Shown: one piece after another, positions 1 to 64,000 of the stretch
How positions within the stretch are numbered: position 1 is the first letter of the stretch
Layout of the letters: the number at the start of each line of letters is the position of its first letter
DNA from: Prochlorococcus sp. AG-402-K16
GTDB taxonomy: Bacteria > Cyanobacteriota > Cyanobacteriia > PCC-6307 > Cyanobiaceae
Direction: 5' to 3'
Length of the DNA stretch: 64,000 nucleotides
NCBI GenBank assembly: GCA_003216795.1
Contig: QCIH01000006.1
Location: forward strand, 28,389-92,388
Notes under the pieces: model-generated
Told to the model about the DNA's origin: nothing
What the model saw: only the letters and a program-made list of their open reading frames with translations
The model's database searches: none
Position numbers and translations under genes: made by a program

Positions 1-2
1 CA

Positions 3-242
3 CTGAAACCACTGTTACCTGGATCTTTACTTATTGGAATTGGCCTAACCACGTTGAACCTAGCAGTAAGTAAAAGTATTCTCTCACTTGGAGTAAGATT
101 TCAAGCATACGGTTTTATTGGAGGTTTTCTAGTACTTACTTTATGGGTATGGCTATTAGGAGTGATTTTATATTTTGGACAGTGTTGGAGCGTAGTAATT
201 GCTAGTATGACTTTAGTAAATAAAAAAAGAAATTATAGATAA
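3..242 (+). CDS. C-terminal part of a YihY/BrkB (UPF0761)-like membrane protein, truncated by window start
   Basis: The frame of ORF 54..242 is open back to base 3 (LKPLLPGSLLIGIGLTTLNLAVSKS...). The C-terminal AYGFIGGFLVLTLWVWLLGVILYFGQCWS pattern resembles the YihY family. Confidence 0.65.
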   Translation: MKPLLPGSLLIGIGLTTLNLAVSKSILSLGVRFQAYGFIGGFLVLTLWVWLLGVILYFGQCWSVVIASMTLVNKKRNYR

Positions 243-253
243 GGATAACTAAG

Positions 254-595
254 GTGAATTATTTTCTTAAAGCTAATAAAAATCTTCTTACCTACTCATT
301 AATCATACTTATTGTTATTCCAATTTTTGGATTTAACTTTTTCATTAGCTTTGTCGGAAATATCTTGCTTCTTTTATTTCTAATTCCTCTTCTATTATTA
401 GTTTTAGTGTTTATGGGTTTTAACTCTTACAAATCTAAAATAAATACATGCAGTAATTGTGGGGCAATATCATTAGGTTTAAATGAAACTTGTATGAGTT
501 GCGGTGCAGATTTAGATAATATAAGTAAGAAAAATCAATTAGATAAAAAGCCTAGTGAAAGTACCATTGATGTGAAAGCAGAAGAAATTAAGTAA
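254..595 (+). CDS. small membrane protein with C-terminal zinc ribbon
   Basis: GTG-start ORF; hydrophobic N-terminus followed by CSNCGAISLGLNETCMSCG (CxxC...CxxC). Confidence 0.7.
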   Translation: MNYFLKANKNLLTYSLIILIVIPIFGFNFFISFVGNILLLLFLIPLLLLVLVFMGFNSYKSKINTCSNCGAISLGLNETCMSCGADLDNISKKNQLDKKPSESTIDVKAEEIK

Positions 596-599
596 AATA

Positions 600-746
600 C
601 TAACCTATTCCAATTTGTCTAAGAATACTTTGTCCAGTAATTAATTCAGTACCAAGTCCAATCAAAATACCCATCATTGCCATACGGCCATTCCAAGTTT
701 CTGCGAAGTTCACGAAGCCAAATCTTGGTTGATTGTCATTGTTCAT
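600..746 (-). CDS. high-light-inducible protein (Hli/CAB-like), 48 aa
   Basis: Not in the ORF track. Translated by hand: MNNDNQPRFGFVNFAETWNGRMAMMGILIGLGTELITGQSILRQIGIG*, with the chlorophyll-binding ExxNGRxAM motif. Confidence 0.9.
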   Translation of the reverse strand: MNNDNQPRFGFVNFAETWNGRMAMMGILIGLGTELITGQSILRQIGIG

Positions 747-815
747 AATTAACTAAATTATCTATCAAATTATTTTAACGTTTTGAAGAAGAATTTATGA
801 TAAATAATTAATTAT

Positions 816-1199
816 TTATTTAACATGTCTTACACCGTCAACAGGTCGATACTCATCTCCAGTTAACTCCTCAAATACGATGGCTGGCAATCCTGTATCA
901 AACATTGTTTGCAATGCTTCTTTTAACATGGGATTCCAACCTCCAGTACTAACTTTTCCATGTCTTACAGTCCAGTCCCAAGTCCCTTGAAGATCTCTAG
1001 GGAGCCTACCTTCTCTATCTCTTCGAGCGACTAAGTCTAAAGATTCAACTATACCAACAATTACTGGATTTTTACCGTAAGAAGGAGTCAGACTTAGTTC
1101 AAGTCTCACTGGATCTTCTTTAACCATTTTTAAACGAAATCTTGGTGGTAACTTGAGTGATCTTATTACCGCTGAGACAATTTTTGTTCTTAATTCCAA
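816..1199 (-). CDS. conserved cyanobacterial hypothetical protein
   Basis: 127-aa ORF with protein-like composition in core context. Confidence 0.75.
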   Translation of the reverse strand: MELRTKIVSAVIRSLKLPPRFRLKMVKEDPVRLELSLTPSYGKNPVIVGIVESLDLVARRDREGRLPRDLQGTWDWTVRHGKVSTGGWNPMLKEALQTMFDTGLPAIVFEELTGDEYRPVDGVRHVK

Positions 1200-1222
1200 T
1201 TTTTTCCTTAGATATAATTTGA

Positions 1223-1486
1223 TTAATCAGTTGTTGAACCTTTTTCTTCTAATGTAGAGTCATTGTCATTAGAAAATCGTACTGTTAGTAGTTCCTCTTC
1301 TGTTATGTTTCCAGATTTATCTAAAAGTTCTGGATGTATTGTGTACTTTTTTTGTTTAAAACTTGTAGTACTCAATCGTTGATTTTTATTATCGGATATA
1401 CCCCAGCCATTAGACATAACTTTAAAAGCTTTCCAAACTAAATAAGTTAAGGCTGCAGAATATATTATTGGAAAAAGGATAGTCAT
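1223..1486 (-). CDS. DUF2973-like small membrane protein
   Basis: 87-aa ORF; N-terminal TM MTILFPIIYSAALTYLVWKAFKVM. Confidence 0.6.
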   Translation of the reverse strand: MTILFPIIYSAALTYLVWKAFKVMSNGWGISDNKNQRLSTTSFKQKKYTIHPELLDKSGNITEEELLTVRFSNDNDSTLEEKGSTTD

Positions 1487-1657
1487 CGAACTTATAAATT
1501 AGTTAGTTATATTTTTAACATCATAGCCCGAAAAAAAGAAATTTAGCTACTTTTAGTTATTAAATTATTCTCTAGATTCAATAAATTTAATTAGTAGTTA
1601 TATTTAAATTACACTGATATGGTGTATAAAATCTCTCAAAGAAAATAAAAATCAAAA

Positions 1658-2779
1658 TTGAAAAGAGACATCCAAAAGATATTACTAATAGCCTCATTAA
1701 TCACTGTGGGCATTAGATATCCTGCAAAAGTCATATCCCAACAACTAAGTAAACCAAAAATTAATGAAGTTAATTTATATTCGAACAAATCTTTTATAAC
1801 TAAAGCTGTAGAAAGAACCGGTGCAGCTGTGGTGACAATTGATACTCAAAGATATATTAAAAAAAGAAATTTTCCAAGAAATTCTCAACTATTTTTAGAC
1901 CCATATTTTGAAAGATTTTTTGGATTAGATTTGCCTAACGATAATCGACCAAGGATAGAGCAAAACCAAGGCAGTGGATTTATATTTGCAGATGGACTTG
2001 TAATGACAAATGCTCATGTAGTGAATGGATCAGATAAGGTGATTGTTGGTTTAACCAATGGCAAAAAATTAAACGCTAAACTGATAGGTCAAGACTCTTT
2101 TACTGATTTAGCTGTGCTAAAGATTGAAGGGAGAGGGCCTTGGCCAAAAGCAAAATTGGGAGATTCTTCAAAGATTAAAGTTGGTGATTGGGCTATAGCA
2201 GTTGGAAATCCATTCGGACTGGAAAACACAGTTACGCTTGGTATTATTAGTAATCTAAATAGAAACGTAGCTCAATTAGGAATATATGATAAAAAACTTG
2301 AACTAATACAAACAGACGCTGCTATTAATCCTGGCAATTCTGGAGGTCCACTGTTGAATAGCGATGGAGAAGTAATTGGCATTAATACGTTGATAAGATC
2401 AGGTCCAGGAGCGGGTTTGAGTTTCGCAATCCCAATTAATAAAGCTAAGAAAATTGCCTATCAACTTTTAAACAATGGGAAAGTAATCCATCCTATGATT
2501 GGAATTAGCCTAATAGAAGAAAGTATTTCTGAGAGAAAAAATAATGTCGTAAAAGTTGGATATGTAGTACCGAACAGTCCAGCTGAAAAAAGTGGAATCA
2601 AGATAGATGATATTTTAATTAAAATAGGCGATAAAGATATTGAAACCGCATCAGACGTAATTGATCAAATTAGTAGAAATGGTATCAAAAAACAAGTAAA
2701 TATATTATTGAAGCGTAAAAATAAATTTGTAAAATTAGAAGTTATACCAACTGATATCACTAATCTACAAAATAACTAA
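1658..2779 (+). CDS. HtrA/DegP-type trypsin-like serine protease with PDZ domain
   Basis: TTG start; GSGFIFADGLVMTNAHVV, DLAVLKI, TDAAINPGNSGGPL motifs; C-terminal PDZ. Confidence 0.92.
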   Translation: MKRDIQKILLIASLITVGIRYPAKVISQQLSKPKINEVNLYSNKSFITKAVERTGAAVVTIDTQRYIKKRNFPRNSQLFLDPYFERFFGLDLPNDNRPRIEQNQGSGFIFADGLVMTNAHVVNGSDKVIVGLTNGKKLNAKLIGQDSFTDLAVLKIEGRGPWPKAKLGDSSKIKVGDWAIAVGNPFGLENTVTLGIISNLNRNVAQLGIYDKKLELIQTDAAINPGNSGGPLLNSDGEVIGINTLIRSGPGAGLSFAIPINKAKKIAYQLLNNGKVIHPMIGISLIEESISERKNNVVKVGYVVPNSPAEKSGIKIDDILIKIGDKDIETASDVIDQISRNGIKKQVNILLKRKNKFVKLEVIPTDITNLQNN

Positions 2780-2784
2780 AAAAT

Positions 2785-2928
2785 TTAATTGTCATTCCGT
2801 TTAAGTATTTCCACACATCTAGAAATACATCTACCATCCCTTATATCGCAGGAAGTAATGCATTCAAAATAACTTTCAATAGGATCAGAAATTTGAAAAT
2901 GTTTTTCTTGGAAGTCGTAATTTTTCAT
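2785..2928 (-). CDS. small cysteine-motif protein (47 aa)
   Basis: Hand-translated: MKNYDFQEKHFQISDPIESYFECITSCDIRDGRCISRCVEILKRNDN*. Convergent with the protease gene. Confidence 0.65.
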   Translation of the reverse strand: MKNYDFQEKHFQISDPIESYFECITSCDIRDGRCISRCVEILKRNDN

Positions 2929-3038
2929 TTAAATTATTAAAAAATATTTTTGTATTTTTAAGATTAATCAAGGACGGTAAACTATGTAAAGATAAATGAG
3001 TGATCTTACTTAGCCAATTGTAAATTTTATAAAAGCAA

Positions 3039-4664
3039 TCAATTTTTTTGGCTTTGAGTTTTTTCTAAAAAATATTTGTAATTACCATCATATGAAAATA
3101 ACTTTGAATCTTTAATTTCAATAATTCTATTTGCAACCTTTGAAATAAAGTACCGATCATGAGAAATGATTAATAATGAACCTTTATAATTTTTAATTGC
3201 TAATTCTAAGTTTTCCTTAGATTGCAGATCCAAATGATTAGTTGGTTCGTCCAAAAGAAGAAAATTACTAGGATTAATAATCATGAGCGCCAATGCTAAT
3301 CTTGCCTTTTCTCCCCCACTGAGTTGTTTAATGTATTTAAAAACAGTTTCATTTTGAAAGCCAAAACCCCCTAAAAATGTTCTAACTTTTTTTTGGGACC
3401 ATTCTGGAGACTTATGACATATTAAATCAATAACTCTTTCCTCAAGTGAAAGTGCTTCAGCTTGATTCTGTTCATAATAACTGGTAATTATATTATGTTT
3501 ACCAAGATTAATTTCCCCAATTTCAGGAGATATTTTTTTCATAATAATTTTCAGCAATGTAGATTTACCGCAGCCATTAGGTCCCAATATTGCTATTTTC
3601 TCCCCAGAAGAAATCTTTAAATTAATATCTAAAAAAAGAATTTTATCCTCGAAACTATGAGACAAATTTTTGATATTTAGAACTAATTTTCCTGAGCGAG
3701 GGCACTCTGGAAAATTAAAAATAGGACTTTTTGACTTTGCTATCGGAGCCTCAATTTTAGAAATCTTTTTTAATTGTTTTTCTCTACTCTTTGCTTGAGA
3801 ACTTCTAGTTGCACTAGCTCTAAATCTATCTATATACCTCTTCTGTAACTCAATTTCTTTTTTTTGTAATTGATATGCCTTATTTTGTGATTCTTCATTC
3901 AAAGATTTCTGTTCGATAAAAAAAGAATAGTTCCCATTATATGTTTCAGATGTTCCTCTATCTACAAAAATTATTTTTTCACATAATTTATCTAAGAAAT
4001 ATCTATCATGGCTTATTATTATAACAGCAATTTTAAGCGATGATAGATATTCTTCCAACCAAAAAATAGTTTCTAAATCTAAATGATTGGTTGGTTCATC
4101 CAGTAAAAGTAAATCAGGTTTTTGTAAGATTATTTTTCCAAGTGCAACTTTCATCTGCCAACCACCTGAGAAATTACCAACTAATTTATCAGCATCTTCT
4201 ATAGAAAAGCCTAATTTTGGTAATATTTTTTCTACATCAGATTGCATTTTATAACCACCTAAAGCTTCAAATTTTGCTTGATATTTTGCGAGTTGATTTA
4301 CATATATTTCAAGTTCATCGGAATTTTTTTTTATATCCAACGATTTCATTTTATTCTCAATTTCTAAAAGTTTAATGGAAACAATTTGTATATCTTTAAA
4401 AGAACTTTCTAATTCCTGTCTCACTGAAAAATTCAAATTACAATCAAACTCTTGCTTTAAATGGGCTATTTTAGGATTTCCCTCTTTGATGATCGTTCCA
4501 GTTGTTTGCTCTTCCTCTCCAATTAAAATCTTAAATTGGGTTGATTTACCTGCACCATTAGAACCAACTAAGCCAACTTTTTCTCCTTTCTTAATCTCCC
4601 AACTAATATTTTTTAAAACAACATCCGTAGAATAAATTTTGCTTACACCGTCAAATCTAATCAC
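3039..4664 (-). CDS. ABC-F family ATPase
   Basis: Two ATP-binding cassettes (GSNGAGKST, GPNGCGKST), LSGGEKARLALA, LLLDEPTNHLD twice, no TM domain. Confidence 0.92.
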   Translation of the reverse strand: MIRFDGVSKIYSTDVVLKNISWEIKKGEKVGLVGSNGAGKSTQFKILIGEEEQTTGTIIKEGNPKIAHLKQEFDCNLNFSVRQELESSFKDIQIVSIKLLEIENKMKSLDIKKNSDELEIYVNQLAKYQAKFEALGGYKMQSDVEKILPKLGFSIEDADKLVGNFSGGWQMKVALGKIILQKPDLLLLDEPTNHLDLETIFWLEEYLSSLKIAVIIISHDRYFLDKLCEKIIFVDRGTSETYNGNYSFFIEQKSLNEESQNKAYQLQKKEIELQKRYIDRFRASATRSSQAKSREKQLKKISKIEAPIAKSKSPIFNFPECPRSGKLVLNIKNLSHSFEDKILFLDINLKISSGEKIAILGPNGCGKSTLLKIIMKKISPEIGEINLGKHNIITSYYEQNQAEALSLEERVIDLICHKSPEWSQKKVRTFLGGFGFQNETVFKYIKQLSGGEKARLALALMIINPSNFLLLDEPTNHLDLQSKENLELAIKNYKGSLLIISHDRYFISKVANRIIEIKDSKLFSYDGNYKYFLEKTQSQKN

Positions 4665-4736
4665 TTTTTTAAAAATAGAATTTACAAAATCTGTGGCTTA
4701 TTTACTAAAAAATATTTTGTGGAATAAAATTAAATC

Positions 4737-4913
4737 ATGAAAAGAATAGAACAAATTGTAGTGATTTTCATAGCTGCAGCTCTTGCAATTCCAAGTTATT
4801 GGTTTTTTTGGACTTTAGCTGGTGGAGGTGGCTACAACAAAAGAATAAAACCTATTCCTAATCCAAATAATAATTATTCGAAACCTTTTCCTAAAGACCT
4901 CCTCGAGCCTTAA
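4737..4913 (+). CDS. small single-TM protein (58 aa)
   Basis: Hand-translated: MKRIEQIVVIFIAAALAIPSYWFFWTLAGGGGYNKRIKPIPNPNNNYSKPFPKDLLEP*. Confidence 0.6.
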   Translation: MKRIEQIVVIFIAAALAIPSYWFFWTLAGGGGYNKRIKPIPNPNNNYSKPFPKDLLEP

Positions 4914-5121
4914 TTAACCACATTTTAGTTGCCTCATCATCAATAGTACTCAAATATTCAATAACCTCTTCTTTAGTCACAGAAATATTTAACTCGTTAC
5001 CAATATCGCATATTTTATCTAAGGCTTTTTTGGGATTAGTTAAGGCTGTCATAAACAGACTTTGTTTCTTTTTGGAATCGTTGGCTATTAACTTATAGAG
5101 CTTTTCAGCATTACTGGACAT
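4891..5121 (-). CDS. Nif11-like small protein
   Basis: 76 aa; MSSNAEKLYKLIANDSKKKQSLFMTALTNPKKALDKICDIGNELNISVTKEEVIEYL resembles the Nif11 domain pattern. Confidence 0.5.
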   Translation of the reverse strand: MSSNAEKLYKLIANDSKKKQSLFMTALTNPKKALDKICDIGNELNISVTKEEVIEYLSTIDDEATKMWLIKARGGL

Positions 5122-5155
5122 GTTTTTAAAATCTATTTATTAATAGATTATTACT

Positions 5156-5494
5156 TCAAGCTACATTTTGTTCATTATATTTATTTTTAGATAAATCATT
5201 ATCCACTTCTTTTATCTCTTTTGCAGAGGCATCTGCCATACTTCTTGCGTCTAAACATAAAACCTTTCTTAGTTTCGCAAAGTTAGCTGCGTGAGATTTT
5301 CTACCATCTTTTTGGGCATAATACTCAGACTGCTGAAGAATATGGTGAAGATGAGTTAACAAATATGGACTAATTACAGCTGATACCAAAACGTCACTAT
5401 TCTCATTATCGCGAGAATCAGAATTGACTAATCTTTTTTTCGGTTTATCGATTATCGACCTTTTAGGTGAATCAATGTTTCTTGAATTTTTCAT
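5156..5494 (-). CDS. conserved hypothetical protein
   Basis: ORF 5156..5509; internal start MKNSRNIDS preferred. Charged helical protein. Confidence 0.6.
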   Translation of the reverse strand: MKNSRNIDSPKRSIIDKPKKRLVNSDSRDNENSDVLVSAVISPYLLTHLHHILQQSEYYAQKDGRKSHAANFAKLRKVLCLDARSMADASAKEIKEVDNDLSKNKYNEQNVA

Positions 5495-5610
5495 AGGGCA
5501 ATAAAACAATTAATTGATACGGACAAAATTTCCTTACTAATAATATACACAAAGATAGTATCCTTGACTAACTGTGTATACTAATAAGTAACAGTTATCA
5601 ACTTTGACTC

Positions 5611-5919
5611 ATGGCTACCCGCCAAAACTCAACTAATGGGAAGCCTAAATCCCCTAGAATTCAAGTAGTTCTTCCAGAATTAATATGTGAGCAATTAACT
5701 ATTTTGGCCGATAATGAATCTAGGACAGTAAGTAATATGGCAAAAGTGTTAATACAAGAGGGTATAAATAAATATTTCGAAAAAGGAAGTAAATCAACTG
5801 TTTCAGAAAATAATTTAAATACTGATAAATTTAGAGATGAACTTGAAAAACAAAGCGTCAGAAGATTAAAAAGAGCTCCTCAAAGGATTAGATACTATAA
5901 AAAATCTGATTTAAAATAA
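5611..5919 (+). CDS. ribbon-helix-helix (CopG/Arc-like) protein
   Basis: PRIQVVLPELICEQLTILADNESRTVSNMAKVLIQEGI matches the RHH pattern. Confidence 0.65.
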   Translation: MATRQNSTNGKPKSPRIQVVLPELICEQLTILADNESRTVSNMAKVLIQEGINKYFEKGSKSTVSENNLNTDKFRDELEKQSVRRLKRAPQRIRYYKKSDLK

Positions 5920-6624
5920 TTAATTTTGAGGCAATTTCTGTAAATCTACAGTTTTACCCATGACTACCAAAATATTTCCTCTTTCCAAAATATATTTTGC
6001 TGGAGGATTAACTGTTAACTCTTCAGCAGGTCCTGCAGCAAGAACATTTACTAAATAATTTTTCCTCAAATTTAAATCTCTTAAAGATCTTCCAATAAAT
6101 TCCTCTGGAACAGTTATTTCATCTATACCAGTTTGATTATCTAGTTCCAATCTTTCGATTAGGTTTGGTCTTACAAGTTCTAAACCTAATCTTTCTCCTT
6201 GCATCCTAGATGGGAAAACAACTTTATCTGCACCTACCCTTTTTAACATTTTTTCGTGCAAGTCACTCGTGGCTCTTGCTATTACTCTTTTAACTTTGCT
6301 GCCTTCACTATCTTTAGCAATAAGTGTCGTAGTTATACTTGCTTCAATAGGTTCACTTATACCTACTACAACAGTATTCATCTCAAGTATTCCAGATTCC
6401 TTCATAGACTCTTCATCAGTACAATCTACAACTCTAGCTTCTATAGAAGGTTCCAATTGTCTCAAATCATCAATAGCTTTTTCTGAATAATCTGCAGCCA
6501 AAACATCTGCACCATTACTTATAAGTTCTCTGCAAACAGCAGTTCCAAATCTTCCAACGCCAACAACTGCAAAAGTAAGGGCTTCTTTTTCTCTCTTTTG
6601 AGACCACTGCCACCAATCAGCCAT
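5920..6624 (-). CDS. TrkA/KtrA-type potassium channel regulatory subunit
   Basis: Rossmann VVGVGRFGTAVCREL plus TrkA-C domain; adjacent to TrkH/KtrB gene. Confidence 0.9.
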   Translation of the reverse strand: MADWWQWSQKREKEALTFAVVGVGRFGTAVCRELISNGADVLAADYSEKAIDDLRQLEPSIEARVVDCTDEESMKESGILEMNTVVVGISEPIEASITTTLIAKDSEGSKVKRVIARATSDLHEKMLKRVGADKVVFPSRMQGERLGLELVRPNLIERLELDNQTGIDEITVPEEFIGRSLRDLNLRKNYLVNVLAAGPAEELTVNPPAKYILERGNILVVMGKTVDLQKLPQN

Positions 6625-6642
6625 AATAAAACTCAGTCAATC

Positions 6643-8046
6643 CTAAACATAAAGATCAGCCCTAGGATAGCCAATTCTCTTTTGCCTATCTATTCTACTC
6701 TTATAAAGAGCCTGCCAAAGTGCACTTAAAAGCAAAAGGATTCCAAGTCTGCCCACAAACATTCCGACAATAAGAATAAATTGGCCGAAATGATTTAATT
6801 TTGTAGTTAAACCAATATCAAAACCAACAGTTGCAAATGCAGATATACAAGTGAATAGAATTTCTAGGAATGTGAATGATTCTTTTTTTACAAAAGTATT
6901 AGTTGTACTAAGCAACATTGCCATTAAAAGAACAAAAAGCAAAGATCCAACTGTAATTCCAACTGCCTTTAGAATTACTTTATCTGAAATTAATCTATTG
7001 CTAATAATTACATCTTTCTGACCTCTTAAAGTTGATCTAGTTGCAGCCATTAAAGCAATAAACGTAGTAGTTTTAATGCCTCCACCAGTACCTCCTGTAC
7101 TGGCTCCAATAAACATAAGCGTCATTAATAATAAGAGACCAGTATCTGAGATGGAGTTCAAAGAAATCGGAAAATTTGTAAACCCTGCAGTCCTTGCACT
7201 AACTGTTTCGAAGATAGATGACATTAACCGTTCAAACAAATTTAAATCATTAAAAAATTGACTATTTAGCAATGATTCAGTAATAAAGAATCCTAATGAT
7301 CCGAATAAGATTAGAGACAAACTTGTCCTAATAACTAGTCTGGAATGAAGGCTTAATTTCTTATAAGAAAGATTTTTTTTATGACTCCAAATATCATCAA
7401 TAACCCGCCAACCCAATCCACCCATTACAATGAGAAAAACAAAAACACTATTAACCAAATAATTTGTTCTATAGTCTTGAAGACTATTTGACATTAACGA
7501 AAATCCTGCATTGTTATATGCAGAAATACTGTGAAAAATCGAGGACCATAGTCTTTCCCAATTATTTTGAATATCTACAAATCCAAAAGAATATAAGACA
7601 ATTGCACCCAAGGATATAATACTAATCGCAGTAATAGCAATGCTTTGAAAAGTTCGACCAATTCCTCCAACTCCAAATTCATCTAAAGTCTTTCCTTTAT
7701 CTAATCTAGTTCTTAGCTTTGTCCCCTTTACAACAAACCCTTGTAAAAATGTTGTAATGGCCATTAATCCTAGACCACCTGATAAAAGCATAAAAGCTAA
7801 GAAAACTTGGCCAAAGAAATTTAAATCAACACCAATATCTATTATGGTTAAGCCAGTAACAGTTATTGCAGAAGTAGATGTAAAAAATGCTTCCCACAAA
7901 CCAACCTTAGAAGATGAACATAATGGAGAGCTCAAAATTAAAGTTCCAAGGCAAATAATAAACAAGCCTGTAACAATAGTAAATTGAGGTACAGATAGCT
8001 TTTTGTAAGCATCTTTTAACTTATAAACTGAGAATGGAAATTTCAC
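6643..8046 (-). CDS. TrkH/KtrB-type cation transporter
   Basis: Multi-TM protein with selectivity-filter-like SAITVTGLT, NNAGFS, SARTAGF, ATVGFDIG segments. Confidence 0.9.
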   Translation of the reverse strand: MKFPFSVYKLKDAYKKLSVPQFTIVTGLFIICLGTLILSSPLCSSSKVGLWEAFFTSTSAITVTGLTIIDIGVDLNFFGQVFLAFMLLSGGLGLMAITTFLQGFVVKGTKLRTRLDKGKTLDEFGVGGIGRTFQSIAITAISIISLGAIVLYSFGFVDIQNNWERLWSSIFHSISAYNNAGFSLMSNSLQDYRTNYLVNSVFVFLIVMGGLGWRVIDDIWSHKKNLSYKKLSLHSRLVIRTSLSLILFGSLGFFITESLLNSQFFNDLNLFERLMSSIFETVSARTAGFTNFPISLNSISDTGLLLLMTLMFIGASTGGTGGGIKTTTFIALMAATRSTLRGQKDVIISNRLISDKVILKAVGITVGSLLFVLLMAMLLSTTNTFVKKESFTFLEILFTCISAFATVGFDIGLTTKLNHFGQFILIVGMFVGRLGILLLLSALWQALYKSRIDRQKRIGYPRADLYV

Positions 8047-8050
8047 GATA

Positions 8051-9859
8051 TTACCCGTAATTTAAAATTATCAATGCTGGCACAGTAAATGACATAATAA
8101 GTGTTAATCCAGCTCCGTATTTTGCGATATCAAAAAATCTATATCTTCCAGGACCATAAACCATTAAATTTGTTTGATAACCCATTGGAGTCAAGAAAGA
8201 TTGACTTGCACCGAATAAAACAAGCATTATTAAAGCGCTTGGTGAAATTTCTAAAACATTTGAGAATTCAATAGCAACAGGCAAAATCAAAGCAACCGAA
8301 GCAGCATTACTTATAAATTGCGTAAGAATAACTGTAGATACAAAAATCACGACTAGTGCAAAATAAAGAGGCATTCCGTTAAGAGCAAAGTTTAGGTTAA
8401 CTGCAATTAAATCTGCTAATCCAGTTATCTGCATAGCTACACTAAAACACGATAAAGATCCCAGCAATAAAATGACGTCTAACCTAATTGATTTTTGTAT
8501 CTCTGCAGGTCTTAAACATCCACAAGCAACCATTACAATCACTGCCAAAAGAACTGAACCTACTAATGGAATATTAGAAACCGTAGGCAAAACCACCATT
8601 CCTATTGCAATTGCAATCGATATAGGTTTTTTTATCAAAAAAGGTAAGTCATCTTCGAATTGATCTAAAATCAGCAAATCATTACTAGCTTGCAAACCTC
8701 TTATTGAATCTAGAGGTGCTTGCAATAATAAAACATCTCCAGCCCTTAAAACAGCTTGGCCTAATCTCTCCTGAACAGTTTGTTGACCTCTTCGTAATGC
8801 TAAAACTGTTGCATTATGACGCTGCCTAAATCTTAATTCTCTCAAACTTGCACCGGCTAAAGTTGAGCCAGCTGGTAACAAGGCTTCAAAAGTCTTAGTA
8901 CCTTCATCATCTGAGAAAACATTAGCCCCATCGAAAGATGTTTTGTTTTCTCCTAATAGAATAGTATGTTCCTGCTGCAGCCTAAATAAATCTGCCCTTG
9001 TAACGCGGATTATTAATCTATCATCTGGTTCAATCTTTCTATCAGCCAAAGGAGGAAGAATAACTTTTCCATTTCGTTGCAATTCCAGAACATCAACATC
9101 AAATCGTCTTTGCAATCTACTATTTCTGACAGATTGTCCAACTAATTCTGAAGTAGAGGGAATAGTAACTTCGGTAAAATATATATTCATATCACCATTT
9201 TTAATAAACTCCTTATCTCTACCTCTATCTGGCAAAAGCATGTCAGAAACAAGAATCATATAGGTTGTACCTATAAGCCACACAGGAATTCCTATTGATG
9301 TCAAACTAAATAATTCCAAACCTCCATAACCTAATTGTTGACTAATATCACTTACAAGAAGATTTACTGAGCTACCTAATAATGTCAGAGTTCCACCGAG
9401 TAAAGTAGCAAAAGAAAGAGGTAATAAAACTTTTGATGGTGATATATTTCTTCGCTCGCACCAACTTTCAATTAAAGGTAACAAAGATGCTACTACTGGA
9501 GTATTAGGCACAATTCCAGATATTGGAGCAATCAAAAAAGCTATTAAAGAAATTAATTTCCTTGGAGTTCGAATACTTTCAGAAGAAATCAATTCTCTTA
9601 CTCTGTCTAAGGCACCACTTTTAAATAATGCTGAGGAAACTGCAAATAAACCCATAAGGGTAATTAAAGAAGGGCTACCAAATCCAGCTAAGGCTTTTTC
9701 AGGAGAAAGAACCCCAGTAGATATAAATATTCCGACACATAACAGACCAGTCAATTCTGGTGCAATAGTATTTCTAATAAACAAAATTATTGACATTATT
9801 AAAACAACTACCGTTATAAACGCATCAAAATTATTACTAACTACTGCAATTAAATTCAT
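8051..9859 (-). CDS. SLC13/DASS-type transporter with internal TrkA-C (RCK_C) domains
   Basis: Two TM halves flanking soluble GSTLAGASLRELRFRQRHNATVLALRRG type RCK_C repeats. Confidence 0.88.
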   Translation of the reverse strand: MNLIAVVSNNFDAFITVVVLIMSIILFIRNTIAPELTGLLCVGIFISTGVLSPEKALAGFGSPSLITLMGLFAVSSALFKSGALDRVRELISSESIRTPRKLISLIAFLIAPISGIVPNTPVVASLLPLIESWCERRNISPSKVLLPLSFATLLGGTLTLLGSSVNLLVSDISQQLGYGGLELFSLTSIGIPVWLIGTTYMILVSDMLLPDRGRDKEFIKNGDMNIYFTEVTIPSTSELVGQSVRNSRLQRRFDVDVLELQRNGKVILPPLADRKIEPDDRLIIRVTRADLFRLQQEHTILLGENKTSFDGANVFSDDEGTKTFEALLPAGSTLAGASLRELRFRQRHNATVLALRRGQQTVQERLGQAVLRAGDVLLLQAPLDSIRGLQASNDLLILDQFEDDLPFLIKKPISIAIAIGMVVLPTVSNIPLVGSVLLAVIVMVACGCLRPAEIQKSIRLDVILLLGSLSCFSVAMQITGLADLIAVNLNFALNGMPLYFALVVIFVSTVILTQFISNAASVALILPVAIEFSNVLEISPSALIMLVLFGASQSFLTPMGYQTNLMVYGPGRYRFFDIAKYGAGLTLIMSFTVPALIILNYG

Positions 9860-9908
9860 ACAAAACTTATTTAACTCAATATACCCAAAAACAATATTTC
9901 AAAAAAGT

Positions 9909-11123
9909 TCAATTAGAATAATCTTTTTTAAGAAACTTTTTAAAAATAGATTTTTTTTGGAATATCCATGAAGATGCAGATTTTAAGCTTTCTGTGATAT
10001 CAGGCAACTTGGAAGCATATATAAGTCTTCTTGCCTCGAAAGCTAATTTCCCAGATAAAGTAACCCCAAGCCCAGAAATTGAAGCTTCGCCTATTCCTAA
10101 GCTAATCATTTCCCCGTTGTCTTGAAATTCAAAGGGTAAAGTATCTTTTCCTTGAATTAAAAGTTCTAAATTATTAGCAAGATGATTTCCTTCCTGCATA
10201 GCGACCTGAGCAGTTATGGGTAAATCCTCCATTCCTTCAATAACTGCAATATCACCAATAGCAAAACAGTTTTTATGGTTTTCTATTTGCAAATTATTAT
10301 TCACTAAAATTCGTCCAAATTTTTTTGTTATTTGATCAGTTTCTAAATAAGACAAATTAGGTTTAACGCCTGCTGTCCAAATAACAATATCTTTATCCAA
10401 GGTAGTTATTCCAACGTCACTAAAAATACTAATCTTAGTTTCTGAGACTTCTTTAACTGTGGAATTCAAAAGAACTTTGATTTTTCTTTTTTCTAATGCC
10501 TTCTCTGCTTGTTCTCTATTAAAAATTTTGTTTTTATTGAGGATTTCATTTGATTTTTCTATTACATTAATTTCAAATTGATCTGTAAATATATCTTTAA
10601 TTTTGCATGCCAACTCGATGCCAGAGGGACCACCTCCAACGATAAATAACTTTTTATGCAAAGTACTATCTTGTAATTTTTTTAAAAAAGAATTTAATTT
10701 ATTTAGATCTTGAGCATCATTAAAAAAATAACAATTTTCATTTACACCTTTTATAAAAAAACTATTTGGAATAGATCCTGTACATATAACAAGATACTGA
10801 TAACCTAATTTTAAATCGTCACTAAATTCAAGAATATTTTCTTTAAAGGAAATTTTGGTTAAAAAATTTCTTAAAAAAGTTATACCAGCATCAGAAAAAA
10901 TATTTGCAAATTTTGGGGTAGCTTCCCAACTTCTTATTTCTTTACTTAAAACTTCGTACATTAAAGGTTTAAATATAAAGTTAGTTTCAGAATCAACCAC
11001 AAGAATCGGTAAAGAAGGATTAAGTTTCTTTAAATTCAAAGCAAATGTCATACCTGCAAAACCTGCCCCAACTATTACTATTGGTTTTTGTATTGATTTC
11101 ATTAGAGAAATATTGTTATGCAT
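9909..11123 (-). CDS. ndbB: type II NADH dehydrogenase
   Basis: IVIVGAGFAGMTFAL FAD motif, LFIVGGGPSGIELAC NAD motif, CFAIGDIA. Confidence 0.88.
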   Translation of the reverse strand: MHNNISLMKSIQKPIVIVGAGFAGMTFALNLKKLNPSLPILVVDSETNFIFKPLMYEVLSKEIRSWEATPKFANIFSDAGITFLRNFLTKISFKENILEFSDDLKLGYQYLVICTGSIPNSFFIKGVNENCYFFNDAQDLNKLNSFLKKLQDSTLHKKLFIVGGGPSGIELACKIKDIFTDQFEINVIEKSNEILNKNKIFNREQAEKALEKRKIKVLLNSTVKEVSETKISIFSDVGITTLDKDIVIWTAGVKPNLSYLETDQITKKFGRILVNNNLQIENHKNCFAIGDIAVIEGMEDLPITAQVAMQEGNHLANNLELLIQGKDTLPFEFQDNGEMISLGIGEASISGLGVTLSGKLAFEARRLIYASKLPDITESLKSASSWIFQKKSIFKKFLKKDYSN

Positions 11124-11194
11124 AAATGTATTATTAAACTATACGAATATTTTTTAAATTGAGCGAAATAAAATTAAACTCATAACCAAACTGA

Positions 11195-11920
11195 ATGATG
11201 ATTGAAAAAATCCAAAAAGATATTCAAACCAACTTGAGGAAATATAATCAAGAGCTAGTAGATTTGAAGCCTCAAGAAGTGCTTACATGGGGTTATGAAA
11301 AGTTTAATAATCAATTGGCTATTACAACAAGTTTTGGTATTCAGTCATCAGTCCTTTTAGATATGGTCAGTAAATTAGGTCTACAAAAAAAAATCAAAGT
11401 ATTTTGGATAGATACAGGTTACCTTCCTCCAGAAACATACCATTACGCTGAAAAGCTTATTGATAATTTATCCTTAGAAGTTGAAGTTCTGCAAAGTGAA
11501 TTATCTCCAGCAAGAATGGAGGCCAAATACGGAAAACTTTGGGAAACAAATAAAGAAAGTGATTTAAATAAGTATCATGAATTGAGAAAGATAAAACCTT
11601 TAGAAAATGGTCTAGAAAAATATGATATTTTCTGCTGGGCAAGCGGTGTTAGATCAAGTCAAACTGAAAATAGAAAAAAAATGAAATTCCTAGACGTAAT
11701 TCGTCAAAGACTCTCTTTAAGGCCTTTATTAAATTGGACAAATAAAGATATTTTTTATTATATGGAAGAGAATAATTTACCTGCCCATCCACTTTTTATC
11801 AAAGGGTATTCTTCAGTAGGAGATTGGCATTCAAGCAGTCCCGATGGTATGGAAACAAAGGGCAGAGATACAAGATTTGGGGGGATTAAACAAGAATGTG
11901 GAATACACACTAATAATTAA
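11195..11920 (+). CDS. cysH: phosphoadenylylsulfate reductase
   Basis: TSFGIQSSVLLDM, IDTGYLPPETY, and C-terminal KQECGIH. Confidence 0.93.
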   Translation: MMIEKIQKDIQTNLRKYNQELVDLKPQEVLTWGYEKFNNQLAITTSFGIQSSVLLDMVSKLGLQKKIKVFWIDTGYLPPETYHYAEKLIDNLSLEVEVLQSELSPARMEAKYGKLWETNKESDLNKYHELRKIKPLENGLEKYDIFCWASGVRSSQTENRKKMKFLDVIRQRLSLRPLLNWTNKDIFYYMEENNLPAHPLFIKGYSSVGDWHSSSPDGMETKGRDTRFGGIKQECGIHTNN

Positions 11921-11935
11921 ATTGATCACAGAACA

Positions 11936-12625
11936 ATGGTCTTAGATATAAATTTTTTATTAGTAGGCAATAGTAGGCTTCATTGGGCAAAATATTCTAA
12001 AAATCAATATAAATTCTTCCATACTAAAAAAGAGCAAAAAGTTCCCGAAAATATAGATTTTGATCAATTAATTTGGGCTTCTGTAGGAAAACTACCAAAT
12101 TTTTTTCTGAAAAAAGAAAATGAAATAAAAACTAAAGATATTCAGTTATCAAATCTTCCTGATTATTTTGGAGTTGATCGAGCTCTTGCCTGTATTGCCG
12201 CTTTAAAAATTATTGAAAACCCTTTCAAAAAAGATTTGCTAATTGCAGATTCTGGGACAATATTATCAATAACAAAATTGAATTCAAATGGATCTATTAT
12301 TGGAGGTCAACTTCTTCCAGGTTTTCAAACACAATTAAAATCAATGGAACAAAATACAAAAAATCTTAAAGTTCCCAAACATTATGAAATTCCTATCAAA
12401 GATTTTTTAATTAATACAGAAGAAGCAATCTTAAAAGGGGTAATCAACTCTCTTACTGGCGTGATTAATAGTTTATTTAACCCCGCAAAGGATATTTTAA
12501 TATTCTGTGGAGGAGACTCTCAATTACTCACAAAATCTCTTAAGACTCAAAAAGAAAATATTATCAATGCTCCTAATTTAGTTATGGAGGGAATGATTAT
12601 TCACCACCTGTCCGTAAAAAATTAG
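11936..12625 (+). CDS. coaX: type III pantothenate kinase
   Basis: N-terminal VGNSRLHWAK, LIADSGT, GGQLLPGFQTQ, FCGGDS. Confidence 0.82.
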   Translation: MVLDINFLLVGNSRLHWAKYSKNQYKFFHTKKEQKVPENIDFDQLIWASVGKLPNFFLKKENEIKTKDIQLSNLPDYFGVDRALACIAALKIIENPFKKDLLIADSGTILSITKLNSNGSIIGGQLLPGFQTQLKSMEQNTKNLKVPKHYEIPIKDFLINTEEAILKGVINSLTGVINSLFNPAKDILIFCGGDSQLLTKSLKTQKENIINAPNLVMEGMIIHHLSVKN

Positions 12626-13089
12626 CTTATCCCTAGGTCTGCAATTATATGATCAGCCATTATTGCTGCTTTTACCTTTAAGTAAATTTTTTCGATATTA
12701 CCATCAGTATCTATCAAAAAAGTATTTCTCATCATTCCCATATACTCTTTTCCCATGAATTTTTTCAGTCCATAGCTATCGTAATCAGAAGAAACTTGGA
12801 AAGGTTCAGGATCAGTTAAAAGAATAAAAGGTAAATTAAATTTTTCTATAAACTTCTGATGAGAGGATGCATTATCTTTGCTAATACCAAGCACAACAAT
12901 ATTATTTTTTTGGAGTAAATCCCAATTCTCTTTAAAATTACATGCTTCTTTAGTACATCCTGGAGTATTATCTTTTGGATAAAAATATAGTATTATTCTT
13001 TTACCTTTAAAATCAGTAAGAGAAACTTCTTTCTCAAAAGAATCTTTTAATTTAAATTCTGGTGCTTTGTCGCCAACCTTAAGAGCCAT
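12622..13089 (-). CDS. bcp: bacterioferritin comigratory protein / peroxiredoxin
   Basis: MALKVGDKAPEFKL...YFYPKDNTPGCTKEA; internal Met preferred over ORF start at 13125. Confidence 0.93.
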   Translation of the reverse strand: MALKVGDKAPEFKLKDSFEKEVSLTDFKGKRIILYFYPKDNTPGCTKEACNFKENWDLLQKNNIVVLGISKDNASSHQKFIEKFNLPFILLTDPEPFQVSSDYDSYGLKKFMGKEYMGMMRNTFLIDTDGNIEKIYLKVKAAIMADHIIADLGIS

Positions 13090-13745
13090 TGAAATTATTA
13101 AATGAGTATGAATATAAAATACCAAAAATTTGGTTTTATGAGATTAAAGGTGTGCAAGATGTTGCAACGATAGAAGAAATTAAAACTGCAAGAAATCTAT
13201 CAAGTTCAAGATCAAAGATTTTTTTAGAAACAAGAGCCTACTTGCGACAATCACTTTCAACACTTTTTGATTTAGACCCCCTAGAAATTCCAATTAATGC
13301 TCATCCTGGAGAACCTCCAAGTTTACCCTCAGGCATGGGAAATATCAGTTTAAGTCATTGTAAAGATGCCATTACCATAGTCTGGCATAAAAGCAAAATA
13401 GGGATTGATATTGAGAGAACAGATAGAGATTTTAACCACATAAAATTTGCGAAAAAATATTTTTTTGATACCAATAAATCAAACCATAATAATTATTTAA
13501 CAAAAAATATGATATTAAATCAATGGTGTGCCGTTGAAGCGGCTATAAAATGGGATCAAGGAACGATAGCTAAAGACATTAAATATTGGCAATTTTTTGA
13601 AAAGCCAAAAGAGTTAATTCATAAGAAGAAAAATATACATTTAAATTATTCACAGATTAACTTCCATAATTGGACTATTGCTTTAGCCTACGAAGAAAAA
13701 ACTTCTTTTAATCCTGAGATTATTTGTTGTTCGAAAAATTTTTAA
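13089..13745 (+). CDS. 4'-phosphopantetheinyl transferase (Sfp-like)
   Basis: NISLSHCKDAI, IGIDIERTDR, WCAVEAAIKW motifs; TTG start inferred. Confidence 0.8.
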   Translation: MKLLNEYEYKIPKIWFYEIKGVQDVATIEEIKTARNLSSSRSKIFLETRAYLRQSLSTLFDLDPLEIPINAHPGEPPSLPSGMGNISLSHCKDAITIVWHKSKIGIDIERTDRDFNHIKFAKKYFFDTNKSNHNNYLTKNMILNQWCAVEAAIKWDQGTIAKDIKYWQFFEKPKELIHKKKNIHLNYSQINFHNWTIALAYEEKTSFNPEIICCSKNF

Positions 13746-15031
13746 TTTTCTTTTCTTCTTAGCAGTTCTTCATATTGAGTTTTTTCCCATCCATTATTAT
13801 TTGGTTCCCATATTTTTAAACCTATTAAAGATTTAGGAAGATATTCTTGTATGACCCAATTACCTGGATAATTATGAGGATTAACATAACTATTAGAATT
13901 ATTTTTTAAATGAAGTGGAACATCAAAAGCATTGGCAGATTTGATTGTTTCAATTGCTTTAAAAATACTTTTCGTACTATTACTTTTTGGAGAAATAGCT
14001 AAATATAAAGAAGCCTGCGTTAAAAAATATAATCCTTCTGGAAAACCAACTCTATCAAAAGCATCACAACAGGATTGTACAACTACTATGGCATTAGGAT
14101 CAGCTATTCCAATATCTTCACTGGCAGATATAAGGAGTCTTCTAAAAATAAAATTAGGATCTTCACCAGCCTCCAGCATATTCGCAAGCCAGAATAAAGT
14201 TGCATCTGGATCAGAACCTCTTATGGACTTGATAAAGGCACTTATTACATCGTAATGATTTTGACCATTTTTATCATAAACAATATTTTTCTTTTGTAAT
14301 GCGTCCTCTGCTATTGAGAGATTTATATTAATTTCTTTAGCATCATTTTCAGCAGTTGTTTCTATGGCCATCTCTAGCGCATTGATTAATATCCTTGCAT
14401 CTCCGCCAGAAAATTTAATTAAATGACTTATAGCATCTTGTGTTAAATAAACCTTTTTTGAATCTTTTTGTTTTGAATAGTAAGTAATGACTTTTTGTAT
14501 TATTTTTTGCAAATCATTCTCTGCCAAAGGAAGTAATGTAAAAATACGAGACCTGCTAACAAGCGCTTTATTAACTGCAAAGAGAGGGTTTTCAGTTGTA
14601 GCACCAATAAAAGTTATAGTTCCATTTTCTATTGAAGGTAATAAAGCATCTTGCTGAACTGATGTAAATCTATGAAGCTCATCGATAAATAAAATTGTTT
14701 TTCTTTTTGAATTTATTAATCTAACTTTTGCATTAGCGATTTCATTTCTTAATTCTTTAACACTTGATAATACTGCATTTAACTTAATTAATTTTGACCG
14801 CGTATTAAAAGAAATAATTTCAATTAGAGTAGTTTTTCCAACACCCGGAGGGCCAGAAAAAATAAAATTACTAATCTTATCGTTTAATATTGCACTTCTT
14901 AAAAGCGAATTCTCATTCAGGATTGGTTGTTGACCAAAAAAATCTTCCAAATTCTTTGGTCTTAATTTATCTGCCAAAGGTGCATTGTTTTCTATTTGAG
15001 AATAATTAGTAAATAAATTTTCTGAATCCAT
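13742..15031 (-). CDS. rarA: replication-associated recombination protein A (RarA/MgsA) AAA ATPase
   Basis: GPPGVGKTTL, LFIDELHRF, ATTENP, SRSRIFTL. Confidence 0.93.
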   Translation of the reverse strand: MDSENLFTNYSQIENNAPLADKLRPKNLEDFFGQQPILNENSLLRSAILNDKISNFIFSGPPGVGKTTLIEIISFNTRSKLIKLNAVLSSVKELRNEIANAKVRLINSKRKTILFIDELHRFTSVQQDALLPSIENGTITFIGATTENPLFAVNKALVSRSRIFTLLPLAENDLQKIIQKVITYYSKQKDSKKVYLTQDAISHLIKFSGGDARILINALEMAIETTAENDAKEININLSIAEDALQKKNIVYDKNGQNHYDVISAFIKSIRGSDPDATLFWLANMLEAGEDPNFIFRRLLISASEDIGIADPNAIVVVQSCCDAFDRVGFPEGLYFLTQASLYLAISPKSNSTKSIFKAIETIKSANAFDVPLHLKNNSNSYVNPHNYPGNWVIQEYLPKSLIGLKIWEPNNNGWEKTQYEELLRRKEN

Positions 15032-15064
15032 ATTAATTAAATCAAAAAATCATTACTTTCAATT

Positions 15065-16702
15065 CTATGTAATTACTGTAGGAGTTTCCATTTGAGTAAG
15101 TTTTGAAATGTTCAATAAAGCATCTAAATCATCTATTAGAGGTTTCAAAGCGATCTGAGGATTTAACGAAAGATTCTGTTGAGGATCAAAAAATTTCTCA
15201 AAGTAAAGTCTTAATGTTGCACCCTTAGTACCAGTTCCAGAAAGACGCACAATTACTCGAGAATTATCATCAAGGACCAATCTTAAACCTTGATTTTCAC
15301 TTATAGAATTATCAACGGGATCTAAATATGAAAAGTTATCTGCAACTTTAACTAAATGGCCAGCAAAACTATTTCCTTTTAAATTTTCGAGCATAGAAGT
15401 TAGATTACCAAAGATTTGATTAGCAATATTTGAGGGAATTGCCTCATAATCATGTCTTGAATAATAATTCCTACCAAATTGCTTCCAATGATTCTGCATC
15501 AAATCACTTACTGAACATTTTTTCTCAGCTAAAACTTGTAACCAATACAAAACTGCCCATAGTCCATCTTTCTCTCTCACATGATTACTACCTGTCCCGA
15601 AACTTTCTTCTCCACATAAAGTAATTAAATTAGAATCTAAAAGATTTCCAAAAAACTTCCAGCCAGTAGGTGTCTCAAAACAAGGTATATTTAATGCTCG
15701 AGCTACATTATCAACAGCTGAGCTGGTTGGCATGGATCGTGCCACACCTGTAATACCATCTTTATAACCAGGGACACATTTTGTGTTAGCAGTGATAACT
15801 GCAAGGCTATCACTAGGATTTACAAAACATCCACTTCCTAAAATCATATTCCTATCTCCATCTCCATCGCAGGCAGCACCAAAACTATAAGATTTTTTAT
15901 TCAGTAACAAATCAGCCAAGTGGGATGCGTAAGTAAGATTAGGATCAGGATGTAAACCTCCAAAATCTTTTAACGGGTTACCATTCATTACAGAATCAGG
16001 TGCAAGACCCATTTTTTCGACAAAAATATTTTTTGCATAAGGGCCCGTAACCGCATTCATTGCATCAAAGATTAACGAAAAGTCTTTTTTTAAAAAATCA
16101 CTAATTTGATCAAAGTCAAAAATTTTCTCCATCAAATTAGAATAATCTGTTAATCCATCAATAATTTCTAAGGTAGTTTCATCGTAAGGATAAGTTCCAT
16201 ATTCACTAAAATCTGGTAGTTGAATTTTACAAATTTTATAACTAGTTAGTAATTGTGAAGCCTTGAAAATTTTATTAGTAATTATCTCAGGGGCTGGGCC
16301 ACCATTAGAGATATTCAATTTCACTCCAAAGTCTCCATCAATACCACCAGGATTATGGCTTGCAGAAAGAATAATTCCACCAATAGCTTTTTCTTTTCTA
16401 ATTAAATGTGATGTCGCAGGAGTAGATAATAAACCGTATTTTGGAACAATAACCTTTTGAACTTTATGAGCAATGCATATTTGGACAATTTTTTCTATTG
16501 CTTCAATATTGCCATATCTGCCATCACCACCAACAACTAATGTTGAACCTTTTAAATCTTCTAATGATTGTAAGATTGCCTCAATAAAAACTTCTAGATA
16601 ATGTTCTTCCTGAAACTTTAAAGTACTTTTTCTTAATCCAGATGTACCTGGTTTTTGATCTAGAAAAGGAGAATTGATATCAATTACACTAACTTGATTC
16701 AT
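15065..16702 (-). CDS. pgm: phosphoglucomutase
   Basis: LSASHNPGG, DGDGDRNMILG, GEESFGTGSNH, RLSGTGTKGATLR. Confidence 0.95.
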   Translation of the reverse strand: MNQVSVIDINSPFLDQKPGTSGLRKSTLKFQEEHYLEVFIEAILQSLEDLKGSTLVVGGDGRYGNIEAIEKIVQICIAHKVQKVIVPKYGLLSTPATSHLIRKEKAIGGIILSASHNPGGIDGDFGVKLNISNGGPAPEIITNKIFKASQLLTSYKICKIQLPDFSEYGTYPYDETTLEIIDGLTDYSNLMEKIFDFDQISDFLKKDFSLIFDAMNAVTGPYAKNIFVEKMGLAPDSVMNGNPLKDFGGLHPDPNLTYASHLADLLLNKKSYSFGAACDGDGDRNMILGSGCFVNPSDSLAVITANTKCVPGYKDGITGVARSMPTSSAVDNVARALNIPCFETPTGWKFFGNLLDSNLITLCGEESFGTGSNHVREKDGLWAVLYWLQVLAEKKCSVSDLMQNHWKQFGRNYYSRHDYEAIPSNIANQIFGNLTSMLENLKGNSFAGHLVKVADNFSYLDPVDNSISENQGLRLVLDDNSRVIVRLSGTGTKGATLRLYFEKFFDPQQNLSLNPQIALKPLIDDLDALLNISKLTQMETPTVIT

Positions 16703-16734
16703 ATTTTTAAGAAACTTCCAAAAATCTAACTAAA

Positions 16735-16905
16735 TTAATGAGGCATTTCGGAAGTTCTTAACATAGCGATAAACCATAATGAAGAAATTAATAATGCACT
16801 AAGAATTCCATAGTTAACACCAAATTTAGAAATTGTAATTGGAACTATTAGAGGAAACGTTAGTGCCCCAAACAATGGAGTAAAAGCTACAATTTTTTTC
16901 AGCAT
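16735..16905 (-). CDS. small membrane protein (56 aa)
   Basis: Hand-translated: MLKKIVAFTPLFGALTFPLIVPITISKFGVNYGILSALLISSLWFIAMLRTSEMPH*. Confidence 0.65.
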   Translation of the reverse strand: MLKKIVAFTPLFGALTFPLIVPITISKFGVNYGILSALLISSLWFIAMLRTSEMPH

Positions 16906-16917
16906 TAATTTAATTTA

Positions 16918-18018
16918 TTAAAACCATTCAGTCTCAGCATTATCTTTTTCATTAGTATCGTCAAGTGGTGTAGATCTATCAAATTTTATTGATATACTTT
17001 TTTCTTGCTCACCAGATACATCAACAGCTTTAATATCATATTTTTGAGTCCCGTCTCTAAATGGAACTTGGATCCTAAAAGTACCATCTGCAGCAAGAGG
17101 TACATCTTCTCCACCTATTGTCAGTTTTGCAGAAGGCTCTGTAGCTCCATAAACAATTAATTCAGCATCAGCAACGAGCCAAAAAGATCTATTTTTAACA
17201 ATTCCGCTTCCAGAATCATTTAAACCTGATGACCATTTACCAGCACCTGAGTCTGTGAGATTATCATTGAGATTTGTTGCATTTACGTTTTCCATAAACT
17301 CTTCAGAACCAACTTTTCTTCTGAGAGGAATGTTAGTTGCTGCTTGGTATAACCTTTCATGCATACCATTTTGTTCTGAAACAACAGGATTAGAAATATC
17401 TGGGATTGACTCAGAAGTGGAATCTAAATTAAAAGGTACAAATTTATCAAGAATTTGCTCAGAAGGATGAGACCCAGGAACATGGCTTATCGAAGAAAAT
17501 GCCAATGACATCCAGTTAAAACCATATTTGTAACCTAATTCAACTTTATAGTCTCTATCTGCAAGTGGGATTGGTAAGTACCACTCAGTACTGTAACTAT
17601 CAACTGCTATCTCTCTGAGTGTTCCTTGATTTAAGTTGCTTCCTTCAGAACCAGATGCATCAAATAATCGTAAACATAATTTATTTGCTCCCAAAGATTG
17701 GGCTTTTTCTCTATCTGCATCAGAAATTTGCCAAAAAACATAAGCCCAATCTGGATCTCGGGGTAAGAAAACTACATTTGTTTTAACTTCTTCACTAGTG
17801 TTGAATGCATTGGACTCAGAAATTTCTTCGGGCTTTGACTCAGGAGATGTCGTATATGTCTTTTTTGTAGATTTTTCTTGATATTTAAGTATTAAATCAA
17901 CTAAAACAGCTTTTGTTTTGCGACTGTAAAGCGGGACCGATAATTTACTTGCTTCTTGACGTAATTGTCTGAGGGTTAGTGAGAGTAATTGATCTTTATT
18001 CATGATCCCATCAGCCAC
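16918..18018 (-). CDS. DUF4912 protein with SAP/Rho-N-like N-terminus
   Basis: MNKDQLLSLTLRQLRQEASKLSVPLYSRKTKAVLVDLIL, then LPRDPDWAYVFWQISDADREKA... Confidence 0.75.
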   Translation of the reverse strand: MADGIMNKDQLLSLTLRQLRQEASKLSVPLYSRKTKAVLVDLILKYQEKSTKKTYTTSPESKPEEISESNAFNTSEEVKTNVVFLPRDPDWAYVFWQISDADREKAQSLGANKLCLRLFDASGSEGSNLNQGTLREIAVDSYSTEWYLPIPLADRDYKVELGYKYGFNWMSLAFSSISHVPGSHPSEQILDKFVPFNLDSTSESIPDISNPVVSEQNGMHERLYQAATNIPLRRKVGSEEFMENVNATNLNDNLTDSGAGKWSSGLNDSGSGIVKNRSFWLVADAELIVYGATEPSAKLTIGGEDVPLAADGTFRIQVPFRDGTQKYDIKAVDVSGEQEKSISIKFDRSTPLDDTNEKDNAETEWF

Positions 18019-18291
18019 TTTAAATTCTCCGTTTTTGTTTGGGATCAGTATGTTCTTTTTTTTTAGGAATTGTGTGTCTTTTTGGGCTGTCGTCAGGATC
18101 CTCTGACTACTAAAAAATTCTCAAAATTAACATTTCTCTTCAAAACAATTGGTATCAGTGAAATTAATTAATTTTCAGATCTTTTTGAAATGTAAATTAA
18201 TTTTCTTTTTTTTTAAATTTTATTACCTAAATTTGTTAACGACTCAACAAAAATATATTTTTTCTTCGGGATCAGTTAAATAAAAGAGAAT

Positions 18292-18645
18292 TCAGCGTTG
18301 TTCAACTAAAAGTACTAAATCATCTATCTCTAAATCCTCAATACTTTTACCTATTTTTTTTGAAAAAGTACTTAATTTTTTCGAAGTTGATTCTAACTGC
18401 TCATAAAAAAGATCACTAAATTTTTTATCATCAAATTTTTTGGATTGGTTATCACACCATTCTCTCAGGAGGTTTTTATTTTGATATTCCAAACTATTAT
18501 CTAAATTGATAATTTTTAAAATCTGAAGGCAATGAGCAAGTATTCTTAAATGATGTTTCTGCATTATTGGTAGATCAAGATTATCAATTTCCTGAATAGT
18601 TTCTATGTTTAATGGATTAGACAAGGGATCAAGATGATTAGACAT
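18292..18645 (-). CDS. conserved hypothetical, divergent from suf operon
   Basis: 117-aa ORF immediately upstream and divergent to sufB. Confidence 0.65.
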   Translation of the reverse strand: MSNHLDPLSNPLNIETIQEIDNLDLPIMQKHHLRILAHCLQILKIINLDNSLEYQNKNLLREWCDNQSKKFDDKKFSDLFYEQLESTSKKLSTFSKKIGKSIEDLEIDDLVLLVEQR

Positions 18646-18740
18646 TAATTTTTAGTTTTAATAAAGGGAAAAAACTCAATATTGGGGATATCTTTCGTTA
18701 AAGTATATAAAGCTAATTGTAATAAGTTATTTTTGATAAC

Positions 18741-20183
18741 ATGGTCAACGAAAATTTAGTTAAAGATGTAGTAAAAGAGCCTTACAAATATGGTTTCGTT
18801 ACTGATATTGAAACTGAAAAAATAGAAAAGGGATTAAATGAAGATATCATAAAATTAATTTCACAGAAAAAAGAAGAGCCAAAATTTCTTCTTGATTTTA
18901 GATTAAAAGCCTTTAAAAAATGGCAAAAAATGAAAGAGCCTGATTGGGCAGCATTAGGATATAAAAAAATTGATTATCAAGATATTATTTATTACTCTGC
19001 TCCTAAGCAAAAAGAGAAAATTTCTAGCTTAGATGAAGTTGATCCCAAACTTCTTGAGACTTTTGACAAGTTAGGAATACCCCTCACTGAGCAAAAAAAG
19101 CTCACAAATGTAGCAGTAGATGCTGTCTTTGATAGTGTTTCCATAGCCACAACTTTTAGAGAAGAACTTGCTGAACATGGAGTTATATTTTGCTCAATTA
19201 GTGAAGCAGTAAAAAATCACGCTGATTTGATTGAAAAATATTTAGGTACAGTAGTTCCAGCTAGTGATAATTATTTTGCAGCACTAAATTCTGCAGTTTT
19301 TAGTGATGGTTCTTTTGTTTATATTCCAAAAGGTGTTACCTGCCCTATGGATCTATCTTCCTACTTCAGAATTAATAGTGGGGATTCAGGACAATTCGAA
19401 AGAACACTTATCATTGCTGAAGAATCAAGTTCTGTAAGTTATCTAGAAGGTTGTACAGCTCCAATGTTTGATACAAATACCCTACATGCAGCAGTTGTAG
19501 AGCTTATAGCATTAGACGACGCCTCAATAAAATATTCAACAGTGCAAAATTGGTATGCTGGTGATGAAGAAGGTATTGGCGGAATTTTTAATTTTGTCAC
19601 CAAGAGAGGAAAATGTTTAGGTAAGAGAAGTAAAATTAGCTGGTCTCAAGTTGAAACAGGGTCTGCAATTACATGGAAATATCCTAGCTGTCTTCTTTTA
19701 GGGGAAGAATCTGTAGGAGAATTTTATTCAGTGGCTCTCACCAATAATCTTCAGCAAGCAGATACCGGCACAAAAATGATCCATATAGGTCCTAAAACCA
19801 AATCAACTATTGTTAGCAAAGGTATTAGTGCAGGTAACTCAAAAAATAGCTACAGAGGTCTTGTCAAAATGGGAACAAAAGCTACAGGATCAAGAAATTA
19901 CAGTCAATGTGATTCAATGTTAATAGGGGATCAAGCTTCTGCAAATACATTCCCTTACATCAAATCTCAACAACCCAATTCTGAAATTGAGCATGAAGCA
20001 AGCACATGTAGAATCTCAGAAGACCAACTTTTTTATCTCCAAAGCAGAGGTATAGACTTTGAAGAGGCAGTATCTATGATGGTCAGCGGTTTTTGCAGAG
20101 ATGTATTTAATCAATTACCTATGGAATTTGCTGCTGAAGCAGATAAGTTACTGGCACTTAAACTAGAAGGATCAGTAGGTTAA
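18741..20183 (+). CDS. sufB: Fe-S cluster assembly protein SufB
   Basis: [38 protein letters not shown] and operon order. Confidence 0.97.
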
Positions 20184-20204
20184 TTAATCAATTTCTAAAC
20201 TGAT

Positions 20205-20990
20205 ATGCAAAGTAAAATGAAAGAATCAGATCCAATTTTAGAAGTTGAAAATCTCTCTGCATCTACTGATAATCTTCCAATTTTAAAAGGGGTTTCACTT
20301 ACTGTCTATCCGGGAGAAATCCATGCCATCATGGGAAGAAATGGATGTGGCAAAAGTACTCTTTCGAAAATCATTGCAGGACATCCCTCTTATAACATTA
20401 CAAATGGCGACATAAAATTTTTAGGTGAAAACATCAACTCTTTAGAACCTGAAGAGAGATCTCAATCAGGAATTTTTCTTGGTTTCCAATATCCAATTGA
20501 GATTCCAGGTGTAAGTAATCTTGAATTTCTTAGAGTTTCAACTAATGCTAGAAGGAAATTCCTCAACAAAGAAGAATTGGATACTTTTGATTTTGAAGAA
20601 TTAGTTAAAGAAAAGTTAGATATTGTGAAAATGGATCACGCATTCCTATCAAGGAGTGTAAATCAAGGCTTTTCCGGAGGTGAAAAAAAAAGAAATGAGA
20701 TTCTGCAAATGGCATTACTTGAGCCCAAGATAGCAATATTAGATGAGACCGATTCTGGTCTAGATATCGATGCTCTAAGGATAGTGGCATCAGGAATTAA
20801 AAAAATATCTAATGCACAAACTGGAATTATACTTATTACCCACTATCAAAGATTATTAGATGAAATTAAACCAAATTATGTCCATGTTATGTCAGACGGG
20901 CAAATCATAAAAACTGGTGAGAGTGATCTTGCTTTAGAGCTTGAGGAAAAAGGATATGAATGGACTGATAACTTTATAAAAGAGACCTAA
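20205..20990 (+). CDS. sufC: Fe-S cluster assembly ATPase SufC
   Basis: [43 protein letters not shown]. Confidence 0.97.
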
Positions 20991-20994
20991 ACAA

Positions 20995-22212
20995 ATGGAA
21001 ATTATTGAAAAAATAAAAAATAATAAATCGGATGATAACCTAACAGAAATACAAAAAATCTGTTTTCATAAATTACAATCAAACCCTCTCCCTAATCCTA
21101 AAAGTGAACTATGGAGACTTTCAAATAAATCAAAATTGTCAACCTTTTTAGATTACTCAGTTAATGAAAAAGATTCAAAATTTGATATACCATATCCGAA
21201 AAATTCCCAAAGTACTATTAGATTAATAATTGGTGAGAATTGCCAAATTAAATTAATAGAGAAAGATTATTCAATACAGCAATTAAGTGAGGATGAATTA
21301 CAAAAATATATCAAGGAACAGATATCTTTTTTTAAGCAAAACGAAAATTGGAGTGACCTACTAAATCTGTATTTAAGTTGTAAAAATAATATTTTGGGAT
21401 TAATAATAAATGGATCAAAAATTCCTCCTATTGAAATTTTTAGTCACGCATCAAGTAATTCTTTAAACGCAAAAACCCTTGTAATATTTTTAGAAAAGAA
21501 TTGTGATATTGAATTATTACAAGTAAATCTTGGTAAAGAAAACTCTTCATTATCTCAATCAACTTTCTTTTGCTTGAAAGAAAATAGTTCCGTAAATCAT
21601 GGTGTTGTTTCTTACGGTGAAAATAGATCCAATCTATTAAATTCTCTCAATGTAATTCAACAAAAAAATAGTTCATACAACTTAGGATCTTTACATTTTA
21701 AATTCAATTACGCGAGATTTGAAATTAATATTAAACAATCTGCGGGAAACGCTAAAACAAATATCAAAGGTATGCAAATAACAAAAAAAGATGAGCAGAT
21801 TTCAACCTATACAAAAATAGAATTTAATGGCCCAAATGGATTTCTAGATCAAATTAATAAATCACTTGCTGATGATAAATCACATGCAATATTTGAAGGT
21901 TCAATAATAGTTCCGAAAATTGCTCAGAGAACTGATGCTTCGCAATTAAGCAGAAATTTACTTTTATCAAATCTCGCACAAATAGATACCAAACCTCAAT
22001 TAGAAATAATTGCTGATGATGTCAAATGCAAACATGGGGCTACAATTTCGCAACTAAATGAAGAAGAACTTTTTTATATGCGAACAAGAGGGATCACATT
22101 AACAGAAGCAAGTAAACTACAATTAAGTTCTTACTTTCAAGAAATAATTTCATTTATTCCCATTTCAAAAGATAAATGGGATTTGCTTGATAAACTTTTA
22201 AATGAGAATTAA
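20995..22212 (+). CDS. sufD: Fe-S cluster assembly protein SufD
   Basis: C-terminal DVKCKHGATISQLNEEELFYMRTRGI; operon position. Confidence 0.95.
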   Translation: MEIIEKIKNNKSDDNLTEIQKICFHKLQSNPLPNPKSELWRLSNKSKLSTFLDYSVNEKDSKFDIPYPKNSQSTIRLIIGENCQIKLIEKDYSIQQLSEDELQKYIKEQISFFKQNENWSDLLNLYLSCKNNILGLIINGSKIPPIEIFSHASSNSLNAKTLVIFLEKNCDIELLQVNLGKENSSLSQSTFFCLKENSSVNHGVVSYGENRSNLLNSLNVIQQKNSSYNLGSLHFKFNYARFEINIKQSAGNAKTNIKGMQITKKDEQISTYTKIEFNGPNGFLDQINKSLADDKSHAIFEGSIIVPKIAQRTDASQLSRNLLLSNLAQIDTKPQLEIIADDVKCKHGATISQLNEEELFYMRTRGITLTEASKLQLSSYFQEIISFIPISKDKWDLLDKLLNEN

Positions 22213-23465
22213 TGGAAACGATTCAAAATTTTCCTGAAATAACGAAGAAAGATTTTCCTCTTTTAAATAAGAACTTAAAAAGTAATGAGCAAATTATTTA
22301 TTTAGACCATGCTGCAACCACACAAAAACCAATACAAGTCTTAAAAAAAATTGATGAATATTATAAAAACTTTAATGCCAATGTACATAGAGGGGCACAT
22401 CAATTAAGTGCTAAAGCAACAGAAGAATTTGAAAATGCACGATATTTAATTAGCCAATATATAAAATCGAATTCAGCAAAAGAAATTATTTTCACAAGAA
22501 ATGCTACTGAGGCAATCAATCTAGTAGCCAGATCATGGGGCGAATATTCATTAAAAGAAAACGATGAAATTCTCTTATCAATTATGGAGCACCATAGCAA
22601 TATTGTTCCATGGCAAATGGTTGCAGCAAAAAATAAATGCAAATTAAAATTTATAGGTATAGATAAAGATGGGAAATTAGATATAGACGACTTTAAATCC
22701 AAACTAACATCTAGAACTAAACTTGTTAGCCTAGTTCATGTTAGTAATACTCTAGGTTGCTGTAATCCAATCAAAGAAATAACTAAATTAGCCAAACAAA
22801 AAGGTTCTCTAGTGTTAATAGATGCATGCCAAAGTTTGGCTCATCAAAAACTGGATGTGATTGATCTTAATATAGATTTTTTAGCTGGATCAGGACATAA
22901 ATTATGCGGTCCTACAGGTATTGGTTTCCTCTGGTCAAGAAAAGAAATCCTAGAAAAAATTCCTCCTCTCTTTGGAGGTGGCGAAATGATTCAAGATGTT
23001 TTTGAAGAGACAAGTACTTGGGCAGAGCTACCTCACAAATTTGAAGCTGGAACTCCAGCCATTGCAGAAGCAATAGGTCTTGCAGAAGCAATCAATTATA
23101 TTAACAATATTGGATTGAATGAAATTCATGAATATGAAAAGACTATTACTAAATATTTATTTGACAAATTAAATCAAATAGAAAATATTGAAATCATCGG
23201 TCCATCGCCGGAGATAGATCCAGACAGAGCCTCACTTGCCACCTTTTATATAAAAAATTTACATTCAAATGATATTGCTGAAATTCTTGATTCAAAAGGA
23301 ATTTGCATTAGAAGTGGCCACCATTGCTGTCAACCTCTTCACAGATACATTGGAATTAAATCAACAGCTAGAATCAGCATGAATTTCACAACCAATAAGG
23401 AAGAAATTGATATGTTTATAGAAAAATTAAAAAATACTGTTGATTTTCTAAAAATCAATTCTTAA
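22212..23465 (+). CDS. sufS: cysteine desulfurase SufS
   Basis: YLDHAATTQKP, SGHKLCGPTGIGFLW, RSGHHCCQPLHR. Confidence 0.96.
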   Translation: METIQNFPEITKKDFPLLNKNLKSNEQIIYLDHAATTQKPIQVLKKIDEYYKNFNANVHRGAHQLSAKATEEFENARYLISQYIKSNSAKEIIFTRNATEAINLVARSWGEYSLKENDEILLSIMEHHSNIVPWQMVAAKNKCKLKFIGIDKDGKLDIDDFKSKLTSRTKLVSLVHVSNTLGCCNPIKEITKLAKQKGSLVLIDACQSLAHQKLDVIDLNIDFLAGSGHKLCGPTGIGFLWSRKEILEKIPPLFGGGEMIQDVFEETSTWAELPHKFEAGTPAIAEAIGLAEAINYINNIGLNEIHEYEKTITKYLFDKLNQIENIEIIGPSPEIDPDRASLATFYIKNLHSNDIAEILDSKGICIRSGHHCCQPLHRYIGIKSTARISMNFTTNKEEIDMFIEKLKNTVDFLKINS

Positions 23466-25387
23466 ATATTCAAAGCATTTTTTAAAAATTCCTGAGATTT
23501 TTGCATTACTATTTCTTTGTTCTCAAGATTTCTAAAACCATGCCCTTCATTATCAAAAAAAATAACTTCTGAATATTTATTATTCTGAATCAAAATTTCT
23601 TGAATTTTTAAAGTTTGTTTATAAGAAATAACTGTATCTTTTTTTCCATGAAACAATAAGATAGGTTTTTTTATTTTATTAATATGATTTATCGGTGATC
23701 TATTAAAATAATCATCATGGTCTTTTGCATAATTTCCTACCAAAGAATTTAAATAATCTTTTTCAAACCTATGAGTGTTGTAATGCATATCCTTCAAATC
23801 AATAACAGGATATTTACAAATTGCTGCTTTAAAAATAGAACCATATAATAAACAGTTCAGGGCCGTTAACCCACCAGCACTATTCCCAAAAATTACCACT
23901 TTTTCACTATCAACTTGATTTGATTTAATCAATTCAAGAGCTAGTGCTTTGCAATCATAAGAATCAACAATACCCCATTGATAATTCAACCTCTCTCTAT
24001 ATGCTTTGCCAAATCCTGACGATCCTCCATAATTGACTTCAGCAACAAAAAATCCCTTCGACGTCCAATATTGAACTTCAGAATTATATGATCCATCAAA
24101 ACATGAAGTTGGTCCGCTATGTGCTCTAACAAGGAGCGGTGGCTTTCTAAAATTTTCAACAAGCGGTCTATAAAGAAAACAATGGGTTGATTTATCTTCA
24201 AAACCTTTAAACCAAAATGATTCAGGTTTTGAACAAACTTTTATATGATCAAAAAATATCTGCTCAGAAAAATTTGATAAAACTTTTTTTGTAAAATCAA
24301 TTTCAAATACAATTCCCAAAAAATCAGATCCATAACCCTTTAAAAGAACTTTTTTCCGAAAAACACTGAAATCACTAATTGAGGTAAAAGGAGTAGAAAA
24401 TTCTTTAACAAATTCAAGATCTTTATATTGTTCCACTATTAAATTATTTTCTTTTTTTGCTACACAAAATAAATTTTTTTTATCCCCTGAAAAAAATGTT
24501 ATTCCAGTGACCCATTGTGGTGCTCCATATTCAATCAAATTTCTCTCTACTCTTTTCTTAATAAAAATATTCTCAATTTCACTAACATCTAAAAACAATA
24601 AGTTCCACCATCCAGAACTATCTTCAGAACATACCAAATGTGTTTCACTTATCCAATAGGGTTGAAAAAACGAAACGTTTTTTTTAGAATTTATAAGCTT
24701 ATTTGAGAATTTTTTTATTTTTTGTATCTCACCTTCTTGATCTATTTGAGCAAAAAACAGCTCATTTTTCTCCCAAGGCATATATGGAGAATCCCACTCT
24801 ATCCAGGAAAGTAAGTTAACAGATCTATTAGAGGATAATTCTCCAGCAAAATTTTTAAATTTTTTTATTCGATGAATATCTTGTTTAGTTTTTTTTAAAT
24901 TTAAAGAAAATAAATAATCTCTATTATTTATTTCGCAAATTCCATACAATAAATTTTTTTCAGAAATGACAAATGAAGAATCAAAATTTCCATTAATTGA
25001 TTTAGATAGTTGATTAGGTTCTTGAACTGAAACGAGATATTTATTTTGGCTTCTATCAGTTGTTGATGCCTCTTTAAAAATTTGAAACCATACTGCCTTG
25101 GTAATCTGATCTATCCATATCAAATAAAAATTATTTTTTAAATTTATACATTTATAAGATTTACCACCATATCCATGAAAATTATTTTTAATATTATATT
25201 TCTTACTTGTTAATTGCTGGGGAATAGCTTCTTTGACATTAAATGGTCTTGCAAAAATGGCATTTTCATTTTGACCTTCACCAACAACATCAATCCAAAA
25301 AATGGCATCCCTAATAATAGTTAATTCCTTGAAAGCATTTTTTTTAGATTCAGTTTGCCTAACTTTTAACTTATCATCATTACTCAT
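23462..25387 (-). CDS. S9 family prolyl oligopeptidase-like peptidase
   Basis: GNSAGGLTALNCL, HSGPTSCFDGSYNSEVQYWTSKGFFVAEVNYGGSSGFG, C-terminal His. Confidence 0.9.
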   Translation of the reverse strand: MSNDDKLKVRQTESKKNAFKELTIIRDAIFWIDVVGEGQNENAIFARPFNVKEAIPQQLTSKKYNIKNNFHGYGGKSYKCINLKNNFYLIWIDQITKAVWFQIFKEASTTDRSQNKYLVSVQEPNQLSKSINGNFDSSFVISEKNLLYGICEINNRDYLFSLNLKKTKQDIHRIKKFKNFAGELSSNRSVNLLSWIEWDSPYMPWEKNELFFAQIDQEGEIQKIKKFSNKLINSKKNVSFFQPYWISETHLVCSEDSSGWWNLLFLDVSEIENIFIKKRVERNLIEYGAPQWVTGITFFSGDKKNLFCVAKKENNLIVEQYKDLEFVKEFSTPFTSISDFSVFRKKVLLKGYGSDFLGIVFEIDFTKKVLSNFSEQIFFDHIKVCSKPESFWFKGFEDKSTHCFLYRPLVENFRKPPLLVRAHSGPTSCFDGSYNSEVQYWTSKGFFVAEVNYGGSSGFGKAYRERLNYQWGIVDSYDCKALALELIKSNQVDSEKVVIFGNSAGGLTALNCLLYGSIFKAAICKYPVIDLKDMHYNTHRFEKDYLNSLVGNYAKDHDDYFNRSPINHINKIKKPILLFHGKKDTVISYKQTLKIQEILIQNNKYSEVIFFDNEGHGFRNLENKEIVMQKSQEFLKNALNI

Positions 25388-25462
25388 TTAAAAAAATATA
25401 AAGAAAGTAAATTAAAGTGCTAGTATTTTTATAGCTAAACTATTATCTAAAACTTTTTTAAC

Positions 25463-26068
25463 GTGGCAAACCATTTTTCACAACTTGCAAAAAAGTCAAG
25501 AACAAATGGAAGCTCAGAAAAAATTGCAAAAGAACAAACAGGTAAGCCATCTCTAGATATTTATAAACTTGGTGATGATGTATTAAGACAAAATTCCAAA
25601 AGGATAACTAAGGTTGACGAATCGACTAGAAAACTTGCTAGAGAAATGCTTCAAAGCATGTACGCAGCTAAAGGAATCGGACTTGCGGCACCTCAAATTG
25701 GTATCAACAAAGAGCTTCTTGTCATAGATGTAAATTTTGAAGATTCAGCAGCAGAACCTCTAATATTAATCAATCCAGAAATTACAGACTTTGGAACAAC
25801 CCTTAATTCATACGAAGAAGGCTGCTTAAGCATACCTGGCGTATATTTGAATGTAGTAAGACCATCAACTATAAAATTAAAATTTAGAGATGAAATGGGG
25901 AGACCACGTAAAATGAAAGCAGATGGACTTCTGGCGAGGTGTATTCAACACGAAATGGATCACTTAAATGGAATACTATTTGTTGATAGAGTTACATCAA
26001 AAGATGATTTGAACAAAGAACTTATAAAGGAAGGGTTCAACGAAAAAGACGTAATTTCTCTTAATTAA
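25463..26068 (+). CDS. def: peptide deformylase
   Basis: GTG start; GIGLAAPQIG, EEGCLSIPG, QHEMDHLNG. Confidence 0.97.
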   Translation: MANHFSQLAKKSRTNGSSEKIAKEQTGKPSLDIYKLGDDVLRQNSKRITKVDESTRKLAREMLQSMYAAKGIGLAAPQIGINKELLVIDVNFEDSAAEPLILINPEITDFGTTLNSYEEGCLSIPGVYLNVVRPSTIKLKFRDEMGRPRKMKADGLLARCIQHEMDHLNGILFVDRVTSKDDLNKELIKEGFNEKDVISLN

Positions 26069-26072
26069 TCAA

Positions 26073-26414
26073 ATGACTGAAACTACAATATTTCAAAAAA
26101 TAATTAATGAAGAAATATCCTGCGATAAGCTTTATGAGGATGATTTTTGTATTGCATTTAATGATATACAAGCGCAAGCACCAGTACATTTTTTAGTGAT
26201 TCCAAAAAAGCCAATTATTAGTTTATTAGATTGTATTGAAGAAGATGCAAATTTATTAGGGCATTTACTTTTTGTTGGCAGCAAAATAGCTAAATCAAAA
26301 AATTTAACTAATTGGAGAACAGTAATTAATACTGGAGCAGAATCGGGACAAACAGTTTTTCATTTACATATTCATTTTTTATCTGGAAGAAAAATGAATT
26401 GGCCCCCAGGTTAA
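26073..26414 (+). CDS. HIT family protein
   Basis: C-terminal HLHIHFLSGRKMNWPPG. Confidence 0.93.
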   Translation: MTETTIFQKIINEEISCDKLYEDDFCIAFNDIQAQAPVHFLVIPKKPIISLLDCIEEDANLLGHLLFVGSKIAKSKNLTNWRTVINTGAESGQTVFHLHIHFLSGRKMNWPPG

Positions 26415-26461
26415 AACTCTCGAAAGAAATGTTTATGGGTTATAAATAAAGAAAAAACACA

Positions 26462-26740
26462 ATGAATACCCCAGATTCCTTAAATACAGAATCCAAAAAT
26501 TTATTCAATTTAATATCAAAGAATTGGAATGAGTTAGACGAATCACTCAAAACTAAGTTAATAAAAATTTGGAGAGTTTTAACTTATAAATGGCAATTAC
26601 AAATTTTATTTAATCTACCTTTTCTTTTATGGTGGGTATTAGATAAATCTTTTCCAATAGTTCATAAATTTGATACAACAATCTTGAATTACTTAAATTT
26701 ACCTGACTGGGCACTTTCATTTATTGGCTTTGGTCAATAG
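26462..26740 (+). CDS. hypothetical membrane-associated protein
   Basis: 92-aa ORF with W-rich hydrophobic segment upstream of ABC transporter. Confidence 0.6.
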   Translation: MNTPDSLNTESKNLFNLISKNWNELDESLKTKLIKIWRVLTYKWQLQILFNLPFLLWWVLDKSFPIVHKFDTTILNYLNLPDWALSFIGFGQ

Positions 26741-26782
26741 ACTGCTAAAAGTTATAATTTTCCTTATAAAACTTGTCGAGCA

Positions 26783-28765
26783 ATGAATAAAACAGTTAAT
26801 AATAAATCTAAAATTCTGTACCAATTACAAAAATTAAGGAAGCTATCTCAGCCATTTTTTCTTCCTATAGATCAATGTAATGGATTTCAATTCATATGGC
26901 TTTTGATTTCTCTTTTATTTTGTGTTGGTGGAGTAGTACTTGTTGGTCTTACAGGAATAATCAGTTTTTTTGAAAGCTTTCAACCAATTTTGCTTGAAAA
27001 GTATTTCGGAGGTGTAGTAAGTACTGTCAATTCAATTTGGGCTGGTAGTTGGGGATTGCTTTTCTCTGCCTTATTTCTAATTGGATCAGGGAGCTTTTTT
27101 AGCTTAAGACGTCAGTTAAAACATCGTAGATGGTTGCATTGGTTATTCCTTGCGATAATTGTATTAATGCTTTTAGCTGTGAACGGAATAAACGCTGGTA
27201 TTGGATTTATTGCAAGAGATTTAACAAATGCCTTAGTAGAAAAACAAGAAGATGGATTTTATCGGATATTGGGGATTTACGCTTGTTGCTTCGCTGTGGC
27301 TCTGCCAATACGTGTTTCCCAAATATTTTTTACATATAAGTTAGGAATAATTTGGAGAGAATGGCTTTCAAAAAGTTTAGTCAAAGATTATATGACTAAT
27401 AAAGCTTATTACCAATTAAATCCCAATGATGAAGAACAAACCGATGTAGATAATCCTGATCAAAGAATCACAGATGATACCCGAGCTTTTACCGGTCAAA
27501 GTCTCTCTTTCACATTAGGTATTTTTGATGCCCTACTAACATTTTCACTTAATATTCTTATTTTATGGAGTATTAGCACAACACTTACTTTTTCTTTATT
27601 TGGTTACGCTGCATTTGCAACTTCTATCCTTTTAATTGCTGGGAAAAATCTTGTAAAGATTGACTTTGATCAACTCAGATATGAAGCAGATTTTCGATAC
27701 GGCTTAGTACATATTAGAGATAATGCTGAATCAATAGCCTTTTACTCCGGGGAGAATCCTGAACGAAGTGAAACCGAAAGACGCTTAGGAGAAGTGGTGA
27801 GAAACTTTAATTTACTGATTATATGGAGAGTAATAATAGATGTCATGAGAAGATCCATTAATTATGCTGGAAATTTCTTCCCATATTTAATAATGGCAAT
27901 CCCTTACTTTAAAGGTGATATTGATTATGGACGCTTTATTCAGGCAAGCTTTGCATTTGGAATGGTCGAAGGTTCGTTATTTTTCATTGTTAATCAAATC
28001 GAAGAACTTGCAAAATTTACTGCTGGTATTGGCAGATTAGAAGGATTCCAATCAAAAGTTGAATCCATTAGTCAAACCAACCCAACAAGCAATCAAAACG
28101 TTATTTCAGATTACCCCTCAATTCTTATTAATAATGCTGACCTTTGCCCACCAGGATCAAATAAAACAATAATTAAAAATTTAAATTTGAGCATCGACAA
28201 TAATCAATCACTTTTGGTAGTTGGACCATCTGGGTGCGGAAAAACATCTTTACTAAGAATGATTAGTGGTTTATGGGAACCCGATCAGGGAGTAATTAAA
28301 AAACCAAAAATTGGAGAATTATTATTCATACCTCAAAAACCATATATGCTACTTGGTTCTTTAAGAGAACAATTATGTTATCCCACAGAAGTTAAGAAAT
28401 TTAGTGATGAACATCTTACTTCTGTACTTCATGAAGTAAATTTAAAAACTTTAGTGGATCGGTATCCTAATCTTGATATCAAACAAGATTGGCCACGAAT
28501 TCTTTCCTTAGGCGAGCAACAAAGATTAGCTTTTGCAAGACTCTTACTAAATTCTCCAAGATTTGCAGTACTTGATGAAGCAACAAGTGCTTTAGATATT
28601 AACACTGAAAAAAAACTATATAGTTTACTTAAGGAAAGAGAACTTTCTCTTATTAGTGTTGGACATAGACCTAGCTTAAAAGATTTTCACGAGAATATCT
28701 TAGAATTAAATGGACAGGGAGACTGGAAATTATTGACGTCTGATAAGTATAATTTTAAGGATTAA
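26783..28765 (+). CDS. ABC transporter, fused permease/ATPase (ABCD/SbmA-BacA-like)
   Basis: N-terminal TM domain with EAxxEEIAFYSG-like segment; GPSGCGKTSLLRM, LSLGEQQRLAFARL, LDEATSALD. Confidence 0.88.
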   Translation: MNKTVNNKSKILYQLQKLRKLSQPFFLPIDQCNGFQFIWLLISLLFCVGGVVLVGLTGIISFFESFQPILLEKYFGGVVSTVNSIWAGSWGLLFSALFLIGSGSFFSLRRQLKHRRWLHWLFLAIIVLMLLAVNGINAGIGFIARDLTNALVEKQEDGFYRILGIYACCFAVALPIRVSQIFFTYKLGIIWREWLSKSLVKDYMTNKAYYQLNPNDEEQTDVDNPDQRITDDTRAFTGQSLSFTLGIFDALLTFSLNILILWSISTTLTFSLFGYAAFATSILLIAGKNLVKIDFDQLRYEADFRYGLVHIRDNAESIAFYSGENPERSETERRLGEVVRNFNLLIIWRVIIDVMRRSINYAGNFFPYLIMAIPYFKGDIDYGRFIQASFAFGMVEGSLFFIVNQIEELAKFTAGIGRLEGFQSKVESISQTNPTSNQNVISDYPSILINNADLCPPGSNKTIIKNLNLSIDNNQSLLVVGPSGCGKTSLLRMISGLWEPDQGVIKKPKIGELLFIPQKPYMLLGSLREQLCYPTEVKKFSDEHLTSVLHEVNLKTLVDRYPNLDIKQDWPRILSLGEQQRLAFARLLLNSPRFAVLDEATSALDINTEKKLYSLLKERELSLISVGHRPSLKDFHENILELNGQGDWKLLTSDKYNFKD

Positions 28766-28773
28766 CAAAAAAA

Positions 28774-29049
28774 ATGAATTCGAAAGAAGAACAAACTAAC
28801 TCAGAAGTCACTAATCTAGAGAATGAGAGTTTTATAGAACAGCAGAAAGATCCAAATTCTATCAATGAACAGATTGGAGATAATCAATTAGATGAAAAAT
28901 CTATAGAAATTAAAGATGAATATAAATTTGGATGGAGTAGTTATTCTGAAAAAACTAATGGAAGATTTGCAATGATTGGCTTTCTTTCAATAATATTAAT
29001 TGAACTATTTAGTAAACAATCGTTTTTAAAATGGGCAGGAATCCTATAA
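28774..29049 (+). CDS. Hli-like (CAB/ELIP/HLIP) protein with acidic N-terminal extension
   Basis: C-terminal YKFGWSSYSEKTNGRFAMIGFLSIILIELFSKQSFLKWAGIL after about 45 E/N/Q-rich residues. Confidence 0.82.
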   Translation: MNSKEEQTNSEVTNLENESFIEQQKDPNSINEQIGDNQLDEKSIEIKDEYKFGWSSYSEKTNGRFAMIGFLSIILIELFSKQSFLKWAGIL

Positions 29050-29979
29050 TTAATCATCAAATCTAGAACTGTTATCTCTAGGTTTTTTCTTGTTTGTTCC
29101 AACGTTATATCTACTATTTTGATTTTTTGAACTTGATCTAGCTGAAGAGCTTACTCTACGAGTCTCACGTGGTTTTTTAGCTTGATTAGCATCTTTAAAT
29201 GAAGCATCTTCTACTTGAGCTGTTGAAGTTTGCTGCCTAATGGGGGATCTAGTAGGTTTCTTTCTTAATGGAGAAGAATCAGCAGGAGGAGAGATATTAT
29301 CTTGTCTAGAAACTGTACGATTCATTCTGGGTCTTGACCCTGTTTTAACTTCATCGCGAGATAAATTTCTTCTTTCACCAAAGTTATTTGTTTCTGGTTG
29401 TTTCCTATTCCTATCTTCAGAAGTCTGTCTTCTACTTCTTATAGGCTCTTCATTTTCAAACTGACTTATTTCCCTTGTAGATGGCCTACTTCTACTTGCT
29501 GCAGCAGAGGGTATGGCTCTTGAAACATTCCTCCTACGAGATCTCCCCTCCGCATAGTCTTCTTCAAATTCATCTTCTTGAGGTTTAAATCTTCTAGATG
29601 GTCTTTCAGATTCTTCAAACCTATCATAATCGTCATTAAATCGACCTCTAGAATTTCTTGGAACATCAGAAATAGGATCATCATCAAAATAAGATGACCT
29701 TCTAGCTTGATCAGTAGCAACTCCCCTCAATCGCACACTTTCATATGCGAAAAAAACTGTAGTTCCTGCTAATAAAAACTGACCAAACTGAAGGATGGGA
29801 TCTAACCTCCAGCCTTGAAAAAATAATATTCCTCCGCACAAAAGTCCAATTGCTGCGAAGAAAACATCATAATCCCGCGCTAAGGCAGGCTTAAAGGACC
29901 TCAAAAAATAAAGGCCTCCTCCACATACCGCTAGAACTATACCAACAATACTGGCCCAATTGAGACTAGCATTGACCAC
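29050..29979 (-). CDS. ycf66: Ycf66-like protein with long Arg/Ser-rich tail
   Basis: N-terminal NWASIVGIVLAVCGGGLYFLRSFKPALARDYDVFFAAIGLLCGGILFFQGWRLDPILQFGQFLL. Confidence 0.82.
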   Translation of the reverse strand: MVNASLNWASIVGIVLAVCGGGLYFLRSFKPALARDYDVFFAAIGLLCGGILFFQGWRLDPILQFGQFLLAGTTVFFAYESVRLRGVATDQARRSSYFDDDPISDVPRNSRGRFNDDYDRFEESERPSRRFKPQEDEFEEDYAEGRSRRRNVSRAIPSAAASRSRPSTREISQFENEEPIRSRRQTSEDRNRKQPETNNFGERRNLSRDEVKTGSRPRMNRTVSRQDNISPPADSSPLRKKPTRSPIRQQTSTAQVEDASFKDANQAKKPRETRRVSSSARSSSKNQNSRYNVGTNKKKPRDNSSRFDD

Positions 29980-30059
29980 ATTCTTTCTCCAAAAATTTAT
30001 TTTTAAAGAGGTTACTTATATCCCCTATATATATAGTGTACTTAAAACTTCTACAAAAA

Positions 30060-30245
30060 CTAGCGTCTTCCAGTAGAAGTACGATCGAGGGAATCTTTCT
30101 GGCTGACAAAAATCAAAAAAGCAGTGGCTGGAATAACGATAAGTAAGGCAGCAGCAATAAAACTACCTATCATCCCCACTGCGGAATTATTTGCAACTTC
30201 AGCAGAAAAATCTGCGGCTAGTAATAAATTTGAGATTTGAAACAC
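30060..30245 (-). CDS. psbX: photosystem II protein PsbX
   Basis: Short single-TM protein ...[33 protein letters not shown]. Confidence 0.85.
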
Positions 30246-30326
30246 TTTTTAAATATTAAATTCTCAATTTATAATACGAATTAAATACGTTTCAATGGGT
30301 AATTTATTAAGATGAATTAAATAATT

Positions 30327-30641
30327 GTGATTTCCTTGCTTGTAAACTCTCTTCAAATTTTAGATATTAGTTTAGGAATTTCTCTTTCATATCTAACTAT
30401 AGTTTTTCTAATAAGATTAATACTTACTTGGTACCCAAAAATTGATTTAAGTAAAGGTTTATGGTTATTAGTTTCAATACCATCAAGCTCTATTCTTAAT
30501 TTAACAAGAAAACTAATTCCTCCTATTGGAGGGGTTGATGTTGGACCCGTAATTTGGATCGGATTTATAAGCTTTTTAAGAGAAATATTAGTCGGTCAGC
30601 AAGGGCTTATAAAACTTGCATTGCATACACATATTTCATAG
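30327..30641 (+). CDS. YggT/Ycf19-like membrane protein
   Basis: LIRLILTWYPKIDLSKGLWLLVSIPSSSILNLTRKLIPPIGGVDVGPVIW. Confidence 0.88.
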   Translation: MISLLVNSLQILDISLGISLSYLTIVFLIRLILTWYPKIDLSKGLWLLVSIPSSSILNLTRKLIPPIGGVDVGPVIWIGFISFLREILVGQQGLIKLALHTHIS

Positions 30642-30659
30642 AAATCTTTTAATTATTTC

Positions 30660-32009
30660 TCAGTAATTTGGCAATAATTCTTCTTCTACATATTTAGTAT
30701 GTATTTTACCCTGCTTAAATTTAGATTTATTCAGTAAGGTTAGATGAAAGTTAATTGTTGTAGGAATACCAGTTACTGCACATTCATTTAAAGCCCTGTT
30801 CATACGTTTAATTGCGGTATTACGATCCTTTCCCCAGACTATTAATTTACCAATTAATGAGTCATAGAAAGGAGGAATTTCATAGCCTGTATAAACATGA
30901 CTATCCACCCTTACACCAGGGCCGCCAGGAGGAAGCCACCCAGTTATTTTTCCAGGTGATGGTCGGAAATTGTGAGAAGGATCTTCAGCATTGATTCTAC
31001 ATTCAATGGCATGACCGTTTAAATGGATATCATCCTGTTTAAATTCCAAGTTTGCTCCGCTTGCAATTTTAATTTGCTCAGCTATTAAATCAACTCCTGT
31101 AACCATTTCAGTAACAGGATGTTCAACTTGAATCCTAGTATTCATCTCCATAAAATAAAAATTATCATCATCATCAACTAAAAATTCAACTGTCCCCGCC
31201 CCTTCGTAGCCGATACTTTTTGCAGCAGCAATAGCTGCGTTCCCCATTTTTTTTCTTAGCTCAGTATTAATTGCAGGACTAGGAGACTCCTCTAGTAACT
31301 TCTGATGTCTTCTTTGAACAGAACAATCTCGCTCTCCTAAATGAACGACATTACCCGACCTGTCGGCCAAAATTTGAATTTCTACATGTCTTGGCTTCTT
31401 TATAAATTTCTCCATATATAAACCATCATTACCAAAAGCTGCTTCTGCTTCGCCTTGAGCTGCTTTAAACATTTTTTCTAGATTATCAGAGTTTTCAACC
31501 AACCTCATACCTCTTCCACCTCCTCCAGCAGTGGCTTTAATAATTACCGGATAGCCAATATCATCTGCCAATTTATAAGCCTCATCAACATTTGATAACA
31601 AGCCTTTACTACCTGGTACTGTTGGAACTCCAACTGCTTCCATAGTTTCTTTAGCTGTAGATTTATCTCCCATAGATCTAATAGCTTTAGGAGATGGGCC
31701 AATAAAAACTATGCCGTGATCATTACACATCTCGGCAAATTTATCATTTTCCGCAAGAAATCCATAACCAGGATGAATAGCATCAACTCCTCTCGATGTA
31801 GCAGCAGCAAGTATATTTGGAATATTTAAATAACTCTTATTACTTAATGAATCTCCTACGCAAACCGCCTCATCAGCAAGCTGAACATGTAATGCTTTTT
31901 TATCTACAGTGCTAAAAACTGCAACGGTTGCAATACCTAGTTCTCTACAACTTCTGACAATTCGTAAAGCTATTTCTCCACGATTAGCAATTAAAACTTT
32001 TTCAACCAT
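30660..32009 (-). CDS. accC: acetyl-CoA carboxylase biotin carboxylase subunit
   Basis: [26 protein letters not shown] start preferred over 32063; [36 protein letters not shown]. Confidence 0.96.
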
Positions 32010-32270
32010 TATGAAAATAAAATTGAAGAAATGAAATGACTTAAAATAAAAAATTATTTGCAAAAGTATTCAACAAAATTTTTTAGTGATCAGAGGACAT
32101 TTTTTTACAATACAACCTAAAACGTTATATATGTATAAATATTTGTTTTATGCAATAGAAAAATTATTCATCATATTCAAAAAAACTCTTTTCGAACTAC
32201 ATTCTTAATTCAGCCAATAATGTATGATATTTTTAAGGTTTAAGCATCCCCCAGCTGCTGAAAACCCTTT

Positions 32271-32352
32271 GCGGACGTGGCGGAATTGGTAGACGCGCAC
32301 GTCTAAGGAGCGTGTGGCTTCGGCCTTGCGAGTTCAAGTCTCGCCGTCCGCA
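32271..32352 (+). tRNA. tRNA-Leu, anticodon AAG
   Basis: Hand-folded 82-nt cloverleaf: acceptor GCGGACG/CGTCCGC, anticodon stem CACGT/GCGTG with loop CTAAGGA, long variable arm TGGCTTCGGCCTT, T-arm GCGAG TTCAAGT CTCGC; CCA not encoded. Confidence 0.93.
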
Positions 32353-32377
32353 TTTAATGTATTCTGGTTTAACTGCA

Positions 32378-33643
32378 ATGAAAAAAGAATCAGTTGCAGT
32401 AGTTATAATTTCCAATGGTCCTGGTGAATTAACTACATGGGTAAATCCTGTAGTGGATGAGCTAAACAAAATAAATAAATCACTATGTGATGAAGATAAA
32501 CAAGATTTCACTCTTAGGTTAGTCCTTGTTCCTTGCCCAAATGCCACTGGTAAAGAATTTTTAGTTGCAAATTCATGGAATAAATTCGAATTAATTACAA
32601 AATCCAAAAGTTTTTGGAAATTATTAATCAAACCACATTCTTTTGCTGATTGGCCAAAAAAAGGGATAGTTATTTTCCTTGGTGGGGATCAATTTTGGAG
32701 CATTTTATTAGCTAAAAGATTAGGTTATTTAAATATCACATATGCTGAATGGATTTCACGATGGCCTAAATGGACCAATGAAATTGCTGCTATGAATTTA
32801 AAAGTAAAAGAGTTAATACCTAAAAGATATAAATATAAATGTAAAGTAATTGGCGATTTGATGGCAGATATCAAACTTAATAGCAAAATATCACTAAAAA
32901 ATAAAGAAAAAAACTACATTGCATTATTGCCTGGTTCTAAGAAAGCAAAGCTTTCTATTGGAATTCCTTTCTTCTTAGAAGTTGCAGATCATATCGCTAA
33001 AGAAAGTCAAAATATAAATTTTATAATCCCCATTGCACCAACTACTGATAAAAGTGAATATTTATTTTTTCAAAGCAACAAAAATCCAATTGCTAAATAT
33101 TACTCATCAAAAATCAAAACAATTAAAAAATTGCAAGACTCTAATTTTGATTACGTAATTGAAACATCAAAAAAAACAAAGATTTATCTAATCAAGAAAC
33201 ATCCTTGCTATGAAATATTAAAAGAATGTGATCTTGCAATTACAACTGTAGGAGCAAATACTGCAGAATTAGCAGCAATTAGTCTTCCAATGTTAGTTGT
33301 TCTGCCAACTCAACATTTAAATATGATGAACGCTTGGGATGGTATTTTTGGGATAGTTGGAAAAATTTCATTCATAAATAGATTCCTAACTTTTATGATA
33401 AAAAATTTCTATTTAAAAAAAAAGAAGTTTTTTGCCTGGCCAAACATTAAAGCTAAAAGAATGATTGTCCCTGAAAGAATAGGTAATATTTCGACAATAA
33501 AAATTGCAAGAGAAGTATTATTTCTTATTAAAAATAGAGATCAATTAAAAAGTATTAGGGATAATCTAAACAAAGAAAGAGGCGATAATGGTGCTGCAAA
33601 AAAACTTGCTTCTGTAATTGTTAATTCAATAAAAAAACTTTAA
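32378..33643 (+). CDS. LpxB-like glycosyltransferase (lipid-A-disaccharide synthase related)
   Basis: ORF track start 32312 lies inside the tRNA, so the MKKESVAVVIISNGPGELTTWV start (or Met at 32357) is preferred. Confidence 0.75.
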   Translation: MKKESVAVVIISNGPGELTTWVNPVVDELNKINKSLCDEDKQDFTLRLVLVPCPNATGKEFLVANSWNKFELITKSKSFWKLLIKPHSFADWPKKGIVIFLGGDQFWSILLAKRLGYLNITYAEWISRWPKWTNEIAAMNLKVKELIPKRYKYKCKVIGDLMADIKLNSKISLKNKEKNYIALLPGSKKAKLSIGIPFFLEVADHIAKESQNINFIIPIAPTTDKSEYLFFQSNKNPIAKYYSSKIKTIKKLQDSNFDYVIETSKKTKIYLIKKHPCYEILKECDLAITTVGANTAELAAISLPMLVVLPTQHLNMMNAWDGIFGIVGKISFINRFLTFMIKNFYLKKKKFFAWPNIKAKRMIVPERIGNISTIKIAREVLFLIKNRDQLKSIRDNLNKERGDNGAAKKLASVIVNSIKKL

Positions 33644-33646
33644 CAA

Positions 33647-34690
33647 TTACCAGGGATCATCAATTTCAAACTTTTCTGATTTTTTATTATCTTGAACTAA
33701 ATTTTGTTCGTTTAGTGGTTCAATATCTAAAGTTTCAGTTGCATTTTGAATTGGTCTTTTCGAAGCTAAATTAGTAGTTGATTGTTTTTTTTGCTTCAAA
33801 TCAATATTGTTTTTTTCATCTATTTGATTAACACTATTTTGATTCTGGATCTGATCAAAATCATCATTATCCATGTATAGCTTTTTTCTATTATTTATTT
33901 CTTCTTCAGAACCCTTTATTTCAACATATTCAAGTTCATCTTCATAATCATCTTCATAATCATCTTGTTCAACAACTTCTTCATATTCCTCGACCAAATT
34001 GTTTTGCTGTTCTGATTCAGAACCTGAAAGTAACTGATTCTCAACAGGTACAAGATTTGCTGAGTATCCATTTACTTCCCTTTCATCCCATGAAGAACCT
34101 CCGACTCCAAGTTTCTCAAGTAGTCCACTACTTAGTTGCTTCAATTTCTCATCCGCACCTTCATAAACAATAATCCTATCGGTACCACTACTTACAATTT
34201 CCTCAACAGGTATTTCCCAAGTACTTAAAACTCCCTCGCCTAAAAGCGGAACACCAACAGCACCCATAACAAGAGATATCAAATCCCCAGTCTCAATATC
34301 AAAAGAAAAGCCAAGAACTCTTCCTAAAAGTTGTCCAGATTCTGTAATCACTTGACAATTAATTACCTTTCCATACCTTTCTGGAGAAAAACTTTCACTC
34401 AAAGAATCTAGGGAGTCAACTAATATGACATCTCCAACTTGCTTTATACTTTCTAAAGGCATCCATTTTGGCAAACCTGGTAAAAATCTTGTAAGTGGAT
34501 TATCTCTTAGTCCCAAAGCGACCACCTCTCTTCTATCAATATCAACAACAACTTCACCAACTACGCCTAGCCGCCTTCCAGTATCAGTAGTTATCACTTG
34601 TGTTCCCATTAATTCTGACCTTAACCATAAACGTTCACTAGGAACCGAGTTAGGGAGATTCTTATTAGCAGATGTGTTAGACAAGCTCAT
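33647..34690 (-). CDS. PRC-barrel domain protein
   Basis: Two repeats: GTQVITTDTGRRLGVVGEVVVDIDRREVVALGL and NCQVITESGQLLGRVLGFSFDIETGDLISLVM. Confidence 0.85.
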   Translation of the reverse strand: MSLSNTSANKNLPNSVPSERLWLRSELMGTQVITTDTGRRLGVVGEVVVDIDRREVVALGLRDNPLTRFLPGLPKWMPLESIKQVGDVILVDSLDSLSESFSPERYGKVINCQVITESGQLLGRVLGFSFDIETGDLISLVMGAVGVPLLGEGVLSTWEIPVEEIVSSGTDRIIVYEGADEKLKQLSSGLLEKLGVGGSSWDEREVNGYSANLVPVENQLLSGSESEQQNNLVEEYEEVVEQDDYEDDYEDELEYVEIKGSEEEINNRKKLYMDNDDFDQIQNQNSVNQIDEKNNIDLKQKKQSTTNLASKRPIQNATETLDIEPLNEQNLVQDNKKSEKFEIDDPW

Positions 34691-34735
34691 AAATTTCTTT
34701 TTATCATTCTGACGTATAAATTTAAAAAAGTGTGT

Positions 34736-37700
34736 TTATGCAGCATTTGGTAACCCAAGAACTTGAGTATTAGCACCTCTTGCTTGCACAACCCCAATTG
34801 TTCGTTCAGACGCACTTATCATAGGCCTTCTATGACTTACGACTATAAATTGAGCATTTGATGACTGATTTGATATTAGTTTTGACAACCTTTCAACATT
34901 AATACCATCTAAAAAACTATCAACCTCGTCTAACGCATAAAAAGGTGAAGGCTTATACTTTTGCAAAGCAAATAAAAAACTTAAAGCAGTTAACGATTTT
35001 TCACCACCTGACATAGACGCTAATCTTCTGACATTTTTTCCCTTAGGATGAGCCACTAAAGTTAATCCTCCTTCTAAAGGAGAATTAGGATTTTCAAGTT
35101 GAAGAAATCCATCTCCATCAGATAAATTTGCAAAAATTTCTCTAAAATGTCTATCAACTTCTATAAATGCTTGCATAAAAGCTTCTTGACGCATCGTAGA
35201 TACAGTTTCTATTCTCAGCAATAATTCAGATCTTTCATTAGATAGAATTTCTAATTTTTCTCGCAAACCATTTAATCTCTCAATTAATTCTTCTAGTTCA
35301 TCAAGAGCCAACATATTGACAGGTTCTAAGCTTTCTAGATTTGCATTTATAATCGAAATTTCTGATTGCAAAGATTCAAGACTCTTCCCTTCATATTCTC
35401 CAAACTCCGGGGAAGGATTAGGTAGATCTTTTTTATAATTTTCTAATTTTATTTTCTCGCTCCTCATCTCTTCTTTAAGGGAATGCATATCCCTTTCAAG
35501 ATATTCAAGCTTTAAAAGATAGTTATTATATTCTTGCCTTTTATTTGAAATTGAAGAGTTTAATTCATCTCTTTTCCTTCTCAATAAACCTAAATTCTTC
35601 TCTAGAGATTTTTTCTGATTATCGAGATCTGAAAGCTCTTTTTTAAATTGATCTCTTTTTTCTATCCATTCACTATGAGCAATTGCGAGTTGTTTAATAG
35701 ATTCCTGCAAGTTTTTTTCTTGTAGTAAAGTAATTTTTAATGAATTATTGATACGCTCTTTATTTAAAGCAAATTGATTCTTTTTATCTAGTAATGTATT
35801 TCTCTCTTTAATAAGTAATTCAAGTTTTTTATCAAGATTATTAAAATCGTCATTAAAGGCTATTAATGATGATTTTTGATTTTTTTCATAATTTGCCTTT
35901 TGAATGGTTTGTAGTTGATCAAACTTCTCTTGATAAGGCTTCAATTGATTTTTTAAATGGCCTAACTCGTTAACTAATAAATTATTAGCAGTATCAAGTT
36001 TATTTAATCTCGATTTACAATCCTCAATTCTTTGCGAGACAACTTTAAGAGAATCTTGATTTACTTCAATTTCTTTATTAAATGAGGCACAATCCTCAAT
36101 TATTTGACTGCGGTTAGAATTTAATATACTAAGTCTATTATTTTTTAGTATCAAATCATTATTTGACTCTTTTAAAGCTTCTTCGATAACTAATAATCTT
36201 TCTTTTATAGGACTGGAATCATCAATATCATTATTAATTCCAAACCTATAAGCCAAATCTTTATTTAACTTACTGCCTCCTGTAATAGCACCACTTGCTT
36301 CTAATAATTCACCACTTAAGGTAACCAACCTATTTTTTTGTGTAGATAACCTAGCTGAGGATAAGTCTGAAAAAACCAAAGTATCTCCAAAAACATATCG
36401 AAAAACATCTGAATAAACTTCATCAAAAGTAATTAGATTAATAGCTTTATCAATAAATCCATTCTCCCTGTTATTTTCAAATCTTGAAATTGCATAATTC
36501 TTTTTTTGACTTTTAATTCTATTTAAAGGTAAAAAAGTTAATCTTCCCGCTTTCTTCTTTTTAAGAATTTCAATTGCTTTTGCAGCAATATGATCATTAT
36601 CAACAACAATTTGTCCTAACCTATTCCCAGCAGCAATTTCTAATGCATATCTATTTTTCTCACTGACCTCTCCAAGTTGAGCTACATAACCATGTATACC
36701 CTCTAACCCTGCCTCTAAGAGAATTCTGAGGGCATATGAACCTCTAGATTCGTTTAAAACTTCCTTCCTGCTTTCGAATCTAGATAAATCCTTTTCAAGC
36801 CTTAATTGCTCGTTATTTAGCCTTGATTTAGTTTTAATTAATAAATCGATTTCATTTTTTAAAGAATTAATTTCTGCGCTATTACATGCCAAGTTTTTAT
36901 TCTTTGTATCGGATGTCTCTTTTTTTCTTTGATTTCCCTGAAAAAGTTTCTGCTTTTCTAAGTCTAAGGATTCGATCCGTGACAATATCTCATCTTTTTG
37001 AATATTATTTTGAATAGTTTCTTCTTCAATTTTCCTTTTTTTTATTTCCAAGGGATTAATTTGATTTTTTATACTTTCAAGCTCAGCATTTAATTTGATA
37101 CTTTGTTTTGAGAATTCTCCAGATTCTCCAGCCGCATCAGAAAGTTTTTTTCTGGATAGTTTGTGTTTTAAAGTGAGATCATCAATTTGCAAGTTCAATT
37201 GATTTAAAAAATTATCATCGAAATTTTTTTGGCTCATCTTTTCTGACTCGATATTCCTCTTAGAAATTGCAATTTCATCTCTCTGTTTCTGTAATTTAAT
37301 GCCTTCTTCTTTATTCAGAATTGATATCCTATCAAGTTCTCTCAAGCTAGAGTTAATACTTCCAATATCAGAATTAACTTTTATCAATTTATCCTCTCCT
37401 TTATCCTTAAGCTCATCAACAAGTATTTTCAAAGCATCTTCTAAAACTGATATTTCCTTACTAATAGATTCTTTTTGTTTATTAAATAAAATTTTATTTT
37501 TTTCAATTTCACTTTCTTTTTTTTCTATAGATTCAACATGCTTAACTTGTTTTTCAAAAATAAGAACTTTCTCTAATTCTATTATGTGTAATAGTTTTGC
37601 CTTTAACTCTTTGTATCGCTTTGCTTTTTCACATTCTTTTTCAAGCTTATTTTTACTAGATTGCAATTCATTTTCTAAAATTTCACATCTTTCTTGTCTT

Positions 37701-38326
37701 TCGAAAACGTCATTTAATTTTGCATTAGTTTGTTCTATTCTTGTATCAAAAAGTGCGACTCCTGCTAATTCATCAATAAGATTTCTCCTCTCCTTATTAT
37801 TCATTGATACTATTCTTGTTACATCACCCTGCATAACAACATTGCTGCCCTCAGGATCAACACTGATATCTCTTAATATTCTCTGTATTTGTTGCAAGGT
37901 GCATTGTTTTCCATCAGAAGTATAAGTAGAAGCATAAGAACCTCCTGGCATAAGCCTTAATTTTCTAGAAACTAACCATTCTTTTTGACCTTTATTAAGT
38001 GCAATTTCTTCTTCTTCTAGTTCCAAAGGCGGAAGGTCCTCTCTGGGAGACCAATCTTGAATATTAAATTTTACCGATACAGATGTTTCTGATGACTTAC
38101 CCTCTTTAACTTTGGAGTTATTTATTAGATCTGGTAATCTTTCAGCCCTCATACCTCGACTATTAGCTAGGCCTAAACAAAATAAAATTCCATCTAAAAT
38201 ATTACTTTTCCCAGAACCGTTAGGACCCGTAACCACCGTAAAACCTTCTTCAAGAGGTATTTTTACATTTCCCCCAAAAGATTTAAAATTTTCAAACTCG
38301 ACCTGATTGATATGTACCAATCTCAA
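34736..38326 (-). CDS. smc: chromosome segregation protein SMC
   Basis: N-terminal GPNGSGKSNILDGILF, long coiled coil with hinge, C-terminal LASMSGGEKSLTALSFLFAL and FYALDEVDSFLDG. Confidence 0.97.
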   Translation of the reverse strand: MRLVHINQVEFENFKSFGGNVKIPLEEGFTVVTGPNGSGKSNILDGILFCLGLANSRGMRAERLPDLINNSKVKEGKSSETSVSVKFNIQDWSPREDLPPLELEEEEIALNKGQKEWLVSRKLRLMPGGSYASTYTSDGKQCTLQQIQRILRDISVDPEGSNVVMQGDVTRIVSMNNKERRNLIDELAGVALFDTRIEQTNAKLNDVFERQERCEILENELQSSKNKLEKECEKAKRYKELKAKLLHIIELEKVLIFEKQVKHVESIEKKESEIEKNKILFNKQKESISKEISVLEDALKILVDELKDKGEDKLIKVNSDIGSINSSLRELDRISILNKEEGIKLQKQRDEIAISKRNIESEKMSQKNFDDNFLNQLNLQIDDLTLKHKLSRKKLSDAAGESGEFSKQSIKLNAELESIKNQINPLEIKKRKIEEETIQNNIQKDEILSRIESLDLEKQKLFQGNQRKKETSDTKNKNLACNSAEINSLKNEIDLLIKTKSRLNNEQLRLEKDLSRFESRKEVLNESRGSYALRILLEAGLEGIHGYVAQLGEVSEKNRYALEIAAGNRLGQIVVDNDHIAAKAIEILKKKKAGRLTFLPLNRIKSQKKNYAISRFENNRENGFIDKAINLITFDEVYSDVFRYVFGDTLVFSDLSSARLSTQKNRLVTLSGELLEASGAITGGSKLNKDLAYRFGINNDIDDSSPIKERLLVIEEALKESNNDLILKNNRLSILNSNRSQIIEDCASFNKEIEVNQDSLKVVSQRIEDCKSRLNKLDTANNLLVNELGHLKNQLKPYQEKFDQLQTIQKANYEKNQKSSLIAFNDDFNNLDKKLELLIKERNTLLDKKNQFALNKERINNSLKITLLQEKNLQESIKQLAIAHSEWIEKRDQFKKELSDLDNQKKSLEKNLGLLRRKRDELNSSISNKRQEYNNYLLKLEYLERDMHSLKEEMRSEKIKLENYKKDLPNPSPEFGEYEGKSLESLQSEISIINANLESLEPVNMLALDELEELIERLNGLREKLEILSNERSELLLRIETVSTMRQEAFMQAFIEVDRHFREIFANLSDGDGFLQLENPNSPLEGGLTLVAHPKGKNVRRLASMSGGEKSLTALSFLFALQKYKPSPFYALDEVDSFLDGINVERLSKLISNQSSNAQFIVVSHRRPMISASERTIGVVQARGANTQVLGLPNAA

Positions 38327-38402
38327 GTCTCAATAGCTAAATAAGAATAACTAATTTGCAAAAATTCTCAATAGGAATATTACGTTTATTTATAAATGAG
38401 TA

Positions 38403-38765
38403 TTAATAACTTTTGCTCAATCTACAAAAATTACCCGAAATTTCAAACAAGCCATAAAGAAGTTCACCATCCAAAATGAATCTATAATGTTCAGAGTCCA
38501 ATTTATCTGAAACACTTTTAAATATTCCATGATCAATTCTTTTTACAAACCCTCTATTATCAGAAAGTTCATGTTCTATCCTAGATAACCATACAAGTCT
38601 ATGATTTGGCTGCTTAATAATTTCTATAGAAGCTTGATTTAATAAAGGTAGTTTTAGAAATTTCCAAGTTAAACAATCTATGCCATTTTCAACGAGAAAA
38701 TCATAATGAATATCAAACGAGTTAGCAGAATAAACTTTATGTTCAAGCAAAACCCATTTATTCAT
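38403..38765 (-). CDS. stand-alone LigD N-terminal (3'-phosphoesterase-like) domain protein, tentative
   Basis: VLLEHKVYSANSFDIHYDFLVENGIDCLTWKFLKLP...HRLVWLSRIEHELSDNRGFVKRIDHGIFK follows the pattern of single-domain LigD_N proteins. Confidence 0.55.
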   Translation of the reverse strand: MNKWVLLEHKVYSANSFDIHYDFLVENGIDCLTWKFLKLPLLNQASIEIIKQPNHRLVWLSRIEHELSDNRGFVKRIDHGIFKSVSDKLDSEHYRFILDGELLYGLFEISGNFCRLSKSY

Positions 38766-38848
38766 TATCTAATTAATAAATAAACCGAGTCTATTTTCAA
38801 AACAAAGTTAAGATAAAGATATATTTTATTAAAGATGATTCCTGTTAT

Positions 38849-39004
38849 TTAATTACCTGCATCAGGTACAAATCTTAAAGCAATGAATAGCAAACTTCCA
38901 GCTCCAGCGATAGCTGCAGCTACTAATCCAAAATCTGTTGGGATTGTGCGGGATGCAAAAATTAAGGATGCAAATGTAATATCCATGATGAAATTTAAAC
39001 TCAT
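38849..39004 (-). CDS. small membrane protein (51 aa)
   Basis: Hand-translated: MSLNFIMDITFASLIFASRTIPTDFGLVAAAIAGAGSLLFIALRFVPDAGN*. Confidence 0.65.
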   Translation of the reverse strand: MSLNFIMDITFASLIFASRTIPTDFGLVAAAIAGAGSLLFIALRFVPDAGN

Positions 39005-39174
39005 TTAATAAATTCAGTAATAGCTTAACAAAACCTTCTTGCAGAACAGAGTAGATAAATAAAATGTAAATAAACTTTTATATGTTTTTATTTTATATAA
39101 ATCGAACAATTCTTTAGATAAGGGTTCCAAATTAAGAAAATAGGGTCTAATCTTAAAAAAAATAAGTTTAAATA

Positions 39175-39636
39175 ATGGAGACTTTCCATCCTCCCAAAGA
39201 AGTAGAAGAAAAAGCAAATAACTCGGATCTTCCTGAAAAAGATGTTATTTCGGAAAAATGGTTACTTGAAAAAATTGATAGTTTAATACCTTTAATAAAA
39301 GAAAAATGGCCTAACATTGCACAACAAACCCTTGAAGCCACAAAAGGGAGTATTGATGATTTAGTTGAAGTAATAGCGAGCCATAGTGGAACCTCAGTAA
39401 TTGGAATAAAAAGCCAACTATTTGAAATCATTGATTCAATAAGAGAAAACAATTGGGAAATATCAGAAAAAATTGAACCTATCGAAAGCCAATTAGAAGA
39501 ATTATTAGAAGAACTTAACAATACACTTAGACCAAAAATAGAAAATCCAATAAGAAAAAAACCACTATTATCTATTGCTATTGCGGCTGGTATTGGTTTA
39601 CTTATAGGAACTCTCCTTAACAGTGGCAGAAAATAA
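39175..39636 (+). CDS. DUF883/ElaB-like helical protein with C-terminal TM
   Basis: Amphipathic helices then RKKPLLSIAIAAGIGLLIGTLLNSGRK. Confidence 0.7.
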   Translation: METFHPPKEVEEKANNSDLPEKDVISEKWLLEKIDSLIPLIKEKWPNIAQQTLEATKGSIDDLVEVIASHSGTSVIGIKSQLFEIIDSIRENNWEISEKIEPIESQLEELLEELNNTLRPKIENPIRKKPLLSIAIAAGIGLLIGTLLNSGRK

Positions 39637-40024
39637 TATGGAAAAACCAAAAAATAAAAATTTTGCAAGTACCGCTTCGAGAATTTCAGCGATCGCAAGT
39701 TCAGTAATGGATTTGCATGTAAGAATAGCTCTTCAAGAAGTAGATAGAGAAAAAAGAAGATTAATTAGTGGTGGAATATTTTTGGCAATTGGCAGTATAT
39801 TATTATTAATAGTACTAATTTGCATACATATTATTTTTTATCTTTTTCTAACGAAATATAATAACTGGAATATTGAATATAATTTATTACTAATAATATT
39901 TATCGATTTATTTCTTGCAGGCTTAAGTTTGAAACTTGGAGGAAAATTAGCTAAAGGACCTTATCTTCCTCAAACATTAGAAGGTTTAGGCAAGACAACA
40001 AAGGCAGTTTTAGGCAAAAAATAA
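39623..40024 (+). CDS. phage-holin-superfamily-like two-TM membrane protein
   Basis: Overlaps the preceding gene; two TM segments and a ...GLGKTTKAVLGKK tail. Confidence 0.65.
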   Translation: MAENNMEKPKNKNFASTASRISAIASSVMDLHVRIALQEVDREKRRLISGGIFLAIGSILLLIVLICIHIIFYLFLTKYNNWNIEYNLLLIIFIDLFLAGLSLKLGGKLAKGPYLPQTLEGLGKTTKAVLGKK

Positions 40025-40025
40025 A

Positions 40026-41150
40026 TTACCTTATTAAGTACTTTATCCATCTACAATCTATTCCCCCATTGCTAACGGGAATTTTCAATGAAGATTTCAT
40101 TTTTAAATATTTTGTTAGTTTTGGATTTCCACTTAGCAGCCAAAATTCCCAACCTGAAAAATTGTTCTTTAGGAAGATTCCCATTTGTTCATATAAACAA
40201 ATCAATTCATTTTCATCGCCTAATTTTTTGCCGTATGGAGGATTACATATGATTATCCCAGGTGTGCAACTTAATTGGAGTGCTAAAAAATCATTATTTA
40301 TAAGCTCAATATAATTTTCGAGTCCAGCTAATGATATGTTTACATTCGCCTGCTCAAAAACCTTTTTATTAATTTCACACCCTATTATTGTTGGTAATTT
40401 TTCATAATTTATAATTTTATTTTTTGCCTTATTTTTTTCATTAAGATAAATATCTTTCCTAAAGTCCAACCAATTCTCAAAAAGATATACTTGATCAATA
40501 TTTATGGGAACTCCAAGGAATTGGTTGACTGCCTCAATTAAAAAAGTACCCGAGCCACACATAAAATCTATTAATGGAACTTTGCCATTCCATTGAGTCA
40601 TATTTATCAATCCAGAAGCTAAATTTTCTTTTAATGGAGCATTTCCAATTGCGGGTCTATAGCCTCTTTTGTGTAAGCTTTCTACGCTGCTTTGAAGACT
40701 GAGAATTGCTTTATTATTATTTAAATGCAGATGAATTATAAAATCAGGATTATCTAGAGAAATATTTGATCTTTTATTCCAAACTGCCTGTTGCAAATCA
40801 GTTATAGAATTTTTTACTTCAAGAGCTGTGAAATGAGTATGACTTAAAGAAGATGTTTTCCCAGTTACTTGAACATTAAAAGTTTTATCACAGTGCAACC
40901 AATTTAACCAATCAAATGAATCTCTAACCCCCTCATATAAAGATTGCTTGTCATAGCAATTAAAACTTGCAATTTCTCTATAAAAACGAAAAGCTAATCT
41001 GGAAAAGAAATGAACTCTATAAAAAGTTTCAAAATCACATTCAAAATTAATAAATCTTTTATAGGTATTAATATTAAAGCCGCCTAAATTTGAAATTTCT
41101 TCTGCTAAAGATTTCTCTAGTCCCTCCGGAGATGATGCCACTACATTCAT
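40026..41150 (-). CDS. THUMP-domain RNA methyltransferase (RlmL/Trm14-like)
   Basis: KRGYRPAIGNAPLKENLASGLI, DFMCGSGTFLIEA, IICNPPYGKKLG. Confidence 0.9.
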   Translation of the reverse strand: MNVVASSPEGLEKSLAEEISNLGGFNINTYKRFINFECDFETFYRVHFFSRLAFRFYREIASFNCYDKQSLYEGVRDSFDWLNWLHCDKTFNVQVTGKTSSLSHTHFTALEVKNSITDLQQAVWNKRSNISLDNPDFIIHLHLNNNKAILSLQSSVESLHKRGYRPAIGNAPLKENLASGLINMTQWNGKVPLIDFMCGSGTFLIEAVNQFLGVPINIDQVYLFENWLDFRKDIYLNEKNKAKNKIINYEKLPTIIGCEINKKVFEQANVNISLAGLENYIELINNDFLALQLSCTPGIIICNPPYGKKLGDENELICLYEQMGIFLKNNFSGWEFWLLSGNPKLTKYLKMKSSLKIPVSNGGIDCRWIKYLIR

Positions 41151-41206
41151 ATACGATAAAACTTAGTAAAAAAACTATTCAATAACCATTTTGCCTGTCA
41201 GAATAT

Positions 41207-41477
41207 AAATGTCCAATTGGACTAGGTGATCTCAACCGATGTTTCGGACAGCGGTTCGATTCCGCTCAACTCCACTATTTGGGGTTGTAATGGTTTCGAC
41301 GGGGCATAAGGAAGGTGACTGAAGCCGGCTCGGTTAGAGCAAAAACACAAATGCTAACAAAATCGTTAGTTTCTCCCGTCAAACAGCACCAGTTGCTGCT
41401 TGATCCTAAAGGAGATGGGGTTATATCAGCCTTATCAACCAAATGATACGAGGAGTCTGGAAGGACTCCACTTTTTT
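41207..41477 (+). ncRNA. ssrA: tmRNA, circularly permuted two-piece form
   Basis: Acceptor half ...GCGGTTCGATTCCGCTCAACTCCA (ends about 41274) lies upstream of the 5' half GGGGTTGTAATGGTTTCGACGGGG (from 41281). Tag ORF 41353..41403 encodes ANKIVSFSRQTAPVAA*. Ends approximate. Confidence 0.93.
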
Positions 41478-41632
41478 AAAATAACTAAGAAGCTGTAATA
41501 GATAATTTATTAGTGTGTAAATATTGCTGCAAATGCTTGTATTAAAAAGAATTTTTTTAATTTTATAAGTATAAATACTGAGAAGATAAGTTTTAAATTA
41601 ATTTATCTTATTAAAAAATCGAATCTTCCAAA

Positions 41633-41770
41633 ATGGAATCTAATAAAAAACTGAATGAATTGATAATAAATCTCAAACCGAAAGTTATTAGATTCACTGG
41701 CGAAAAATTTCCCAATGAACTATGGAATAGTGGTTGTCAAATAAAAAAAAATAAGAAAATATCTAGCTAA
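41633..41770 (+). CDS. short hypothetical protein (45 aa)
   Basis: Hand-translated: MESNKKLNELIINLKPKVIRFTGEKFPNELWNSGCQIKKNKKISS*. Confidence 0.4.
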   Translation: MESNKKLNELIINLKPKVIRFTGEKFPNELWNSGCQIKKNKKISS

Positions 41771-41778
41771 AAATTTAA

Positions 41779-42747
41779 TTAAATGCTTGAAAAAGGATTT
41801 TTAGGCATTTTTTTTAAACTTTTTTTTGACAATTCCTGAAGTACTTTAAATTCACTTTTATTTAAATTCCACTTGAATACATTCGATATATCTATAACTT
41901 GAGATTTTTTTCGCATTCCAACGAGCGGAATAGCTCCTTGATAACAACACCAATTAATTGCTACTTGCGCTTGGGAAACTGATCTTTGATTTGCAATTCT
42001 TTTTAAACACCTCCGCAATTCATATGTTGGTTTTTTATAGTTTTTAAATAATGCATTGCGAATAAAACTTTTTTCTTTATTCTGTTCTTTATCTGGATCA
42101 ATACAAAGTATTCCAAAGGACAAAGGACTATAAGCAAAGAAATCAATATTATTTTCGTCGCAAATTTTTTTTACCTGATATTGTTTTTCTAAATCGGGAG
42201 CAAGCAAAGAAAACTGTATTTGCACACTTTTTAGGCTCTGATCTCTTTTTGCTAAGAAATTAATTAATTTCATCAATCTTTTAGGGCCTATATTTGATAG
42301 GCCTATTTGAAAATCAAAGCCTTCATCTTTTAAATCGCAAAGATTATTCAACAGTCCTAATTCCTGCCAAGGATTGTATTTTGCAGTTGACCAATGTAAT
42401 TGCACTATATCTAATTTGTTATTAAGTCTTTCTAAACTTTTCAAAAAAGGTTTATTAAAACCTCTGTTACCTATTCTCCAAGGATAAGGTGCAAGTTTGG
42501 TTGCCACTTGAATTCTTTTTTTCTTTGCTGAAGGAGTATTTAGTAAAAATTTTCCTATCAACAATTCACTTCTACCCTGAAGATTCCCAGTACCGTAAGA
42601 ATCTGCAGTATCAATTACATCGAAACCTCTTCGTAACGCTTCTTTATATGTCTCACGTAAATCATCGTCATTTGTAGATTGGTAATTCCAGAAAAGCTTA
42701 TTCCCCCAAGACCACGTACCTAATCCAATTCTTTTCTTCACTGCCAA
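41779..42747 (-). CDS. aldo/keto reductase
   Basis: GLGTWSWG, FDVIDTADSYG, LDIVQLHW, IGLSNIGP. Confidence 0.93.
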   Translation of the reverse strand: MAVKKRIGLGTWSWGNKLFWNYQSTNDDDLRETYKEALRRGFDVIDTADSYGTGNLQGRSELLIGKFLLNTPSAKKKRIQVATKLAPYPWRIGNRGFNKPFLKSLERLNNKLDIVQLHWSTAKYNPWQELGLLNNLCDLKDEGFDFQIGLSNIGPKRLMKLINFLAKRDQSLKSVQIQFSLLAPDLEKQYQVKKICDENNIDFFAYSPLSFGILCIDPDKEQNKEKSFIRNALFKNYKKPTYELRRCLKRIANQRSVSQAQVAINWCCYQGAIPLVGMRKKSQVIDISNVFKWNLNKSEFKVLQELSKKSLKKMPKNPFSSI

Positions 42748-42890
42748 TTTAAATAAGGAACTTTATAAGGTTATCTAAAAATATTAACTTCTTTAAAATA
42801 TTTCAAAAAATAAGTTTTAAAGCATTAAAAATCAATTTCTCTTGACATTAAGAAATTATTCTCCAAAGTAAGAGAAATAAAAATAAAAAA

Positions 42891-43562
42891 TTGTTCATTA
42901 CTGTTTGCGGACAAAAAGGGGGGGTGGCCAAGACCTGCACAAGCATTCACCTTGCTAGTATTTGGCATTCTGAAGGTAAAAAAGTTTGCATAGTCGATGC
43001 CGACAAGAATAGATCTGCTTTAGCATACGCATCAAGAGGCAATCTTCCATTTCCAGTTTTCCCCGTCAGTTCAGCTGCTAAAGCATCAAGATCATCAGAA
43101 ATTGTAATAACTGATGGCCAGGCTAGCAGTGATCAAGAAGAACTTAAACACTTAGCGTATGGTTCAGATTTAGTTATCTTACCTACAACTGCAAAGGCAA
43201 GATCAGTAGAATTAACTGTTGAACTAGCTAATTTATTAAGCAACTTAAAAGTTAACCATGCTGTAGTAATAGTAAAAGTTGATTTTAGACAGCAGAAAGC
43301 AGCGCAACAAGCCAAAGCAGCTCTAGAAAATTTTGGTTTATATGTTTTTGATACATTCATACCCTTACTTTCAGCATTTGATAAAGCAGAAGCCTCGGGC
43401 AATGCTGTATTTGAAGCTGTAGACGATTTAGGCAGATCAGATCCTCGTCGAATGACGGGCTGGTCTGCTTATTGTTCAATTGCCTCACAAATTCCATGCC
43501 TGATTTCGAAGCCCTCATCCGACACCAACAACTTAAACAACCAACAACCAATCAGCGCTTAA
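42891..43562 (+). CDS. ParA/MinD-family ATPase
   Basis: TTG start; deviant Walker A GQKGGVAKTCTSIHLA; IVDADKNRSA. Confidence 0.88.
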   Translation: MFITVCGQKGGVAKTCTSIHLASIWHSEGKKVCIVDADKNRSALAYASRGNLPFPVFPVSSAAKASRSSEIVITDGQASSDQEELKHLAYGSDLVILPTTAKARSVELTVELANLLSNLKVNHAVVIVKVDFRQQKAAQQAKAALENFGLYVFDTFIPLLSAFDKAEASGNAVFEAVDDLGRSDPRRMTGWSAYCSIASQIPCLISKPSSDTNNLNNQQPISA

Positions 43563-43741
43563 AAGTAGTTGATTCTCCTAATTCTGAAGAAGAAGAAGAA
43601 AACGAAGAAGCAATAATTAGACAATCTGGATTATTAGTTAATTTTTTTGGGGGTTTTATAGGCTCTGTAATTGGAACTTTAACAATACTGTTTCTTTATA
43701 TGAATGAATATCTACCATTAGATTTACTAAAACTTAAGTAG
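43496..43741 (+). CDS. small acidic/TM protein overlapping the ParA gene
   Basis: MPDFEALIRHQQLKQPTTNQRLKVVDSPNSEEEEENEEAIIRQSGLLVNFFGGFIGSVIGTLTILFLYMNEYLPLDLLKLK. Start within the ORF track's 43472..43741. Confidence 0.6.
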   Translation: MPDFEALIRHQQLKQPTTNQRLKVVDSPNSEEEEENEEAIIRQSGLLVNFFGGFIGSVIGTLTILFLYMNEYLPLDLLKLK

Positions 43742-43763
43742 TATATTCACTATTAATTTCCAC
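43734..43763 (-). pseudogene. orphan duplicate of argJ 3' end (encodes VEINSEYTT*)
   Basis: Reverse complement GTGGAAATTAATAGTGAATATACTACTTAA versus argJ end GTTGAAATAAATAGTGAATATACGACGTAA at 45431..45460: 26/30 identical, all differences at codon position 3. Confidence 0.75.
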
Positions 43764-43829
43764 CTTTGGCATTTAGTATATCCACCTTGCTGTAATCCAT
43801 TGGTATCACATAAGCAAGTTAAGAAATAA

Positions 43830-43851
43830 TAATCACACCATAATCACAGTC
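43830..43851 (+). repeat. R1 left copy: taatcacaccataatcacagtc
   Basis: 21/22 identical to 45342..45363. Confidence 0.85.
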
Positions 43852-43958
43852 GGTGAAATAATAATCACACTTTTAGATTTTTAAATAAAAACACTTGAAA
43901 GCATTAGGTTTAATTTCTGTGATCTTTAAAGTAATCACAGAATAATCACATTTATCCC

Positions 43959-43981
43959 AAAGGTGAGTATTCATTTTTGAG
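43959..43981 (+). repeat. R2 left copy: aaaggtgagtattcatttttgag
   Basis: Near-identical to 45367..45388 (aaaggtgtgtattctttttgag). Confidence 0.75.
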
Positions 43982-44011
43982 GAACGGAATGCAAATATCC
44001 TTTAGCGGCAT

Positions 44012-45322
44012 CTAATTCTCATTAGTTTTCCCAGAATATTCTCCATCTGGGGAGAAATCACTTAAATAAAACTGATCCCACCCTAAGTTATGAAGTTTTT
44101 CTAAATTAGAAAAATACTGATCTCTGTAAAAAGAAATATCATAAATATTTCGTCTTCTATATTCCGTTAATCCATTTCTCGAGTTGTAAATTTCAGGATA
44201 ATCATACACATAAGCACTCATAGAATTTACCAATATTTTCTGTTCCATTACCCACGCTTCACATCTTGTTAATTTGGGTGATGTAAAAATATAACTTCTA
44301 TATTCCCCTGATTTCTTTCTATCCTCCAAATCATTTGTAATTCCAGGTTTTATAAATTCATCATCAATATCAGCAATATAGAAATAGCAATCACTATTTG
44401 CATATTCATCATCCTTTAAGAAAGACAAATAATTATCTTTACCTTTAGGAGAACACCCACAACTTAGAGTATGACCATTTGCAATTGAATTGAATAAAGT
44501 AATGTGATGTCTTCCACATTCACATAAAGATACAACTCTCCTAGCAGAATTAATATTAGTTCCCCAATCTCTCTTGATAGTTAGTTTGCCAAATGTTTTA
44601 TTTTTGATCTTTTCCCAATAGTAATTAGACCTCCTATTTGACCTCTCTCTTTGAGCACAAACATTGCATGCTTTGACTTTCTTTAATTCCTGAGCGCCAA
44701 TAAAGTGAGGATCTCTACCGCAAGCACATTGCACCCACCAATAGGAATCACCATCAATAATTCCATGTTTCTTTTTATCTAAAATTAAATTTAAAACAGT
44801 TAATTTACTTCCAGGTGGTTTATAACCTGTTAGATCATTCGTGATAGAAATCCTGAAACAATCTGGGCATCCATAACCCTCAATATGACTATTGGGAATA
44901 ATATCGAATTCCCCATTTCTTTCAGAATTATGTCCATCAATTTTACAAATTATAGTTACCTTCTTATCAGCACCTCTATATTTAACTTTTGAGTAATCAT
45001 ATCTATCCCCATGTTTCAACCTAAATTGATTAATGACTTCTTCTTGAGTTTTTCTTTTACTGCGATTTAATTCTAAAGTTTTCATTCTTTGTCTTTTCTT
45101 TCCACAAAAAGGACACCCATTATTTGATTTTGCATTTGACAAATGAGTAGATGGTTTTATTGGTTTAAAACCACATTCGGGACAACCAATAATGACTTCT
45201 TTATCTTTAGTTACATATATAACTTTGCTGTAATTATATTTTTCTCCCCATCTTTCTCTCGCTAAACATATCCACTCTTGAGTTGTATATCTCCTATGCA
45301 TTTGCTTCTTCATAAAAGACAC
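44012..45322 (-). CDS. predicted multi-zinc-ribbon protein with GIY-YIG-like C-terminal nuclease domain
   Basis: Several CxxC pairs (CPECG/CPFCG, CPDC, CACG/CNVC, CECG/CGC), two tandem GD/EKYxYSKVxY...CP.C modules, C-terminal CYFYIADIDDEFIKPGITNDLEDRKKSGEYRSY...CEAWVMEQKIL. Confidence 0.65.
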   Translation of the reverse strand: MSFMKKQMHRRYTTQEWICLARERWGEKYNYSKVIYVTKDKEVIIGCPECGFKPIKPSTHLSNAKSNNGCPFCGKKRQRMKTLELNRSKRKTQEEVINQFRLKHGDRYDYSKVKYRGADKKVTIICKIDGHNSERNGEFDIIPNSHIEGYGCPDCFRISITNDLTGYKPPGSKLTVLNLILDKKKHGIIDGDSYWWVQCACGRDPHFIGAQELKKVKACNVCAQRERSNRRSNYYWEKIKNKTFGKLTIKRDWGTNINSARRVVSLCECGRHHITLFNSIANGHTLSCGCSPKGKDNYLSFLKDDEYANSDCYFYIADIDDEFIKPGITNDLEDRKKSGEYRSYIFTSPKLTRCEAWVMEQKILVNSMSAYVYDYPEIYNSRNGLTEYRRRNIYDISFYRDQYFSNLEKLHNLGWDQFYLSDFSPDGEYSGKTNEN

Positions 45323-45341
45323 TACAATCCAGAAGAAATTA

Positions 45342-45363
45342 TAATCACACTATAATCACAGTC
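45342..45363 (+). repeat. R1 right copy: taatcacactataatcacagtc
   Basis: 21/22 identical to 43830..43851. Confidence 0.85.
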
Positions 45364-45366
45364 TTG

Positions 45367-45388
45367 AAAGGTGTGTATTCTTTTTGAG
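45367..45388 (+). repeat. R2 right copy: aaaggtgtgtattctttttgag
   Basis: Near-identical to 43959..43981. Confidence 0.75.
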
Positions 45389-45430
45389 AGTTTATATAGT
45401 CATCTCAATTGAACCTAAGGATCACAAAAA

Positions 45431-46669
45431 TTACGTCGTATATTCACTATTTATTTCAACATATTTTTTAGAAAGATCGCATCCCCAAGCTGTGCCTTTC
45501 GATTCGCCAGAATTTAGATTAATCATAATTTTTACAATATCATCCACTAAATATCTACCTTTCATTCTGGACTTAATATAGTTTGTAACTTTTTGTGGAT
45601 CATATTTATTTAACTTGCCATTTTCCAAAATCTGAGCGTTTCCTATATACAAGTCAACGTCATTTAAATTAAATTTAACTCCAGAATTACCTGCAGCAGA
45701 AATGATTCGTCCCCAATTCGGATCACAACCATGTATCGCAGTTTTTACCAAGGCAGAATTACAAATAGATTTCGCGAGCATAATTGCATCATCTGTATTT
45801 TTTGCTCCTTGAACCAAAACTTCTAATAAACAATTTGCTCCCTCTCCATCCCTTGCAATATTTTTTGCCAAGTTCTGACATACAATATCAATCCCTTGTT
45901 GGATAATGGGAAAAAACCTTTTTTCAATTTTCTCTCCTGCATTTATTCCAACAAAAGAATCATTCGTGCTTGTTTCTCCATCAACTGATATTGCATTAAA
46001 AGATTTTTGAACTGCAATAGCAATCATTTTGTCCCATTCTTCTTTTTGAATACCAGCATCACAGGTTAGAAAAGCAAGCATTGTAGCCATGTTGGGGTAA
46101 ATCATTCCTGAACCTTTTGCAAAACCTGCTATTTTTATTTTTCTACCTTGAATAATCGTCTCTATTGACACTTTTTTCAAAGTCAAATCAGTAGTTAAAA
46201 TTGCTTCTGCTGCATTTTCAAAATTATTACCCTTTAAATCACTTACTAAATTCGGTAAATTTTTTACTAAATCATTTATTTGTATTGGAACACCAATTAC
46301 ACCAGTTGAGCACATTAAAACTTCTTCTTCATTTATTCCTAAAAGTTCCGCAATCTTTCCTGTAGCAATTTGAAAATGTTGAATGCCAAGATTTCCTGTA
46401 CAGGCATTTGCTTGACCAGAATTAATTAGTATTGCTCTTACAAAACCTGAAGTTGTTTTAATCCTTTCCTCACAAATATCCACACAAGAAGCTCGAACTA
46501 ATGATTGGGTAAACATCCCACTAAAAATACTTCCTTCTGGAGCAAGTATTAGTGCTAAATCTTTTTTATTAGAAGCTTTTAAACCAGCAGATATCCCAGC
46601 AAAAAGAAACCCCTTAGGTGTTACCTTACTGTCATCAACAAACGACCAATTGGAATCTAACTGGCTCAA
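45431..46669 (-). CDS. argJ: bifunctional ornithine acetyltransferase / N-acetylglutamate synthase
   Basis: KGSGMIYPNMATMLAFLTCDA, DGETSTNDS, HGCDPNWGRI. Confidence 0.95.
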   Translation of the reverse strand: MSQLDSNWSFVDDSKVTPKGFLFAGISAGLKASNKKDLALILAPEGSIFSGMFTQSLVRASCVDICEERIKTTSGFVRAILINSGQANACTGNLGIQHFQIATGKIAELLGINEEEVLMCSTGVIGVPIQINDLVKNLPNLVSDLKGNNFENAAEAILTTDLTLKKVSIETIIQGRKIKIAGFAKGSGMIYPNMATMLAFLTCDAGIQKEEWDKMIAIAVQKSFNAISVDGETSTNDSFVGINAGEKIEKRFFPIIQQGIDIVCQNLAKNIARDGEGANCLLEVLVQGAKNTDDAIMLAKSICNSALVKTAIHGCDPNWGRIISAAGNSGVKFNLNDVDLYIGNAQILENGKLNKYDPQKVTNYIKSRMKGRYLVDDIVKIMINLNSGESKGTAWGCDLSKKYVEINSEYTT

Positions 46670-46745
46670 ACTTTTTGGTATTTTAATTCATACTAACTAC
46701 TCTTTAATACTAAAGAAACTAAGTAATTAGATTATTATTAATTAT

Positions 46746-47363
46746 ATGGATATTCTTCAAAAATTAAAAAACAACCAAAGAAGAATTGGTTTAACAGGAG
46801 GTATTGCAAGTGGGAAGACAACCATAACTAATTACATTAGAAAACATAAAAACATACCAATATTAGATGCAGATCATTTTTCAAGAGAATTAATCAAACC
46901 AAATACATATGGATATAAGAAAATTTTAGATTATTTTGGAAATAAAATTATTGATAATAAAAGCAATTCAGAAAGGGAAATAAACAGAAAACTTTTAAGG
47001 AACATTATTTTTAAACATTCAGCAAGCAAGGAATGGATTGAAAAACTACTTCACCCCTTAATTAAAGAAAGAATGATAGAAGAATGTAGTCAATACAAAA
47101 ATAATCAAACTATAGTATTGGTTATTCCATTATTGTTTGAAGCAAAATTTGAAGATATTTGCACTGAAATATGGTTAGTTAAATGTCCTAAAGAACTCCA
47201 AAAAAACAGACTTATCACAAGAGATAAAATTAGCGAAAAAGAAGCATATGAATTGATAAATTTTCAATTAAGTTTTGAAGAAAAAAGAAAATTCTCAGAT
47301 ATTATTTTAGAAAATTCGGATGATCAAAATAAATGGATCAAAACGATAAAAGAGCTTCTTTAA
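46746..47363 (+). CDS. coaE: dephospho-CoA kinase
   Basis: IGLTGGIASGKTTI, ILDADHFSREL. Confidence 0.95.
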   Translation: MDILQKLKNNQRRIGLTGGIASGKTTITNYIRKHKNIPILDADHFSRELIKPNTYGYKKILDYFGNKIIDNKSNSEREINRKLLRNIIFKHSASKEWIEKLLHPLIKERMIEECSQYKNNQTIVLVIPLLFEAKFEDICTEIWLVKCPKELQKNRLITRDKISEKEAYELINFQLSFEEKRKFSDIILENSDDQNKWIKTIKELL

Positions 47364-47366
47364 GCT

Positions 47367-48839
47367 TTAGCTATTTAATTTTTCCATAAGAAGTTTATTT
47401 GCAAGTTTAGGGTCAGCTTTACCTTTTGTTCTTTTCATAAGTTGGCCAACAAAAAAACCAAGTAACTTAGTTTTGCCATTTTTAAATGCTTGAACTTCAT
47501 TTGGATGTTCATTTATAAGTTCATCAATTATTGGTAAAATGCTTGAAGAATCAGATATCATTGCCAACCCTTTTTCTTCAACTAATTTTTTCGGAGAAAT
47601 ATTTTTTTGAATAAGTTCAGGTAAAATTTCTTTTGCAATTTTTCCACTAATTATATTTTTTGAAATCATGTTAATCATTTCAGCAAGATTTGCAGGACTA
47701 AGCTTTAATTCACTAAAACTTAGTTTGTTTGATTTTAAATAGCCCACAATATCACTTGTTACCCAATTTGAAGCTAGTTTGGCCTCTGCTCCATTTGCTA
47801 CTGTTTCTTCAAAAAAGTTTGCCATGCTTATTTCATCAGAAATGACCCTTGCATCATATGCAGATAACCCAAATTGACTTACGTATTTATTTCTTTTCTT
47901 TGGAGGTAATTCTGGTAGTTCTTTAAACCATATTTCTTGTTGGGCTTTTGTTATTTCAATTGGACCTAAATCAGGATCAGGAAAATATCTGTAGTCACTG
48001 CTCCCTTCTTTTAATCTCATACTTTTCGTTAATTGCTTAGCTTCATCCCATAACCTTGTTTCTTGGGAAATTTTTCCTCCATTTTCATAAACTTCTATTT
48101 GTCTAGCTATTTCATAATCACAAGCCTTTTGAATTGCAGAAAATGAATTCATATTTTTTATTTCCACTTTGGTACCAAAAGGAGCATTAGGTCCTTTTCG
48201 AACTGAAATATTGACATCACAACGTAATGAACCCTCTTGCATATTTCCGTCTGATACCCCTAGATATCTGACTGTTCTTCTAATCTCTGAAGCATATTCA
48301 GATGCCTCTTTACCTGATCTAATATCTGGTTTACTTACAATTTCACAAAGTGCTATGCCGGCACGATTGTAATCAACTAAAGAATACTTAGAGCCAGCTA
48401 ATCTATCACTTCCTGAATGGACTAGTTTTCCGGCGTCTTCTTCCATATGTAGCCTTTCTATACCAATTTTTTTGATATAAGGTTCTTTGTCCTTTTCAAT
48501 TATTTCAACCTCTAGCCAACCATTTTCAGCTAGTGGCTCATCAAATTGTGAAATTTGATAATTTTTAGGCAGATCAGGATAAAAATATTGTTTTCTATCA
48601 AATTTACAATGTTCTGCAACGTTTAAATTTAATGCTAACGAAGTTTTTACAGCATACTCAAGAACTGTCTCATTCAGAACTGGAAGAGTTCCTGGTAACC
48701 CGCAAACCACAGGATCTATATGCGTATTAGGTGCATCACCAAAAGCTGTTGACGCAGATGTGAATATTTTACTTTTCGTATTAAGCTGTACATGAGTTTC
48801 CAAACCAATCACAGCTTCCCAAGATTCCAAATTGTTCAT
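47367..48839 (-). CDS. gatB: Asp-tRNA(Asn)/Glu-tRNA(Gln) amidotransferase subunit B
   Basis: MNNLESWEAVIGLETHVQLNTKSKIF (internal start preferred); YRYFPDPDLGP. Confidence 0.96.
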   Translation of the reverse strand: MNNLESWEAVIGLETHVQLNTKSKIFTSASTAFGDAPNTHIDPVVCGLPGTLPVLNETVLEYAVKTSLALNLNVAEHCKFDRKQYFYPDLPKNYQISQFDEPLAENGWLEVEIIEKDKEPYIKKIGIERLHMEEDAGKLVHSGSDRLAGSKYSLVDYNRAGIALCEIVSKPDIRSGKEASEYASEIRRTVRYLGVSDGNMQEGSLRCDVNISVRKGPNAPFGTKVEIKNMNSFSAIQKACDYEIARQIEVYENGGKISQETRLWDEAKQLTKSMRLKEGSSDYRYFPDPDLGPIEITKAQQEIWFKELPELPPKKRNKYVSQFGLSAYDARVISDEISMANFFEETVANGAEAKLASNWVTSDIVGYLKSNKLSFSELKLSPANLAEMINMISKNIISGKIAKEILPELIQKNISPKKLVEEKGLAMISDSSSILPIIDELINEHPNEVQAFKNGKTKLLGFFVGQLMKRTKGKADPKLANKLLMEKLNS

Positions 48840-48918
48840 TATTAAAAGTCTCTTTATTAATATTATTGGATATAAAGGAAAAGAGGACCAAAACACAAAT
48901 AAAAATATTAATTTTTAA

Positions 48919-50028
48919 ATGGCACAAGAAACCAAAAATTCAATATTAATCATTGGCGGTGGACTTTTAGGTTTATCAATTGCTTATGAATTTTCTAGAA
49001 ATAACTTCAAAGTTTTAGTTTTAAGCAAAAACAGAAATGAATCAGCTGGATTTGTTGCTGCAGGAATGTTAGCTACTCATGCCGAAGGGCTCGAAGATGA
49101 ATTACTAAAATTTGGCCAAGAAAGTCAAAATCTAATTCCAAATTGGATAAAAAGTATTGAACAAGATAGTAATATTAAATGCGGTTTAAAAAAATGTGGC
49201 ATAGTAGTTCCTTTTAAAAACAAAGAAGATCTTGAAAAGTTTCCCACTTATGAATATGGAAAATATTTAAATCACAAAGATCTTCAAACAGAAATTAATG
49301 GAGTAAATTCTATTTGGAAACATGGTTTACTTTTTGAACAAGATGGTCAAATAGATAACCGAAGAAGACTGATGCGTGCTCTTGAGAGAGCATGCTCCTT
49401 GCATGGAGTCGAATTTCAAGAGGGATCAGAAGTAGAGGGTTTGACATTCAAAAAAAACAAAATTACAGGTGCAACAGTTTTATGTGCCACTGGGGAAATA
49501 AAAAAAATTAACTGCGAAAAAGCAATTATATGCAGCGGTGCTTGGAGTAAAAAAATTTTTAATAAGATTCCAGTCTTCCCTGTAAAGGGACAAATGCTAT
49601 CAATTCAAGGTCCAACAAATTTTTTAAAAAGGGTTATTTTTGGTCCAAAAACTTATCTAGTTCCCCGTGACGACGGACTTATTATAGTTGGAGCCACAGT
49701 TGAAAAGGATTCAAAATTTAATCAAGGTAATACTCCTAATGGAATAAAACAACTGCAAGAAGGCATTTGCTCCTTATTGCCAGAAGCTATTAATTGGCCA
49801 CAAATGGAACATTGGTGGGGATTTAGACCTTGCACACCAGATCTAAAACCAATAATTGGAAAATCAAAAATTGAAAATCTTTTTATAGCTACAGGACATC
49901 ACAGAAATGGAGTTTTATTTTCTGCAATAACAAGTGATCTTCTTTTGAAAATAGTTCAAAATAAAAATCTCAAAGAGATAGAAAAAAGCTTTTTAGAAAA
50001 ATTTAGTTTAGATAGATTTGCGATTTAA
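48919..50028 (+). CDS. thiO: glycine oxidase ThiO-like FAD oxidoreductase
   Basis: ILIIGGGLLGLSIAYE, AAGMLATHAEG, HWWGFRPCTPDLKPIIG, GHHRNGVLFS. Confidence 0.87.
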   Translation: MAQETKNSILIIGGGLLGLSIAYEFSRNNFKVLVLSKNRNESAGFVAAGMLATHAEGLEDELLKFGQESQNLIPNWIKSIEQDSNIKCGLKKCGIVVPFKNKEDLEKFPTYEYGKYLNHKDLQTEINGVNSIWKHGLLFEQDGQIDNRRRLMRALERACSLHGVEFQEGSEVEGLTFKKNKITGATVLCATGEIKKINCEKAIICSGAWSKKIFNKIPVFPVKGQMLSIQGPTNFLKRVIFGPKTYLVPRDDGLIIVGATVEKDSKFNQGNTPNGIKQLQEGICSLLPEAINWPQMEHWWGFRPCTPDLKPIIGKSKIENLFIATGHHRNGVLFSAITSDLLLKIVQNKNLKEIEKSFLEKFSLDRFAI

Positions 50029-50031
50029 ATT

Positions 50032-50490
50032 TTAATTTTCAGATCGCCATTTCGAATCAGAAGTTTCCCACTCACATAATTCCTCTTCGTTAAACCATAG
50101 ATCAATTTCAAATTTTGCTGTATCTTCTCCATCAGAACCATGAATAATATTCCTTCCAATATCAATAGCTAAATCACCTCTAATTGTTCCAGGCTCTGCT
50201 TCCAGAGGTTTTGTTGCACCTATTAGTTTTCTAGCACTCAAAATAACTCCTTCGCCTTCCCACACCATTGCTACAACAGGACCACTTGAAATAAAGTCTA
50301 CTAAATCACCAAAAAAGGGTCTTTCTTTATGTACTCCATAATGATTTTGAGCAAGTTCTTTTGAAGGAATTAATTGCTTTAGTCCAACCAATTTAAATCC
50401 TTTTTTTTCAAATCTGCCAATAATCTCAGAAACATATCCTCTGTGAACTCCATCTGGTTTAATTGCAATAAAAGTTCTCTCTTTGGTCAT
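50032..50490 (-). CDS. ndk: nucleoside diphosphate kinase
   Basis: [24 protein letters not shown]. Confidence 0.97.
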
Positions 50491-50612
50491 TTAGTTAATA
50501 ATCACTCTATGTATATTCGACTTTTGGGTGGTAACTTGGCAAGTAATCATTAAAATAAAAGATATTGTTTTGAGTTATTTTCAAAAACATTTATTAATCA
50601 CTAAGACATAAA

Positions 50613-52559
50613 TTGACCAATTTTGAGCCGAAACAATTAAAGAATATTTGGACTATTGAAGATAGTATTTCGACTTATAACATAGATAAATGGGGAGATA
50701 AATATTTTTCTATAAATTCCAAAGGAAATATATCAGTAACTAAAGATATAAAATCAGAAAATAAGATTGATCTTTTTAAGCTTGTTAAGGAACTTAAGAG
50801 TAGAGAAATAAATCCCCCATTAATCATAAGATTTAATGATATCTTGAAAGATCGAATAAATGCATTACATGACTCTTTTTTAAAAGCAATAAAAACCTAT
50901 AAATATAAGAACATTTATCAAGGCGTTTTTCCTGTCAAATGTAATCAACAGAAAAATGTCCTAGAAAAGATAATAGAGTTTGGTAACCAATGGAATTTTG
51001 GTTTAGAAGTAGGAAGTAAATCAGAACTATTAATTGGACTTGCACTTCTTGAAAACCAAAATTCATTATTAATATGCAACGGATATAAAGATAAAAAATA
51101 TATTGAGATTGCTACTTTGGCTAGAAAACTCGGCAAAAATCCAATAATAGTTATTGAACAACGAGATGAGGTAAAAAGAATTATTCAAGCAGTTCAATCA
51201 CTTAACGCGACTCCATTGATAGGAATTAGAGCAAAGTTATCAAGTAAAAGTAGTGGTAGGTGGGGTAAATCTATTGGAGATAATTCCAAATTTGGACTAT
51301 CAATCCCAGAAATTATGTTGACAATAAAAGAACTAAAAGAAGCAAATCTTATCAACGAAATGAAATTACTCCATTTTCACGTAGGCAGTCAAATAAGTGA
51401 TATTGCTGTGATTAAAGACGCATTACAAGAAGCGAGTCAAATATATGTTGAACTATGTAAACTAGGAGCCCCAATGCAATATATCGACGTTGGGGGAGGA
51501 TTAGGAATAGATTTTGATGGCACTAAAACCTCCTCCAACACTTCTACTAATTATTCTCTTCAAAATTATGCTAACGATGTAATTGCAACTATTAAGGATT
51601 CATGTGAATTAAATAATATCAATCATCCAACTATAATCTCAGAAAGTGGAAGAGCAATAATTAGTCATTGTTCAGTTTTAATTTTTAATGTCTTAGGAAC
51701 AAGTCATGTCAGTTCCAAAATACAAATTTTTGATAAAAAAAATCAACAATTAATAATTTCAAATTTACTTGAAACTTTCTATGAATTAAAAAAACTAAAC
51801 AATAAAAAAATAAATTTATCTCAAATAATTGAACTATGGAATGATGCAAAAAAGTTTAAAGAAGATTGCCTAGTCGCTTTTAGATTAGGATTTTTAAGTT
51901 TGGCAGAAAGAGCTTATGCCGAAGAACTTACTTGGGCTTGCGCAAAAGAAATTTCTAATAACCTGAATAATGATGAAATGAATCACCCTGATTTATCTGA
52001 AATTACAGAAACTCTTGCTTCAACTTATTATGCAAATTTATCTATCTTTAAATCTATTCCTGATAGCTGGGCAATAAATCAGATTTTTCCAATAGTACCA
52101 ATACATAGGCACTTAGAAGAGCCGTTCTGCAAAGGCAACTTTGCAGATTTAACTTGTGATTCAGATGGGAAACTAAATAATTTTATTGATGATGGAAAAA
52201 TTAAATCATTACTAAATTTACATAAGCCAGAGGAAGATAAAGATTATCTAATTGGAATTTTTATGACTGGAGCCTATCAAGAAGCATTAGGAAACTTCCA
52301 TAATTTATTTGGTAGTACAAACGTTGTTCATATAGACATAAATCGAGATGATTCATATAAGGTCAAAAATATTATTAAAGAGGACAGTAAATCTGAAATT
52401 TTACAATTATTAGATTACAGTTCAGCTTCTTTAGTTGAATCTATAAGGATTAATACTGAATCTGCAATTGATCAAAAAAAATTAACTATTGAGGAAGCAA
52501 GGAAATTAATGGATCAAATCGAAATTAGTCTCAGAAAAAGTAGTTATTTATCAGAATGA
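50613..52559 (+). CDS. speA: biosynthetic arginine decarboxylase
   Basis: [42 protein letters not shown] start inferred. Confidence 0.95.
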
Positions 52560-55204
52560 CTATCTAATATTTTTTGCAAATGATTTTTAGCATAATCAAG
52601 AGCGTCACTTAACTTATCAATATCTTTAGCACCTGCTTGAGCAAAGTTAGGCTTTCCTCCTCCACCTCCCGAACAAATTCTTGCAATCTCATTAATTAAT
52701 TTTCCTGCATGCAATCCTTTTTTTACTGCATCATCTCCTAAAGAAACTACAAATAACAACTTTCTATTTTCTGGATTTGGTATTCCCCCAAGAATCACTA
52801 TCGCTTTATTTCCCAAATGAGAAGTTAAATTAAGTGCTGCAGATTGCAAAGAATTCCCATCTAAACCATCAATCTGATTTACTAAAATAGAATAAGAATT
52901 TACTATTTGTGAGGATGATTTTATAGAAGAGTATTTAAAATATGCAATTTCATCTTTCATTTTTTGTATCTCTTTATTCTTAGTAATAAGCTCTGCTTGC
53001 AAATTATTAACCCTTTCAAAAAGTTGACTAGGATTTGCTTTTAACAAATCACTTAGTTGGTTTACTAAAGAATTTCTATCACTGAAATAGTCTAATGCTG
53101 ATTGGCCTGACAATGCTTCGATTCTTCTTACTCCGGCTGAGATTCCTTCCTCACTAATTATTTTGAAAGAACCTAATACTGATGTAGTTTTAACATGTGT
53201 GCCACCACAAAGTTCCATTGAAACTCCTGGTACATTAACAACGCGCACCTCATCATCATATTTTTCTCCAAACATTGCGACTGCGCCTTTTTCGAGAGCC
53301 TCACTCTTAGACATATTTTTTATTTCTAGGACATGATTTTCCATAATCCAAGAGTTAACTAAAGTCTCAATCTTAGAAATTTGATCTTTAGAAATAGGAT
53401 TGGAGGAATTAAAGTCAAATCTTAATTTATTAAAAGCTACTAATGAACCTTTTTGTCCCACACTTTTATCAACAACTGATTTAAGTGCAGATTGCAATAA
53501 ATGAGTAGCTGTATGATTTGCCGCAGCCTTAGCTCTATTAGAGGAGCTAACATTAGTATTAACTTTTTGTCCAATAGTTAATATTCCTTTTTTGATCGTT
53601 CCATAATGTAAAAAAACATTTTTCTTTCGTATAACATTATCAACCAAGACCTCTACATCTTTTGAAAATATTGTTCCAATATCACCAACTTGCCCGCCAG
53701 ATTCTCCATAGAAAGTAGTCTGATCAAGAACAATTAAAACTTTCTGACCCTCACTTGCTTGCTTAACTAATGTTGAATCCAAGAATATACCCTTTATTTC
53801 AGCTTCGGAAAGAAGCGAATCATAACCATTAAAAACAGTTTTGTTAAAAAGATCTATTTCTCTCTCTAATGATCCCTCTAATGTCAAATCAATATTATTT
53901 GAAGCAGCTTTAGCTCTTTCTTTTTGTGCATTCATTTCTTCTTCAAAGCCCTTTACATCTACACTGATACCATTTTCATCAGCAATTTCTACAGTAAGTT
54001 CCAGAGGAAATCCATAAGTATCATAAAGTTCAAAAGCTTTAAAACCAGAAATTAATTTCTTCCCTGAAGAGATTAACTCATCTAGCAATTTCTCTCCTCT
54101 TTCAAGAGTTTCCCTAAATCTTATTTCTTCAATTTTTATCTCATTCAAAATTAAATCATTATTATTTTTTAAATCAGGATAATTATTTTGCATTAAATTG
54201 ATCCCGACATTAGCAATATGAGGTAAAAATTCATTTTTTATACCTAATAATCTGCCATGTCTCACCATTCTTCTAATGAGCCTTCTTAATATATATCCCC
54301 TGCCGAGATTACTTGCTGCTACTCCATCAGAAATTAAATGAATAACAGCTCTTGTATGATCACCAATGATTTTTAATGATATTTTGTTTTTATCATCTGA
54401 AGAAAAATAATCAATATTTGCAATCTCACAAATTTTTTGAATAATAGGAAAAATTAAATCTGTCTCATAATTATTTTGCTTTTTTTGTAGTATTTGGGCC
54501 ATCCTTTCAAGACCCATTCCTGTGTCAATATTTTTAAATTTTAAATCTGTCAATTTTCCATTAGGATCACGATTATATTGCATAAAAACAAGATTATAAA
54601 ATTCAATAAAACGATCTCCATCTTCTAAATCAATATTCTGCAGACCCTTTTCAGGATGAAAATCATAATAAAGTTCTGAACAAGGTCCACATGGACCTGT
54701 TTTGCCAGATGACCAAAAATTATCTTCCTCACCTAGTTTCACTATCCTATCTGGATGAATACCAATTTCATCACTCCAAATTTTTGCAGACTCTTCGTCT
54801 TCGTGAAAAACACTCACAATTATATTTTCTACAGAAAGTTGATAAATATTAGTAACTAATTCCCAAGCCCAGTGAATAGCCTCTTTTTTAAAATAATCTC
54901 CAAAAGAGAAATTACCAAGCATTTCGAAAAAAGTGTGGTGTCTAGCTGTAACTCCAACGTTTTCTATATCGTTTGTTCTGATGCACTTTTGGCTAGATGT
55001 AGCCCTTTTTGATGGTCTTTCTTTTAAACCTAAAAAAACTGGTTTAAAAGGTAGCATTCCAGCAATTGTGAGCATAACCGTGGGGTCATCTGGAATCAAA
55101 GATGCACTTGGGATGATTTTATGTAATTTTTCACTGTAAAATTTTAAAAAAGCGTTTCTTATCTCATCTCCAGTTACTATTTTTTTAATTAGTTGAGATG
55201 TCAT
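52544..55204 (-). CDS. alaS: alanyl-tRNA synthetase
   Basis: Catalytic core, [30 protein letters not shown]. Confidence 0.97.
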
Positions 55205-55324
55205 TTATCCAGAATAAAAAGATTCAAAAATTAAAGAAAAGCGTAATTTCGGTTATTTCGCAAAAATAATCACGCGAATTTACATTCTATATAACTAAAG
55301 TTAATTTATAAAGCTAATTATTCT

Positions 55325-57100
55325 ATGATAACCTCTGCCCAGACAAGTAATTCTAAATTGGCACAAACTAATAACAAGTTGACGGTTCAATCTCAAAACT
55401 TTGCGGATGATTCTTGTGCTATAAGATCTTTGGATTGGGATCGCAGTAGATTTGATATTGAATTTGGTTTAAGAAATGGAACTACTTACAATAGTTTTAT
55501 TATTAAAGGCGAGAAACTAGCAATTATTGATACTAGTCACGCAAAGTTCGAAGAATTATGGTTTGAAGAATTACTGAAAAAAGTAAATCCACAAGAAGTT
55601 GATTATTTAATTACAAGCCATACAGAACCTGATCATTCTGGTTTAATAGGTAATCTTTTAGAACTAAACGATAATATTACAGTAGTTGGATCAAAATTAG
55701 CCCTTAAATTTATTGAAGACCAAATACATATTCCCTTTAAGCGTCTAGAGGTTAAGAGTGGAGAGTTTTTAAATCTCGGAACTAATCCTAGTAGTGGTCT
55801 TGAACATAATATTGAATTCATAAGTGCACCAAATTTACATTGGCCAGATACTATATTTTCATATGATCACAGCACACATGTTCTCTATACATGCGATGCA
55901 TTTGGTCTCCATTATTGTTCTGACCAATTTTTTGACACTGATCAAAAGGAAATATACGAAGATTTCCGGTTTTATTACGATTGCCTTATGGGTCCAAACG
56001 CTAGAAGTGTTCTGCAGGCAATTAAAAGAATAGATAAGCTACCTGAGTTAAAAACAATAGCTGTTGGTCATGGGCCTTTGCTACATAATCAGGTCAATTT
56101 TTGGAAAGCGAAATATCTAGAATGGAGTAGCAATAAAAGCAAAGGTAATGATTTTGTGTCAGTCTGCTATATAAGCGACTATGGTTATTGCGATCGACTA
56201 AGTCAAGCGATATCTCATGGAATAAATAAAGCAGATGCACAGGTTCAATTAGTAGATTTAAGATCTTCTGACCCACAAGAATTAACAAGTTTAATTTCCG
56301 AATCAAAAGCAATAGTAATTCCTACATGGCCAGTGGACTCAGATAATGAATTAAAAGAATCTCTCGGTACTTTATTTGCAGCACTTAAACCAAAACAATT
56401 TACTGCAGTCTATGATGCATTTGGTGGAAATGATGAACCAATAGATTCCCTAGCAAATAAATTAAGAGAACTTGGCCAAAAAGAAGCTTTTTCCCCTCTA
56501 AGAGTTAGAAATATTCCAGATCCCATTGTTTATCAACAATTCGAAGAAGCTGGAACTGACTTGGGTCAATTGATCAATAAAAAGAAGAATATTGCCTCTA
56601 TGAAGAGCCTTGATTCAAATTTAGATAAAGCGTTAGGCAGATTAAGTGGAGGATTATATGTAGTAACAGCGAGCCAAGGGGAAGGTTCGACATTTAGACA
56701 AAGTGCAATGGTCGCAAGTTGGGTTAGTCAAGCAAGCTTTTCTCCACCAGGTATTACAGTTGCAGTAGCAAAAGATAGAGCTATTGAATCATATATGCAA
56801 GTTGGGAAAGGTTTTGTTGTGAATATCTTGAGAGAAGATAACTATCAAAAAATGTTCAGACATTTTTTAAAAAGATTTGCCCCTGGAGCCGATAGATTTG
56901 CGGATGTAGATGTAATTAGCAACATCGCTGAAGGAGGACCAGTTCTCTCAGATTCACTCGCCTTTTTAGATTGTAAAGTCAGTTCAAGACTGGAGACTCC
57001 AGACCATTGGATAATTTACGGAATTGTTGAAAATGGTAATGTTTCTGACTTATCATGTAAGACAGCTGTTCATCACAGAAAAGTTGCTAATCACTACTAA
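55325..57100 (+). CDS. flv3: flavodiiron protein with C-terminal flavin reductase (Flv3-type)
   Basis: Intact ligand motif TSHTEPDHSG, flavodoxin domain, C-terminal flavin reductase ASWVSQASFSPPGITVAVAKDRAIES. Confidence 0.88.
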   Translation: MITSAQTSNSKLAQTNNKLTVQSQNFADDSCAIRSLDWDRSRFDIEFGLRNGTTYNSFIIKGEKLAIIDTSHAKFEELWFEELLKKVNPQEVDYLITSHTEPDHSGLIGNLLELNDNITVVGSKLALKFIEDQIHIPFKRLEVKSGEFLNLGTNPSSGLEHNIEFISAPNLHWPDTIFSYDHSTHVLYTCDAFGLHYCSDQFFDTDQKEIYEDFRFYYDCLMGPNARSVLQAIKRIDKLPELKTIAVGHGPLLHNQVNFWKAKYLEWSSNKSKGNDFVSVCYISDYGYCDRLSQAISHGINKADAQVQLVDLRSSDPQELTSLISESKAIVIPTWPVDSDNELKESLGTLFAALKPKQFTAVYDAFGGNDEPIDSLANKLRELGQKEAFSPLRVRNIPDPIVYQQFEEAGTDLGQLINKKKNIASMKSLDSNLDKALGRLSGGLYVVTASQGEGSTFRQSAMVASWVSQASFSPPGITVAVAKDRAIESYMQVGKGFVVNILREDNYQKMFRHFLKRFAPGADRFADVDVISNIAEGGPVLSDSLAFLDCKVSSRLETPDHWIIYGIVENGNVSDLSCKTAVHHRKVANHY

Positions 57101-57295
57101 GTCATTATTTTTGTAAATTTCGTACAAATCCATTGTAATAACTAGTATTAAGCAGTGTTACCTTAGAGTGGAAAATTAGTTTAAAAAATAGTATAACTCA
57201 AGTCATAGAAAGGGATTTTGCTGAATTAATAGTTGAAAATTAGTTGAATTTCGATCCCCCATCTAAGGCAAATATTTGTGAGAAAAAACTGAAGA

Positions 57296-57541
57296 ATGAA
57301 TCAATCAAACATGCAAATTGATTTAAAAAATATCGAAGGAATTAAAAACTTTGTTGACGAAGGTGGATATGATATTGAGAAAATTCTTTCAGTTCTTATC
57401 AGGATCAATTTGGGAAATGGAGACAATACTAAACAAAATGAATTAGATGCTTACAGAGTCGCAAAACTCAAAGCAAACCAAATTCATAAGAGATTTCGAC
57501 TAAATGATAGTGCTGGAAGAGTTTTGGATCTATTTAGTTAA
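57296..57541 (+). CDS. hypothetical small protein in flv3-flv1 insert
   Basis: 81-aa ORF with protein-like composition. Confidence 0.55.
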   Translation: MNQSNMQIDLKNIEGIKNFVDEGGYDIEKILSVLIRINLGNGDNTKQNELDAYRVAKLKANQIHKRFRLNDSAGRVLDLFS

Positions 57542-57622
57542 AAATATTTAAATCAGATCTTTTTGTATAAAACCGATATTACTTTTTAAGTGGTTGAAGT
57601 TGCGTTAGGAAAATTATCTTAA

Positions 57623-57955
57623 TTAGTTCATCTGAATCCCATTTAACCATTTGCCATATGTTATATCTCCATTTGCTTGGGTAAAAGTACATGTTCCATT
57701 AAACTTACCATTAACAAAATCTCCTACATATTTATCCCCATTTAACCAACTATAAGTACCTGTACCATTAAACTTACCATTAACAAAATCTCCCACATAT
57801 TTATCCCCATTTGGTAGCAATAAACTACCTTTGCTAGTTCTTCTGCTTATAGCAACTAAATTTTTATACGGAAGGGCATATGCATTTTTCCCAATTCCTA
57901 AGTTAGTTAAAAAGAGAGAGGTCAACAAAAAAGAAATTGGTATCCTAAACCTCAT
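57623..57955 (-). CDS. secreted MORN-repeat protein
   Basis: Signal-peptide-like N-terminus; repeats LLPNGDKYVGDFVNGKFNGTGTYSWLNGDKYVGDFVNGKFNGTCTFTQANGDITYGKW. Confidence 0.8.
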   Translation of the reverse strand: MRFRIPISFLLTSLFLTNLGIGKNAYALPYKNLVAISRRTSKGSLLLPNGDKYVGDFVNGKFNGTGTYSWLNGDKYVGDFVNGKFNGTCTFTQANGDITYGKWLNGIQMN

Positions 57956-58322
57956 TAATAAAAAATCCGAATCAAAAAAAGTGTAACAATATATACCAAA
58001 AAATGAGTGAGAGCATCATAAGAACATGTATAAATACTTATGAATATGAGATCTAAAACCACCTATGAAGTGCTTTATTATCGTTGATTATTAACTCATG
58101 TAAATAGAGTACGGGTACGCAAAAGAATTATATTTTTTTGTATAAATAACTCTGTCAGGTTTGATTGAGATGTTTTTGGTACTGAAGTCCTTAAAGATAC
58201 TTCAAAGAGATTATTTAAGAGATTTTAGATTTTAAATATGTTTATAAATATTGTTAAGCAATATAGTTCAAGACCGTAATAGATAAGCAAAGACAGTTCA
58301 CACCATTACAAACAGAATAAAG

Positions 58323-58547
58323 ATGCAGCAAATTTTAGACACCAGAGATGCCGTTAGGCAAACCGCCGAAGGTGGTTTCCATAGAGTCCTTCGTAAGAAT
58401 GTTTCATACAACAAATACGAGGATCATATTCAGAAGATTGAAAAAGACCTGGAGAAGAAACACCGATTAGGATATTCTGCATTGGTTAAGTTTCTGATTC
58501 TGAAAGAAGGCCAACAACAGTTTGGAATTCCATTTATGGCATCATGA
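58323..58547 (+). CDS. hypothetical small charged protein
   Basis: 74-aa ORF; MQQILDTRDAVRQTAEGGFHRVLRKNVSYNKYEDHIQKIEKDLEKK... Confidence 0.55.
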   Translation: MQQILDTRDAVRQTAEGGFHRVLRKNVSYNKYEDHIQKIEKDLEKKHRLGYSALVKFLILKEGQQQFGIPFMAS

Positions 58548-58693
58548 TGATTAACATAAATCTCAACAAGGTTGATGAAACAAAGATGAGAGAAGTAATG
58601 AGAAAGGATCGCAGACCGTTTACACAGTTAGAGATAAAACAATGGTTTTTGGATCAATTAAATCGGTCATATATAAGGAAACTTATTCAGTAG
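58544..58693 (+). CDS. hypothetical small protein (49 aa), coupled to the preceding ORF
   Basis: Hand-translated: MMININLNKVDETKMREVMRKDRRPFTQLEIKQWFLDQLNRSYIRKLIQ*; ATGATGA start/stop overlap. Confidence 0.5.
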   Translation: MMININLNKVDETKMREVMRKDRRPFTQLEIKQWFLDQLNRSYIRKLIQ

Positions 58694-58706
58694 ATCAATA
58701 AATTCA

Positions 58707-58842
58707 TTAATAATGCGGAGGTTCTGATTCCTCTGGAGGTGAATAGTTATCCTCATCATTACTTTTTGTCTTTTTTCAGAAATACTCTTCGGATGGATCT
58801 AATCCATCATTATCGTAATTCCGTTCTTTCCCATTTAAAAAT
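58707..58842 (-). pseudogene. remnant of a small acidic protein interrupted by an in-frame TGA
   Basis: Same-frame translation ...NGKERNYDNDGLDPSEEYF[TGA]KKTKSNDEDNYSPPEESEPPHY*; no good start codon found. Confidence 0.4.
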
Positions 58843-58862
58843 CAAGAAAAATTAATGGTCTT

Positions 58863-58967
58863 TTATTCTTTACCTTTAAATAAATCAACTTTAATATCAA
58901 AAGTAACCACTACTCCAATGCTTATAAGCAGTAATCCAATCGCAATTTGAGGTGAAGGTAAAACCAT
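58863..58967 (-). CDS. small single-TM peptide (34 aa)
   Basis: Hand-translated: MVLPSPQIAIGLLLISIGVVVTFDIKVDLFKGKE*. Confidence 0.45.
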   Translation of the reverse strand: MVLPSPQIAIGLLLISIGVVVTFDIKVDLFKGKE

Positions 58968-59060
58968 ATAAAACTCATTTGCAGTAACCCTATCGAATCC
59001 AATCAAGCATTGATGAAAGATTGAGTAATATTAATTCTGAACAAAAAAACACATTTAAAT

Positions 59061-59255
59061 ATGACAAACATAGAAAATGATCTTGATATTTATTACGCAG
59101 TAGGAAATGCAAATACTCAAAGACAAGAAAATGAAATTGCCGCAATTATGAAAAAACGTAATTCTGCGGGTTGGAAGTTAATCTCAACAAGCACTGCGAT
59201 AGTAGATACTAAAAACCAATTTTCAAATCTTTATCTATTTTGGGAAAAGAAATAG
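59061..59255 (+). CDS. DUF4177-like small protein
   Basis: ...NEIAAIMKKRNSAGWKLISTSTAIVDTKNQFSNLYLFWEKK resembles the DUF4177 pattern. Confidence 0.5.
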   Translation: MTNIENDLDIYYAVGNANTQRQENEIAAIMKKRNSAGWKLISTSTAIVDTKNQFSNLYLFWEKK

Positions 59256-59425
59256 TAATTAATACTGTAGATATTTGGCACCTTATTCCAGTAAATTAAA
59301 AACATCAGAAACTCCTCACACACTAATTTCTGATAAGTAAACATCCTTTTCTCTAAATTAGGGTGTTTTTTTATTGCCATAAATCCCTTAATGCACAACT
59401 GGCACATGTGACAGTTAAGTAACAT
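59231..59425 (-). CDS. small Cys-rich hypothetical protein
   Basis: MLLNCHMCQLCIKGFMAIKKHPNLEKRMFTYQKLVCEEFLMFLIYWNKV...; purine-rich stretch upstream. Conflicts with an antisense sRNA reading of the same region. Confidence 0.4.
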   Translation of the reverse strand: MLLNCHMCQLCIKGFMAIKKHPNLEKRMFTYQKLVCEEFLMFLIYWNKVPNIYSINYYFFSQNR

Positions 59426-59474
59426 TCCATTTCCCTCTTCCACGGAAAAGAAAAATATGGCATAGTTTATTCAC

Positions 59475-59567
59475 GTGTGAAGGAGTGGTTTTACTGATAC
59501 AGTGGAAACAAGGAAACACTTGATTTAGTAAAACCTTAAAGGACCCTTAGTAATAAGGGTCTTTTTT
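59475..59567 (+). ncRNA. candidate structured small RNA ending in a Rho-independent terminator
   Basis: Stem GGTTTTACT (59487-59495) / AGTAAAACC (59527-59535), then GACCCTTA GTAA TAAGGGTC TTTTTT (59542-59567). No ORF on this strand; 5' end unknown. Confidence 0.4.
59542..59567 (+). terminator. Rho-independent terminator
   Basis: 8-bp perfect stem GACCCTTA/TAAGGGTC, GTAA loop, T6. Confidence 0.85.
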
Positions 59568-59751
59568 AATGCGTAATCACTACATGCGAATAATGACCAA
59601 TAGGGAATCTGTGTGGGTATAATTAACGGATTAAAAGATTTTCCAGAACATAGAATGTTTAGGTCGGCAGTTGAAAGTCAGTTGAAAACTTTTTCTAGTT
59701 CAGTGCAGGACTAGAAAGTTTATATTCACTATTAGAAAATAAGTCTTTGAA

Positions 59752-61554
59752 ATGTCAGATATTAATATTGGCATACTTGCAGAAAATCAAAATTTAGCAG
59801 AATTCGAAATTACTGAAAATTTTTCTTGTGTAAGATTCTTAGACCAAAATAAAGAAAGATTTGAACTTGAATTTAACCTTGAAAAAGGAACCTCTTTTAA
59901 TACTTTTTTCATTAGAAGTAATAAGGAACTTTTTATTATTCATCCACCTGAAAAACAATATTTAGATTCGTTTAATAAAGTAATTTCTAGGTTTTGCGAT
60001 CAATTTAAATTAGGTAAAATCAACTTCATTTCTGGTCACATTAATCCCCAAATTATTGAAACTATAAAAAATATAAGTACCCAATTTCAAAACACAACTA
60101 TTACTTGCTCTAATCCAGGTTATAAACTTATTAGCGAACTTTGGAATCAAAGAAATCCTACCTTAAAAAACTTTATTGAAATTCAATTACCTGAAATAAA
60201 CATAATCAAAAAAGAACTTAATTTAGAATTAGATAACATTTCACTAGAGTTAATTCCTATTCCAACAGCACGTTGGCCAGGTGGCCTTATAATTTATGAA
60301 CGTAATCAAGAAATACTTCTTAGTGAAAAAATTTTCTCTGCACATATTGCATCTAAATATTGGTCTGAAACAAATCGAGTTAGTACAGAAATTGATAGGA
60401 AACATTTTTATGATTGCTTGATGGCACCAATGTCTAATCAAGTAGTATCAATAACTGAAAAAATTGCAGATTATGACATTAAAACTATTGCACCATTACA
60501 TGGTCCCGCGATCGAATATAGCTTAAAAAGCTTTTTAAATGACTATATTAGATGGGGAGAGAATATCTCAACCAATAATCATAAGATCGCTCTGATATAT
60601 GCAAGTGCATATGGAAACACAGCCTCAATAGGTGATGCATTGGCTAAAGGGATAAATAGAACCGCCGTAGAAGTTGAAAGTATTAATTGTGAATTTACAC
60701 CTAATGATGTACTTGTAAAATCCATCCAAAATGCTGATGGATATTTAATAGGTTCACCCACATTGGGTGGTCACGCCCCAACTCCAATAGTTAGTGCACT
60801 AGGAACATTGTTAGCAGAGGGTAATAGAGATAAACCAGTGGGAATTTTTGGCAGTTTTGGCTGGAGCGGAGAAGCTATAGATTTGCTTGAAACAAAATTA
60901 AAAGATGGTGGCTTTAAGTTTAGTTTTGACCCTATTAGGATTAAATTCAGTCCAAATAAACCAAAAATTAAAGAGTTAGAAGAAATAGGAACTCACTTTG
61001 GAAGAAAAATTATAAAAAAAGCAAAGAAAAAACCCAGAAAATCAGATACTGGAATGATTACAAGTAAAACGGATCCAAAGCTACAAGCTCTTGGAAGAGT
61101 AATTGGTTCACTTTGTGTCCTTACAGCCTCTAAAGGCAAAGATGAGAATAATATCAAAGGAGCCATGCTTGCATCTTGGGTTAGTCAAGCAAGTTTTTCT
61201 CCGCCTGGGTTAAGTATTGCAGTAGCAAAAGATAGATCGGTAGAGTCTCTTCTGCAAATAGGAGATTCATTCGCATTAAATATTCTTAGTGAAAAAGATT
61301 TTAAAGAACCTTTGAAAAGATTTACAAAGCCCTTTGCACCTGGAGAAGATAGATTTAAAGGGATAAATATTGAATTAACTCCTAATGAACAGATCATCAT
61401 TCCTGAATCGCTCGCATGGTTAGATGCTTCTGTAAAAGAGAGAATGGAATGTGGAGATCATTGGGTAATTTACGCCGAAGTACTACACGGTAATATACTA
61501 AAATCCGATAGCCTAACGGCAGTTCATCACCGTAAAACAGGTGCTAACTATTAA
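59752..61554 (+). CDS. flv1: flavodiiron-like protein with degenerate metal site (Flv1-type)
   Basis: Flavodoxin and flavin-reductase domains align with the 55325 product, but the HxExDH position reads GHINPQII. Confidence 0.85.
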   Translation: MSDINIGILAENQNLAEFEITENFSCVRFLDQNKERFELEFNLEKGTSFNTFFIRSNKELFIIHPPEKQYLDSFNKVISRFCDQFKLGKINFISGHINPQIIETIKNISTQFQNTTITCSNPGYKLISELWNQRNPTLKNFIEIQLPEINIIKKELNLELDNISLELIPIPTARWPGGLIIYERNQEILLSEKIFSAHIASKYWSETNRVSTEIDRKHFYDCLMAPMSNQVVSITEKIADYDIKTIAPLHGPAIEYSLKSFLNDYIRWGENISTNNHKIALIYASAYGNTASIGDALAKGINRTAVEVESINCEFTPNDVLVKSIQNADGYLIGSPTLGGHAPTPIVSALGTLLAEGNRDKPVGIFGSFGWSGEAIDLLETKLKDGGFKFSFDPIRIKFSPNKPKIKELEEIGTHFGRKIIKKAKKKPRKSDTGMITSKTDPKLQALGRVIGSLCVLTASKGKDENNIKGAMLASWVSQASFSPPGLSIAVAKDRSVESLLQIGDSFALNILSEKDFKEPLKRFTKPFAPGEDRFKGINIELTPNEQIIIPESLAWLDASVKERMECGDHWVIYAEVLHGNILKSDSLTAVHHRKTGANY

Positions 61555-61571
61555 ATTTATTTATCTAATTT

Positions 61572-62096
61572 ATGACTGAAACAAAAGATCTAATAATCAT
61601 TACAGCTAGTTGTGGTAAAAATCTAGAACTTTCTGAAAAATTTCTTAAAAAAAGTAATGAACTTAAAATAAATTCTGAAATTTTAGATCTTACTACTCTT
61701 GATATTCCATTATTTAATCCAAGAATTCACAGCAAAGAAAATATCCCAAATGAAATAGAAGAATTAAAAAAAAAGCTTTTTAAGATCGAAAGGTGGGTGA
61801 TTTGTGCGCCTGAATATAATGGATCTATACCTCCCATTCTCTCCAACTTCATAGCATGGCTTTCTATTTCGGGAGATGACTTTAGGAATTTATTTAATGG
61901 TCAACCGATTGCAATTGCAACATTTTCTGGTGGCATAGGGTTAGAACTACTGACCTCATTACGAATTCAATTAGTGCATTTAGGAAGTCAAGTATTAGGA
62001 AGACAACTTTTGTCATCATATAGTAAACCTATAGATACAAAAACTATTGAAGATATTATTCAAAGACTTTTACAAATGAAAAAATTAAAAACATAA
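61572..62096 (+). CDS. NADPH-dependent FMN reductase family protein
   Basis: Flavodoxin-like fold; VICAPEYNGSIPPILSNFIAWLS. Confidence 0.88.
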   Translation: MTETKDLIIITASCGKNLELSEKFLKKSNELKINSEILDLTTLDIPLFNPRIHSKENIPNEIEELKKKLFKIERWVICAPEYNGSIPPILSNFIAWLSISGDDFRNLFNGQPIAIATFSGGIGLELLTSLRIQLVHLGSQVLGRQLLSSYSKPIDTKTIEDIIQRLLQMKKLKT

Positions 62097-62120
62097 ACTT
62101 TTAATAACTAAAAATTAACC

Positions 62121-63911
62121 TCATTTTTTCTCATTCCAAACTTTTAAAATTTCTCTTGCCATTGGCAGGGCGTGAACAGATCCACCACCAGGAGTATTCT
62201 GAGCAAAAGCAACTACAAGTAATTCGCTTGTTTCACTAGGAGTAAAGCAAACGAACCAAGCGTGATCTAATCCACCTTCACCATCTTCAGCAGTTCCAGT
62301 TTTGCCTGAAACTGGAGGTAAATTTGAAACTCCATAATTAATTGATACTCCTGTGCCAGACTCTACTACTTTCCTGAGACCACTTTTTATCAACTGAATA
62401 TTATTTGAATCAATATCGATTTTAATAAGTTTTTTACCTGAAAGATTTTCTTCCTCTTTTTTAACTAAATAGGGAGTCACTAGATAACCTCCATTTGCAA
62501 TTGCAGCATATGCTCTAGCTATTTGAATCGGAGTTACTTGAACGACAAATTGTCCAATAGACATACTCGCAATATCTTCTGGAACCCAAGGGGTCCTTCC
62601 TGGTTGCCCCCATCCTCTACCCTCTTTAGCCCATTTACTACTAGCTACTAATCCTATATTTTCTTGTTCAGAAATTTCAATTCCAGATAAAGAATTAAAA
62701 CCAAGCTTTCGGGAGACCTTATGAATTTCATCAACTCCTACTCCATAACCTATTTGATAAAAAAATGTATTACTGGAAACTCTTAAAGCATCTTCATAAC
62801 CTATTACTCCAAATCCTAAATCATTGTGCTCTCTAAAACATTGACTCCCATAAGTTATACATGGTTTTGTATCTAACATAGTATTTCTAGGAAATTTTCC
62901 ACTTTCCAAGCCCGCCAAAGCAGTTACAACTTTCCAAACACTCCCTGGATCATAAGCATTTAATGCTCTATTAAAAAGAGGTTTTTCAGGAGAATTAAAT
63001 AAATTATTATATTCTTTTTCAGGCTTAAATTCCTTAGAAAAAAAATTCAAATCAAAATTAGGCCTACTTACCATCGCTCTTATTGCACCATCTCTTGGAT
63101 CCATCACTATTATTGCTCCAGCTTTTTTATCTTTAAGAACTTTCTCAGCAACTAATTGAAGATTAAGGTCGATTGTTAGTTCAATATCATTACCTTGTAC
63201 TGGAGGACTTATACCTAATGATCTTTGAAATTTTCCTAATGAATTTACTTCTACTATTTCTCCACCCCACTCACCTCTTATAAAATCTTCGTAAACATAT
63301 TCAATTCCTGTTCTACCTATTAAGTCATTTAATTTATAACCCTTCTTCGATAAAAATTTATATTCTGATTCAGTTATAGGTTGAGTATAACCAATTACAT
63401 GAGCAGCAAGAGATTTATAAGGATAATTTCTAATTAATTTGGTAGCTATTTCAAAACTAATTAAATTACCTTCATTTTCCTTGAACTTTATTAATTGATC
63501 TACATTTAAGTCATCAAGAATAGTTACTAAAAGTTTTTGATTTTTTAGACCATCAGAATATTTTTTTTGAATTAAATTACTATCAATATTTAACAAGTTA
63601 GAAATAGTTGACTTATGTTTTTCCCAATTATTTTTTTTAACAGATTGAGGCTTTATGATTAAAGAATATTTCACTCTACTATCTGCTAAAACATATCCAT
63701 TTTTATCTAGTATTCTTCCGCGTATTGGTTGTGAAGCAATAAGTCTGATCCTATTCTCATCTGACATCTTCCTAAAAGATTCATAATTTAAAAGTTGTAA
63801 AAAAATTAATCTTAATAGTATCAATAGAAAGGAAACAGAAGAAAAAATAAGTAAGACTAGAGGTTGTCTATTGAATGAATAAAGTTTTTTGTTGGGACTT
63901 GTTTTTATCAA
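62121..63911 (-). CDS. mrdA: penicillin-binding protein 2 (peptidoglycan transpeptidase)
   Basis: YDPGSVWKVVTAL, SSN, SGKTGTAE motifs; N-terminal TM. Confidence 0.93.
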   Translation of the reverse strand: MIKTSPNKKLYSFNRQPLVLLIFSSVSFLLILLRLIFLQLLNYESFRKMSDENRIRLIASQPIRGRILDKNGYVLADSRVKYSLIIKPQSVKKNNWEKHKSTISNLLNIDSNLIQKKYSDGLKNQKLLVTILDDLNVDQLIKFKENEGNLISFEIATKLIRNYPYKSLAAHVIGYTQPITESEYKFLSKKGYKLNDLIGRTGIEYVYEDFIRGEWGGEIVEVNSLGKFQRSLGISPPVQGNDIELTIDLNLQLVAEKVLKDKKAGAIIVMDPRDGAIRAMVSRPNFDLNFFSKEFKPEKEYNNLFNSPEKPLFNRALNAYDPGSVWKVVTALAGLESGKFPRNTMLDTKPCITYGSQCFREHNDLGFGVIGYEDALRVSSNTFFYQIGYGVGVDEIHKVSRKLGFNSLSGIEISEQENIGLVASSKWAKEGRGWGQPGRTPWVPEDIASMSIGQFVVQVTPIQIARAYAAIANGGYLVTPYLVKKEEENLSGKKLIKIDIDSNNIQLIKSGLRKVVESGTGVSINYGVSNLPPVSGKTGTAEDGEGGLDHAWFVCFTPSETSELLVVAFAQNTPGGGSVHALPMAREILKVWNEKK

Positions 63912-63923
63912 AAATATAAAATT

Positions 63924-64000
63924 TATTTAAATATTATTTTTTCCAATAAAGCAATAGTTGATTTTATTTCTTTAAGTTTTACGATTAAGTCTTTATAATC
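63924..64000 (-). CDS. C-terminal end of an unidentified CDS truncated by window end
   Basis: Frame open to window edge: ...DYKDLIVKLKEIKSTIALLEKIIFK*. Confidence 0.35.

Follow-up and report, generated by a model that had tools for sequence, protein, structure and literature searches.

The 3′ end of argJ as a probable attachment site of tyrosine-recombinase elements in Prochlorococcus

In Prochlorococcus, the 3′ end of argJ is very probably the attB site of a family of tyrosine-recombinase elements. The window analysed here is a stretch of 64,000 nucleotides from Prochlorococcus sp. AG-402-K16, in which a nuclease-like gene is bracketed by two copies of the argJ tail. With the same high confidence, this doubled tail is attributed to site-specific recombination, and the cassette between the copies was most likely inserted in trans. 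The site and the mechanism are well supported; empty and filled sites, hybrid tails, arrays, matched arms, and an integrase gene beside argJ can all be read from the sequences.

The argJ gene of the window (45431..46669, minus strand; PF01960 ArgJ, E=1.5e-129) is the host gene whose 3′ end would provide the chromosomal attachment site. The first-pass annotation had described 30-nt argJ tails on both sides of the nuclease gene, and this was confirmed, as the two copies are identical at 26 of 30 positions with four synonymous differences. In the argJ orientation, the right copy (45431..45460, minus strand) is GTTGAAATAAATAGTGAATATACGACGTAA and the left copy (43734..43763, minus strand) is GTGGAAATTAATAGTGAATATACTACTTAA. 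They differ at offsets 2, 8, 23, and 26 only, each a synonymous third position, and both encode VEINSEYTT*. No third match with 7 or fewer mismatches was found in the whole window on either strand, and thus a chance similarity of the two tails was ruled out. The exact core AATAGYGARTATACNAC occurs in the whole genome only at the two tail copies. A common repeat elsewhere in the genome, which the first-pass annotation had named as a finding that would speak against its proposal, was ruled out on this ground. The left copy is no longer an argJ end; its 3′ part doubles as the stop region of a small convergent ORF (43496..43741, plus strand), whose stop codon overlaps the ancestral argJ stop and which is intact after the insertion. 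A ParA-like ATPase gene (42891..43562, plus strand; PF01656, 2.3e-13) forms the conserved flank, which adjoins argJ in empty relatives. Since argJ abuts the small ORF in these relatives, the left copy is seen as the displaced old argJ end.

Comparison of empty and filled sites places the att core AATAGTGAATATAC at 43741..43754 (distal copy, with the crossover inside) and at 45438..45451 (argJ copy), both on the minus strand. The integrated element (43755..45451) is 1,697 bp from core to core, a stretch that is missing from all empty relatives. From the sequence and the codon association described below, the right tail copy would be attL, in which the host argJ runs to the core and is followed by the element-borne GAA TAT ACG ACG TAA. 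The left copy would be attR, composed of the left end of the element, GTGGAAATT, and the ancestral right half of attB, GAATATACTACTTAA; the same junction is found in relatives. When the attB of the window was rebuilt from the left half of the right copy and the right half of the left copy, the resulting GTTGAAATAAATAGTGAATATACTACTTAA proved to be present, without a mismatch, in 8 empty relatives. The corresponding attP, rebuilt from the copies, likewise reads VEINSEYTT*. The two tail copies of the window are therefore best read as attL/attR hybrids. No tRNA or other RNA gene that could be the target was found at the site, the nearest tRNA gene in the window being about 11 kb away; a tmRNA gene about 2.2 kb from the small ORF bears no sign of use as a target.

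How are the empty and filled sites distributed in the genus? The argJ gene was detected in 233 of 267 genomes, and the DNA downstream of argJ was read for about 150 of them. Each species is represented by one genome, often an incomplete single-cell assembly, and the loci were chosen largely in the order of argJ similarity; the count is based on 132 non-redundant loci with both flanks visible. In 60 loci the site is empty, and argJ is directly followed by the small convergent ORF and the ParA-like gene. The argJ end of these empty sites is ...AATAGCGAATATACTACTTAAG, and the stop codons of argJ and the small ORF overlap. The other 72 loci, among them that of the window, are filled. Their inserts measure 138-9,335 bp, with a median of 1.97 kb, and fit precisely between the stop codon of argJ and a second tail, which lies at the stop of the small ORF. 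Since the loci were taken largely by argJ similarity with one genome per species, the filled fraction of 55% should not be read as a frequency in populations. Beyond the 132, further loci of both kinds, filled and empty, exist among more distant members of the genus. The comparison with insert-free relatives, suggested by the first-pass annotation, thus gave the expected arrangement, and the empty-site codons are kept in the distal copies. As in integrative elements that use gene 3′ ends, the target tail is doubled at both ends of the insert and a precise empty site exists in relatives. In genome G006 (L269 4103, L270 2688), about 21 kb separate argJ from the small ORF, the two are inverted relative to each other, and both have an att-type tail, which suggests an inversion with one end in the argJ array. 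In AG-436-D21 (L195:16666-17905), argJ is seemingly frameshifted into two overlapping ORFs, which reflects a true lesion or else a mistake in the single-cell assembly.

The last codons of argJ differ between filled and empty loci. The insert status is tied to the codon at position -3 (p 1e-18), the codon at -2 (p 2e-14), and the stop codon (p 1e-13), and more weakly to those at -5 (GAG; p 5e-4) and -4 (p 0.04). No clear insert-linked signal was found in argJ upstream of codon -5 (p at least 0.0045, uncorrected, in about 50 tests). All the codon changes are synonymous and lie within the last three to five codons. In all 72 filled loci, argJ has kept an ending of the form ACN ACN stop, written in element-type codons; argJ ends and internal tail copies have ACG, ACA, or ACC together with TAG or TGA. 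The empty-type ACT ACT TAA was found in 46 of the 58 recognisable distal copies, the remainder having decayed by single changes (14 further copies were too degenerate to be scored). This split of codons between argJ ends and distal copies is the pattern shown by attL/attR hybrids. The earlier proposals that both tails evolved as argJ ends and that the incoming element swapped the host tail for its own synonymous version are borne out by these data.

In the mechanism proposed here, the attP of the element would bear a short argJ-like tail. Recombination within the shared core AATAG[T/C]GA[A/G]TATAC would leave argJ ending in the last codons of the element (attL) and would displace the former argJ end, which continues to serve the adjacent gene as its stop region, to the far side (attR). 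Since each inserted element must restore ArgJ, the attP tails would evolve under coding constraint, and for this reason the tail copies would differ only synonymously. The tail recoding is the product of an att site in a coding sequence, with attP and attB diverging under coding constraint. Repeated insertion would generate tandem arrays of cassettes at argJ. For the window element, insertion would most likely have been performed by a recombinase supplied in trans. I infer mobilisation in trans, a circular intermediate, and present activity of the system.

Internal tails were found in 21 of the 72 inserts, dividing these into two or three cassettes, and arrays with more tail copies exist (L274 and L275). 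The larger inserts with internal tails are thus read as tandem cassettes. The cargo is unrelated between loci. It includes YadA-anchor proteins, restriction-modification systems, HNH, PD-(D/E)XK, and zinc-ribbon nucleases, and helicases, as well as PEBP, CobA-like, thiamine-binding, outer-membrane, and TPR proteins. The commonest cargo genes of the argJ inserts (L033-L148) encode relatives of YadA-anchor surface proteins; they form a cluster of 43 ORFs, and an array often holds several of them. It is possible that they provide phage-receptor or grazing variation. One complete argJ cassette (L124:1356-3358) consists of the paired genes for a HaeII restriction enzyme and a C-5 methylase. No conjugation gene was noticed among the top 25 families listed for 83 insert ORFs.

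The cargo gene of the window (44012..45322, minus strand) encodes a putative endonuclease with zinc-ribbon repeats and a GIY-YIG-like C-terminus. It matches phage endonuclease families (phrog_681, 5.8e-23; phrog_559, 5e-21), and the pattern YIA...GIT...R...E, which I take to be typical of GIY-YIG enzymes, is conserved in its relatives. The structure model is of low confidence, and its weak Foldseek matches, including the GIY-YIG folds Slx1, UvrC, and UPF0213, are not significant. Judging from the sequence, the nuclease is probably a zinc-ribbon/GIY-YIG-like cargo protein. Relatives were found in only 8 other genomes among 267 searched, and not at argJ; three of them lie at other chromosomal places (L271:3057-4325, L272:2724-3605, and L273:2169-3224). 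The nuclease was not found in viral contigs.

The first-pass annotation had interpreted the locus as a homing element resembling a gene drive, in which the nuclease cuts insert-free argJ 3′ ends and double-strand-break repair copies in a cleavage-resistant recoded tail. Although the gene resembles phage endonucleases, is probably GIY-YIG-like, and has a tail that differs from the empty-site tail, this reading is highly improbable. In homing, the nuclease gene would be present in filled alleles and absent from empty ones, but about 70 relatives without the window nuclease carry both tails around quite different, mostly non-nuclease genes. Discordant ancestry of argJ had also been expected from co-conversion, but argJ clearly differs only in the last three to five codons and shows no insert-linked discordance upstream of the last five, which argues against co-conversion. 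The relatives of the nuclease, present in only 8 other genomes and not found at argJ, also speak against homing. Moreover, a doubled tail with arm repeats is not the product expected of homing. Homing was rejected on the cargo diversity, the absent co-conversion, and the recombinase linkage at argJ.

Paired direct repeats of about 10 bp, in several classes, were found at both ends of most cassettes. In the window they take the form TGTGATTAT[A/G]GTGTGATTAT, also written CTGTGATTAT[A/G]GTGTGATTAT, and occur as a right-end pair CTGTGATTATAGTGTGATTAT (45341..45361; 0 mismatches, with 0.01 chance matches expected in the window) and as a left-end pair CTGTGATTATGGTGTGATTAT (43829..43849), both on the minus strand. 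Further TGTGATTAT repeats of the left arm (at 43862, and a pair at 43931-43951) lie within 43855..43951 on the minus strand. The TGTGATTAT pairs flank the nuclease gene inside the tails. A GTGATACCAATGGATT motif (43794..43809, minus strand) recurs near the left ends of inserts. The arm repeat was not found elsewhere in the genome of the window. These paired repeats look like integrase arm sites. The two ends of the same cassette share far more 7-mers than other pairings of ends (6.63 versus 2.54; none of 5000 permutations exceeded 3.75). In some cassettes the arm classes are mismatched between the ends, probably reflecting unresolved arrays or decay.

A tyrosine recombinase gene lies about 130-180 bp past the argJ stop in AG-449-P16 (P0001), AG-436-D21, AG-311-D23, and AG-363-B04 (L288-L291), the ArgJ proteins of AG-311-D23 and AG-363-B04 being only 49-52% identical to that of the window. 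In each of the four genomes, TGTGATTAT or TGTGATTTAT repeats exist between argJ and the recombinase gene. More distant members of the recombinase family are present in the argJ island of scB245a_519A13, AG-410-A05, and AG-402-C09. The argJ recombinases keep the Arg, the R of xxR, and the Tyr, and the usual His of H-x-x-R is replaced by Tyr. The structure model of the integrase is of low confidence. No relatives of the argJ integrases were found in viral contigs and phage records. The genome of the window has a 434-aa tyrosine integrase on contig C9 (L268, G000:C9), where neither an argJ core nor a window-type arm repeat was found. This gene is followed by an HNH gene, other small genes, and a serine resolvase gene, and the resolvase is related to one adjoining the argJ recombinase in AG-436-D21.

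The window element has a single, endonuclease-like ORF and no recombinase gene, and it appears to be a non-autonomous one-gene cassette of 1.7 kb with att sites and sets of arm repeats. Since a recombinase of the argJ family is carried by only 2 of the 72 inserts, this cassette and most others would either depend on a trans-acting recombinase or be remnants that no longer move. The latter possibility, that the inserts are decayed CIME-like remnants of integrase-bearing elements, agrees with the rarity of the recombinase and with the decay of several distal tails, but is rather unlikely. Many inserts are compact one-gene units with intact ends and arms and no recombinase remnant detectable in a profile search, and very similar PEBP cassettes retain both ends in several genomes. 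In another reading, no site-specific recombination takes place at present, and the locus is a flexible island of the replacement type whose inserts spread chiefly through homologous recombination between the argJ and ParA-side flanks. In its favour, these flanks show high conservation, and whether a cassette is shared depends hardly at all on how closely the argJ genes are related (95.25 versus 95.08% argJ identity). This reading is improbable, as it leaves unexplained why the core is precise, why the tails are hybrids with element-type codons, why tails occur inside inserts, why the arm repeats match, and why recombinase genes lie beside argJ. Homologous recombination over the conserved flanks could act in addition to site-specific integration and spread existing inserts.

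Site-specific integration at argJ thus remains the preferred reading, although several observations weigh against it. With a recombinase of the family in only 2 of the 72 inserts, it would need action in trans; the argJ recombinases lack the usual His, and one of them (L132) shares only 26% identity with the rest; and some cassettes have mismatched arm classes. Neither a free circle nor attP-bearing mobile DNA was found, as the 27 exact core matches in IMG/VR lack the argJ-stop context and were judged from their context to be chance matches rather than viral attP sites. In integrons, small one-gene cassettes accumulate at a single chromosomal location, and the recombinase is mostly found elsewhere. 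The argJ site resembles them in holding small one-gene cassettes, but its shared core is the argJ tail and its cassette ends have arm repeats. As a tentative extension, which may well prove wrong, a genus-wide integron-like exchange can be considered, in which the argJ end docks mostly integrase-less one-gene cassettes with arm repeats of several classes. Each cassette would be moved in trans by the matching recombinase of rare helper elements, and a streamlined ocean bacterium would in this way have an inexpensive stock of genes for its surface and its defence.

In literature searches, which reached few subscription papers, no account was found of elements that integrate at argJ. CIMEs and site-specific accretion islands such as those related to ICESt1 (Pavlovic 2004 and Bellanger 2011, as cited in PMC5704250) are described as integrase-less, retaining attL and attR, and growing by tandem accretion. 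The argJ inserts likewise have an att pair at a gene end without an integrase gene and accrete in tandem through shared att sites, but most of them are one-gene cassettes of 0.7-2 kb, no conjugation genes were noticed in them, and they are present at argJ in about half of the sampled species. Tycheposons of Prochlorococcus, as described in PMC10872708, are 4-200 kb cargo islands bordered by tRNA genes and carrying a tyrosine recombinase. The argJ system shares the genus, the type of recombinase, and the cargo islands, but is set apart by its size and its site, a protein gene with no tRNA gene nearby. The picocyanobacterial integrase family cluster158946 is reported to adjoin tRNA-Phe or tRNA-Cys genes, with no known mechanism (PMC10187409). 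By its description, it resembles the argJ system in its atypical tyrosine recombinase, variable islands with restriction-modification cargo, and a small serine recombinase often nearby (as in AG-436-D21), but the site here is the argJ 3′ end rather than a tRNA gene. In the additive genomic island of Methylopumilus at tRNA-Lys, the cassettes are marked by recurring copies of the final 20 bp of their target gene (PMC10872708); the marking is alike, but a tRNA target gives a repeat without coding constraint. Protein-gene 3′ ends are also used by prophage e14, which supplies icd with a recoded 54-residue C-terminus (12 nucleotide changes and 2 amino-acid changes; PMC11148124), and by SGI1, which uses the last 18 bp of thdF/trmE and forms tandem arrays (PMC2297512). 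These, however, are single large elements with their own integrase.

The argJ end would thus be a protein-gene docking site in about half of the sampled Prochlorococcus species, where small cassettes with surface and defence genes are gained and lost. This accounts for the synonymous variation in the last codons of a core biosynthetic gene. It also offers a testable rule for gene gain in a streamlined genome, namely that the arm class predicts the recombinase.
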